Of a stretch of DNA of 64,000 nt, positions 1-64,000 are shown piece after piece. This DNA is from Phialocephala subalpina. Its lineage: Eukaryota; Ascomycota; Leotiomycetes; Helotiales; Mollisiaceae. The stretch spans positions 1,445,353 to 1,509,352 of the forward strand of contig FJOG01000008.1 of the NCBI GenBank assembly GCA_900073065.1, in the 5' to 3' direction. The notes below the pieces were generated by a model, which saw only the letters and a list, made by a program, of their open reading frames with translations, had not been told where the DNA came from and ran no database searches. The translations under genes and the position numbers were made by a program. How positions within the stretch are numbered: position 1 is the stretch's first letter; every line of letters begins with the position of its first letter.

Positions 1-839
1 AGAAGCAAAACGCATAATTGCATTGCATAGCATTGCATTGAACGAATCTAGACCACTGGGTTTAGAGCGACGGATTTTCTTGATTACGAACGACTTCTGC
101 TGTACAACAAAGTATTGGGCTGCATTTGAATTGGGAAAAGCGATGAACCTTGGCTATGGTGGCGATTCATATCTCTCTCCTGGGTTTAGCAACGACGGAT
201 GGATTTTTGTGCTGTACAATAGGATGATGAGCCTGACGGCTTGTAGGTGCGAGTTTTGCTTGCGTTGTATTGACGTTCAAGCGAGATAAGGATACACCTA
301 CGAATACAACGTCTTGTTGTTAAGATCTGTTATGGAAGAGGAACAGCTATGTGCACTTTCTGAACAAAACTCAACTCAGGATCTGCCTAGACCGTTTTTC
401 CTGCTTTCATGCGCGAAGGTCCTCGACAGCGATTCATTCTCCCAATTATGTTTCTCAAGTGAGGATAGTCTCGAGCGCTTCATAGAACTAGCTACAAGCC
501 AGACACCCTTGTAGCTCTCCTGCTCTCAACCTGCTACTGACAGTGGAAAACGGTCACACATTGTTTTTGTTTACTTAGAAATACAGCATGCCGTCGCTTC
601 TTCGCAATATTACCGTGGTTGAGCTGATGCTTGGTAGCACGATTGGGCAGGTGCTTCTCAGCCACATCGCGGCCGCACCTTCTCAATCCTACTCAAGAGT
701 CTTCAATCAAAACCTTCCTTCCACCACAATCCAATTCAATTCATTTATCATCGCTTCGATGGCCTGCAAATTCAATGCGCGATTTCATCAACACATCGAA
801 TGACGGTCATTCCACTGGACACATCCCACAGCTGCAGCT
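1..839. other. Intergenic, no gene recognised
   Basis: Short open frames are present on both strands, but none has a recognisable domain or a convincing splice continuation. The stretch just before position 840 is C/T-rich, as expected for a fungal promoter or leader of the NLR gene that follows. Confidence 0.5.
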
Positions 840-3588
840 ATGGATCCACTGAGTCTCACAGGCACTCTCATCGCTGTCCTCCAGATCACCACCTCAGTCA
901 TTTCTGTGTGCTATGACTACCGTGCAGGTGTCGCATCGGCTTCTCGTGATGTTATTCAGATCACCGACTCCCTAAATGCGCTCAAGGACAGTCTCGATGC
1001 TCTCCTTCGTCTCGTTGAAACTTCGAGGTCGGGTGAGGACAGAGCACGGTAAGTCACCCTCTCAAAATCCCATCTCCATGTTCTTAATAGGGTGATGAGA
1101 TGTGGGCCCGTGGCACTGCTCTCTGTATTTGCAGCATTGTGCTCGATAAGCATGGGAGAGATGCCCTGACCAGCATATCGCAGGTTAGTCAATGTCGAAC
1201 TGCTAGCAAGAGAAGGTGGGGCATTGGAAAGCTGTCTACAGGAGCTGGAGAGATTGAAAGAGAAGCTAGAACCGGAAACTGGATGGAGAAAGGTGAAGAA
1301 AAGTTTGACATGGCCGCTCAAGGAGGGAGAGATGAAGAAGGCGTTGGCGGGGCTCGAGAGATACAAGAGCACGATGCAGCTTGCGATTTCGGCCGACCAG
1401 GCGTGAGTGTTTCTCTATCTCTTCCATCCCACCTTTATGTTAAAAAAAAATTTCATTTGAGAATCACTGACGCCAGGTAGAACATTGAGTCTCGCGATCA
1501 AAGATGACCTAGAGGATCTGACAGCGATGTTGCAAAAGCACACCTTTGGTAACGTCTCACATGTCCCCTCTTCTATTGACTGCATCATCCGTCACTACTC
1601 TCCTGCTTACTGCCCCATACAGACCAAACGCGTCAAGGCATCTTCAAATGGCTCGCGGCACCAGATCCATTCGTCAACCACGTTCTCAATCGGAAGAAGC
1701 GCCAAGGGTCCACAGGAACCTGGCTCCTCACAAGCAAGCAATACGATTCCTGGCTACACGGCAAAAAGTCTTTCCTGTGGCTGTATGGCATTCCTGGCTG
1801 TGGCAAGACCGTCCTGTGTTCCACGATCATCGAGCAACTCATCCGGTATTCCCAACAAGACGCTTCAATAGGCCTGGCGTATTTCTATTTCGACTTCAAC
1901 GATCCCCAGAAACAAGACATCGGCGCTCTCGCATGCTGTATAATCACTCAATTAGTATCCCAATGTCCCACGATTCCTGGAACACTTGCAGAGCTCTACG
2001 AGATGCGTCAGAATGACCGGAAGGCCATCGACGAAGAGATGTTTCTGTCAACCCTCCGATCTATCATCCTACTGTTCCACAGCGTCTACCTTGTCTTCGA
2101 TGCTTTAGATGAAAGCTCAAACTGTGACGAGACTCTACAGCTCATCCACCGTCTCAACTCTTGGGCCATTCCTCAATTGCACCTTCTCGTGACGAGTCGA
2201 CAGATCACATCAATCGAGGACTCCTTGCTGCCTCTCATCTCAGACAGCATATGCCTTCATAATTTCAAAATTAACAAAGATGTTCACGTTTACATTAGCG
2301 ACAAACTTGATCATGACCCAAATTTCATGAAATGGCCCTCGGATATTCGCAAGCAAATTACAATCAAGCTTGTCCAAGGCGAGGCCGGAATGTGAGAATG
2401 TCTGTTCCCATGAAAAGCAAAGCTAAAATACCTAGGTTCCAATGGGTTGTGTGTCAACTCGACATGTTACAGCGATGCTTATCGGTAGCTGCTGTCCGCA
2501 AAGCCCTGTCAGCAGATTTCCCAAAAGACCTGGAGGGTACATACGATCAGATATTGTATGGAGTCCAACAGAGCCATCAGTCAGAAGCCTTGAAGGTCCT
2601 GCAAGCACTCATCGCCACTGAGAAACCATTGACCCCGAAAGAGATTGTCGACGTTCTCGCGGTGGATCTTGATGCTGACCCACCGACCTTTGAACCTGAC
2701 GCAAGACTGATTGATCCTCGGAGCATATTGTCTGTCTGTCCGTCACTTATTACCACCAAGACGTACCGAAGACACGCCTATGATATCTATGCAAAGCCGA
2801 CTACAGTTCTACTCCTGTCTCACGCTTCTGTGGCAGATTATCTCGCTCAGCCGAAACCTCCAGGCTTGTCCCAATTTCAAATTTCGAAGCAATCTGCTCG
2901 ACGAATGCTGGGTCAGATATGCTTAGCGTATTTGATGGCATCCGATTTCAGGGACCTGAACAAGAAGAGTGTAGTTTTGAATTCGAAAGCTCATCCATTC
3001 TTACAACATGCTGTCCAATTCTGGCCGAACTACCTTCAACGGGCGACGGATGATCCAGACGACCGCCTAGATGAGGCGACCAGGAGCTTGACGCAAGCAT
3101 TTTTCGCAACCAGCAAGATGCCAAACGGAGGCAATTTCGCATTCTGGGTCGGCATGCTTATCCCTAATGCTCCAATCCACTACATCGCAAATACGCACCC
3201 TCTATACTATGCTGCTTCTTTCGGTCTCCTTGAGGTCGTCCAACTACTGCTCGATACCGAAAAGGGCATTGATATCAACGCGCTTGGTGGACGAGCTCAC
3301 TCTTCAGCCCTTCACGTAGCCACATTTCGAGACCATATCGATGTCGTTAAACTGCTCCTTGAACATGGCGCAGATCCCAACCTTCCCAATGAAGAAGAGG
3401 AACCGCCGTTATACTGGGCGATTGCTAATGGCAATCACGCAATGGTCGACTTGCTGCTTGCGAACGGAGCCGAGCCAAAAAACCAGCAACAATTCAATGA
3501 GATAGTCATGGCTCAATCGTACTCATTGTCCGATATGCCAGACTCACCATCTCACGACCCGTTTGACATGATGCTGAGGACTAAGTAG
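840..3588 (+). CDS. NACHT-ankyrin NLR-like protein (NLR1)
   Basis: Five exons fit in phase: 840-1048, 1184-1402, 1481-1548, 1623-2391 and 2436-3588, giving 805 residues. The N-terminal 165 residues or so are a helical domain beginning MDPLSLTGTLIAVLQ, of the kind that opens many fungal STAND proteins. A NACHT NTPase follows, with Walker A GIPGCGKT at about residues 221-228 and Walker B VYLVFDALDES near 325. A helical arm beginning FQWVVCQLDMLQR comes next. Ankyrin repeats occupy about 674-770 (SALHVATFRDHIDVVKLLL and a second copy). Fungal proteins with this layout are thought to act in non-self recognition or programmed cell death; the ligand cannot be told from sequence. The first half resembles the NLR gene at 12276-8968 in both domain order and intron position. 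No frame break is seen. Confidence 0.85.
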
Positions 3589-4323
3589 AGCTGCTGAACA
3601 TTGATATATATGAGGATGCCAAAACTAGGAATAGCTTCAAGCAGCTGAACAAAAATATCTTCAGTTCAAAACACAAAACAGGAATGCAGGAACATTTCAA
3701 TGGCGTAGAGACTACTGTACTGACAAGCGACATTCATTGTTCCCCAGACCTTGAGACTTTGGGAGTTGTCGATTCCAACCACTTCACGAGGGACAATCCA
3801 AGAGTCTAGGGCATTACTTCGTACCATTCATGATCAGGGGCCGATCGCGAATTTAAGCTTATCGAGCATTTATTTTAAGCATGATTGCCTTCTCCCTTCG
3901 GGTCGAAAAGCGGCTCGCTGATGGTCGAGTCCCTGGTTGTGGCGTGCGGAGCTGACGGCCGAGGCCCGTCTGTGTAGTACTTTTCAGCACTTCGGGCCCA
4001 GAACCGGCGCTGCCACCACGCCCGAGAACTCTCTGTATCAAAAATGGTTCCCGACCTAGCAAGCCTGGAACATCCAGTGCAGCCTCCCGCTCTGAACCCC
4101 TGAGCCAAACACGAGAACCTAAAATGACCGAAGCCACAGCGTTGGACCGATTCTTATCATTGGACAATAGTGGGGTCGAACGGCCTATCGAAAATGTTAC
4201 GCTGCACTCCCCTTTCTCAGAAGGTGCTGCTTGGCAATTGACCTAACAAAATATTCGAACATCAACCCGTTGTACCCGCCATGATGCTTCCTTCCTCAAC
4301 AATCGTTCACCTGCTACAGGGAG
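3589..4323. other. Intergenic, no gene recognised
   Basis: This is the NLR1 3' flank and the upstream region of the acyltransferase. A GC-rich stretch at about 3890-4110 is open on the minus strand (102 codons) but has no recognisable motif and no splice context. It could be a decayed gene fragment. Confidence 0.4.
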
Positions 4324-5985
4324 ATGGAGAAACTGACGGATCTTTGGGCGAGATATGGGAGGAAAGATAGGGTTGATGTCGAATACCTTCCGCTGCCAGG
4401 AACGCCGAGCTGCAGAACGTCGGACGACGAGCCTCTTCGATCCCACGATGCGCCACACCCTCAACGAAGCCTAGCTTTCATAACGTGGCAGACGACTCCC
4501 AGTTTCGAAGTTCGCGTCAATGTTTATGCGGTATGGCGCTTCTTGGGCCCCATGCTGGTAGCTCTCGTCCCAAGTTTTCTGCGATCAAGGAAGCCTAGAA
4601 AGTTATACCCAACGAGTTATTTGGACGGGTTGAGGGGAATTGCAGCATTGTTCGTGGTATTCCATCATTATGCCATCAATTTCACGGTTACCTCGATGGA
4701 TGGATGGCATACTGGCGAGCCAGGATCGCACGATTGGTTCTTCTTGTTCCCACTGGTTAGGGTCATTCATTCAGGTCGATTCATGGTTATCATCTTCTTC
4801 GTCATCTCAGGATACGTTCTTTCACTTCAAGGACTGAAATTGGCGAGATCAGGGGATAAGGAGAAGTTGTTGGACTCGTTGACAAGTTCGGTATTCCGAA
4901 GATGGATTCGATTGCATATTCCAGTCATTGCGTCGACCTTTATAGCATTCCTGTGTGCTCGAGCAGCTGTATGGACGCTTCTGTCGCCAGACTGGGACCA
5001 TTTGAATGCGGCTTCACATATACTTGGTAGATCTCAGCCTTTGCCATATCCTGAGGGGACTTTTATGGAGCAGTTCTGGGGTAAGATTGTCCCAATTCTG
5101 CAAGTACACTGCTAACAAACCTCAGATTGGTTCGCAGATGCCAAACAACTTTGCGACCCCTTCCGATACGGTACATACAGCAACTCGAAATACAACATCA
5201 ACAACTTGTGGACCATTCCCGTCGAGTGGATGGGGTCAATGCTGGTATTCGCCACGGTCCTCGGCATCTCACGCTGCAAAACATGGGCAAAAGTCGGTTC
5301 CCTCCTTGTCCTTATATACTGGGCACACCACAACTCTCGATGGGAATGGGGCACGTTCCTCAGCGGCACTCTCCTCGCCGAGATCTCTCTAATCCGCAAT
5401 ACCCATCCCGGACCTTCAAAATTCGAATTTATAGACGAAAAGCTCCCCGAGATCAAAGCCCCGCTGCAATTCATGTCGAAACTCTTCTGGACCATTCTTT
5501 TCATCACGGGAATCTACCTCGGTGCCCAGCCCCAGAGCTTGTCGTCCACGAGTCCAGGATACATGACAATAATGTCCTACCTCCCACCCCAATACCGCGG
5601 CAACCCTGATGTTTTCTGGCCCTGCATTGGCGGCGTCCTCCTCGTCTTCTCTCTCGAAAATGCCCCCTTCCTCCAATCATTCTTCACCATCTCATTCGCT
5701 CAATATCTAGGCGATATTTCCTTTTCATTATACATGCTACATGGTCAAGTCCTGTTTACGTTAGGTCAATGGATTATTCCTAAAGCGATGAATATTACAG
5801 GTGGATGGGAGAATGGAGGATTCGGGTTTGGGTGTGGTTTGGTGTTGAGTAGTGTGGTTTGGGGACCGGTTACGTTTTGGGTTAGTGATTTGTTTTGGAG
5901 AGGGGTGGATAGGAGGAGTGTGGGGTTGGCGAGGTGGGTTGGGGAAGTGTGTTTTTTGAAGGAGGGGGGAGGGAAGGTGGGGTAG
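4324..5985 (+). CDS. Acyltransferase family 3 integral membrane protein
   Basis: Two exons, 4324-5080 and 5126-5985, are joined by a 45-nt intron that restores the frame (FW|DWFADAKQ), giving 538 residues. A hydrophilic N-terminus of about 60 residues precedes a first hydrophobic segment. The family signature SYLDGLRGIAALFVVFHHY lies at about residues 98-116, and several more membrane spans follow to the C-terminus. Acyltransferase-3 proteins move acyl groups from carrier donors onto sugars or other small acceptors at a membrane. The real substrate is unknown here. The first ATG is used because the signature and all spans lie downstream of it. There is no co-oriented pathway partner nearby. 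Confidence 0.85.
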
Positions 5986-6246
5986 TTTTGCCTTGAGTAA
6001 GTTGAGTAATGAGATACCCTTTGTCGCTTTCAGTGTTGGTGTTCTGGTGCGTGCTGTACTTTCATAGTTTGATCGCAAATGAGGACGTGAATGTCCCTAA
6101 ATCATGGGTCGTTGTGACAGCGAGGTCGGGATCAAGACCCAATACGTCTAGAATATCTGTAGTAAGATAGTCTGTAGCAGACAGAGAGCATGGCAAGTGC
6201 CACCCCTCATCCAGTTTTTACCCTGAGTTTAACATTATCATCCCAT

Positions 6247-6303
6247 TTTGTTCTAGTTTTTACCCTTTCAATAAACGAAAGCATGGTTCCACTGTCAAGT
6301 GAT
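6247..6303 (+). repeat. Degenerate direct repeat, copy 1
   Basis: This is about 57 bp and matches 6820-6876 with frequent substitutions. Shared blocks are TTTTGTTCTA, TTCAATA.ACGAAA and CACT.TCAAGTGA. The pair may be the remnant of a larger repeated element. Its nature is unknown. Confidence 0.5.
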
Positions 6304-6819
6304 TGCAGACTTCTGCTACCTGGATTCTCGGCTCTGGACCTGTTAACCACAGCACTTTGATTATATGCCAGGAGTTTAAAACTTTTCTGGTAGAAGCAGT
6401 TGATCGAGAACAACTGAAATTAAAAGCATAGCAAGCCAAGAGGTTACGGCCCTGGCGCGTATGCGCAGATTTCTTCTTCTTCTCTGTGGTGAAGGAAGGT
6501 TAAGGATGATGGGAGGTGGTTTTGTATTCCTTTAGACTTATGACTCAGGAAAAGTGGATGAGAAAATGTGTTAAAAATGGGGTTTTTGCCAGATTTGAAA
6601 TTGGATTCCTTCACTTAGAATTTGAGCAGTGGTTTTAGTGTCCCATTTTTGCTTGGACTTTGTCGGTTGTACAGTAAATCGGAAGCGTCGACTAGTAGTC
6701 ATATTTGCTAGGAGAAAGTGAATGGAGAAAGTCCAGACAGGGCTGGGAGATTGAGAAGACTGTGGCATACCCAGTGATACCGGATTTTGAGCAGGAGTGG
6801 AAAGTCACTGTCGTCCGCT

Positions 6820-6876
6820 TTTGTTCTATCTTTCAGACGTTCAATAGACGAAATTATATCACCACTATCAAGTGAC
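6820..6876 (+). repeat. Degenerate direct repeat, copy 2
   Basis: This is the second copy of the sequence at 6247-6303, in the same orientation with about 515 bp between the two. Similarity fades into a shared CCT...CACAGCA block further downstream in both. Confidence 0.5.
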
Positions 6877-8303
6877 AGGATTTGTTATCAATCAATCTAC
6901 TTCTATAACGTTCCGCTTTCAGTCCTTTTATTCACAGCATTTTTGCGATGAAAATGAAGAGCAAACCTCTAGAGAAAGGACGTCAGAGAGAGTTTTCGCA
7001 CAGAGATCAGCGCGAGCCAACCTCTCCACCATACATCATCAACCGTGTGTAATGCTACGTTGTGGAGAGGAAAGGTCGGGGACGACGGAGTATCGCTTTT
7101 ATACATGTTTAGATCTGCGCCCTGGGCCAGCTGGACAAGGAGTGACGTGTTTGCCGGATGCGATATTGAATTTCATCCACACTGAGCATCAATAGAAAGG
7201 AAAACTCGTTGACTTGAAGGAGATGGACAAGGACATATTCACTCTTATCTTTGAAATCCTCTATGCTGAAAAGTGCTTCGAATTTCCACCATGCTCGGTC
7301 CCCCCGATGTGCTAGCCAAGATTGTTATCCCATCCAATTTCAATTGTCCCAGCTCGGGGGGTACATTGGGAAGGAACTCGAATCCGGATCTCGATGGAAA
7401 GACATATTCCACTCGACTCCCATCATCAGCCTCCATGTCTCCAGTTCAGCTTGTTTCTTTCTTGATGATTGTCCCTATCCTTTGTCGTGTCGCTTTCTGC
7501 CCATCGCAAAGGTGACAATTTTGGCAGGAAGATACACCGGAAACAAAAAATTGCAAAAGCAGTCCCTAAATCGAATACAGAAAGAAGTCCACGATCTCAG
7601 AAAACCCGCAACCACATCACCCAACAGCTCCAGCCTCAGCCTTCACCGCGGTACCGACACGATCACAATTTCATCACAGATCCCCAAATTCACGATGCAG
7701 AAACTCTGCACTACGATAGACCGCCGACTAGTCTATGTATCGTGAAAAGACGGCCTTTTCCACATCAAACCCAAATAATTGGAGTGCGGAAACCCTGTGG
7801 TAACGTTGTAGTTGCTGTTGAGAGGCCGGGACTTGAGGAGGGAAGTGGAAGGAGGGGAAAGATTTTTGGGAGGATGGTGAGTCACTGGGACAAGCGAGGG
7901 GTGCCTGGATATTGAGGGAATGAAGGCCCTCTTCAGCTCCAAGACAGCGTATTTATCTAGATAGTAGAGTAGTTCCAGCCACCCCCTGCAGTATGAATAA
8001 CTTGAAGAATTAACCTCAATCTGAATGGGTTCTGGAGCTGTTACTCGAATGCCACGATTTTACGCCGTCGATCCCTCAAATGGGAAAAAAACAGTGGGGT
8101 TTGATAGGCCAGCTCGAAGCAGCTGCTTCACACCGATTCTGTGTTCGGGTCTTTGTGCGACTCTACGCCTTAAGGTTGAGGAAGAAATTCCAAAAGAAGG
8201 AGTAGATCAAACATTCGCCAGATCCCTAAGGCAATCGCCTTTCTACAAAGGTAATTGCCTTAATTATGTACTTCACATAACAAGGGGGCTGGAATTACTC
8301 TAG

Positions 8304-8569
8304 TATCCGTTACGCTGCGACCAGCTTTGCGTTTAATCGCTAAAACTTGCCCGATTTGCAACGCTTATAACTCGCGATCAAATTCGAAGAAAATCCCAGC
8401 GCTCATTCAGATAATTTATTACTTTCCAAATTTTGGTTGCATGTAGATTTTACGATTTTCTAATAATCCATTCTTATGAAAGGTTTGTTTGAAGTATGCG
8501 ACTCGAGGGGATTTTGATGTTCTCACCAAAATTAGGCGAGACGCAAAGCTGGTCGCAGCGTAACGGATA
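8304..8569. mobile_element. MITE-like element with perfect inverted ends
   Basis: The 29 bases from 8304 (TATCCGTTACGCTGCG...) are the exact reverse complement of the 29 bases ending at 8569. The outermost TA at each end can be read as a TA target duplication around a 262-bp element with 27-bp perfect inverted repeats. That arrangement is typical of non-autonomous Tc1/mariner elements. The interior is AT-rich with no coding capacity. Its ends do not match those of the Tc1 copy at 12399-13763, so another transposase must have mobilised it. Confidence 0.8.
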
Positions 8570-8967
8570 GAAAAAATCGACATACCAAAAGTCCCAAGTG
8601 GCATAGGACATTAGAGGGCAATTTTTGGACCAAGCATATGCTATAAAGCCAAAAGACCAAAGTAAAACGTCCTTGTCGAACGCTTGTTAAACTTCATTGA
8701 AAAATACTTCGAGGTCTAGGACATTGCATTGCTCTTCATACAGCTCTCTGAAATCTATCTACTGCTTTTACTCGACCGTCTCGACATTTCCAGACAGCAT
8801 TATCGGCGGCAGTCGCAGAAACAGGAGGTCCAAGCCCTGTTGTAGTTGTAGGCACAAGACGAGCATAGCGTACAATTAACTGGGAGTGATGGAATCAGAA
8901 AGCTCTCCCTCTATGACTGCTGTGAAAGAACTCTGGCTTATTCGTCTATTCGTCTGTTTAGCTACTC
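8570..8967. other. Intergenic, no gene recognised
   Basis: This lies between the MITE and the 3' end of the minus-strand NLR gene. It probably contains that gene's 3' UTR. Nothing else is seen. Confidence 0.4.
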
Positions 8968-11900
8968 TCAAGATAAAAGAACCGATATTCTCATGCGCGA
9001 ATGCGCCTCAGACAACGATGGTGTCTGATCGTTTCCTCCTGCCTCAGCAGCCTCTAATTCTGGCTCTAGCTCTGGTCCCGATTCCGGTTCAATCTGGAAT
9101 ATCCTAGAAGGGTCCTTCGGGTCCAACATCTTTACATCAGAACACGGCTCAGCTCCATATTGGAGAAGAGCCGCTTCGATTTTTGTAAGATCTCGTTCTC
9201 TAAGATCACGTTCCTCGAGATATTCATTCGCATATTGAGAAGCGCATGCAAATTGCCTGCAAAGCCGAAGCGGACTGACGCCAGGAAGATGATTGAACGT
9301 AGCCAAGCGGGTACCCTTTCCCCATCGAATACCTTCCCTGTCATTCGTGCCGTTTGGATCTGCTCCAGCTTTCAACAGCGCTTCCACACCTTCGAGGTCC
9401 CAACATGCAGCTGCGATCTGTAACGGCGTGACCGCATAGCCTGAGATATTCGGATTCGCTCCCAATTGCAACAATTTTGCCATGGTACAACCCTTGTTCT
9501 TGTGACATGTATAGGCATAGTGGAAGCCAACAAACGAAAGGAGAGCGGACGAAGGATCGATGAAGCCGACACCGAAGTCCAGCAACACATCGAATGCTTC
9601 GGGTTCATCGTCAATTGCGAAAAAATCGACGATCGATCCTTGAAAATTGTAAGTGTTGACTTTACAATCCTCCACATATTCCACCTCATCGAGATATAAT
9701 TGGGTTTGCAACACATCTTGCACACTGATACGTTCTACAAACTTCTTCGCAAACTCGAAAGTGGGGTCCAGTAGCAGCAAGCTGGTTAGGATAGCGGCAT
9801 CTACGCTTTTGGACGGGGTTCTCCATGCCAATTTCCAAAACTGCCTTTCTGTGTAAATATTCCGGTCAAGAAAGACACCTAATGCGTCCTCGGCTCGCGA
9901 AGCGACTGTTGTGAAAGATGAGTAATGAGATCTCGAGGGGTCCAAGAGGTCGAAAACTAAAGCGCTTAAGTCATCATCGCAAGATATCTCACGAGCAAAT
10001 GAGTTGGTGAGAAGTATAGACGTTGTGACGCAAAAGGCGTTGAAATCCTCGTTGATAAGCCTCGCAATTTCCTTTTGTTTGGATGTATCATAGGAATCAT
10101 GCTCGAATGGACCATTCTCGAATAGACCGCTTGACTCAATAGTAAGTGCCCCCAGAATTACAGTCTTCGTTAACTCCAAGATTGTCTTCTCTTCCACGAC
10201 GGCGAAAAATGCTACTGAGGGGTTTGATATCCGATTCGAAGCTAAGAACTCCCAGACGGTGTAATGTGCAAAGGATGCAGATCGTATTGTGCATGTAGTT
10301 AACATTTTTCCATAGCATTTTTCCTCGGACATTACCGTAATCAGGCATCCGCATAGTTCTCGGAGGAGTTCTTCATTGAGCAAGTAGTTTCGTCCGGAAG
10401 GGCTCGACTCGCATATACTCTGTTGGACGGCTCGGAGTAATAGAGGACATGAGATATTGTGATTGTGCACTCGGTTATGATAATATATCCATTTCAAGGC
10501 CTCACGGACGAATATGCGGTCTTCATTGGGGACCGCCAGAAATATTCTCTCGTATGTCTCATCCAGGGTCTTTGGTAGATTTGCTAAGGCGTTCCTGATG
10601 ACATGTCCCTCTGGCTTAAGACGTTGCAGCGCATGGATCTGACACACTGCCCAACGGAACCTGTTCAACAAGTTAGAAAAGTGAGGGAAAAACGAGCGCT
10701 TTTAATCCCCTAGCATTGCTGGGGCTTTCTCGGACCAATCGCAAGGACGGTTATACACTGAGACCAGGAAGCTACACTTCAAGTAGTATCTCAGCCTTCC
10801 CTAGCCTCCACGGCCGTCCTGTTAAAACAGGGAGATTTTAGACGTTGGTTTGAAAATGAACTTACATTCCTTTTGCTTTGGTTGCTAATGCTTCCAGAAC
10901 TTCCTCAACTAAATGTGGCGCCCAATGTTTGAACGTTGGATTCGAGTCTAGTTGTGACCGAACGTAGAGCTTGATATCTTCGTCCAACAAAGGATTCAAC
11001 ATTGATACCGGCTCCGAAATCAACTCCATGACATTTTCGATATCGATATATTGTCGACTGGTTGCAAGCAACTGAATCTTCCCGAATCTCGAGTCGGTGA
11101 CCAAATCCCGAAGCACCTTTAGCAAATCATCTCTCGGCATGCTCTCGTCAATAGCATCAACAACGATGTATACATTCTCAAAGTTTGCAAGAATGGCTTC
11201 GAGAGCACGTAATAGCTCAGCCAGACTTGGTTCACCACCATGCTGATATAGCTCGTAGAGGTATGTTGGAACGTGATCTGCTTGGCGACAGAGTCGATCT
11301 ACCATCCAACGGAGGAAAGATGCTGCTTCATCCTGGTTGTGGCCGAAATAGCAGTAGTAATAGACGACCGCGCACTGTTTTGCTGATGAAACTTTGCAAT
11401 GCTCCTTGAGGCTTTCGATTAAATGAGATGCCAAAATTGTTTTTCCTGCTCCAGGGATACCATAGATCCAAACGCAGCGCGACTTGCCCTGGAGCCAATC
11501 TGTCCATTCGGAGGAGCGTAACATCCAATTGCCTGTCCCTGCCTCATATTGCTTACAGGCTCGATGGTGCAGTGAAGTTGGATCGGTAGCCTGGATCCAC
11601 TCACAAACTTGTCTCCGTTGGTTGTCTTGAATCACAGTCAGCGGTCAGCCTTGGTTGAAAGTACTTGGGCACTAGGGCATTCAAAATTATGCCTTCCTTA
11701 CCTGAAAGAATATCATGAATCTTCGTTGTCTGATTCTTGATACCCTTGATGTCGAGACTGTCTACGGCGTTAGTGCTCCTCGCATGAAAGATTGATCAAT
11801 CTTGGTAAAGGCATGCTAACTCACGCTGACTCTGTGGTGAGTGCCAAGCTTATAGTCGCTTTGAGCCTATTCAACTCCTCCACGAGCTTTTTGGGTCTGT

Positions 11901-12276
11901 CCCCTTTCAAAGGCCAAGCTAAATATGCCAAGGTAGCCTTCACCTTCTGTCTCTTCGATCTCCCACCTCTGGGTCCTTGGGCATATATAGTCGGAAAAAG
12001 TCCTTCCATCTTAGCGATTGTACTCTGGCACCCTTGAATGGGGCCGTCCGCGCCAGACAAGTCTTTGAGCATCCTTGAGGTTCCGTTATTGCACGAGCTT
12101 AAAAATTGTACACTCTCCAATATGGTCTTCATGGTCGATGTCTCGATGAGGATTGCTCGAATATCTGCGGGAGCATCGTGCACTGTTTCCAGGTAGAATT
12201 TGCATAGCCCGATGACTTTGTCGCAAATCTGTATAATCGCAATGATGCTGGCTCCCACAGCTATGACTTCGGCCAT
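8968..12276 (-). CDS. NACHT-ankyrin NLR-like protein (NLR2)
   Basis: Four exons fit in phase on the minus strand: 12276-11825, 11757-11702, 11625-10866 and 10660-8968, giving 986 residues. The start MAEVIAVGASIIAIIQICDK is preferred over an upstream in-frame ATG because it opens the conserved helical N-terminal domain. A WPLKGDRPKKLVEELNRLK segment matches the equivalent part of NLR1. Walker A GIPGAGKT is at about residues 225-232 and Walker B VYIVVDAIDES near 328. A long helical arm follows, then a short ankyrin region at about 790-870 (TPLQIAAACWDLEGVEALL). The C-terminus is acidic and Pro/Glu-rich. The likely role is an intracellular sensor for non-self or cell-death signalling. A Tc1 element sits 124 bp before its ATG, so its promoter is probably altered. 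Confidence 0.85.
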
Positions 12277-12400
12277 TGTGAACAGGTTCGGGTTTCGCGT
12301 GATTTGGTGAGCTTTTGCAGAGAATGGAGAGGATGGGACAAAACATCTCGTGGGGTGGGTGATATCTTCTCTGAAGTCAGCGTTGTACAATGAGGCTGTA

Positions 12401-12428
12401 CAGTAAGTGGCCACAAGTCTAAGCGAGA
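12401..12428 (+). repeat. Left terminal inverted repeat of Tc1 element
   Basis: It begins CAGTAAGTGGCCACAAGTCT and pairs with 13734-13761 on the other strand, with a few mismatches. It is preceded by the TA target site. Confidence 0.8.
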
Positions 12429-12477
12429 ACACCAAAAAGCGCGTTTTTACGCGTTTCTCACTTACTCACCTACAACA

Positions 12478-13604
12478 ATGAAGCCTCCTGGAGCACCACG
12501 TCAACCACTAGGGGAGGTCTCCCCTAACCAGAGATCAAGAGTTATTAGTGCTCGCGATCATGGCATCCATGTTCCTGCTATTGCGCGCATGGAGAAGCTC
12601 CTAGATTCCACTTGCAGATCAATCATCAAAAACGCGCCAAACCAGACCTCATACATCACCAACAAACGCATAGGTGCACCTTCTGTCCTTACTCCTAGGG
12701 ACCACCGCCTTATACGACGTGCTATTGTAGTAAATCCAAAGATTACTGCCCAACAGCTTTTTGTTTCTTGTGCGCCTCACTCTTCTAAGAAGACAATCTA
12801 CCGGTACCTCAAAAAATCAGGCATACAGAAGTGGAGAGCCAAGCAGAGACCATTTCTTACTGCAGAGCATGCGCTACTGCGTATGGAATGGGCTCTAAAG
12901 TACGATGGGAAGCCTGTAGAGTTTTAGAGAAGGTTACGGTGGTCTGATGAGTGCTCAATTGAGCGTGGGAAGGGAGGTGCTATCCAATGGGTATACCGCA
13001 GGCGGGGTAACTTTCCCCTCCTTTATACACACTTTGTGCCCTAGCTAATTACTTATCAACGCTTTCAGGTGAAGCTCTAGAAATCTGGGCGATCCAAACC
13101 AAACCGCCAAAGGGTAAAACACAGATGTTTTGGGCAGCATTCGGCTTTGGAGTGAGGAGTGATTTGGTAGTCATGGAGGGAGACCAGAATGCGAAAAGAG
13201 GGGGCGTCACAGCTAAAGTATACCTCGAGGTCTTGCGCGAATACCTTCCTACGATTCTCGAACACGATAGCATCTTTATGCAAGATAATGCCCCTATACA
13301 CAAGGCACATAAGGTCAGGGACTTCTTTGAGGAGATGGGAATAGAAGTGATGGAATGGCCGCCATATTCACTAGACTTGAACCCCATAGAAAACCTATGG
13401 AAGATGCTAAAGGCAGAAATCGATAGAGCACACCCTGAGCTTAAGGGTATGGGCAATAGTATTGCAGTAATGGACTTTATGATAGAGTGTGCACAAGAGG
13501 CGTGGGAGACTTTGGCGCCAGAGCTCTTAAATAAGCTAGCTGAGGGGATGCAAAAGCGTGTAGACGCTGTGAAAGCTGCAAATGGGTGGTATACAAAATA
13601 CTGA
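12478..13604 (+). pseudogene. Tc1-family transposase with one in-frame stop
   Basis: Two exons, 12478-13006 and 13069-13604, join in phase (RRRG|EALEIW), giving 354 codons. The N-terminus has a helix-turn-helix region for end binding. The catalytic triad is visible: D in WSDECS, D in MQDNAP and E in LDLNPIENLWK, with 34 residues between the last two, which is the DD34E spacing of Tc1 enzymes. Codon 150 is TAG at 12925-12927, where the family usually has Trp (TGG) just before the first catalytic Asp block. A G-to-A change at TGG is what RIP produces on one strand. Everything else is intact, so inactivation looks recent. It could be a single-base error in the assembly. Confidence 0.82.
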
Positions 13605-13733
13605 ATTGGTAGAATTGTCAATTGAATACCTAGTTATCGCATGCTTTAATTAGAATGTGAATAACTTTAATTTTGATTATTTAATAGGATAAATGCGACA
13701 GTGAAGTGTGGTGAGGGAATGGCTGAATAAGCG

Positions 13734-13761
13734 AATCGTTCAGACTTGTGGCCATCCACTG
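13734..13761 (-). repeat. Right terminal inverted repeat of Tc1 element
   Basis: Read on the minus strand it begins CAGTGGATGGCCACAAGTCT, matching the left end. The TA target duplication follows at 13762-13763. Confidence 0.8.
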
Positions 13762-13763
13762 TA

Positions 13764-16250
13764 GATGCCTTGCATTTCGCCTACCAAGCCATAGCCACCA
13801 CCACATCACCAACAAAACCTCTGGTGGTATCTCGATGCCCAATGATATAGACCGTTGATACCTCTGCAGCTGTAATGCATCCTAAGACTATGTTTATGTC
13901 GAGTTCTAATCCGTGTTATAAATAACAGACGCGTCTACTTAATTGATGAGTGAGTCTCAGTGATGCAGCGACAGCGGCATCGTGGAGAGTCTGCGCCTTC
14001 GATGACCGCTGCATCGGGCGCAGCCTCGATTCATTGTGAAGGACATGCGTCTGTGAAATTCCTCGAGTAGATGGCATGAGAGAAGTGGCGTTGTTGCAGA
14101 TTGTAGGCATTCTGCCAGGTTGAGAAGCAAGAGATGCGCGATTGACCCCGCCAAATCGGTAGCGCTTTTTTCCCGGGCTGTGGCTTTGACCAGAGAAGGG
14201 TTCGGGCTTTGATGCATTGTGAACATAGGCCTCCTCGCTAAGTTTCAGGGGAATTGCCTGCCCCTGAAGCCTCGCTAGGGGGTAATCGAAGTAGGATGTT
14301 GAAGACTGCCGTACTCCGTATTCTCTGTCTTCATGTTCCAACAAATTTAGTGGATTAATTAATATAATGTGTGTGGGATGATGTTGCTCTACTTGCACAT
14401 GCATCAGTAATCTATCGTCTGTACAGAATGTTTGGAATAGTCAAGCACTTCAAAGGGCTTAAACAGGGTTATGTCGGAAAGACTTTCCATATCAAAATAT
14501 GCTTCAATTATCAATTATCACCTATCAGATTGGCAGATTAGTCTATGTCTTTGCTCTTATTTTCCCACCTTCACCAGTACATCTTAAAAACGTTTTGATT
14601 GCAAGCATAATCATGATAAGATTGACTTGCAAAAGGGTGAGAAGTTGCACATAGGAGAACAAGCAGGTAGGACAGTGGGATGGTAAGACGCATGTCTGAT
14701 TTAAATATGGCTTATCTTTATCTTAGGAGAAGGGGAAACGGAAGAAGCCTCGTAACTATTCCTTCCCCTGTGGTGAAATAGCATCATCCTCAAACCGCGA
14801 GGCTAGAAAAAGTAGAATTCACGCAAGAGAAAAGACGTTGACTCATCGTATCTTATGTGTAAAGGTGCCATAATTAAATACAGTTCTTTTCTATTGCTGC
14901 TTCATTCACATAATTCTTTGGTATAAATAGACAAACGTCGCCATTTCTTTCAAGATTACACTGCTGCAGATGACAGAATCTGCAAATATGGCGAGCACGA
15001 GTCCACGAAGCAGAGTACGGCATTGCTTATGGATTCATATTAGCGACCGGAGGTATAAGAGCTCCGTTTGATTCGTGGCATGCAAATAAGCTAGGATGTC
15101 TTCACTGAAGGGGGGTGCATGGACATGCGAAGTTGCAAGCGGGAGAACCTTACAACGTTGGTATTTGCCTAGAAGATGGTAGGAAAGTATGCCCTCTCTT
15201 CATCGCTGACGTTTGCTGGAAGTATAAGTTTGGAGGTTGATAGGAGACACTTGATAGCAGTGGCAAGTACTCGGATGATTGTATCATCCTTTCAAAGATA
15301 ATTTCCGCTCGAAGTAGATGCAGTGCTTTCAATCTCCCATACTTGCTAGGACTCTTTCAGACCACTTCAACATACCTTCCCGCCGAAGCTGCTGGTGTGT
15401 CTGGTTGTATAGGAAGAATTCGACTTACGAAGAACCGCTTTTACAGAAACCAAGGATCACAAAAGAAATACCAGGAATACGCTAGGCAGGAAGAAGAAGT
15501 CTTCAACAATCAGAAATGACTCAGTGACGGGAATTCTAGTCTAAGTCTGAAAGCCGATGCAGGACTCCTGAGGCGTAAACCTTTCACTCGCGTCAATGCT
15601 ACCACATGCTATAAAGTGTTCTCTTGACAGACGAGACCTGCCTACCAAGCACCCTTCCTCGAATTCCACTTGAGAGATATGGCACCCTCGGTCGCCACCG
15701 AGGCATGGCGAGTGGACAGGACGGACAGCATCATTTGCACGTGAAAAATATGTGTGTGGTCTGAACTTGTGGAGCAGGATAGTTACGCAATGATTGAGAC
15801 CGTATAAAGAGTTAATAATAACGGGAAATTGACAATGGAAGAAAATTGCCGCAAAGCCAGAAAGCATGTTCAGATGAAGCAGTAGCAGGGTGGAAAGTGT
15901 GTAGCGGAATGATAATGGGACTAGGAGAGGAGATTGTCTGAAAAAGGCAGAATCGTTAGATTGTAAGAGGCATCTAGCTTTATCGCGGGAGGAGCTTGAA
16001 CATTTTGGCCAGATGATGATGTGGAAGACTTGACCACTATCACAGAACAATGCAACACTTACAACCCAGGCAGTTATGAGATTCTCTCAAGTCTCAACAA
16101 GGAAAATGTACTTCGCAACGTGGGACATTGAAAAATCACAATAGCGGGGTAATTGCGGGGTATTGTAAATGTCAGAATCAATTGTCTCTCTCTAAAGAAC
16201 ACCCAGAACCAAAACCAAGATACAAGAAAGTCCATGCACGCAAAGAGCAC
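13764..16250. other. Gene-poor stretch, no gene supported
   Basis: This is 2.5 kb between the Tc1 element and the end of the FGAM synthase gene. A hairpin with 8-bp arms TTCAGGGG/CCCCTGAA lies at 14244-14268. The minus-strand frames at 13916-14404 and 15541-16050 (162 and 169 codons) have no domain, no signal peptide and no splice partner that I could find, so they are not called. Confidence 0.45.
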
Positions 16251-19200
16251 TCAACCAACCCACCGTCTAGCACTCCTGAACATCCTAACCCAAGGTCCGA
16301 ATTCTCCCCACTGCTCCGCCTTCTCCTTCGGCACGTAGCTTCCAACATCAACCATGATAGTTCTCTCAGGATGAGGCATCATAGCCAATACTCTTCCATC
16401 AAGAGACCTAACACCAGCAATACCCTCAGGACTACCATTGGCATTGAATGGATAGCGAGTGGTGACGCTGTCTCTGTTGTCCGTATACCGGATTGGGATC
16501 AAGCCATCAGAATTCATAGCCTCGAGATGACTCTGATGTCTGAACGAAGCTCTGCCCTCTCCGTGTGAAACAACAATAGGCAACGAAGACCCATTCATTC
16601 GGTGCAAGAACACAGAGGGATTCTTAGCGTTGGTATCCTGAATCTTGACCATTGAAACTCTGGCCTCGAACTGCTCACTCTTATTCTCTAAGAAGAGCGG
16701 CCAATGATGGGTCCCAGGAATCAATTCCGCGATCCTAGTCAACATTTGGCAGCCATTGCAGACACCGAGAGCAAAGGTATCTGGTCTCTCGAAGAAACGC
16801 TTGAACTCTGGTCGAGCATTATCCTCATGCATGAGGATGGATTTGGCCCAGCCTTGACCAGCGCCAAGGACGTCACCGTAGGAGAATCCACCGCAGGCAG
16901 CGATGCCAACAAAAGTTGAGAGAGAATAGCCGGAAATGATGTCGGTCATGTGGACATCGATGGGGTCAAAGCCGGCGGCTTTGAAAGCGAAAGCCATCTC
17001 AGAATGCCCATTGACGCCTTGTTCTCGGAGAATGGCGACACGGGGAGCTTTGGCGAAGTATGATGTGAGGGAAGAGGTGAGCGGAAGAATGGTATCTTTG
17101 GGGTCGAAGGTTAGCTTGTAGTGGAGACCGGGATCATGGTCGTCTTTGATGTTTTCATATTCGGCATCAGCGCACTCGATGTTGTCTCGGATTCGTTGCA
17201 TCTGATATGAGGTAGTGGACCAGAGTTGTTGCAATTCGGAGCGTTCCATGCGTAGAATTGATGTTTGGCCAAAGCGGATGGACAGTTGCTGCTTCGATGA
17301 CTTGGGAACACGACCAATCTTTCTAACCAAGCCCTTAGGTGGACCGCATGTCGAGAAACAGCTGATGAACTTCATCTCATCTGCTTTGCGAACTTGGAAT
17401 ATGGCACCAAGCTCCTCATTGAAGAGAGTGTCTAGCACATCGGGTAGTGCTGAGCTCTTGCAGAAGCTGTCGATCATGATTTCTGCTCCGCATCGGCCTG
17501 CGAACATCATCTCAGCGAGGGTCGTGATCATGCCTCCATCTGAGATATCGTGGTAGGCGAGGACTACTCCTGTCTCATGCATTTGAGAAATAGCATCAAA
17601 ATAGTCGCGTATAAGGTCTGGATCTCTGACATCAGGAGCCTCATTTCCTACTTGGCCAAAGGTTTGGGCTAATGCCGATCCACCCAATACTTTGTGACCT
17701 TGTGCGAGATCGACGTACATCAAAATAGTCTCTCCAACGTCCTCGATTCGTCGCAGGGCAGGAGTCCAGGTATTTCTGACGTTTGCAACAGGTGCGAAGG
17801 CAGAGATTACTACTGTCATGGGAGCGGTTACACCCTTGGCCTCTCCAGTCGCTTGATCTTTCCATGAAGCCTTCATTGATGTGGAGTCTTTGCCGACAGG
17901 AATGCTGATACCGAGTGCAGGGCACAGCTCCATACCTATAGCATGGACTGCTTCGTATAGAGCGGCTCCCTCTCCAGGATGGTTGACTGCTGCCATCCAA
18001 TTCGCTGAGAGACGGACTCTAGCAAGGTCTCCTTCCTTTGCACGAAGGATGTGTGCTGCAGCAAGGTTCAACAAACTCTCGGCTACAGCCATTCTGGCAG
18101 ATGCAGCTGGAGAGATGAGAGCGAGCGTAGGCTTTTCTCCCATGCTCATTGCCTCTCCGGTTTTGATTTTATCACCGATATTTAAGGCAGTAACGGTTAC
18201 CTGTTTGTCAAGATCTCGGAGTTAGTTTACTTCTTTTAGATAGTTTCGAGAGTGCAGGGAATAACTCTCCGAGAAATTGACACTTACAGCGCAATCGGCA
18301 ACAGGAGTCTGCCATGGGCCGACCATTTGATCTCTCGTTGTCATGCCTCCCACAGTTCGATCGCCGATAGTGATCAGGAATGATTTAGAGCCTACTGATG
18401 GCAATCGAAAAACACGCTCAACGGCCCTCGCCAGCAAATCATGCTCCGGAAACTGAGGGTAGACAACCATGAGACATTTTCGGGCATCGAAGTGCGTCAG
18501 AACTGGCTTTCTTGACGTGACAATACGATCGAGTCTTCTGTCCTTAGGAAACAAGGTTGGCATTGGTACGTCGATTGGCATAGGGTATTCGGTAGACTCT
18601 CGATCAGAGACGATAAGTCTCGCAACGCCGTCCTGATCCTTCTCCAAAACGGTGCCGACATCAGAGAATCCACATCGTTCTCGGTCTGGAAACATTAGCA
18701 TGAGCTTGAAAAGCTTTTGAGTCAGCCTTACTGCAGATGCTGACGAATCTGTTGAGGCCATCTTTGTTGACTATCATAACGTATCGCTCTTGTGCTTCAC
18801 AACACCATATCTAGTACCCAAGATCTCGGTGTCAGTGTTCCTATTTCCAGGCAGTTCAAAGAGGAGAGTAAAATGTTCCAGGAGCCTTGGGACATTCAAG
18901 ACCCTCAAAACAAAAGAGAAAGGGAACATTGCTCCAAGAAGGTGGGCTTACCTGGAGTGGACTCATACTCCTATCGGCATTTTCCACTTGCCTGAGCTCA
19001 AAGTTTCCGCCATACCCAGCATCCTTAACAAGCTCAGGTAACGCATTTGAAAGCCCTCCAGCACCAACATCGTGGATGAAGGCAATTGGGTTGTTCTCTC
19101 CTAGTGCTACACATGCATTGATGACCATCTGAGCTCTGCGTTCCATCTCTGGATTGCCACGCTGAACACTATCAAAGTCTAGCTCAACAGAACTTTCTCC

Positions 19201-20784
19201 AGAGGCGTTACTGGAAGCAGCTCCGCCACCAAGACCGATGAGCATTGCTGGACCACCAAGGACAATCACATGAGCACCTTCTTTGACGTCTCGTCCATCC
19301 TTGAGAGCGAACTGTGGCCGGACAGTACCCACACCTCCTGCAATCATGATACTACGGCCGGAGTCAGTATGGCTTCTAGTCAAAACTCATGTGTGGACTT
19401 GCAAGGCGGCAGTCTCAATTTTACTGCCTGTGTGATCTTGTCGAGGTGCACGAGTCAGGAGCAACACACTTCTCGAGACTCTAGAGACAACGCGAAAAAA
19501 AAAACTATTCACACGAGAAACTGAGACTTACGGCTTGTGGTACCCGCGAATCTCGTGTCCATCAACGCCAGTATCCACATCAGCCAGAAGAGTTCGGAAG
19601 CATCCGGTAAGGCAAGGTCTCCCAAACTCGTTATTGAAACGAGCACTGCCAATGGGAGCTTCGAGCATGATATCCAGACTGCTAGCATAGTGTGCAGGCT
19701 TACCAATGTCGATTTCCCAAGGTTCCTTGTGATCTGGAATCAATAGGTCAGAGACCCAGAAACCGCAAAGGCCAGCCTTGGGCGTGGATCCTCTTCCTAC
19801 TGCACCTTCGTCTCTGATCTCTCCACCAGAACCAGTCGCAGCTCCAGGGAAGGGAGAGATCGCTGTTGGGTGGTTGTGGGTCTCCACTTTGGCAAGGAAA
19901 TGTACCTTCTCCTTGGTTTGTTTCCAACTTCCAGTAGAATAGTCAGGCGCCCAGAAACTTGCCATCTCGCCTTCCAAAACAGCTGCATTATCACTGTATG
20001 CCGAGACGGTGTATCCAGGGTTCTGCCTATGCGTGTTGCGAATCATCTCAAAAAGACTCGGGCCCATACTCATACCATCAATGGTCCAGCTGGCGTTGAA
20101 TTGCTTGTGTCTGCAATGTTCTGAGTTGACCTGGGCAAACATAAAGAGCTCAATGTCGTGTGGATTCCTCCCCAGCTGTTTGTATGCCTGGACGAGATAC
20201 TCCATTTCCAGCTGATCGAGAGCAAGTCCTCGCTCTTTGTTGTACGCCTTCAATACTTGAATGGCATCGGCTCCCTCGGCTGACAGGTTAATGACCTCCA
20301 AAGGATATGGCTGGCCTTCAGCAAACATCTGATGGAGATCCGGCTCGGCCTTACTGATGTTCTCAGTCATTCGATCGTAGAGAACATCTTTGAATGGAAT
20401 GTCCTCGCTTTCGAATGGTTCAGCAAAGGTAACCAAAATTGCGCGGCCTCGTTCGATGCGCTCCACCTCCGTCTTGAAACCGCAAACGTGAGCGATGCTC
20501 GTGGCTTTGGAGCTCCATGGGGAGATATTTCGTGGAGTAATGTAGTAGATTTCGGAGAGATTTCCAGGCTGTTTTTCCAAACCTTTGGCATCAGATGTTC
20601 CTGGAATAAGTTGAGAAATTTTGCCCTTGATAGAATCGTTTCCTGGTTGTTTCAAGTGCGTATAATGTATCCAAACGCCTTCAATTTCGCGGACTTGCGT
20701 CCTCAGCTTGTTAATTCTATCCTTGAGCTTTTCAGCCTCTGACGAGGTAAAGCAGGCATCGCCTGGAAAGGTGAGATGCTCCAT
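16251..20784 (-). CDS. ADE6: Phosphoribosylformylglycinamidine synthase (FGAM synthase)
   Basis: Five exons fit in phase: 20784-19532, 19375-18952, 18810-18732, 18685-18288 and 18200-16251, giving 1367 residues, close to the length of yeast Ade6. The enzyme converts FGAR plus glutamine and ATP to FGAM, the fourth step of de novo purine synthesis, in the cytosol. The order is an N-terminal PurS-like domain, a linker, two AIRS-type synthetase halves ([39 protein letters not shown]) and a C-terminal class I glutaminase. The glutaminase nucleophile is the Cys of [10 protein letters not shown] near residue 1199, and its His is in MMPHPERT near the end. The start [19 protein letters not shown] is the first that suits the family. 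It is divergent from the PQ-loop gene, with 417 bp between start codons. Confidence 0.95.
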
Positions 20785-21201
20785 CTTGTGAGCGTGGGAG
20801 CAATGACTTGGGCTAAATATTTTTTGTGAAAATGATATGGCGGGGTCGAGGGGTCGGAAAAACGGTCGGACCGGGCAAGCAACGAAAAATTCATTTTGAT
20901 CCGAAGCGTCATGAATCCGGACCCTAAGTGGCGCATAAAATGCCAATCAGCTCCGCCCTTGCATCCGTGGCTGATGCCATCTAATCTCAAAAAAAAATTA
21001 CTTGGCCTGAATGCTTAAATCCTGATGAGCATCTCACCCTTTGTCGGACATTCAACGCGTGTATTCTACCATCACTCCCCTTATTTGTACATATCAACGT
21101 GGATAGGCGCTTTGGAGAATCGAATACATCAGAACCGACATTTACGACGCGCTTTCACTACAGATTTCAATAATCCAACTAGATCCGATATTTACGACAC
21201 C
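20785..21201. promoter_or_regulatory. Shared divergent upstream region (ADE6 / PQ-loop)
   Basis: The two start codons face away from each other across 417 bp, so both promoters must lie here. The stretch contains an A-run at about 20991-20998. I could not assign a specific factor site. Confidence 0.55.
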
Positions 21202-22158
21202 ATGGGAATCCTTTCCTGGATAACGGGAGCAATTGCTCCTATTTTCATTATCATATCACCAATAACTTCATATGCCGACCAGACGTACTCGATACATCGG
21301 ACAAAATCTAGCGCTGGCTTCTCGATGGACATTCCATTGATTATGCTGGTGGCATCTCTATTAAGGTACGTTGCAACACCCGCCAGAACTGCGAACGGAA
21401 CTGATATGATCCGTAGGGTTTTCTACTACCCTGGCGCAAAATTCGATATCTCCTTACTTATACAATCTTTCATAATGATTGCGATTCAAATAGTCCTGCT
21501 GAAAGTGGCATTGGATCATCGACCATCACCATCCTCGAAAGGAGGAGAAGCACATCTGCCGTTTGTTGGAGCTAGAGAAGGCGAGTTTGGGGTCTCAAGA
21601 CCATACAACTTCTGGCAATGGCGATCCCCCAAGCCGTGAGTCTTCCTCCAGGATATCCATGGTCTGCGACCAGCCACTGATTAGGGTGCATGCAGATACT
21701 GGCAATTTCTCCTTTACCTCTTCATCGGCCTCACATGCTTCGAGCTCCTCCTCTCGCCGATCCCCTCATTATACTCCCTATACTCTGCCAGTATCGGCGT
21801 CATCGGCCTTTCGATCGAAGCCACACTCCCTCTCCCGCAGATCCTAGCAAACTTCCGCGCGAGATCTTGCAAGGGATTCCGATTGTCAGTGCTTGCCAGT
21901 TGGATTGCGGGTGATATCATGAAGATGTTTTGGTTTTTTACAGCCACCTCTGAGATCCCGTGGACCTTCAAGCTCTGCGGTATCTTCCAGATGTGTTGCG
22001 ACTTGTTTCTTGGTGGGCAGTATTGGGTGTATGGCGACAAGGGAGAACCTGTCATCAAAGAACATGAGATGAGGATGAATGGGCACGCATATGATCATCA
22101 TGCACAGTCGACCGGAATGAGAACACCTGTGGGGGAGAAGGATGTAAGACTAGGATAG
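21202..22158 (+). CDS. PQ-loop repeat membrane protein
   Basis: Three exons, 21202-21365, 21417-21635 and 21696-22158, give 281 residues. The first intron is 51 nt and happens to be open, so a naive frame reads through it. Removing it gives SLLR|VFYYPGAKFD, which is the usual family sequence. About seven hydrophobic segments are present, with PQ-loop-like turns (SPITSYADQTYSI in the first half, LPLPQILANFRARSCKGFR in the second). Proteins of this group include cystine, lysine and sugar transporters of vacuole, lysosome or Golgi membranes and scramblase-related factors. The cargo is not deducible. The start MGILSWITGAIAPIF begins at the first membrane span. Several in-frame upstream codons exist but encode hydrophilic sequence unlike the family. 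Confidence 0.87.
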
Positions 22159-23274
22159 ATGTTTGTTTGTATAATGAAACACTTAGAACTGTGGCCCGCC
22201 TTTGGCGCGGAAAGTGGTGTGGAAGCTTTCCCTAGCATCGATGTTTTCAATGTCCTAGCTCCGTGAGGACTTTCTCAATCAACTTCACCCGGCTGTCTGG
22301 CTACCTGGTCGCCTCGCTCCTTGGCTATCGTCGGCCAAGGTTATCACAATAGGGAAGATGCACACGTCCAGAAAGTGTCAGCCCGGCCAGGACATTAAAA
22401 ACTGCAGAAATCCGCCTCATTTCGATTCCATCGGCCTATCTTCCATCTCCGACTCGTCCATAGATCAAAACATTAATTGTTTTCTCAAGCTCTTCATAGG
22501 CAACTATCCCGAATGTCCCCAATTCTCGAGTCATTCTCGTGCCTAACTTTGTGCAATCGCCATCGACCCCTTGGCCCATCGCTAACACCTCCAACTCAAT
22601 TCATTGCAGCATACTCCATATATCAGCAGTCTTTGCTTAAACGACTTCGAAATGCGCAGCCTCTTCGAATGTCCCAGGGTCATTCTCCCGTCCTAGAGTA
22701 CCGCACCCTACCGTAACAGCAGATGGTACCAGCCCCAGCCCACCGGATTTGGCCCAGTTTTCACATCGCGAGCCATCTCATCCCGTCAGTGTTTGCTCAA
22801 ATGACTTCGACGGGCAAGTATTCCGAATGTCCCCAAACATTGTCAGTTCCTCGAGTCCTTGACCTTGCAAGTCCAATTGCCAACAGCTCTTTACGATTGG
22901 CTGCCGCCTTTAGATCCCGTCACATCTCACAATCCGAAGCCACGGGCCGAGAGATCTGTGCGATAGCCCGAAAGAAGCAATTCAGGTACCGGGGAAGGAT
23001 CGATAGGTGGGCGGAGCTGGGCGAGGGACCGGGAGGAGTTGGAGGCTGGTTGCAGGTTGGAGTTGGGTGGGGTTTCGCTAGAGGTGAGTGTAAATGTGAA
23101 GCTCGCGTGAATGACATCGAGACAACCTTTATTGAACAACGAGCGAACAATGCCAACAACAATAGAAAATGACCTGGAAATTTGTAGGATCGCGATACAG
23201 ATGATAAGATACAAGTGTAGAAACTCGAATGATCTCTTTGCGGCTAGAATTGATGATTTGCGCTTAAGTTTGCT
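22159..23274. other. Intergenic with degenerate short repeats
   Basis: There is no gene. A motif around CCGAATGTCCCC recurs at about 22508, 22672 and 22829. Two of the copies are preceded by related CAGT.TTTGCT.AAA.GACTTCGA sequence (about 22628 and 22791), suggesting a decayed tandem duplication. The 149-codon frame at 22723-23172 has no domain support. Confidence 0.45.
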
Positions 23275-24206
23275 TTGCTAGATTGTATTGCGTTGCTGGG
23301 GACATTCACACACAATCACGGCAACTGCACAATTCACGCGCTCGAGATCCCTCTCCCAACCCACTCACTTTCTAGAGGTCTCCCCATTTCCAAGCCAGCC
23401 TCGCTAATTCCACCTCGCCCTTCTCGCCTTTCTCGAAACTTATTTAATCCCCTCCTCTCCACTCTAACCCCGACTTCCTCCTTCCTTATTACAACCTCGA
23501 CCCAACCTCGCAACTACAACTTCTCAATACTCAACTCAAGCAGTAAGTATCTCCAATACTCCTTTCAATTGTTTCTTCTTCAACACCTGCTTCATCCTTC
23601 CAACCTTCGCTGACCTCCTCCACCAGATCGATCAATTCAGCCAAGCAAGTCGATCTTGACCACCAACGTCAAGACGTCATACCGAACAACAAAACACAAT
23701 CTAACAAATAAGTAAGCTCATTGATCTTTCCACACTCTTCCCATCAACTCCCTTGCTTCTTCCCCAATCAATGGTCCCCATCGTCGTGGTACATTTTTTC
23801 ACTGCGTTCTCCAAATTCCCGATCTCCTCCTTCTCCTCAGCCTCACCTTCAACCCTTCTCGCTGCTTTCTCGCCCTACCACATCAACCCACAAGCTCTTC
23901 CTCTTCCCAACCTCAACTCAACCTCGATACAACCTTTCCTCTTCACAACTCCAACCAACCTCAACATATACTCAACTCTTCAACACATCTTTCACTCCTT
24001 GTCTTTGATCTTCGTTCAGGACTTCAACCATTGCCAGATAATCTTCTGCCATCCTCTTCAGCTGCCACAGTCCGGTACTTTCGATCTCCAACCTTCGCCC
24101 ATGACGATCACCTTTGGAGATCGAGTCATCACCTTGCTTCATACATACTGGAAGGACATTAATGCTAACTTGCCTTTCTTTCAGATACCACCGAACAACC
24201 GTCACC
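23275..24206 (+). promoter_or_regulatory. Pyrimidine-rich leader of the module-array gene, with probable 5' UTR introns
   Basis: The strand is strongly C/T-rich, as in promoters and leaders of well expressed fungal genes. Two probable leader introns can be read. One is 23543-23626 (donor GTAAGT, acceptor CACCAG). The other is 23712-24184 (donor GTAAGC, acceptor TTTCAG), ending 22 nt before the ATG. The context before the start is CACCATG. The splicing is inferred from the signals only. Confidence 0.5.
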
Positions 24207-27200
24207 ATGCCTAACTGGAAGACATACGAATCCTCCGTCCGACTTCTCTCTGCCATCGTCGCCGCTCATCCAGGCCTTAAGCTTAACTATGACGGTACGT
24301 GATACATTTTATTGCTCTCGGCGCCCCTTCTTCACCTCACCACCTTCATGCCATCTTCTGTCCTTCCGTTCCTTCACAATGGTTGTCCCTGATAATACTG
24401 TTTACAGAGGTCGGCCGCTACTATGGCGATGGTGCCAAGTACAAGTCTGTCTGGGACCGCATGAACCAGATCAGCAAGAATGCCAAGGTTCTTCGAGACG
24501 CAGTCGATGCTGGTCTCGACCCATTCACCATGGAGTTGAACGACGCACCGGCTGGCAAATCAAAGCCTCAAGGTAAACATGGTTGCACGAACGAGCCTCT
24601 TGCTTTCTGTTTGCACTGTTTTTCAATCCGCACATTTGCATATGTTATTTTGCACAGGTTCCCTTGTTGATTGTGGCCCAGACATCGCAGTCAGATTTGG
24701 AGGAGATTGCACGAAGTCTGCCATTGACAATAGATTTCGGCGCCTCAAGTCTGATGCAAAGCTCATCAATGATGCTATCAAGAATGGGATTGATCCTATT
24801 ACATTGAACATCGGAGACACCAAGGGAGAAGCCGCCATGAGTGGCAAGGGTTCTTCTTCAGGTCAGGCAACGAGAATCTCCCAGCACTCGAGAACACTTT
24901 ACACCTTTCATTTCGTCAGGCAGTCCATGTAGCAGGAGTACCACGCGTTGGTGCTAATGCTAATGGTTGATGCAGAGCTCGCAAGATGCTTCGGCAGTGA
25001 TTGCACAACAAGCGCGGTCCAAACCATATGGAATCGTCGTGTGCAACCAGCTGCAAAGAGAATCCGCGAAACCTTGAAGAATGGCGGAGATCCAAAGGAC
25101 CTGCCTCTTGCCTTTGGCTCAGGGGGTTCCAATGGTAGTTCTTCCGAGTCACTTTTCTACACTCTACACACTGCACATTTGTTTTTTTGCTTGCGAAGAG
25201 TCGTCAGTCTTAGACAAGCATTGATCACCACCACAGGCATTGTCAAGGCCTATGGTGGTGACTGCACTAAGAGAGGCTTGGATGCCCATCTCTCCCGCGA
25301 CATCATGCCCAACGTCAAGGCCATTCGAGATGCTCTTTCACGAAATGAGGATTCGAATGAAGTTACCTTAGTTGTGGGTGTTAGGAATGGCAAGGCTGGC
25401 AAGGGTCAGATCATCAAACTCCCATCATACGCACTCTACACGTTTTCCTTTCGCTTGGAAAGATCGTCCACGAGAATGTACCCAATGATTTGGTACTTCC
25501 ACAGAGAAACTTATGTTGATATTGCACAGAGGTCGTGGCATGCTTCGGTAGCGGTGTTACCAAAACAGGCCTGCAACATTACTTCACTCGCAATATTCAC
25601 CCCAATGTCAAGCTAATCCAAGCCGCTCGCGAATCAAAGGAGGATCCAAAGGACCTCATTTTGGTCGAGAACGTCAGAGATGGCAAGCCAGGCAAGGGTC
25701 AGCAGGCAGAATCATCCCCGATCAAGCACATTACACGTTTTCATTATGTTCTATTGGCAATCATAAGTTGCCAGCTTGTTGACTGATGACATTACAGAGA
25801 CCGTCAAATTCTATGGCAGTGAATGCACCCAGAGTGCACTGCTGAACCATATGAAGCGCGACATCACTCCAAATGTCAGAGCTCTCAAGCAGGCAGTCGA
25901 GAACCAGCAAGATCCCAAGGAGGTGGTCTTGATGGAGAACGTCCGCACCGCAGGAGCCGGAAAGCGTCGGCTGATTGTTCTTTTTTATTTCGAGCACATT
26001 GCACCTTTTCCTCCCGTCACATTGTCTTGTTGTTGTTGCTGCTACTTAGGATAATTGATTGATCTTGTTCCAGAAATCGCTCGCTGCTATGGAGAATCAG
26101 CCTCAGCAGTCGCTATCAGACATGTCTTCAATCGCACCATCAAGCCAGACGTGAAGCTCATCCTTGACACCTTAGCTGCCAAAGGCAATCCCGAGAAAGT
26201 CATGTTGGTGTCGCTCCAGAAGCTCGCTGGTAGTGATGGAAGTAGCGGTCAGACATTTTCCAACCATTCCAAACACATTGCACGTTTTCCTTATGTTCAG
26301 ATCGCTCGAGTGCAGAAAGCATATTGATGTCAAGCAGAGATCGCTCGTTGCTATGGTGCACCCACCAAGGGCAAGGACGTCAGAAACTTCTACGACCGCA
26401 CCATCAAGCACGACGTTCAGCTGATTCTCAAGACCTTGGAAGGTGGTGGCAATCCTCTTGATGTGGAGCTTGCCTATTGCTCGAAGCAGAAAGGTGGCGG
26501 CGGTGCCCCCAAGGGTCAGAAAGTTTTTTGAGTTGATTTTCTGCACAGCACATTCCTTTTTGTTTTGTTTTTTTCAAACTCCCGAGCAGTCTTAATGACC
26601 ACCATCACAGAGATCTCAAAGCACTTCGGAGGCAATTTGAAGGGCGACAGCTACCGAAAGGCTATTGATATCAACATCAAGCCCATTTCCAAGGCTATGG
26701 TCAATGCTGTGAAGAATAGAGAGGATCCTCTTCAAATTCAGATCGGCGGCGAATCAAGCAAGGGTCAGAGCTGCGTCCTAGACAAGCACACAGCACGTTT
26801 TCATTCTGTCAATTCGTTCTGCATATGAACAAGCAATAATGACATCCCCTACAGAGACGGCAAAGCATTACGGTGGAGGCTTGAAGGGCAATGCTCTTCG
26901 CGAGCGGTTCCGACGAGACATCACTCCGTTTGTGCAACCCATGGTTGATGCTGTTCGAATTGGGCAGGATCCCCTTCAAACTGTTCTCATCAGCGAAGGC
27001 GGCAAGGGTCAGATTTGCTTCTCAACCTCAGAACACAGCGCACGTTTTCCTTCTGTCACACAATTGCACAATCTACTTTTGAGCTGGAGTTGATAAATTC
27101 CCTTACAGAGACTGCACGCTGCTTCGGAGGTGGCCTGAAAGGCAATGCCCTCGGCATGCAATTCCTCCGCAACATCAAGCCCAACGCCAAGCTGATGCTC

Positions 27201-29893
27201 GAGGCACTTGAACGTGGTGAAGACCCGTACGAAACTGTCATCGTGGCCGGCGATGTGAAGGGTGGTGGCGGCAAGGGTCAGATTCTTCATCTTCAGCACC
27301 ACAGCACGTTTTCATATTGTCAATTGTGGAGAGATTGAGATCGATGTTAATATCGTCCAGAGATTCAGAAATGCTTCGGCTCTGATGCTACCGTCGGCGG
27401 CCTCAAGTTCCAGTTCGCAACTCGCATCAAGGCTGACGTCAAAATCGTCAATGATGCGAGACAGAATGAGATTGACTGCAAGGACATCACCCTAGGAGGC
27501 GGTGTGAAAAGCGACAATGGTCTGGCATTTAAGATTCGTTTTGCAGCACCACGGCACATTTCTTTTACGTTGGAGTTCTGTATATTGACTCTTCAACAGA
27601 GATGGCCACCTTCATGGGCGAGGGAATCACCGGGAAGGCAATCTCCTGGCAATTTTATGATCGCTTCAAGCCAATCGGAGACCGAATGGCCGAGATGAAG
27701 GCAAATGGCGAGGACCCCGGAAAGATCGACCTTGACAGTGTCAAGGGAGCTCCTGGAAAGGGTCAGGGTCGAAAGAAGGGTCAGGCAGTTCTTCAGCACT
27801 TTTTTTGCCAGCACAGCACAGCATATTTTCATTTGCATTCAAGTTCTGAGTATTGACTCCTGGATAGAGGTCGCGCGAATCATGGACAGTGATTCCACTC
27901 CAAGAGGCTTCCACTTCCAGTTCTTAAAGCGTTACAAGCCCATTGGCAAGCGACAGCTCGAAATGATTGACGCCGGCAAGGACCCCAAGGACATTGACCT
28001 TGACAGTATCAAGGGAATTCGGGCCATTCGTACTAAGAAGGGTCCGAAGGGTCAGATTGCAGCTTTTCAACATTTCCTTACCAGCACATTTTCCTTGCAT
28101 TACACAGCTAGTATTGACTCCTCGACAGAGATTGCCAGCATCATGGGCTCCGACGCCACTCCCAACGGGATCAGATTCCAGTTCACAGACCGCTTCAAGC
28201 CCATCGCCAAGCGCCAGCTGGAGATGAAAGGGGCAGGTCTGGATGGAAAGGACATCGACCTTGATAGTGTCAAGGGAGGCAAGGGTCAGGTAGCTTGCAT
28301 GAAGCACATTTCCTTTCAGCACGTTTTCCTTCAGTGAACAAACTCACCCAGAAATCAACATTGATGATCCCGCAGATATCGCCAAGTACTTCAGCTCAGA
28401 TGCTACAGGTGGCGGCATTGGCTTCCAATTCCGAACCATCAAGGCAGATGCAAAGCGTTAGAAGGCTTGCGCTGACAATGGCGGTGATCCTCTGATTTTA
28501 CGCATGGGAGCAGGTGGACCAGGCGGCAAGGGTTAGAACTTGACTTTCAATCCATACTCCACAGCACAGCACGTTTCCTTCTGTTCAGACCTCACAACGA
28601 GAACTTGATATTGATGTTTCCCCACAGATATGGCTAAATACATTGGCAGCGACTGCACTAAGGGCGCTTTGGAGTGGCAATTTCGTCGCTACAGAGCTGG
28701 CGCAAAGTTGCAGGTCGAGGCTGTGAAGAATGGTCAAGATCCGAAGGATATCAATGTTGATGTCAATCCACAGGGCAAGCCTGATGGAAAGAGCAATCGT
28801 ACTGCTTTTTGATTTGTTCCTTTTCATTTCAGCACATTATAGCACAGCAGCAGTGTTCTCGGGACTGGTATTGACGAGACCACAGCAATCGCCCTCCGCA
28901 TGGATGATGGTACCACTGCGTATGCTCTCCAGCATCGCTTTCGGGACATCAAGAAGACGGCTCAGGAGATGAACGAGGGTACTTTGTCTTACCACGTCCC
29001 CAAGTTTTCCCGAGTTCTTGCACAGCACAGCACTGCATAAATGATTTGGATTCGAGATTTTGATATTGACTTCCTTTACAGCCATTGCCAAGCACTACAA
29101 TACAGATAATCCTGCTGATGGCCTCGCCACGGGTGTTGCTGTTGAGCATCAGTTCCGACCTCTCAAGAAGAAGGCTGAGCAGATGAAAGCTGGTACCACG
29201 TGGACCCCAAGCTCAACCTCTTCGCTCTCCTTTTGATCTTTACACTTTTCATTGGGTCGAAATTTGCTTTTGCTCCCCACCACCACCGTCAAAATTATGA
29301 GAAGAACATTCGCTAACTATTTTACAGCCATTGCCCGTGAGTATGGTGATGGCGTCACAGGTAAAGCTGTCTCAACCTATTTCGAGCGCGCGAAAAAGGA
29401 TCCCTCTTGGCAACGTGCTAACAATTCTTCTCCAGGTGCTGATGGTGCAACTCCAGCCAAGGCCAAGCGTGGTGGTGGAGCCGGTCGCGGTCGTGGTAAG
29501 AAGGCCGCTGCTCCCCCTACCAACGGTAATGGTGTAACTGGTGGTTCCGGCGAGGACGACGACGAGGAGGGTGGTTTTGACGAGACGCCTTCTAAGAAGA
29601 CTCCCTTGAACAAGACCAAGGGCGGTCGTGTTGCCAAGCCTTCTTCTGGTCGTCCCAAGAAGGCCGTTAACTACCAGGAGTCGGATGACGAGGAGGACGA
29701 CATGAAGCTTGTCAAGTATGAGGGTGGTGATGTGAACGGTGGTGGATTCCAAGACATCAATTATGGCAATGGTCATAATGGTAATGGTAACCACTCCTTC
29801 CAGGAGCCTGACTTCAGCCAAGGTTACGTTAACGTTGCCGAAGGTGGTGAGAACGAGACCTGGTACGATGCCGGGGACAACGATGAGGCCTAG
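24207..29893 (+). CDS. Exon-per-module tandem repeat protein with AT-hook tail
   Basis: I do not recognise a named family for the whole protein. Twenty-one exons keep one frame: 24207-24294, 24408-24572, 24682-24861, 24976-25134, 25237-25404, 25530-25697, 25798-25965, 26074-26247, 26338-26514, 26611-26763, 26855-27007, 27109-27276, 27361-27519, 27600-27761, 27868-28050, 28129-28284, 28376-28531, 28628-28798, 28886-28978, 29082-29192 and 29328-29893. This makes 1225 residues if the TAG at codon 889 (28459-28461) is read through. Exon 1 gives one N-terminal helix (VRLLSAIVAAHPGLKLNYD). Each later exon gives one module of the pattern E-I-A-x-x-[FY]-G-x-[DG]-x-T..., then a basic helix, then DP.....L and a Gly/Lys linker. 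The tail has GRGRGKK and SGRPKKA plus acidic runs. A nuclear DNA- or chromatin-binding role is inference. All inner exons are phase 1-1, so isoforms with different module numbers are possible. Confidence 0.8.
24408..29442 (+). repeat. Array of 20 paralogous module exons with paralogous introns
   Basis: Twenty exons of 93-183 nt (the last one longer) each hold one diverged copy of the same module. Introns of 78-135 nt separate them. Neighbouring copies are most alike: exons 10-12 share GG.LKG(N/D), exons 14-16 share KPI..R..EM and DIDLDSVKG-like ends, and exons 5-7 share (N/D)VR.GK.GK-like ends. Most introns carry a block close to CAGCACGTTTTCCTTCTGT (clear at about 25736, 26279, 26791, 27041, 27303 and 28319). 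So exon plus intron was the unit of duplication. Exons 19 and 20 are shortened copies without the DP segment. Confidence 0.85.
28376..28531 (+). other. Module exon 17 with in-frame TAG
   Basis: The exon is 156 nt, phase 1-1 and otherwise aligned with its neighbours. TAG at 28459-28461 replaces the CAG found at the same place in exons 15, 16 and 18. Its donor is GTTAGA where exons 15 and 16 have GTCAGA and GTCAGG. Both differences are C to T before A. Including this exon would end the protein at 888 residues. Skipping it would keep the frame and give 1173 residues. Confidence 0.8.
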
Positions 29894-31464
29894 ACGTGCT
29901 TTTGCATGTCCGCAGTCCCTAGTACATTTCCCTCCTCTTCTTCATAATCGTTCTAACATGCCACAGATCTCGACTCAGCGACGCCGGCCCTCGTTTCATC
30001 TTCGTCACCTACACCACTTCACCATACCCAACTTGTACAACAACACCCCTCATCCACGACATTCCGACACTTCGACTCGGTCCTCTTCTCCAACACCATA
30101 ACGAATTTCCTTTCAATTCTCATCGGCGTTTTCGGTTTCTTTCAAAATTCAGCAGAAGCAGCAATCCCACACCACCACACTCGATCTCCATACCTGTTCC
30201 CTCACGGAAGCACCCCTGGATTTCACCTCGACATTCACGACAACCTTCGCTAGCATTCGGTTACTGGCATTCGGTTACTAGCACTCTACCTCTTTCGGTT
30301 GAGGAAGGACGTCTGAACTTCAGTCTAGCACTCATTTACTGGACTCTCTTCTAATCATGGTGGACTTACAATACTTGCTGCTTACATACCCCTTTCTTTC
30401 CCCTCTGTACCCCAACTTTCAATCTCATCTCAGCACCTACATACACCCAGAAACAGAGTCGACTTGGTGAGAAGTCTCTTCTCTTCTCTCGGTGCTTGTA
30501 CGTAGCTGAACTTCCCAATTTCCTCCTTTTACCTTCCTTCCTTGCTGGTCTTAATTGACTGTCTTTATTGGTTGGTTGGTTGGTCGGAATTGCTGGAGGA
30601 ATAATTATGGATTGATGGATGGGAGGAGGGTTTCTACATACCAAAATTCGAGGGGAATTTAGATTTCATGACTTCATTCGCGGAGGAAAAATTCAAGGAA
30701 GGAATGGTGGTCTTTGTGCTTCTTCGGTCTGGAGGGCGTTACTCGGTGTTGCTGTGGTAGCTAGCTCTGTCAGGGGGAATAAAAGGCGCTTTTCTTCAAT
30801 CTTATTGATCTTGAACTTTGGACGTGATGTGACGTGATTTGAGTGTGATGATGCTGCGATATGGGGTAGAAGTGTGGACTTTGAAGCTTGAGGTATTGGA
30901 GGGTGATCTCGGGGCAGGAGGAGGATGCTGGACGCAAACTTGGAAGGGGGTGGGGTCATTCTCACTTGGCGATCATTTGCCTACCAAGGGTAAAGAGTAC
31001 AGTATCAAGGAGACCGAAGTTTCCCCTCCAGAAAGATGGATCACTGTCCGAGGCGCGCTGGGACATTCTTGTTACTGATGCACAGCTTTCATTGGAGTCC
31101 GAGCTAGTCATATGCATTGTCCAGAGTACAGCGGGAAACAAACCGATTCACGTCCACCACCTTTCTCAATACAAGTATCTCCCCCTTCTTGATCTGCTTA
31201 CAGCTTCTACGAAGAAAGTAAAGAGTAACAGAAAAGGAGCCTTCATACTCACCGACAAGTCATTCAGCCAGCAAGGCTTGCTGATTAGCGCCAAATGTAC
31301 CATTCTGTTTTCAGTGGATCCATCTGTCATTTTCTGCAAACTCTGCACCGACGTGCCTCGGCTCGCCTTCTCTGGATCTGCCACCGTGGCTAGGATATTT
31401 CTGGGTGATTGAAGAACGATGGGGACTATCAAACCTGACGATACTTCCCTGCAACGACTCAGTA
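29894..31464. other. Intergenic, no gene recognised
   Basis: The first 200 bases are C/T-rich and are likely the 3' UTR of the module gene. The rest has a 174-codon frame at 30888-31412 without domain or splice support. Nothing else is seen. Confidence 0.45.
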
Positions 31465-32792
31465 CTAGTCTGCGTAGCATTCTGGAAGAACTGACTTCTC
31501 CTCCTCCTTCTTGGCAGGCTCAGCGGTAGAGTTCTTCTTTGGCGTCTTGATAGGCTGAAGATGCGTTTTAGTGTTTCCTTGGGTAGCGTCGATGCTGTGT
31601 GTTGAATCTGAATGTACCGAAGTCATTGGGACAACGGATGATGGCTTTCGGCTGCTGGCTCGTGGGAGCATTGGGTGAGCCCCCTGATATTCGTCTTGCT
31701 CCTGTGCAGTTTCATATTCTAAAGCCTTCACAAACTTGTACAAAACAACGGCGAGGAGAACGCCAGCGATAGGTCCAACCCAATAGATCCAGTGGTAGTC
31801 GGGGAAGTTGTGATTGACGATGCAGGGTGCGAGAGCGCGTGCAGGATTGACTGCACCACCAGTCCAGAAGACGCCTAGGAGAAAGATCAGCAGGACGAAG
31901 GACTTTGTGATGGAGCTTGATCTACCTATCAATTCAGCGATGAAGAGTGAGAGGCCAATGCCGACGGGTGCTAGATGGGTTGCATCATGTTGCTCAGCAG
32001 CTAGCATGAAGATAGTGAAGGTCTAATTCAGAGTCAGTACGCTCTACGAATGAAGAGGTGTATTTAAAGCTCAAAGATGGATGTTATATGCGCGGAACAC
32101 ACTCCGCAGATATAGACTCCAGGGACAGTGAGGAAGAGAGATTGCTCACCAACTGAGCTGTCAAGAGCATCTCAATGATGACTCCTTGTGCGTTACTTGT
32201 TCCTCCTTGCAGTCCGACACCGACATTCAGACCACCATTGAACAACGCGTAGACGATGTAGGATGCAGCGATCGTGGCGACTGTCTGAGCGACACAGAGA
32301 AGTGCACAGCGGAACCAAGTGATGGCGCCAATGAGGGCCATTCCGAGAGAGATCTGCCAGCAACTTAGCATGCTGAACATTTGAGGAAGGCCGTGAGTCA
32401 CTTACAGCAGGATTGAACAAACCACCACTGATTCTGAAGAATGTCCATGCAGTGACGACCAACGAGAAGCCGGCAGCAAGTGCAATGTACAGCAGCTGTT
32501 GGGGTGTGTGTTGATCCGTCGCAGTAGAGACCTTTCCAGGACCTTGATCTTTATTCGAGGAAGCGCTGGCGACCTCGACTCCCGAGAAGGCGAGGAAGAT
32601 GAAGACAAGAGTGCCGAAGAATTCACCAACTACAGCAACAACATGACCGCGTGCGCCTGAGGGGAGGATTTCGAACAGGTTCTTGAAAATTTGTTTGAGT
32701 GGATCCCCTCGCGCGAGAATTGTGTCCGCGTGATTGATATTCATTGTTGGCGCCCGTGTTAGGAGAGGATCCGCTTTCGTATAGACCGACAT
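31465..32792 (-). CDS. Aquaporin / major intrinsic protein
   Basis: Four exons fit in phase: 32792-32406, 32353-32150, 32022-31926 and 31874-31465, giving 365 residues. Both half-helix signatures are present: GGLFNPA at about residues 123-129 (the first intron falls right after it) and GGAVNPARALAP in the second half. Six membrane spans can be traced. Extra hydrophilic tails lie on both sides: about 50 residues before the first span and about 90 after the last (Lys/Glu/Ser-rich). Aquaporins pass water and, in some subfamilies, glycerol or small solutes through the plasma or vacuolar membrane. NPA followed by R in the second loop is the normal form. The subfamily cannot be settled by eye, though the long tails are usual for fungal orthodox-type members. 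Confidence 0.92.
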
Positions 32793-33483
32793 TGTTGCTG
32801 CGAGTTGGTGGGTTGTAAAGGGTTGGGTTATACCGAGCTGGTGCTGTAATGATGTGGAAGGCAGAGAAATTCATAGGGCAAGTCGTTGTTGAGTGATTGA
32901 TTAACTGTGTATTTCAAGGTTGTTGTTGATGATGAAGGATGGATGAGGGAAAAGGTTTGTTTTGAAGAGGGAATGACCTTGACAGTCGTGCTTACCTCCT
33001 GAAGCAGCACTTGCCAATGGATGACTACCGCGTGACCGTTCATGACCACGATCACACTTGCTATTCCAGCGACAACCGAAAAACAGATGTGCACCTGGCA
33101 AGAAAAGATGAAGGGCCATTGTCCGTGACTTCCTAGAACATTGCAGGTGCGGCAGTGGAGAAAACTGCCTCGTCAAGTCGAGTCGGGGGTGGCGCGCGTA
33201 GAAAAGCGAAGCATCCACAAGTCAGAACACTGGAAGTCTCCAATGACCCCCAAATTGGATGGACTGTCAAGGAAGCACTCGCCAAGGATGGTAGCCTCGC
33301 AGAATGCGTTGCAGTTCGCCAATTGTGTCATTCCAATGTCCCACGAACTCTGGAAAATTGCGATAGTACTCTCTCCAATATCGTCTCCCAACAACGACAT
33401 TCCTTCTCATACACCAACATAGCACAGAAATATTTGAACATACCAAGCGTATCAAACCCTGTTCCCAAAAGTATCATCTCCCC
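32793..33483. other. Intergenic, no gene recognised
   Basis: This holds the aquaporin upstream region and the 3' flank of the next minus-strand gene. Only shadow frames are seen. Confidence 0.45.
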
Positions 33484-35001
33484 TCACAACTTCCCCTTCC
33501 CAGCCTTCCGAAAGATCTCTTCCGACCACAACCTCGAAAACTCAACAAACTTCGGGTCACCAGGACCATGTGTCTGACTCCCCATAATACTCGCAATCCC
33601 ACTCTTCCGATCAATATACCAATGCAAATTCGGATACCCACTCCAAAACAAAGTCCCTTCCTTCCACCGTCCCGGCAAATCCTCCATCAACAACCCCGAA
33701 CCCAAACCAAAATTGGTCTCCGTGCCCATAGGATGATTGCTCATCTGAATATTGACGTCCGGATATGCCAACTTCTCTTTCAACCCATTGATTCCCGCTT
33801 CGTTGAGTTGTGGCTCAAACATTTTGTCGACTGATGACTTCTTGAGGAGCTTCTCGTCGTTGACAAGCAAGCTTTGGAGGAGCTTGAAATAGTCGATAGG
33901 AGCACCGTAGAGGCCTGCGCCACCGCTACAAGCAGACATATCGATATTCCACAACGGATCCTCGCTATATACAACTTTACCATTCGGATCCTTCGGGTTG
34001 GCAAACATGGTCACTCCGCCTTCTCGGATGGACATATCCACCACCTTCTTCAAAATCTCGGGATGTTTCTTTGGGAAAAACGTCATAGAAGATACACCAA
34101 GGGGTCCCCAGATGTTCTTCTGGAAATACTCTTCGAGCGAGAGTTTAGAGACTCGTTCGACGGCCCAACCTGCCCAGTCAATGCCCACACTATAGTCCCA
34201 ACTTTCGCCTGGTTGAAAGAGTAGCGGGAATGTGAGCGCATCTGGAAGGGGAGCTGTGATAAAGATGGCGGGGGTGATGCCTTGAGTTGCGCGAAAGCGC
34301 ATGAGTACTGGATCTGTTTGTCTCTTAGCTGCAGTTCCTTTTTTGCTCCTTTTATCGTTGAAGATTGAGTTATACTTACTGAAGATATCGTAACTGAGAC
34401 CTGAAGTATGTGTAATCATATTTCTATCAAGACATTAGAATCTTAATACTCTTTCCCTTTTTTCCATCGCACATACCTCAGAGTAATTGTCTTAGTATTC
34501 TCCTTCAGAACAGGCTTATCTTCACCCTTCTCACCCTTCTCAAAACCGGTCAAAACCTGCACATCTTTCAATTCTGGCAGTACTGTCGTAATATCATCAT
34601 CCAGGCTCAACAGCCCTTTATCGACACACTACAATCTCGTTAGCACAATCCAAACCCATATATCGGGACATGACTGCCAAGTGATATCTCAAAGGCCGCT
34701 CCGCTCATAACAGCTCCAGACCCCATATCTCCATCATGAAGAGACAAAAAAGAGTAATCAAGGATGGGGGTTAACATACTTGCAAAACAGCAACTGTGGT
34801 GACGAGTTTCGTGCAAGATGCTAACCACATCACAGCATCCAGTGGCATCGGGTCCGGTTTCCCATCTTTCAGTGAGCGGTTTCCGAATGCTTTTTTGTAA
34901 ATGGGTTGACCGGAGGAGTCACCGGCGACCATTATGAGGCCGGGGATCTCGTGGTCTTTGCAGGCGCGCTCGATGCGTTGTTCGACGGTTTCGGATGCCA
35001 T
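33484..35001 (-). CDS. Beta-lactamase-fold serine hydrolase / transesterase
   Basis: Four exons fit in phase: 35001-34780, 34628-34477, 34423-34380 and 34328-33484, giving 420 residues. The last intron (51 nt, donor GTAAGT, acceptor CTGCAG) is open in frame. I remove it because this gives SYDIFTKRQTDPVLM, closer to the family. The class C-type nucleophile motif is S62-C-T-K65. A second motif lies in ESWDYSVGIDWAG, and the C-terminal region has FWSGYPNLHWYIDRKSG. Family members in fungi include LovD-type acyltransferases and carboxylesterases that work on small esters. No polyketide or peptide synthase gene lies next to it, so a role in a secondary-metabolite pathway is not supported here. No signal peptide is evident, so a cytosolic location is likely. 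Confidence 0.87.
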
Positions 35002-36147
35002 CTTGTCTTTTCGGGTGAGGTTGAAGTGATGTAGCTCAAGCTTCCACAGTTTGAGTTGATTGAAGAGGGTTTATATATCACAGAATCTTCCTCCTGATAC
35101 CTTACAGACGACTTCATCCCCTAGCAGGATATTGCCAATTCAGTGCATCCCCGACCTTGACGTAAGCTGCAAGCGTACCTCGGGATCTACCCCTCATCGG
35201 CATAGGGCGGGGTAGTTCGCATCCGCTACTCGTAACAAAACACCAATGCCTGTGCCGTTCGGAGAAAACTTCGATTTTGCTACAAGCTTGAATTGACGTT
35301 GGGTGGCTTTGTAATTGTGTAACAATGGCTTCGCTACTCTTGAGAAAGAGCCAATGCTAGAAGGACATTCGGGAAAAGGTTCGGTATCGGTATAAGCTTG
35401 GCTTGAGGTTGAGTGCGTTTGTAATTGGGTTTGGTGAGTGCGAGTGCGGATCCAAATGAGGGCTTGAGATATGAGTGTAGATGATGAATCATGGGAGAAT
35501 GTTAGATTCGGACTCGGAACATATGATTTCGCCTCTTCCATGGAAACAAGGTTGACCGGAGTTTCTGTCCGTACGTAGTAAGATCTACTGCAAGTGAGTC
35601 GAGTCGCTGACTGCGTGACAACCCAAAATCAACATCCCTCGCTATACACGGCCACCCTCACCCAACATATTGCTGCAAGGCTAGATACTGACATTATCAT
35701 ATACGCTGTTCCTATCTCAGACAATCTTCTCCCCAAGAGAAGTCCTATTACAGTCGCTTGCAAAATCGGCTTCGTCCTTCCGCCCTCAAAAAAATTGTGA
35801 GCACAGACCACCTCACCCAATTCTGAGTAACGCTATGGCGCGAGCATAGAAGAATATTAAGCAAAGCTGCTAGAATATTCTAGGCTTACCAATCTAGTAT
35901 ATTTACAAATTATATGAAATTACTCTAGTGTTAGTTATAATATATAAAGATCAACTCCCCCAAGCCCCTCTTTATCAAAGTTAGAAAAAATAAAAAGAAT
36001 ATAAATTACTTGACTATTCCGATATAATAATTCTCAAAAGCTAAAAGTAGCAGTATTTATTTGTTTCTTTACTAGCTATTACTACCTTGGTGCTCTTCTT
36101 AGCGCCCTTCGAGTAGAGGCCGAGTATAGTAGTGTGAATCCGTACTA
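35002..36147. other. Intergenic with AT-rich tract and decayed ankyrin remnant
   Basis: About 35830-36100 is strikingly AT-rich (TATATAAAG, TTAGTTATAATATATAAAG and similar), unlike its neighbours. This is what RIP-affected or decayed repeat DNA looks like. At about 36100-36147 the sequence still resembles the ankyrin unit of the adjacent minus-strand NLR gene, out of frame. No gene is called. Confidence 0.6.
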
Positions 36148-39100
36148 TTAGCCGCTGCCGGACAGCAGCTTTACGACCTCGACGTGCCCGCGCCCTGAGG
36201 CCCAATGCAGTGGCGTTAGTCCGTCTTTATTAGCCGCCGCCGGATCGGCCCCTTTCTCGAGCAGTAACTTGACGACCTCGACGTGCCCGCTCCCTGAGGC
36301 CCAGTGTAGTGGCGTCCATCCGTATGTATCAGCCGCCGCCGTATCGGCCCCCTTCTCGAGCAGTAGCTTGACGACCTCGACGTGCCCGCTCCCTGAGGCC
36401 CGGTGTAGTGGCGTCCATCCGTTTTCATCAGCCGCCGCCGTATCGGCCCCCTCTTCGAGTAGCAGCTTGACGATAGCCTTGTGCCCTTCCTTGGCGGCCC
36501 ATAATAGCGGTGTCCGATTGTTGTCACCTTTCGAGTTGACCTCAACCTTCTCTGTCCTAAGCAACAGCTCGACGATAGCCTTATGACCTCTACATGCTGC
36601 TAACGATAGTGGCGTGTATCCCCCAGCATCTGGATTTAGATTTAGGTTATATGCCGGGTCTGCTGAGAGTAATTTCTCCAGTACTTCGACAAGATTCCAG
36701 TTGCAGGCTGAGAAAACTGGACTACCGGAATCCGAAGTCAAAGATCTTGTAGAGAACTCGGGGAATTTTGCGGCCGCGCGAAGCCAATCTTGAAATGTCG
36801 TTGAGCCTGATCCCTCGATGATCCAATCAAGTAACTCTTTTGACACTCCGTGACTTTGCCGGTCCTCTTTGCTCAGCTGAGCACAATGCTCTCCCCAGAA
36901 CCTGTGAGAATACTGGAGAAATGTGTTGCTCCGCATTGCTACTTCATAAGCAGCCCTGTCCTGAGAAGATATGTACTTTAAACACGTCCGGGCGACCTGG
37001 GCGTGGCATTTTGCGTCGCTATAATCCGACTGATGCTCTCCTTGCAAGTAGTCTTTCACCGACACATGGGCAAACTCCAGCGTTCCCCTTTCCGTTTCAA
37101 CAATGAAATCTTGGGTAAGTTGACGAATGTATGCGTGATCAATGCTTTCATATCCGGGGCTATTATCCTCGTTAAAAGCCACAGCTGTCGTAACGGCGGC
37201 CATTGAAAAGGGTTGCTTGCGGCAGAGCAGCATCTTGTAGATCTTGCTCGCATGGCAATGTTCGAATGTACCCTCGGCAGTGTTGCGCTTGAAGATATCA
37301 TCGTAAGCGATGTTCAAGTCTTTTTCGACTGCGGCTGAGCTAGTGTCGAGTTGGTCGAGATGTCTTTTAACGGTGTCCCGGAGGAGAAAGGGAGTTCTCG
37401 GTTTCAAAAAGAAAGAGAGTTGCAGTTGGACCCAGCGAAACCTTGATGTATGTCAGCTTCCTAGTAGGCTAGTAGCAGTCGAGGGACTTGTCGTACATTC
37501 CGCCAGCTCTCCTACAGAGAATTTCAATAAGCTTATCCTCGAGATCTCGGTGTCTGCCTTTTAAGATTCTCTCGTCCTCCTCTTTATCGTTGACCTCGGT
37601 GGTAATATACGTAATCATATCGGTATCAGACAACGATTGGCCGAGGTCGACTATAACAGCGTTGGAAAGCTTTTCATAGACGTGGACTTCGTGCCGACTA
37701 GACACGAGCAGCTCAAGTCCGCCCGGCATAACCCGAGAAGCATCTCGCAAGGCTTTTAGTAGTTCCTTGGGCTCGTCACACTCATCCAGAGCGTCGATCA
37801 TTATTCTGAGCTTGATCCCTGATTCTAAGATTCCGTGCAGTAATGTCTCACATTTGGTGAAGGAGAAGGGTTGCAAATCTACTGAATCTCCTCCCGCATT
37901 TATGTAAGCATTCAGCACATACGCAGAGATCTCACCCTTCATAGGATCGTATGCTGCTTGTCGGAGGAGTGCTTGAAGCACTGACTTATATGAGTGTTTA
38001 GAGTTCAGATCTGTTCCTCTAGAGCAATAAAAGTATGCAAATCGGCGACCAGGGTATAAAGAAGCTCTGTCCAGATGCCATTGGATGATTCGAGCTCTAT
38101 AATCTAATGCATTAGCTCTCCTCTGTAGTATTATTGGAAATACTCACAATAGTGTCGACTTTCCGGTACCGGCTGTTGACAATCAGCATCTTATCCAACA
38201 TTCGTAGATTATACTAACTTGTGCCACGAAGCCAGAGAGTCCGGCAGTCTGATGCCAGTTCCGGCGAGGACTAGTCTGTGAATTTCGGATCATCCAGCAG
38301 CCATCGCCCGCATGCTCGATACTTTAGGGCGACTCCAGTCCTCTGAAGAGCATCATCGTGAGCTTGTTCCGGTCTATATTCCGATATCCACTTTTTGACT
38401 TTCCCGTGTTGGTCGCTCTCCATCCTACAGCGGTCAAAGGTACTTTTGCAGGTTCCATGATAGGTAGATATATTCCTAACCAGATCTCGCCAGGTCACGG
38501 CTCTTTCCTGTGTCTTGAAGACTTGGGCTGGTTTATCGTGAGACAGGCTTACGTCCAGCGTTGATGAAGAGTCATACCTATACCTCCATCAGAAGCCCAA
38601 TTGACCAGTTCAACTTCCAACTCCAGGATCTCAATGTATAACTTGATCAAGTCAGACTCCAACGGCTCGAACTTGTTCAAGATATCATTCCTCATTGTCC
38701 CTAGAAACAGGGATTCAACGTTCGCCCAGTAGCTAAGGTTCGAGGTTATGGCGTCTAGGTCTCTAAGCGCTTCCCGAAGCTGGGTAGATTCGCCCAAGCA
38801 TGCCTATTAATAGAAAAAATTCGCCTATGCTTTAACTATTGAGATCTGGGAGGCAGCAGCTTACCTCTAATACCACGCAAAAGCCCCGCCAGACAGTTGG
38901 CGCAATTCTGTGGGGATCAAAATTCGCGGCAGCTGCTACAATTTCCTTGAATTGGAGAATGGACCTGATAGTTGTTTCGATCACGCGGGGAATCCCCTTA
39001 TTTTCCCGCATTTTTGACCCTGCGAATTCTAATAAGCCTGCTGGATCACTTTGACTCTGATTCTTGTGCCTGGACTTGATCTTCTCTAGCTTCGTGTAAA

Positions 39101-39595
39101 CGTCTGGCCGAGCCACTTGTAGGCTCTCGGCGGCCTTGTCCCAGCAAGAGGGTCGTGGTGGCAAGAGTTCTTGTGGTGTCTCTTCATCCGAGGTCTGCCG
39201 CTTTGTGGGTTTCATGACGGGCTGACGCTCTTCGGCTTCGGGATCGGGCTCGGTCGGAGCTTTAGCGACAGGGGGTGGAACGTGTGTCTTCGCAGCATGG
39301 GCGAGAGAGGCAGTTGACATCGCCTGGGTTGTGGGGTTGGTGACCAACTGGGGCCCGGCGTTCGTGGAACCCACTTGGGCAGGTAAGTCTGGAGGAACAT
39401 GTCGTTCCGTCGGGTCTCTTGGTAAAGCGTTCGTGCTCTCTGATACATCCCGATTCTTAGCAGGCCGGACATCCACTAAAGTTTTAAGAAGACTTGCTCA
39501 CCAGATAGGGTCCCGGGCGGCGCAGTTGCACGACCATCTTTGCTGAACAACTTCTGCAGCTTCTTGAGATGCTTTCTCATGACTTCTGAGAGCAT
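36148..39595 (-). pseudogene. NACHT-ankyrin NLR gene, probably disrupted (NLR3)
   Basis: Seven exons can be joined in phase: 39595-39502, 39475-38865, 38803-38578, 38521-38219, 38172-38148, 38096-37497 and 37441-36148 (1051 codons). The exon 3/4 junction is the least certain. After a Pro-rich N-terminus comes a NACHT_N-like helical domain (PSCWDKAAESLQ...). The P-loop TTGTGKSTL is split by introns and lies at about residues 411-418. Walker B-like RIMIDALDECDEP and SSRHEVHVYE follow, then about five ankyrin repeats. Codon 394 is TAG (38273-38271), between FTD and SSPEL, where relatives usually have Trp. The last ankyrin unit has lost 17 bp, which shifts the frame into the stop. Both point to a broken gene. 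A sequencing error at the TAG would rescue all but the C-terminus. Confidence 0.78.
36149..36527 (-). repeat. Tandem 99-bp ankyrin units with one 82-bp truncated unit
   Basis: Units start at 36231, 36330 and 36429 on the plus strand, each 99 bp (33 codons) and nearly identical. The unit at 36149-36230 is 82 bp: it lacks the 17 bp TCGGCCCCTTTCTCGAG present in its neighbour. The unit after 36429 is more diverged. High identity between units indicates recent copying or conversion within the array. Confidence 0.88.
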
Positions 39596-40001
39596 AGCCT
39601 GCGGGAATAATGGATGAAATTGCAATAGATGGCAAGAGGAATGTTGCTGACTAGCTGCCAACATGCCAATATTTTCGATTTTGCAGTGTCGATTTGCGGC
39701 TGAACAACCTCTGCGGTAAAGTGTGTTTGCAGTTCGTGGTTTGCTGATTGTGGCGCTGAACTTGGGGCGTCTATTATTGTACGTGCCACAGCATCATTGG
39801 CAGAAATGGTCGTTATGGTCTGTGCTCACATTTCCCTCCCTCCCCCGCAATGGGACGAAATCGTTTTTACAAGCGACTGTACGCTACAAGTAGTTTCCCA
39901 ACACCGACCTCGAACGCCGTGCCTATGCTCAAACCATCACATAATACAGGGATATCATCCTTATTTCTTTCCATCAATCCAGACAAGATTTGACCCTCCT
40001 A
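39596..40001. other. Intergenic, no gene recognised
   Basis: This is the upstream region of NLR3 and the 3' flank of the mannosyltransferase. Nothing distinctive is seen. Confidence 0.45.
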
Positions 40002-41342
40002 TTATCCCATTCCTACGTATTTAAACCAGTTCGGTCTGCAGTCTTCCTTCATCAACCAGGATTCTCCGTCTGTGAATCGTCCGGTCATGCATCCTTTGCA
40101 TTTGGGGGAGTTGGGACAGTTGAAATAGGGGATGTGTTGGTATCCGATGTCGCGGAACCTGGTTGTCTGTTAGCCAGATATTTATTTGAGAGACGGAAAG
40201 GGCTTTCTTACCAATGGATCTTGCTCGAGTCCTCGAACAGCCCCAATGCTATGCTGTGTACTGGCGCATCACCCCATCTCTCGTAGAAGAAACCACCCGC
40301 TCGGTCCAAATGGTTGAAATAATCCTCATACGCTTGACTCCTCCAAAAACTCATATCTGCAATCTCGAAATTGGACCAGAAATGGCAAGTCGAATAACCA
40401 TTCGCTTTCTGGTTATGCTCTGGTCTCCTCGAGCTATCTGTCAACCACTGCATCGCATGATTCTCGTGTAGATATTCTGGATGTGCAGCCATGAACTTCG
40501 TCGTCTCTGGCCATAATGTCGGGATAGAGTTTGGTGCATCGTAAAGATTGATCGTGAATCCGTAGGTCTTGTTGGAATCTTGCATATATCGAAATACGTC
40601 GTAATCAACGTCGCAGAAGAAGTGGACCTTGGGTTCAACTCGCCAGTAGTATTGTGTATGTTCGAGAGCTGGATGCTTGTAGAATAGACCACTGTTCCAA
40701 CGGCACATCTGGTGATAGGACTTCATGCTACCGTACTGGATATCATTCTCCTTCAGGATCTTCGCAGATTCTTGGAATATCTCCTCGTCAATCCAGGATG
40801 GGACATCCCAATGCTCTTTCGGAATTAACTCTACAGCCATGCGTCAGTCATGTTCTGCAAGAAGGCAGGTGTATCATCTCACCGTAAAAACATTCTGCTT
40901 TCGTCGCCGCACTTGTCTTCTTCTTAAATTCCTCTGTGAAAGGCACATCGTTGAAGAACGTCCAAGGATAGTTGAACTTGTGATTCCACGTTCGCTCGAG
41001 ATCTCCCATGGCCTGCAACATGCCTTCAAGCTCTTCGTTTCGAACTAAAGATAGGAGTGTTGCATTTATTCGATTGAAGCCATCAGCGCCATGCCCATAC
41101 CCTTTGTCGGCGCGCCATAATTCTCCTTCTGGTTCGTGTGTAACTGTGACTCGAGTTAGTATCTGCCATGTGAGAGAGCAAAATAACAGCATACGGTCTA
41201 GATTTGGATCTCTTTCCATGTTCTCAAGAGTATCCCCAGGCCCTCTGGGAACTTTGGCAGGCCCAAATACCTGGTATAAGAAGAATACCCATAGTCCTAT
41301 GGCCACAAGGCCTAGGACTCGAATTGGCCTCGCTATCGCCAT
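40002..41342 (-). CDS. KTR/KRE2-family alpha-1,2-mannosyltransferase (GT15)
   Basis: Four exons fit in phase: 41342-41195, 41143-40883, 40830-40212 and 40158-40002, giving 394 residues, normal for the family. A short cytosolic N-terminus is followed by one membrane anchor at about residues 8-27 (VLGLVAIGLWVFFLYQVF), giving a type II Golgi topology. The lumenal domain contains ATLLSLVRNEELEGML, the YWRVEPKVHFFCDVDYDVF block and YSTCHFWSNFEI, where the Glu matches the proposed nucleophile of Kre2-type enzymes. The C-terminus is Cys-rich (FNCPNSPKCKGCM). These enzymes use GDP-mannose to extend N- or O-linked mannans on secretory proteins. The gene is divergent from the gamma-tubulin-complex gene. 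Confidence 0.93.
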
Positions 41343-41691
41343 GTTGTGATGTATCGTGTGTCCTCGTCAACAAAAAAACAAGCGCTGTGTATCTAGGCCC
41401 CTTAACGCGGCAGAAGCCGCCCGAAACGTCACCAAGGCATCACGTGAAAGCAGGGATCTCTGGACGAATTGGGACATTCTGAATGTTAAATCAAGAATTA
41501 TTGTTGTTGGGAAATTTGGGACATCTCAATCTGGAGGTGACGGTAGATCATTGAATTTGGCGATGTCGGACAATTTGAAGAGGTGATTGTTTGCGTTGGT
41601 GACGTTCATCTGAACTCGCTTCAAATCGCGTCTCCCCGGAAATTCCAACGCGTTCAAACAACAATACTGTTTGTATCGAGTTGATGGCATA
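41343..41691. promoter_or_regulatory. Shared divergent upstream region (GT15 / GCP)
   Basis: 349 bp separate the two start codons. The region contains two copies of GGGACAT (at about 41473 and 41518). No known factor site is assigned. Confidence 0.45.
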
Positions 41692-44571
41692 ATGGCGCAT
41701 CTAGCAAAGCTGGGTGCATTGACAGATGAGCTTGTTACTTTGATAACGTTGAGGACAGCAACGGTAAATATGTTTCATTGTGTTTCAGTTCGCATAGAAC
41801 TATCTGTTGATGTTTATGCCACTGCCCTTCGAACCCCTCTTCTCAAAGCTTCAGGCTTATTACTGACTTCTGGGTGATAGTCTGATCTTGCGCAATTCAA
41901 TATCCACAGAGAGAGCGCTCTGCGAGCATTGCGGCACCATAATCACCCTCGAACGAACCAATTCGATGTTACGAGCCAACTCGATGGTCTCGAGGAGAAA
42001 CTACGGGTCTACAATGAGGATCCGCTGGCAGATGCGTTACGAGAAAGACTGAACACTCTATCTAGCTTGGAGGTGAAATGGGCACCTGAGATACTGCATC
42101 TGCTGCTAGCGCTGTCCGACGATCCAGTGAGGAACTCCAAGCTCAAAGATTTGGATTTCCTGAAAGAGCCGGAACCAGACGAAGGCCCGCGACTGCAATG
42201 GAAAGACCTATGTGCAGATGATCCTCTTCTTCGAGAGAAGAAGATATGGGCAAATGTTGACTTTGGTGCTGAAAGTTCGGATGGAGAGGATGGATATGAT
42301 GACTCGAGGTCGGAGGCATCAGGTTCGACGGATTTGACCGGTCAGTCTAGTGTTGAAGAGGACCCCAGCAGACGGCCTGAAGACTATGCTGTGGACACAA
42401 TCTCCAAGGAAGGACTGGAGATTCTGCGAAACGAACAATTCTGGCAGAAGATACCAATTATCAATGGTGTGAGGCTGGAGACCGTGAGAAGACCTATTTC
42501 GGAAATCCAGGCTATTCGAGAGGTTCTCTTCATGCTGGGTGGATTGCCAACATCCATTTTTGAAATGCCTACACCAACAACCATGGAACCGTCAAAGTCA
42601 TTCGTCTTGAAGACTGCCTCTCCTGATGCATTTCTCAAGCTTTCAAAGTCATTTGCTCAGCAAGGTTCTGCTATCCTATTACTTCGGTCGTGGGTAAAGC
42701 GTACTCAGTCGATACATCTCCTGCAAGCTTTCCAAGGATCCATTTCGGAACGCCTCGCGCAGCTTGATAAACTTCTAGCTGAAACTCAGCTACGTTTCGT
42801 AGCACCCCAGGATGATATTATCGTCAGCTTGCTCGCGATTCACGAGGACTTTAGGTCGTACACGAGACCTCTTTCTCGCCTCTCTGAAATGGTCAAGAAA
42901 CTTGACGAGGATCAATACGCGCATGCATTTCGGTACCTTGAAGTCCTTTACGATGAGACGTGTACATCACAGATGGCTGGGGACGATGAAATGTATGCTT
43001 TCATGGGCAAAATCTTCTTTGAATGCTTACAGGTATACCTTCGTCCGATCAGAACATGGATGGAAGATGGAGAGCTGAGAAGAGGAGACAAAGTCTTCTT
43101 CGTTCTTGAAGCTGTTGGGGACATTGAACCAGCTTCAATCTGGGAGTCGAGATTCAAGATCCGCCGAACGCAGGGTGGCATCCTGCACGCACCTAGATTT
43201 CTGCATGCCACTGCCAACAAGATCTTCAATACCGGCAAGAGTGTAGTAGTGCTAAAACATCTCAAGCAATTTGGGTTGCTACAAGCAGCGCGAACCGGGA
43301 TTGAGCCTATTCTGGATTTTGACACTGTTTGCAACCCTACACTACTAGGACTTTGCCCCTTTCCGGAGCTTTTCGACTCCGCATTCGATTCATGGATCCA
43401 AAGCAAACATCATCAAGCTTCCTCGCTACTCCGCAAGACATTGTTCGATTCGTGTGGACTCCATACAGCCCTCGATGCCATGTCACATATCTACTTTATC
43501 GCAGATGGCATCACCGGATCGAAGTTTACCAATTACGTCTTCGACAAGCTGGACACCTTGAACTCTTCATGGAATGATCGCTTCACACTTACCGAGCTGT
43601 GTCAAAGCACGTTTGGTACATTGCCATCAGTGTCCACCGATCGCATACGAATGACCGTCCTTCCTCTAAACCGCAAGCATCAAGACGTAGCGAAATGCCG
43701 ACGAAGTCTAAAGGCACTCTCCATCCTCGAAATCAAATACCACCTCGCCTGGCCAATCCAAACCATCATCACCCCAGCCACAATGTCCTCCTACAGAAAA
43801 ATCTTCACTTTCCTCCTCCAAATCCGCAGAAGCACACACATCCTCTCCCGCCAACGCCTCATCGTCGACACCCTCATGCAAAACAGCGGCACAGACGAGC
43901 GAGCCCTCTACTACTCCCTCCGCATGCGTCTCCTCTGGTTCAACCAAATGCTATACTACTACCTCACCTCCCTCGTCCTTGAACCATGCACCCAAAAAAT
44001 GCAAGCCGATCTGAAAGCAGCTGCGGATGTTGATGCTATGATACAGGTTCACTCTGCTTATCTGAAGACTACTATCGATCAAGCTCTGCTTGGGAGTAAG
44101 TTGCAGTTGATACATAAGACGATTTTGAAGATTCTGGAGCTGGGGATTGAGTTGGAAGATGCTCAAGCTGCCAATGCAGCGGCGGATAAACAGACAGCGG
44201 AGCAGCAGCAGGAGATGATGGATCTTTCAATGGCTTCTTTGGGTCTCCATACACCCCGAAAGAAAGCCAAGCCCGTCCAAGACTTCAGACGAAGCGTTCG
44301 CTCGAGAACAGAGGAATCAAGTTCAGAAGAAGAAGAGTATGATCATGTTGATCTCAGCATCCTATCTTCACCCGGCGGTGATGACGAAGACGAGCTGTTC
44401 GTGGAAAAGCTCAGGAAGATGAAGTCCGAATTCGATAGACTGGTTCACTTTGTAGCGAGTGGTCTGAAGGGGGTCGCTAGAGCTGGTGGTAGCAATGAAG
44501 CCAGATCATGGGATACATTGGCGGAAATGCTCGAGTCTGGTATGGGGTCTGGGGTGACGGTGTTCAGATAG
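41692..44571 (+). CDS. Gamma-tubulin complex component, GCP5-like
   Basis: Two exons, 41692-41763 and 41914-44571, give 909 residues. The small first exon encodes MAHLAKLGALTDELVTLITL, and both borders are phase 0. The second-exon acceptor lies in a CACAGAGAG run, so the exact AG is chosen by phase. The N-terminal half holds the first GCP (grip1-like) region (ISEIQAIREVLFMLGGLPTSIFEM), and the second half the grip2-like region ending near VHSAYLKTTIDQALLGSKL. Acidic linkers lie at about 115-150 and 805-830. GCP4/5/6-type subunits stabilise gamma-tubulin ring complexes that nucleate microtubules at the spindle pole body. I favour the GCP5/Mod21 group from the opening and the IREVLFMLGGLP block, but GCP4 or GCP6 cannot be excluded by eye. 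Confidence 0.82.
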
Positions 44572-45696
44572 ATATGAATGAATCTTATTTGTTAGACAAT
44601 GTATAGGATTGCTTGGGCCATTGGTGGGTTCAGTTCGCGTTCCTGGAGTTGGATTTTGGGTTCTAATACTAGTAATCAAGATCACTGTTTACTCTTTTGG
44701 GAGAATTGGAAGTCGAAAATATCCTGCAGATGTTTCAGAGATGCAGCTTTGTTCTAGAACGGCAAGCCACCTCACATCACTCATCCCCAACTCCATTCGA
44801 GCTTTCTTGCGAAGTGCAGTCTTACCTCACCCTTCCCTCGTTCCTAAGGCACCATCCAACATGTTTCAGCCTTTCCTGCAGCCTCGTCTGACACCAACCC
44901 GACACTATCGTTCTCTAAAAATAAGTCACCGTTTGTGAGACCCGACAACTCGGAAAGGAACTCGGGCATGCAGCAAATGCGCCGGGTACGACCGTTACCA
45001 ACGGCGAAGGATCTGGTTGGTGATCCTTCGGTTGGTTTGAGGCGAGACGTGGGGAAAGCTGCTGCGCCGAGTTGATGTGCGGTGAGAGTTACACGTTCAT
45101 CTCATGTTTCTCACTCAACAGAATAACAAGAGAGTGATGAGTGCGAGCTGAGTAGCTGGAGGTGGCTGAGCTTGGCTGTGATGTTTCAGATTTTGATTTC
45201 TTGGAAGTTGGTGATGGCACGTGACTTAATCTTGGAGTGATAGTGAGGAGAGAGAGACTTTGGACAAGTTCACAGGAGGCAAGGCGAGTAATCAAAATGA
45301 AATCATGAGCGTAGAAGTCTCTTCATTCCCCTTTTCCCTCCGATCACAACCTTTTCCCTTTCCTTCCCTTCTGTTTCCCAAGTCCCTCACCTAGATTACA
45401 CACTCCCTCTCCCATTCTCTCTCCCCACTACCATCTCTCCTCTAGCAATCATAAATAAGAAATACATCATCGAATCAAAACGAAAAATGAATGCCAAGAT
45501 GCAAACAAGTGGTATCCTCGCAATGCGCCCCATATCCTTCCTATACGCCATGCATGCCGAACTCCCAAAAACAGAAAATGACGAGATTAAGAAATTGGAT
45601 GCATAAGTAACAACATTTGGAGAACGTATATGCCTGCACACCTTTTTTACTCATTTTCTCTTCTTCTCCCTGCACCTCTAGGACTCCTCACGTCGT
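44572..45696. other. Intergenic, no gene recognised
   Basis: This is the convergent 3' flank region between the GCP gene and the disordered-protein gene. Short frames only. Confidence 0.45.
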
Positions 45697-47289
45697 TCAT
45701 TTCTTAACACTCTTCCTCCTCCCCAATCCCCCAATCCCAGAGGCGAAACTAAAACTCCTCCGTCCAGTAGAAGTAGGTGTAGGAGCAGAGTCTGTTGGTA
45801 CAGGCGGCGGACCAGCCTTGATAATCTTGTCATATCTGGCGGATTGTCTGGCCTGAGATTGAGACTGCTCTGGAGCAAGACGAGGGGAGGGGAGGCCGGC
45901 GAATGTTTCTGCTCTTCTTACGTTCGTCTCTTTGGGCTCTTGCTGGTGAGTTCGGGAATCGGAGGAATAGACGCTGCTTCTCGACCTGGCGTCCGCATCT
46001 TGCTGCTTCTGTTCTGGTGCAAGATGCGACTCAGACGGTATACGGGCCAGATTTAAGCCCGAATAATTCGAATGACTCGTACTAACCCTCCTCGAATCCC
46101 TACTCTTCTGCGGACTCGAATTATATTGCTGCGAGCCCAAATTCGTCACAGACGAATTCCCATACCCCATACTCAATTTCTGCAAGCTAGGTTTCCTCGC
46201 CTTACTCAACGTCTTACTCAATCCTCTCTTCCACGCCGCAGCAGCACTAGTAGGCGTCTTCGGCGTCGTAGGCTCGTCGTTATGTGGTGTGTTTGGAGAG
46301 TCAACTGCAAATGGATCGGAGGAGAGGAATGAGTGGGCTGTTGATGGGTTGGCGGATGAGGATGGGGGAATGTAGGATGTTGAGAAGGTGGATTTAGTGC
46401 TTGTGACGAGGGAGGTTAGGTTATGTGCCAGTCTGCTTGATTTTCTTGGTGGGAGAGTTCCGTTTGAGTTGATGTTTGAGAGGTTTGTGGAAGGGGTATT
46501 GGCTGGTGCAGTGGAATTCGAGGAAGTGGTGTGGGAGGATGTTACGCTTGAGATTGACATTCGGCGGATGGTGGAGGGGTATAATTTTAATGGTGTTGGT
46601 CTGCGGACAGCCTTTGGCTGGGAGGGAGCTTGAGTTAGGGAGGTGAGAGCATCGAGGTTCATGGAGTGTCGTTTCATGATGGGGTCGTCGACCGGGGAAG
46701 TATGGTTTGAGGGGATGAAGATATCGACTATTTGGGGCTTGCCGACACAGATGAATGATACTACTCTTGCTGTATCTTCTTGTGATCTCCGTCGAGTTGT
46801 CCTGGTAAACGATTCGACGGGTGAAGTGCTGTCTTCGAGATTATCTTCGGGGGAAGTGAGGGAATCTTCGTAGTCGTCTGAGAGGCTGGCGTCTTCTTCG
46901 GAAGAGAGGTATGATTCGTGAGGATCGGATTCTTGAACCATGGAGCGGCTGTCTGTGTCTTTCGTCTCTGTACCATCCAATGTCTTCAGTTCCAGCATCA
47001 CACTTTCCAGTATCTTAGAAGCCCGCTTCTCATTCCGTGCCGGTATAGCAGGCGGTGCCCTGACAACCTTCTTCGGCCTCCCTCTGTGTACAACTGAACC
47101 CTCCATATCGCTACTCAAACACTCGTCGTCGTCGTCGTCGTATTCCTGAAAATCCTCGTACCCAGAATCCTTCTCTTCCCTCAATCGACCTTCCTTCTGC
47201 TGATGTTGATGTTGAGAATGAAGAGAAGCCACGGCCTGGAGATCTTCTGCCGTCTCCCTCAAGGGGAGCATCTTAGTAAGAAGTGGCAT
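45697..47289 (-). CDS. Hypothetical Ser/Thr-rich disordered protein
   Basis: A single open frame of 530 residues has no intron. It is dominated by Ser, Thr, Pro, Asp and Glu and has no globular domain that I recognise. Features in order: a Gln/His-rich stretch at about 24-31; a poly-Asp run (YDDDDDEC) near 50; a GRPKKVVRAPP motif near 69 that resembles an AT-hook core; acidic blocks at 115-160; a short hydrophobic island ARVVSFICVGKPQIVDIFI at about 175-193, which is the most likely conserved core; and a basic C-terminus ending LGRRKSVKK. The whole frame, its codon use and its length argue that it is real. Many short basic/Ser motifs suggest phosphorylation control. Function is unknown. Confidence 0.75.
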   Translation of the reverse strand: MPLLTKMLPLRETAEDLQAVASLHSQHQHQQKEGRLREEKDSGYEDFQEYDDDDDECLSSDMEGSVVHRGRPKKVVRAPPAIPARNEKRASKILESVMLELKTLDGTETKDTDSRSMVQESDPHESYLSSEEDASLSDDYEDSLTSPEDNLEDSTSPVESFTRTTRRRSQEDTARVVSFICVGKPQIVDIFIPSNHTSPVDDPIMKRHSMNLDALTSLTQAPSQPKAVRRPTPLKLYPSTIRRMSISSVTSSHTTSSNSTAPANTPSTNLSNINSNGTLPPRKSSRLAHNLTSLVTSTKSTFSTSYIPPSSSANPSTAHSFLSSDPFAVDSPNTPHNDEPTTPKTPTSAAAAWKRGLSKTLSKARKPSLQKLSMGYGNSSVTNLGSQQYNSSPQKSRDSRRVSTSHSNYSGLNLARIPSESHLAPEQKQQDADARSRSSVYSSDSRTHQQEPKETNVRRAETFAGLPSPRLAPEQSQSQARQSARYDKIIKAGPPPVPTDSAPTPTSTGRRSFSFASGIGGLGRRKSVKK

Positions 47290-50070
47290 ATCTGCCCGTC
47301 TTTATTATTCCTGAAACAATTGCACAAAGTAAATCTCCCCCTCCAGGGTTCCCTGAGCACGGCTTGGACCAATATCCGAGTCGCCCTGCGTGCGTATATC
47401 GAATTTCCGCCGCACCCAGCAATAAATACCGAACCTCGAATCTTAGATAGACTTTCGTGATAATAGTATATTCTTTCCTTCTGCCCCAGAACGATCGAAG
47501 GGCAAGACGCGAGAAAGGGAATTGAAGGGACGAAGTCGTCCAGGGGTGATTGGCGGAAGATAATATATTTACTGCAGATGGTGGAGCAGAAAATAGATTT
47601 GGGTTCTTTCCTTTGATGGGCGTACCTAGCTGAGGTCAGGAGGTGTCGGTTTCAAGTTGATTCCTCTTTGAGTATTTTCCGGGCCGGAATATTTTTTGGT
47701 TGATTTTACTTTGCGAACAGAGTAGTAACTCCGAACAACAACGTACAAGGTTCGAGCAAAAAGTGAGAAAGAGTGAGAGGGGGCGGTCTGGCGTACTTTA
47801 TGATTGTGCAATATGGTATAAAGTGAAGCGTGAATCGAAGAGAGAAGACGGGAGGTCAAGGAGAAGGAGAAACTTGTTGCGTGAGCGGTGTCAAGAAACG
47901 AAACCCACCTCAGGCTGGCCTTTGCATGATGCCTTGTCGTTCGTGGGATGGGCATGGCATGGCAAGGCAAATCCTTCTTCTTGACTCGCAACCCTCTTCA
48001 TCATTTCATGGCTCCTGACCTCCTCCTGGCCTTCCACCCTGCCTTCCCCCACCACCATTGCGTGCATCCATCCAGTCCAACCCCCATCCGTCGAGGCTGT
48101 GAGTTTGCGCCGGCCATCTCACCAGTAATAGCTAGATCCCTGAAAACAAGGATGCGCGAAATGTTGTGAGATCCGGCGATGTTATTCGTGGTTGTCAAGC
48201 AAGGATGAAGAGGCGTACGTTGACGAACGCGTTGGTTGGCCGCAGGGTGTACCGCTTCCTCCGCCAACGACTCTCGGCTGTGGTGGTGGTGAGGTGGTGC
48301 GTGCTGTTCGAAGTGTTTGACATTGATGGGACGAACGAACCAACGGGCCCAGCTCTATTTCTGATACGCACCGATACAGATCCAGATACGAAGTCGACCA
48401 TACACAAGACCCCATCTGCCTTGGACAGTTCACACACCGGTTCGTGATCTTCCTTTGCCCTTTCGGTTCGCTGACCGAGAGGTTGAGGGGAGTTTGATCG
48501 GCGAGTTCCTTACGGACGGGAAGGGGAAAGGAGAACCAGGAGAATCAGTTCCCGTGAACTACGGTACTCCTGAATCCGTGTTCTCCTTGATAAACGCTCT
48601 CTTGGAACAATTCATGAACCACGGCACCACGCCTCCGACAGCACTGAAGCAGCCACCACCACACAGACTTGTCACCTCGACCCTCAGGCGCCAATACATG
48701 CATGGAACTCTTCCTTTCTGCCAGCCAGTCACAGCTCGAAGTCTAACCAGTGTCCCACGAGAGTCTGGACATCTGTGCGGCAGCAGAAGAAATAAAGTTT
48801 AGCGTCACCAGCGCCTGACAGCTTCTGTGCGGGACTTGTACCGCTTGTACCGCTTTGCCTGTCGTGAAACTTGGATTGAGGGCTGATTGGATGTCATCGT
48901 GCATAGAAGAGACCTCCTGCTTGAACAACTTTCAGCTGGTGCTGGCTTGGCGCTTGATGTGTGCTTGCATAATTTCACATGTGAGCCTTACTCTTGTTCT
49001 AGGATAAGATTCTAGAAGTGTTCCAAGAATCAGCTCAGAAAAAGGCAATCGACCCTTCGGGACAGCATCATCCCAGGAAACCTGAAAAGGGTATATCAGA
49101 AGCCTTGTATCATGATGTGATCTTCGCTGCAGTCTCGATCTAGACGTCAAACTCCTTGATCTGGGTATCGAGGGAGGAAACGTGATGTCATTGAAGCTGT
49201 TTGTTGATGCTTAATGATGAATAGCGGGGTTGGGTGGTGTGAGTTGTCAGGCTGGAAAACTTCTTGTTGTTGGCAAGGCAAGGCTAGAAAACAATGCATC
49301 AAATTCCAGCAGGGATACATGCAGAAGTACAAGACAACTTGCGCTACTGTGAGTACAAGTCGTAGGTTTGGTAGAGACAGGGCGAACAGGATTTCAGGCC
49401 CAATGCAATACTGCATCGATTTCTAGCGCGTTTGCAAGGAAGCGCAACATCTCGAACATCTCAAATCAACATGTCTGCTCTGCCACGATAGACCCTGCAC
49501 AAGGCTGGATGGAAGTCTGGTGACCAAGATTTCTGATTCAGGACGACGGGACCTGCGTTTGTTCAGCGGTACAGTAATGATGGTATCTCTCGTCATTCGC
49601 GGCCGAAGAATTCAGGTGGCAGGCACAAATATTTAGCAATCAGGAATTGCGTCCATTATAGTTAGCTTATCGACACATATTATTCCCAGGACCTGAGAAA
49701 AAAGACAAGAGACATTTGTTCATCATGCACAATTCCCGTGCCACCACTCACTCCAACGAGAAAGCCATCCATCCCACCCCACCATGCAATTGATAGCACA
49801 GTAATACATAAGAAAAGGAGATAGGGCAAAAGCAAAGTCCAGGACTTTTTTCTTCCTTCCCGTCCATGGTTGTGTGCCCCCCATTCGCGTCCCATGCTTG
49901 ATTGACATTACAGAAGTTTCTATCAAGAATGACTTTTTCGTGACATTCCGTTCAGGTACATTATACAGAGAAGGGAAACGTGCAATTCTATCTCTCTAAG
50001 CTGCTTCAATGGCCAAAAATCGTTCTATACCGGTGCTGCCGATACCTTATCTATTGAGGCTGAGGTGAGC
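47290..50070. other. Long intergenic stretch, no gene recognised
   Basis: No open frame in 2.8 kb has a domain or a splice partner. There are G/A-rich and C/T-rich tracts at 47740-47900 and 48000-48080. It contains the promoter of the disordered-protein gene on the left and the 3' flank of the elongase on the right. Confidence 0.5.
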
Positions 50071-51288
50071 TTATGCCTTGCGAGATCTGGTGCTCTTGCC
50101 ATTTGCAGGGCTGGAGCTCGAGGTCTTGGCGGTGCCGTTGGTGTGATGGCCGAGGTGACCCAGCTCCTTTCGCAGAGCGTTGATGTCGGGAATCTGAGCG
50201 TCCTTCAATGATCCGAGGGATCGTGCGGCTTTGCGTCCAGTTGGCTTCTTTCCATCCTTCTTGTATGTGGCGATGTAGAAGGAGATGAAGAGGAGCAGAT
50301 AGGAGGTGATGACACCCATGCCAGAGAAGGCTGCGAACTCCTCACCGGCGCACTTTCCGGAATTTGGCATCCATGGGAAGTAGGTAGAGGTGAAGTAGGT
50401 GTAGGACGCGAAGTAGACAAAGCCTGGTCAGGAATAATTAGCACTGAAAGGCAGGATAGAATTAAATCATGGGGTCATGCTTACCAAGATCAATGACGAA
50501 CTGGATAATTTGGAGACGAGTGATCCAATGCTTCCACCAGATCTTGATGCCACGCGCGCTCTGGAAGTAGTACCAGTACATGACAACGTGCACCATCAAG
50601 TTGAGAGAGATGACAACCCATGATACAGATGTCAAGCCGATCAATTGTGTGTAGCAGAGGAGAGCAGTCGCGCCGTGATGGTAGGTGTGGAGGAAGGCTG
50701 GCAGAGAGGTTAGCAGATGTTTCCGGCAGATGGGAAAGATGTTTCGTACTCAATGGCTTCTTCTTCAAGACCAAGAAGACGGTATCGAGCAACTCGAGGT
50801 ACTTCGTCAGGTAGTTTAACTAAGACTGGTCAGCAATTGAGGTTTCAGCCTGATATGAACAGGGCACATACGTAGTACAGAATGACCAAAGGTGGAGTCC
50901 AACCACCCTTAACATCGCAGATGGCGTAGAAAAGACCATGGTGGTAGAGCGTAGGAACCAATTGCTCAACGAAAAGTCCCAATAAAATAGCACTGATCGC
51001 GGTGAGGTAGAAATTATGGATCATGAAGAGGGTATTCAGCTTGAATGGCTGGCGTTTCTTCATGAGTTCCCTGCCTCCAAGAATTACAACATAGTATGTA
51101 AGAATCGTCAACGCGGCCTCCTTCATTGTCGATAAGGGCGTAATTCGTGGTTGGAAGTTGAAATCTTGCGGGTGGTATCCTTTGATGGCCGTGAAGACCT
51201 GGTCGAAGATGGGCCATAATTGGATGCCAAATGGTCTCTCGACACTGGGCAGTGGCAGCGTTTTGAAGATCTCTGAAGCGGACGACAT
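50071..51288 (-). CDS. ELO-family very-long-chain fatty acid elongase
   Basis: Four exons fit in phase: 51288-50872, 50819-50750, 50697-50485 and 50423-50071, giving 350 residues. The intron between LKKKPL and FLHTYHH begins GTACGA. The catalytic box HTYHHG and the flanking [33 protein letters not shown] and [14 protein letters not shown] blocks are all present, along with six or seven membrane spans. The protein acts in the ER membrane as the condensing enzyme that joins malonyl-CoA to an acyl-CoA. This supplies very long chains for sphingolipids. The C-terminus is Lys/Arg-rich (STRSRKA), which fits ER retention. It looks like the Elo2/Elo3 (Fen1/Sur4) group rather than the Elo1 group, but this needs a tree. 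Confidence 0.93.
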
Positions 51289-52159
51289 CGTGGCGGTTTA
51301 ATTGCGCGATTGTATGTCTGCAAAGGTGGTAGAGACTCTGCGACTGAAGTATGGATGTGTTCGGTCGTTTCGGAAGGAAGGTATGTACACGCGACTAAAA
51401 AGGCTCGCGATGACAACACGTTGCGCTCTCAGGAACAAAGCGGACAACCCACAGAACAATTAAAGAAGAAGAAGAAGAAAATGCTCGAGAATTGAAGCTC
51501 GATCAAGGAGTGACGAGAATGCGACAGAAGACCACAGACACAACTGGATAGACTTGTGATGAAGTTGTAAAAAAATCTTGGATCCTGTTAAGGATAGGGG
51601 TTTCCAAACTTGGTTAGTGGATTTCGATAGTCGGTCGCCTCGGCGAAATACGACGGCAGCACGTGCGATGTCTTAGATGACAAGATGGTTTTCAAGGACC
51701 GGCCGGCCGGACATGCCTTTCGCATTCGCTTCTGTGAATTTTGAAATTATCTTCATGTGAATAGAGCGAGGATTGTTCACAGAGGTAGTGTCTTTCATTG
51801 AATGGGGAGTGAAAACTGGCTGTGATTTGTCCTTCCTGTTTACATTCGTCCTCTTGCCCAGACTTCCTTCCTCATACAAGATAAAACATTCGATTCAGAG
51901 GAGACAAGAAGAGGAGGCACGAATGCAGTGAGGAGTTGTATGGAAGTCAGCTCTCGACTTTTCAGAACGGCAATGTGTTCCCCACGAAACGGATTGGACA
52001 GACAATTAGTTGCATTGCCGTGTTTCTAAGCTGGCAATTCTCGGGAAATACCTCAGCTGTCCACACGAGTCGTCTCGGCGTCCTCATGAGGGATTGTTGG
52101 ACAACCCTTTTAAACCCATGCAAAACTCCCTCCACTATCTAACTAACACTTCGAAGGAG
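51289..52159. other. Intergenic, no gene recognised
   Basis: This is the upstream region of the elongase, including an AAGAAG run at 51464-51480, and the 3' flank of the dehydrogenase gene. No gene seen. Confidence 0.45.
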
Positions 52160-53329
52160 TTAATCCAATTGACCTTCCGGCACATGCTTCCGCAAGCAGC
52201 CAATCGTCTCATCCCAAATCCGCTTCTGGACCTTCTCTCCCTCCTTGCTTCCCACAAAAGCCGACATACTATCAACAGTCAGCCTCGGTGCCTCCTACCC
52301 AGAGCAAGTAAACCCACTTCGTAACCTTCGCCTCACTCAAATATAACCCATGAGTACCCCTCCCCTTCACTACCGCAGCATCAATCAACAACCTTCCACC
52401 TTCATCTGGTGTTCTACCCATAACCCGATCGAAGGTTTGGATGAGCTTGTTTCCATCCCTATGCAATCCAGTGTCCACAGAGCCAGGATTGATTAGATTA
52501 ACCACAACCTTTTCTCCATCCACCCTCGACGCCAACTCCTTAACAAAAATGAGATTAACGAGTTTGGTGACGCTGTACCTGTCCATATAATCGCCGAAGA
52601 ATTCTTTGTCGTTCAATCGGTCTAGGATCTTCTCAGCTTTCTGTTCCTTGAATGGAGTCCACATGTGGACTTCTGAGGAGGTGATGGTGAGGCGAGTTGG
52701 ATGCCCAGTGTCCGTTGCTGTTTTGCGGAGTACGGGTAACAGAAGGAGGGAGAGGAGGGCGGTTGAGAGGTGGTTGACTTGGAGGGAGGATTCGATTCCG
52801 GAGGTGGGAGAGGTTGTCCATTCGAATTTAAAAACGCCTGCGTTTAGCATGGCGATGTATAGACCTAGATAATATTGTGAGTGAAGGAATCAGATGGCAG
52901 GAACAAGTAGGAGCAAGTGTTGCTGAATGTCCCAGGTCCCTGTGGACTTCGGATATGCCGCCAGACAGGAGCTTGACAACTCTGAGAACAGCACCCGAGA
53001 GACTACTTACTGGGCAACTTTGAAGCCCGTTCTCCAAATGCAAGCACCGACTCAAATGATTCCATATCAAGAAGCCATACTTCGACATCTGTACTGGAGC
53101 CCGGATTGGTACTCAAAATATCCTTCTTCGCAGCCTCACCCTTCGAGCTTGACCTGACTGCTAAGATGACCGTCTTTGCTTTCATCTGAACGCATTGACG
53201 AGCGGCTTCTAGCCCGATTCCAGAATTGGCGCCAGTAATAATGACAGTCCGATCTTTGAGAGTGACATCGGATGGGATTTGAGGAGGATGAACGAAAGCT
53301 TGACGAAAGAGAAACCCCGCGAAAGTCAT
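52160..53329 (-). CDS. Short-chain dehydrogenase/reductase
   Basis: Three exons fit in phase: 53329-53011, 52864-52318 and 52268-52160, giving 324 residues. The last intron (49 nt) is easy to miss because the frame runs on for 15 codons past its donor. Splicing it restores the expected tail MSAFVGSKEGEKVQKRIWDE. The Rossmann cofactor motif TGANSGIG is at about residues 33-40, NAG follows the first intron, and the catalytic pair is Y-S-V-T-K with the preceding Ser in ITSSEVHMW. A hydrophobic N-terminus is present but no clear signal peptide. These enzymes reduce or oxidise carbonyl/alcohol groups with NAD(P)H. It resembles the fungal retinol-dehydrogenase-like SDRs of unknown substrate. It is divergent from COX6. 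Confidence 0.9.
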
Positions 53330-54006
53330 GATTGAGGATAGGATGAGAATGATACTTTGAAGCCGAATAGTGAAGTGATAATGAAAGTACTTACCTTCTT
53401 ATACCAACTCAAAGGGACAAGATCACAGCAAGACTTCAGGTCTGTGATCGGTGTATCTTTTTCATGGCGCCGATAGCAGACGCCGATGCCAAATGATGGA
53501 TCGATGGAATCTCCATAGTGTCCGACCGAGGAAGGACAACTTGAGGCTCAAATGAGGTATGCTCATTGTGAGCGGGGGAACGTTCATCCCGACTCAAGGG
53601 CTCAGCCCAATGCTCTGGTTCTATGCCCGGATTTATAGGCTTTAAGTCCTACCCACCTATGGAGTGCAGCAGCTGCACAAAATCGTGGGGTTAGTGGTTG
53701 CACCGACACTAAAAAGTGCAAAGACGTGTATGTATAGGCTATGAAGAATTGTAGTGGGAATAAGGCACAAATGCACAATTGTAGCGGAGAATATAGGAAT
53801 TGCTGTCTCATGATGTCGGTATTTTGAGGAATTGAGGATGGTCAGTGGTGGTCTGAGGCAGAGACAACTCGGCTAGCGTGGATTAGTTGGGTCGACGCTC
53901 ATTGGCTTCCATGATCGAACCATTTTGCTCGACATCAAAGGAGCAAACCGAAATTCCAAAGCTCACGAGAAACCTCACCCACGGCCTCACAACACCATCT
54001 TTCCTA
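53330..54006. promoter_or_regulatory. Divergent upstream region (SDR / COX6)
   Basis: 677 bp separate the start codons of the dehydrogenase and the COX6 gene. An in-frame ATG at 53887 upstream of COX6 gives a hydrophilic extension with no family resemblance, so it is taken as leader. Confidence 0.45.
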
Positions 54007-54822
54007 ATGTCGTCGACTTCCTTGCTCCGAGTCGCTGCTCGCGCCCAGCCATCCACCTTCTTCCGTGCCAATGGCCTCCGCAGCCTGACTCCCCGCAGCT
54101 CCAATGCCATGTATGCTGTTCCAGCTCTGATCGCGACCTCCGGATCCACCTACAGCTTCAGCACCAGCAGCATACGTCGCTCTGACAAGGAGGAGGGAGG
54201 ACATGGCCATGAGGAGAGCTTCGAAGAGTTTACCGCCAGGTACGCCCTCCCAATTGGCGTCGAGAAGTTTTGAGCATGTTCTGCAGCTGCCGAAACACAT
54301 CACGCATGCCAACTCACGATCGTCAATTGCTGACCTCTGCGTCCCAAAATACAGATATGAGAAGGAGTTTGACCAAGTGCAAGATGTCTTTGAGCTTCAG
54401 GTATGTTGTTTATATTGGACCTTCATGTGTTTATCCACGATGCTTGTAATGCGTACCTGCAGATTGCTAATCATCGTACGATGCCAATAGCGAAACCTCA
54501 ACAATGCCTTCGCATACGATCTCGTTCCCTCACCTTCCGTCCTTACTGCTGCCTTGAAGGCTGCGAGAAGAGTCAATGACTTCCCCACGGCTGTACGGAT
54601 CTTTGAGGGTACGTGCTTCCCTGCCGGCATCTCCGCATACCACGAGGACATCACAATAAGCACATCAAGGACGAAAGGCTGACTTTGTTTCGATAAATAG
54701 GTATCAAGGCGAAGGTTGAGAACCGCGGACAATACGATCAATACCTCGAGGAGCTGAAGCCACTTCGGGAAGAGCTCGGCGTTAGCTTGAAGGAGGATCT
54801 CTACCCAGAGGAAGCTAAATAG
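54007..54822 (+). CDS. COX6: Cytochrome c oxidase subunit VI (COX6 / mammalian Va)
   Basis: Four exons, 54007-54239, 54355-54400, 54491-54608 and 54701-54822, give 172 residues. The N-terminus MSSTSLLRVAARAQPSTFFRA is rich in Arg, Ser and Ala without acids, as in a mitochondrial targeting sequence that extends to about residue 55. The mature part reads ESFEEFTARYEKEFD, then QRNLNNAFAYDLVPSPSV and ARRVNDFPTAVRIFEGIK, the family signature, and ends in LREELGVSLKEDLYPEEAK. It is a nuclear-coded subunit of respiratory complex IV on the matrix side of the inner membrane. All three introns keep phase. No oddity is seen. Confidence 0.95.
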
Positions 54823-57232
54823 GTGATGAACGTTGAATGAATTGGAGGCCGGATTTGTAGATGGATAGCAATGCGCGGGGAGATAGATTGGGTGGAGCGA
54901 AAGTTTCGAGAGAGCTTCGAGGCTCTGCGTTGCGGGCTTTCTACTGTGTACAGCTGTAACAAGATTTGCAATGCATCTGCCTTTGGAAAAGTATCATACT
55001 TGGTTGCAATCGTGACCTGGATTTGGCGGATTTGAATGTGAGATGTTTCACGGATCTTTGGATTGCTGTTGTGTGATTTTGAGGATACCAGGAACCGGTC
55101 CCGCGGTATCGAGCTGGCTTGGCGAACTTGCGGTCATGACAAAGGCATGGTAGATGTCGGACTTGTTTCCTCGAGACTCGGGAGAAGATCAATGCTCTGG
55201 CTGGGTCTCCAGAACTGATGCACTTTGTTCTTCTCGAGCATGTGGCAAGAGCCCAGGAGATTGAGAGATGGCATGGTCTTGCTTTGGTCGGAATGCTGAG
55301 TGTTGTGGACGCACGAGGGACTATGGTACGAGTAGGTGACAAAGAATAATGATGTCTAGTCTCATTCTACCCTCGGGGTCTTCATTACTCCCAGCCAGCG
55401 AATATAGACACACGACCCAGAGTTAGTAGCTACCTCTCCGGTCTCCTCAGCTGCATGCCACATCCATCCATTCATTCTTCTCCTTCGGCTCTTCTATGGA
55501 GGTATTATATTTTATTATATCTTCTGTGGCCATAACATCCAGTTTCTTGGGGTACTTGTCCAGTTCCGTCTGTCGGAAGTACAACGGTCTCAAGACGATG
55601 TGGTTATGATCTTGTTTCCGACAATTATTTTATGGCGAGCATAGCATTATACACATTGTGTAGGCTGTGGCATGCTGTGGGCGAAACGGGATAGTAGGGT
55701 GATAGCGTGAAAGAGGGGATTACCAGTACTTTGAGGAAAGGGGTGGAGAAGGGTCTGTCGGTCTGTGAGGTCGTGAAGATTGTTTTGGTGAGCACAATAA
55801 ATGAGAGGTCGATAGCTGATATTTTCAGTGTGGTGATCGCTGTCGAGATGTACCAATACGAATTCAAGATAGAGATCATATGCCATTCAAAAGACTCGTG
55901 TTGGTTTAGACAATCTAGAATGTGTTTAACTAATGACGGTTTTCATGTTCATTTGAAGCAGGTGCTGTCGATTTTTACTCTCAAAATAGACATGTAGAGT
56001 GGCTACAGTGCTTGGTGATAGCTCTGCTTTGTGATGTGCAGCAACAAGGTATCTTACAATCGGAGTCTTGATCCAGAAGTTTGCACCTTTCGAGCATTTT
56101 TCCCGAAGACATTTCGTCTTGACCGAGTACGAAGCACCGGCTCTGCAATACAAATTATGTGTATACTGAGGGGCATTGCCATTGTTCTCACCGCGATTCG
56201 GCATCATGCATGCAGGCTTTGGGGAGCCTCGTGAATGACTTTCGAAATCGGAGGATCTCGAGCATGACTCAAATCGCCGCTTGGAAATACTGCCTGATGA
56301 TCTCGTTACCGAGTGTTGAACCCCGCCTTCGATGGGAATCGGATATCCGCGTCTAGAGAAAGGTAGGTAAAAGTGAATATGTCTTACAAGGAGCGGGTCG
56401 GATTTGGACGTCTGTGTATAGTAGTCTGGAAACATTAATTGGTGGCGAGGAAAGGTGGCTTTCACCACTGCAGATCGTCTGCATGCAAATAGAAGTATGC
56501 TCGAAAGGGAGAGAGCGTGAGATTATTTCCACTGAAGAGATCCCTGGACTTTCGAGACAGAAGACATCGCCATCCTCAAGACATGAGATTGTAACGGTCC
56601 AATGATTGATAGGGCGGTGGGTAAGACTGGACGTTGGAAAAACTGTACATTCAAGCTCTTGAAGACATAGCATTAATCTAGAAAAATGACTGATATCCTG
56701 ATCAAGGACATCATCAACATCGGAAGCTTGGGGAAGTTGACATTGTGCTCAAGGATATTATCAAAATTGGAGAGTTTGAGGAATAGACATTGTGCTTGAG
56801 GATGCATTGATATGGGAAGCCTTGAAGCATGCGTGCTGGCCGAGAATATCTTCAATATCCAAACATGCAAAGAACCAACATTACTTCTACGGTGCTTAGC
56901 TAGGAATTGTCTTCCAAGGTCACACGATACTCCCTTTATTATTGCATAATTTCATTGTCCCAACAGGCGAAGGACATTGTGAGCACTTGCAGAAGCGCGT
57001 CACCTCCTACGCGTTGAAAGTGAATACAGAAGTTCGCTACCTCAAGTCCTCGTGATTGTTCCAGGGGACAATACTATCGCTGGGTGACAGTCTGCCGTCT
57101 TCTCAACGTAATTTTCGCGCTTGCTTTCCTTTCCTCGATCTTTCTTCATTTTCACAAGAAACGCAACGCAGGAAAGCACGATTCGACAACTCCGCACTTT
57201 CCACGCAACGCAACTTCGAATTGAAGATCAAG
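54823..57232. other. Gene-poor stretch with a 47-bp tandem repeat
   Basis: There is no supported gene in 2.4 kb. The minus-strand frame at 55926-56468 (180 codons) has no domain. A short tandem repeat lies at 56702-56840. The last 200 bp are the probable leader of the SUMO protease gene. Confidence 0.5.
56702..56840 (+). repeat. 47-bp imperfect tandem repeat, about 3 copies
   Basis: Copies start at 56702, 56749 and 56796. The first two are both 47 bp and end GACATTGTGC. Copy 2 differs from copy 1 mostly by C-to-T and G-to-A transitions. Copy 3 is more diverged and has lost the ending. Confidence 0.75.
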
Positions 57233-60200
57233 ATGAAGCTCCTTCCCGACCTGAGGAGATTCCTTCCTGATCCAACAGGAATGCGTCAATTTTTGAATGA
57301 ACTTCGATATGACGATTACGAGGAGAGCGCGCAATTCAAGAACGTGCAAACGATCCTGAATTCAACCAATCAGAACCGAGAAACCAAAGGCTCCATCTAT
57401 TTGGAAGCATTTTACGACCAGCAATTGCAGCAAACATCACCACCAAAGGACCTCTCCATGCGAAGTCAGAGCGAGGAACCAGAAACGAAGAAGAGGAAGC
57501 GTTTCGTGGTTGATATGGAGGAGTTGGAGGAAGCAGCAGTAAGTTCACGCGAGGCTGACGTTCTGTGAATCCTCGGCTAGTCCCGCTAACGTTTTTGACC
57601 ACAAGCGCGTCTTGAAGGCACGTAGAATCAAGCCTGTTAAGCAAACCAAGACGCCTGCTTTCAAGGAGGTGATATCGTTGGTGGACGAGGAGAGCGAGTA
57701 CGAATCCATACCTCCCTGGGTGAGGAACCCCTACGACATATGGTCTTCAGAGCAGCGTGGGCAATACTAGTACGTTATTCGCAGGGCCGCCATCTCCTCC
57801 TTTGGGCGCAAATTCTAACGGCGAACAGCAAGGACAAAAACAAAGCGAAGGCGAAGGAGGACGGGAGACTCGCCGCCGCTGCTAGAAATGCCCAACAACC
57901 TCAATCGGAGAAGGAAGGACCTTTCACGACCATACAGGATCGGTTCGTTTTCCCCGGTGGCGCAAACTGCCTGCTACATGCTAAGATTTTGGATAGTCGA
58001 GACGAACATGAGAAGAAGCAACGAGAGGAATCAGCAGCGGTCAGCAGAACATTGTATGAATGCTCTGGATGGGTGGGGTTGTGAGCATCTGCTAACATAG
58101 ATACCCAGCTCGCAGGTGAATATTTACTTGCACAGAGGAGATTCTATGGTCAGACCTCCACCCTCCTCCCTCCTCCCTTTCCTCCTGTTACCATGCTAAC
58201 ATGTATTACAGCCGAAGCCCAAAGATATCGGCCCCAAGCCGAGGAATACATTCCACAACGGCGACACGCCGCAGAGTAAAGGATGGACAGCTCCAAGAGC
58301 CGATGCGTCTGCAGGTCGTCAACCTTTCAAGAACCCTCCGTTCACAGCACAAGACCCACGTAAGAGACGGCGCATCGAGGACGGCTCGATTATCACAGAT
58401 GGCTCTATTATCAGGGATGGTACCTGGCGATTACCTATCGACGTGGATGGCGGTACATCAGACAGGCAGAGACAGGATTCCGTGGCAAGATCAGGACACA
58501 GCCATACTTTCAATGATCCGCAAAGAAAACAAAGTAGTGGTGATTTGGGTATCGAAGAATATCGAAGACAGGAGATAGTTGTGAATCCTAAGCTACCTAG
58601 ATCCAGGCAACGAACGAGCAACACTGCTGGTGGCTATTCGAATGGTGGTGGTGCCCAGAAGTTCAAGGGGCCGAATCGCGATGTATACAACAAACGTGGT
58701 GATCTTGAGGACGCTACGGACCCTATACAATCCGACCACGATCTTGAATTTGCTAAACAACGGTCCTCACACCCAGAGGTACAACTTCCAAGCAAATTAC
58801 TTGAAGACGGGGGATATTCCCAATCACAAGTCTTCGGCAGTACTGAAGGAAAGCAGAAGAGCAAAAGCGCCCGTGCTTCGGCGGACCTAGAAACCTCACA
58901 CTATTTTCACTCGAACCGTAGCGACTTCCAAGGCCTTGGACCCTCGAATGCTCGTTCTGCCGTCAAGCCGGTGGCAAGTGGGAGAGTTTCGCAGACGACG
59001 AACCAAGCAGGCGGGGCTGCAGGTCGCAAAGCTCTTGCTGCTATTGATCTTGAATCTAGCATCGATGAGCTACAGAACGATTCGGCGGATTATCAGGCGC
59101 AGTCAATAGCATTGAAGCTCTTGGCTGGTGACAAGACCTATGATATGGAACGATCACCTAGCCATCAGGAATCTATCGACATTGATGATTCTGACGAAGA
59201 CAATCCTCAAACAAACATTGCACCGACTAAATTCGGTCCTTCACACAAGGTGAAGTCTAAGGATGGCGTCTTGAACGGGAGATATAAGCTACGCCAGCTG
59301 TTTAGTCGTGAGAAAATCTGGCTCCGCGACACAGACGCAAAGACCTGGATGATGGTACTCCATAAAGAGGAGCAGTGCCTGGAAGTAATTAATGAGCAGG
59401 ACGATGTCGAGCAGAAACTCATGATAAAGCCTTTCAGCTTTTTCGAAATGCACGAGGAATCTACCAAGATTGTCGTTCAAAAACACCGGGATCACAATTC
59501 TTCAAACGCTACGCAGATTTGGATGGAGTTCTCAGGCCCCAAGCATCGTGAGAATTTTGCCAATGATATGAAGTCTGCCTATGATCTCAAAGCTCTTCGC
59601 AAGCCCAGGTTAGTACATTTGTATACCCAATTAGTGTCCAAAAACTCACATCGTGTAACAGCAAGGAATATTTTGACAGGGTCTTTGATAAGGCTCTCGA
59701 GAGCTTACAAAACCCCCCGGATCCCCGCCCCGACACGAAGACAAAAAGACCTCGAGATGAGGAGCAGGACGACGAGCTCCAACTCGCAATTGCCAAATCC
59801 GAGAGAAAGTACGGCGCCATGTTGAAGGAAAAGCAGGAATCGAAGCGCCCCCGAATTGCTGGACCTGATGACCATCAGCCCAAACAGTATGACGAGAAAG
59901 GCTCTTCTAGAACGCCAGGTCTGGCTAAAAGCATGAAAGCGGAACCAATGGACGTGGACGGCGACGAAGATCGGCATCGCTCTTTCAGACATCATCAGCT
60001 CCTAGAAGAAGTCCACCCTACGACTTTCTACGGTGCTTGTACTTCAGACCCAGCTGATACGGGTATCTCCCACGGAACACGCTCGTCAACGAGAGTTGCG
60101 GGCACTCGTGCAGCAGCTTCCCCAGCGGTGAAATACCGAAGTCCATCGCCTGAAATCCCTGATGGATGGACAAAGCTCAACCCCGATTGGGCTAAGGAGT

Positions 60201-62644
60201 ACAATTGGCGTGGCTCAATCGTTTATCCTCCTCAAGGAAGAAGCAGGGCCACTGTAGACAAGCAAGACATCTACAGGCTCGACGAAGGAGAATTCTTGAA
60301 TGATAACTTGGTCACTTTCTACCTTCGCTGGCTAGAAAACCGACTAGAAGACAACAATCCGAACGTGGCGAAGAGAATCTACTTCCACAATTCTTTCTTC
60401 TTCGAGAAACTCAGCAAACCTGCAAGAGGTAGCAAAGATGTTATCAATTACGAAGCTGTCAAGAAATGGACTGCCAAAGTTAATCTGTTCGACTACGACT
60501 ATATCGTTGTACCTGTGAATGAGAATCTTCATTGGTATGTCGCTATTATTTGCAACGCTCCGAAGCTTGCCAAAGACACACAAGCTGCCGAGAAAGCCAA
60601 GTTGGAACCTGAATCCCAAGACGAAGCAAAAGCGGACGATTCGGGCAAAACCACACCTGAGACGAAGCTTGCTTCGCCCCTGCCAGACTCTACACTTACT
60701 CCTCAGACCCAGGGCATGTCGTTGCATGACAAAATTGCGGAAGATTTTGAGCCCCCCAAGCCTGTTAGCGAGGTAAAGGCTGACCAGAAATCAACATTAT
60801 CACCGGAGAATGACCCTTCCCACCATGGTGGTGAAAGCTCGCCTCCCTGTGTCGTCTCCGATATTCTCCCAGCCGACGCAAAGATAACCCAGACGAAGAA
60901 AGGAAAGAAGAAAACTCCGCAACCACGAAAATACAACCCTTCGGATTTCCGAATCATCACTCTAGATTCATTCCACGGATCACATTCGCCGTGCTGTACC
61001 AAATTGAAGAAATATCTACTTCAAGAGATGAAGACGAAGCTTCATATTGAGGCAGAAGATCCCGGTACCGTTGGCATGACGGCCAAAAACATTCCGGTCC
61101 AAAGCAATTATAGCGATTGTGGTCTATTTTTGCTCAACTACATTGATGAATTTTTGAAGAACCCAGACGGCTTCATTCATGACATTCTTCAGAACTCTCT
61201 CGATATCGAAAAGGAATGGCCCCCAGCATCAGAAACGCGGAATAGAGTTCGAGACCTCTTGTTCGAGCTTCAAAGAGAGCAACATGGTGGAGGAAAGCCA
61301 GAAAAGGATGTTGGCAAGACTAAATCTACTGCAAAGGTAGAGAAGAAAATTGGCCTAAGCTCAACTAGTAGGACCTCCGTTGAACCTTCTCGATCTTCGG
61401 AGCCATCACCTGTGCCTGGCAACCAGGAAAAGTCCAATGCCGCCCCTGACACAGTGGGCAGCAAAAAGGCGCAATCGGCAAAGGCAGCTAAACCAGAGCC
61501 GGTGAAATCCAAGCCCGTCAAGTCTGTCACTGTGCCTTGTGGTGATCGCAATACGGAGCCGCGTCGCAGAAATGCTCCAGAAACGGCACAGAAGTCTGAC
61601 AAGGGCATAGGTGGAATGTACTCCGCCATCGCAGGCGGTATCACTGGATCATTCACCACTATCAAAAATGGGCTTTTCGGCACGTCACGAAGCACCTCTG
61701 AAGATTCGAGCCGCAAGCCAACACAGAATCAGGAGATTGTCGAAATCGAAGATTCGACCCAGCACATCAGCTTCCCTGCAGAAGCTGACATTTCCAAGGG
61801 CAAGGCTCGTGAAATCAAGGATTCGCAGGCTCCCTCGTCAGGGAGAAGCTCCATGGAGAATGAGCGCCCGCCCTCGAGAAACACAACCAGCTCGAATGAA
61901 CCCATCGAAATTCCAGATACCCCTGAAAGACCGAAAGCTGTGCGGGAGCGCAGTATTCAGAAGCAAGGCAGCGATGTGGACTTATGGGAATCCCCGACTC
62001 CGCCCGCCGACCGTTGGCGTGACGATCTTCGAAATGGGAGGGGAGAGGAGGCGCTACGCAGACATTTCCCTGTTAAGCAACTTGGAAGCCCATCACCAGA
62101 GCTCGAGGAAGATGAGATGGATCTCGTCTCTCCTTTTCCAGTTCCTGAGTCTCAGCGGGAGGCCACTAGTCATGATGGAACAGAATCCGAGATGCTCTTT
62201 TCTAACGATGAGCCAAATGCTGTTGCTGGCTCGCGCAGCAACCCGGATGGGTCGCTCCTGTCGTTACCTCCTGCAGCCTCTACTCCAGTCCCCACTTCTG
62301 AGAAAGACCGCCGTGAAAAGTCTGCATCACCCTCTCCTGCTTCCAGACACCAAGTCTCGCCGGGAGACAGCACGTCGAACATTCCCAAAGGAACGAAGCG
62401 AAAGAGCTTGGCGACCGATGATGCGAGCAGCGGGCATTATACGAGACGTGCGTCGGAGTACCGTGATGGTTCTCCTAATACTACCGTTATTGAAAATACT
62501 GGCAAGAAGAGAAAGGTGGTGGTTGACGATGAGCGCTTTCAATATCAAAGACATTCTCCCGGACCAGACCTACAACGTCTTGATCCTTCCGATAGGGCTA
62601 TCATTGGCAAGCATCATAGTTCTTCTCATCCACGACGTTCATAA
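57233..62644 (+). CDS. ULP2: Ulp2-type SUMO-specific cysteine protease
   Basis: Six exons fit in phase: 57233-57538, 57606-57769, 57829-58039, 58101-58148, 58212-59608 and 59662-62644, giving 1702 residues. Exon 4 is only 48 nt and is chosen because it alone keeps phase 0 on both sides. The long N-terminus is disordered and basic. At about 590-705 (NGRYKLRQLFSREKIWLRD...) there is a compact mixed region that could be a PH-like fold. The C48 protease domain starts near residue 915 (IYRLDEGEFLNDNLVTFYLRWL). The triad is His1002 (NLHWY), Asp1144 (TLDSFH) and Cys1195 (NYSDCG), with the oxyanion Gln1189. An insert of about 110 residues separates His from Asp, as in Ulp2/SENP6-type enzymes. The role is removing SUMO, mainly poly-SUMO chains, in the nucleus. 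Assigning the first exons to this gene is likely but not proved. Confidence 0.88.
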
Positions 62645-63419
62645 AGCTTGATTCCTATCGTTCAATCCTAGGTTCATTTGAGCATAGCTGCATCGTTTTG
62701 CTCAACCTCGACACGAATCCTACACCCTCGACCCTCTCTTCGGCACAGAAACCCTTGAGGCTTTCTCACGTGTCGCTGCCGGAGCAAGATTTGTCTATTT
62801 TCTAGCATAGCAATGGCGTTTCGATATCATCTTTTTTTGTAGTTAGATGATTGATACATAATGCAAGGCTGTCACCATCTGGTTGCAGGGCATTAGGTGA
62901 ACTGGCGTTCAGGAAGGATTCTTTGCTCGATAGATCACGTTCATGATCGGGAGGCTTTGCCGTATGAGCAATGGGCAGCATCAAAATGGATGAAATCCGA
63001 CTGTACATATGATGATGAAAACTCGCTCTGCAAAATTTGCGCCGACATATTCGAAGTTTTCCTATGATTGAAATGTGATATTTTGCTTCCTGGGCTTCCC
63101 CACGGCAGAAAGTGCGCCTATGTCCTCAAGCTCAGCGCTTTTACCTTTTCTTTAAACGCTATTCAAGTTTTTCCCCCATCGGAAGCCATTATATGAACAA
63201 TTCGTTGTCATGCTGTGAGATTCAGTTGCTAGGTACAATCTAAAAATAGCAACAGGGGAAATGTGAAATGCACCTGACATCCTTACGCGTTTGACGATAC
63301 ATCTCAAAGACGACAACACCAGCAGCTCACCACAGGTGCATGGTCTCAAAAATATTCAAGAAAATATAGCGCGCTCTTCTACCCCCACGATTAATCACAG
63401 GAACCCAACCACAGCGAAG
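62645..63419. other. Intergenic, no gene recognised
   Basis: This is the 3' flank of the SUMO protease gene and the upstream region of the zinc-cluster gene. Short frames only. Confidence 0.45.
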
Positions 63420-64000
63420 ATGCCAAGGGGAAAGTCCAGGTCAGGTGGTTGCCGTACCTGCAAGTGAGAGTCCCACTACAGACAACGAGAAACAGCTGCT
63501 AACCTCTCCTCTTGTCCAGAACTCGGCGTATTAAATGTGATGAAGCAAAACCTTCATGCTCGAGGTGTCTCAAGTCCGGCCGGTCTTGTGATGGCTACGG
63601 CATCCAGATGAAAGCCACAGCTCAGGCCAGAGCATCATCTCTATCAAGCCTAGATACGCACTCCTATCGAAGCGAAAGAGAAAATAGAGGCTTCGACTAC
63701 TTCAGGCACAAAGCTCTTTCTGAATTGATAGGCTTTGACACCAAGTCTGATTTCTGGAGTCACGTGGTCCTTCAGTTCAGTGAAGCTTCTCCCGCGGTCT
63801 TTCGAGCTGTCTTGAGTCTCAGCTCCTTGCATGAATCTACCTATAGCAGCCAAATGATGCTCACTGGTTCTGAGAATACGATGTCCTTTCTACGACAATA
63901 CAACAAAGCTATTCGACAATTGTGCTCGAAACAGACAACGCAGCCAGTTCAGTTCACGTTGACTTGCTGTATCTTGTTTATCTGCTTAGAGAATTTGAGA
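63420..64000 (+). CDS. Zn2Cys6 transcription factor, 5' part (cut by window end)
   Basis: Exon 1 is 63420-63463 and exon 2 runs from 63520 to the window edge, still open. The joined N-terminus has the binuclear zinc cluster: six Cys in GCRTCK|TRRIKCDEAKPSCSRC and GRSCDGY, with spacing C-x2-C-x6-C-x6-C-x2-C-x6-C. The intron splits the cluster after its second Cys, a common position in fungi. Basic residues TRRIK fit DNA contact. The region that follows (FRHKALSELIGFDTKSDFWSHVVLQFS, VFRAVLSLSSLHE) fits the start of the fungal-specific middle homology region seen in many such regulators. Its targets and full length are unknown. About 174 residues are visible. Confidence 0.88.

Follow-up and report, generated by a model that had tools for sequence, protein, structure and literature searches.

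How does a fungus with small introns come to carry a gene in which each of twenty exons encodes one copy of the same module, and how is the transcript of such a gene turned into protein? In animals, exon-per-module arrays as long as this one are well known, and the first-pass annotation had considered a one-module-per-exon gene with small introns unusual in a fungus. This is supported by our literature search, in which titles and abstract openings yielded no described case of tandem or duplicated exons in fungi or of fungal Myb-like arrays. The gene lies in the window, by which we mean the whole stretch of 64,000 nucleotides of Phialocephala subalpina DNA that was analysed. Our answer, to which we give about an even chance, is that the gene consists of stepwise-duplicated module exons and makes a long protein by ordered splicing aided by a predicted intron enhancer. 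What it offers is an exon-per-module array in a fungus with small introns, whose synonymous sites retain almost no memory of the duplications.

Joining of GT...AG borders in silico rebuilt the gene as 21 predicted exons on the plus strand, from the ATG at 24207 to the stop at 29893. All 20 introns are of the GT...AG type and 78-135 nt long, and the 19 internal exons are, as first described, multiples of three in phase 1 on both sides (19/19). The correspondence between exons and modules likewise holds in silico: 20 of the 21 exons (exons 2-21) encode one module each, and these modules align. Exons 2-20 encode 31-68 residues, and in exon 21 the module takes up about the first 28 residues, followed by a Gly/Arg/Lys-rich and then an acidic tail. 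The last three modules, in exons 19-21, are short, with the GxDP part absent. Exon 1 supplies 29 N-terminal residues and no module; the idea of a helix-1 offset, in which exons would combine helices 2-3 of a domain with helix 1 of the following domain and exon 1 would supply the initial helix 1, was rejected, as exon 1 scored 7.0 against the module profile and shuffles scored 9.0 ± 1.7 (1857 of 2000 as high). The exons of the gene model are as follows.

24207..29893 (+) gene model, 21 exons, start to stop codon (exon joining and codon score)
24207..24294 (+) exon 1, N-terminal 29 residues; profile match not above shuffles
24408..24572 (+) exon 2, module 1
24658..24861 (+) exon 3, module 2
24976..25134 (+) exon 4, module 3
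25237..25404 (+) exon 5, module 4
25530..25697 (+) exon 6, module 5
25798..25965 (+) exon 7, module 6
26074..26247 (+) exon 8, module 7
26338..26514 (+) exon 9, module 8
26611..26763 (+) exon 10, module 9
26855..27007 (+) exon 11, module 10
27109..27276 (+) exon 12, module 11, used for the structure model
27361..27519 (+) exon 13, module 12
27600..27779 (+) exon 14, module 13
27868..28050 (+) exon 15, module 14, with relative P0001 in another assembly (homologue search)
28129..28284 (+) exon 16, module 15
28376..28531 (+) exon 17, module 16, in-frame stop inside
28628..28798 (+) exon 18, module 17
28886..28978 (+) exon 19, short module 18 (module alignment)
29082..29192 (+) exon 20, short module 19 (module alignment)
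29328..29893 (+) exon 21, short module 20 with Gly/Arg/Lys-rich and acidic tail

The claim that a single frame runs through all 21 exons stands in one part and fails in another. Codon usage was scored after training on seven Pfam-matched ORFs of the window (four being fragments of a single PurL gene), and in 21/21 exons the assigned frame has the highest codon score; exon scores range from 0.12 to 0.48 and the mean best-frame score of the introns is 0.12, so that a lone weak exon is not told apart by this score alone. The frame is, however, broken by a TAG in exon 17, and if all 21 exons were joined, translation would stop at codon 903 out of 1239, with four more exons and the tail lying beyond it.

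28459-28461 (+) in-frame TAG in exon 17 (gene model, frame scan)
28457..28462 (+) predicted, possible in-phase alternative donor GTTAGA (border AGC|GTTAGA), overlapping the TAG

The TAG contradicts a single linear product containing all exons. It would either be bypassed, by skipping of exon 17 or by the in-phase internal donor, or be a recent lesion. Exon 17 is 156 nt long, so its skipping would preserve the frame and remove the TAG, and use of the candidate donor at 28457 would shorten the exon to 81 nt. A decaying allele, in which the TAG recently ended the gene in this strain, would account for an in-frame stop ahead of four exons and the tail, but we regard it as quite unlikely: the TAG is the sole stop before the end of 1,239 codons, the codon score stays in frame around it (0.44 before, 0.27 behind), the GGDP signature is intact behind it, so that codon score and module signature are preserved on both sides, and the in-phase donor overlaps the stop itself.

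The modules appear to be ancient copies of one another. Among exons 3-17 their mean amino-acid identity is 28.7%, rising to 65% for exons 15/16, and the fourfold sites of shared residues, counted over the same exons with exons 2 and 18-21 left out, are identical in 249/758 comparisons (32.8%) versus 30.7% expected by composition. The modules are old, with synonymous sites close to saturated, and the combination of fourfold sites near chance with the retention of residues such as GxDP indicates that the protein is under constraint. Modules resemble their neighbours most, with a mean identity of 36% versus 25% at a distance of at least 5 (0/5000 permutations as high), pointing to stepwise local duplication. 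Adjacent exons are homologous and share the same phase at both ends in 19/19 cases, as expected of tandem exon duplication, and it is likely, judging from these alignments, that one exon-plus-intron unit was duplicated in tandem, step by step, to build the array. Duplication of such a unit produces phase-1 symmetry by itself, so the symmetry loses its force as an argument for combinatorial joining, which is how it had initially been used.

The modules of exons 2, 3, 17, 18, 19 and 20 (within 24408-29443) lack a residue midway along the long helix that is present in those of exons 4-16 and 21. This pattern hints at two module subfamilies, of which the inner one may have been expanded.

The duplications took the introns along, so that the locus offers some 15 replicate introns for a natural experiment, in which the parts kept amid drift point to the splicing needs of the gene. 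Introns 3-17 have in common the element CACAGCACRTTTTC, absent from the first-pass annotation, which lies 23-37 nt into the intron. Its sites, as placed by a motif finder, are:

24897..24910 (+) intron element, intron 3
25169..25182 (+) intron element, intron 4
25434..25447 (+) intron element, intron 5
25729..25742 (+) intron element, intron 6
25997..26010 (+) intron element, intron 7
26276..26289 (+) intron element, intron 8
26544..26557 (+) intron element, intron 9, weak: fails RCACVTTT
26789..26802 (+) intron element, intron 10
27036..27049 (+) intron element, intron 11
27300..27313 (+) intron element, intron 12
27550..27563 (+) intron element, intron 13
27817..27830 (+) intron element, intron 14, weak: fails RCACVTTT
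28080..28093 (+) intron element, intron 15
28315..28328 (+) intron element, intron 16
28565..28578 (+) intron element, intron 17

The element carries 17.3 bits over 14 columns, versus 11.2 ± 0.3 (maximum 12.3) in 60 dinucleotide shuffles, and in pairwise comparison its copies are 70.9% identical across the whole 14-mer, rising to 78% in the 10-base core; these statistics refer to introns 3-17, picked after the alignment had been seen, with introns 1, 2, 18, 19 and 20 left out and one site per intron forced by the motif finder. The CAC and TTT columns are the same in 14 or 15 of the 15 introns. Around the element the introns have drifted: identity over positions +7..+22 is at chance (28.0% versus 27.9% expected), and the 16 bases upstream of the element reach 30.2% versus 27.6% expected. 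The 16 bases downstream are a little above chance (35.8% versus 29.2%), indicating that the constraint is not restricted to the 14-mer. As both the fourfold sites and intron positions +7..+22 have drifted to about chance, the module and the intron element both look constrained.

The pattern RCACVTTT has 20 plus-strand matches in the window, 15 of them within the 1967 nt of the 20 introns, and four on the minus strand, counts that are descriptive since the pattern was derived from the motif itself. It occurs in 14/20 introns (twice in intron 16), being absent from introns 1, 9, 14, 18, 19 and 20, and in 0/4 PurL introns. In the fungus's own genome CAGCACGTTTTCNTTNTGT, allowing one mismatch, is found at three places, all in this gene, and its reversed control at one. 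The short core GCACRTTTTC occurs 132+137 times versus 85+83 for its reversed control; being common elsewhere in the genome, it is not private to the gene. A search of Rfam gave no match at gathering scores.

The element has a nearly fixed position relative to the donor, from which it lies 30.1 ± 3.6 nt away; the distance to the acceptor is more variable (52.1 ± 12.2 nt). This spacing argues against the element acting as DNA, that is, as a protein-binding site spaced along the gene, perhaps for the gene's own product. One copy per unit inside the gene would suit such a role, but DNA binding by the product lacks support (see below), and we consider this very unlikely.

The splice signals were also compared with those of control genes. 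GTCAG is the donor of 11/20 introns, and the 20 array donors match the consensus at a mean of 4.95 of 9 positions versus 6.0 in seven control donors, a modest weakness; beta-tubulin intron 1 (donor GTGGAT, 208 nt, border uncertain) was kept out of this donor control. A CTRAY branch-like site is present in 4/20 array introns, with TTRAY in 14/16 of the rest, and in control introns CTRAY is found in 4/4 of PurL, placed by eye and then checked by script, and 3/4 of beta-tubulin, where the uncertain intron 1 is counted as the miss. Retention would bring an in-frame stop in 15/20 introns. Introns 4 (25135-25236) and 15 (28051-28128) are multiples of three with no in-frame stop, and their retention adds 34 and 26 residues, respectively.

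Comparison of element and donors with well-studied introns suggests that the element is likely to be a common splicing enhancer beside suboptimal donors. The exons would be spliced in order into one long multi-module protein, with splicing aided by the element in introns 3-17. A U1-associated RNA-binding factor could recognise the element some 30 nt past each suboptimal donor and might thereby activate the array introns as a set; when the factor is absent, the retained introns would mostly end the frame. That one trans-acting factor reads CACAGCACRTTTTC about 30 nt past each donor and switches about 15 introns jointly, the duplicated unit having carried its own control element, is a possibility that we advance tentatively. 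If true, a single splicing switch would govern the module-wise assembly of this fungal gene.

A precedent is the Mer1 regulon of Saccharomyces cerevisiae, in which, according to the excerpted text of the source, Mer1 binds to a short enhancer within introns whose 5' splice sites are non-consensus, their splicing relies on the bound factor, and Nam8 is needed (PMC6380292). The array resembles the Mer1/Nam8 regulon, as described there, in having a short shared intron element beside non-consensus donors, with the qualification that the donor weakness here is modest. Unlike the Mer1 regulon, where those excerpts place the enhancer AUACCCUU in four genes, a different element, CACAGCACRTTTTC and not AUACCCUU, recurs here through most introns of a single gene. 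By this comparison the array introns may work like Mer1 introns but are not Mer1 introns. Should the element be an enhancer, it would be an example of an intronic enhancer shared between introns in a setting other than yeast meiosis.

It is also conceivable that splicing is constitutive and ordinary, the element being the usual pyrimidine tract plus shared descent, with no special factor and one long repeat protein as the product. Introns this small, with a fixed phase, are in keeping with plain intron definition, which the authors of a fungal splicing study, in the excerpts of that article, propose to prevail (PMC3925392). The TTTTC within the element may be a pyrimidine tract of the ordinary kind, and identity in the pyrimidine-rich bases that follow is slightly above chance. 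The CAC columns, however, are conserved as much as the T run, the sequence upstream of the element is near chance, and RCACVTTT occurs, within the window, mainly in this gene and is absent from the four PurL introns; on this evidence we judge the constitutive reading somewhat unlikely.

The enhancer reading also differs from the first-pass proposal of a combinatorial locus, in which alternative joining yields many proteins that vary in how many modules they contain and in what order. Skipping any of the 19 internal exons, all of them symmetric, would leave the frame intact, and skipping of exon 17 would dispose of its TAG; the symmetry, however, is expected from duplication itself. In the excerpted account of alternative splicing in 23 informative fungi, intron retention makes up 61% and skipped exons 3% of events (PMC3925392). 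Docking of the Dscam kind through the consensus element found no support: the best duplex of the element (-22.4) is no better than those of shuffled motifs (-21.6 ± 1.9, 12/40 as low, in a repeat at the same step of an earlier comparison with 20 shuffles at a coarser step), and the search for conserved intron structure gave 0 pairs. With skipped exons this rare in the excerpted fungal data, the shared element having no partner and no conserved intron structure being found, the combinatorial product set is unsupported and we consider it unlikely. The pairing of the consensus element and the intron structure give no sign of a Dscam-like selector. What the array has in common with Dscam is an exon repeated in tandem, with the copies sharing one frame; it is unlike Dscam in the lack of any sign of mutually exclusive choice, in the element having no partner, and in its fungal host and introns of 78-135 nt.

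The family to which the modules belong was sought by profile, sequence and structure. Pfam gave nothing above the cut-off for exons 1-16, exons 18-21, exons 1-2 and the 20 single modules, the families below the cut-off (E 0.11-0.27) including no Myb, and exon 21 alone also had no match. NCBIfam had no match to three ORFs, and a PDB sequence search found nothing better than E 0.44. The model of a 56-residue single module (exon 12) is weak (pLDDT 74.6, pTM 0.50) and consists of a short helix and a 24-residue helix; a model spanning exon 15, intron 15 and exon 16 is also weak (62.3, pTM 0.34), and fold searches with these weak models gave no usable match. The modules of exons 2-20 have net charges of 0 to +6 and are thus mildly basic, and the SGRPKK stretch in the Gly/Arg/Lys-rich tail is reminiscent of an AT-hook. 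The modules resemble Myb/SANT and other helix-turn-helix repeats in being helical and mildly basic, with a short and a long helix in the model, and differ from Myb/SANT in having no Pfam, NCBIfam or PDB sequence match. The DNA-binding system that had been suggested therefore finds no backing from Pfam, PDB or fold searches; a possible DNA-binding role is suggested only by the helices, the mildly basic modules and the Gly/Arg/Lys-rich tail with SGRPKK, and is unproven. The protein would be a chain of helical repeats that ends in a Gly/Arg/Lys-rich and then an acidic tail, possibly a nuclear scaffold.

Protein searches of the fungus's own genome with exons 1-2, 4-16 and 18-21 returned 3, 16 and 11 matches, all at this locus, with the proviso that such searches could miss divergent short exons. 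The sole candidate relative, P0001, is a stretch of 56 aa found in three contigs; its identity to exon 15 is 78%, across 68% of the query. This degree of identity indicates that P0001 comes from another genome, and hence that at least the exon 15 module exists elsewhere; the sampling of related loci comprises this one relative of one exon. In a search for a viral relative of exon 15, seven stretches matched the pattern and none was confirmed.

ORFs with Pfam matches to NACHT/NPHP3_N and ankyrin repeats, which are usual parts of fungal NLR-like genes, flank the gene on both sides, and a Ulp1 ORF lies further downstream:

2332-3588 (+) NACHT/NPHP3_N or ankyrin-repeat ORF (Pfam)
8968-10671 (-) NACHT/NPHP3_N or ankyrin-repeat ORF (Pfam)
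10862-11635 (-) NACHT/NPHP3_N or ankyrin-repeat ORF (Pfam)
36148-37407 (-) NACHT/NPHP3_N or ankyrin-repeat ORF (Pfam)
37469-37981 (-) NACHT/NPHP3_N or ankyrin-repeat ORF (Pfam)
59819-62644 (+) 941-aa ORF with Ulp1 (Peptidase_C48) domain at residues 158-449 (Pfam)

The 941-aa Ulp1 ORF has no further Pfam match at E 0.001. Upstream of the gene, the segment 22001-24000 shows a strong bias of C over G (GC skew -0.225), a bias like that of CT-rich fungal promoters or leaders.
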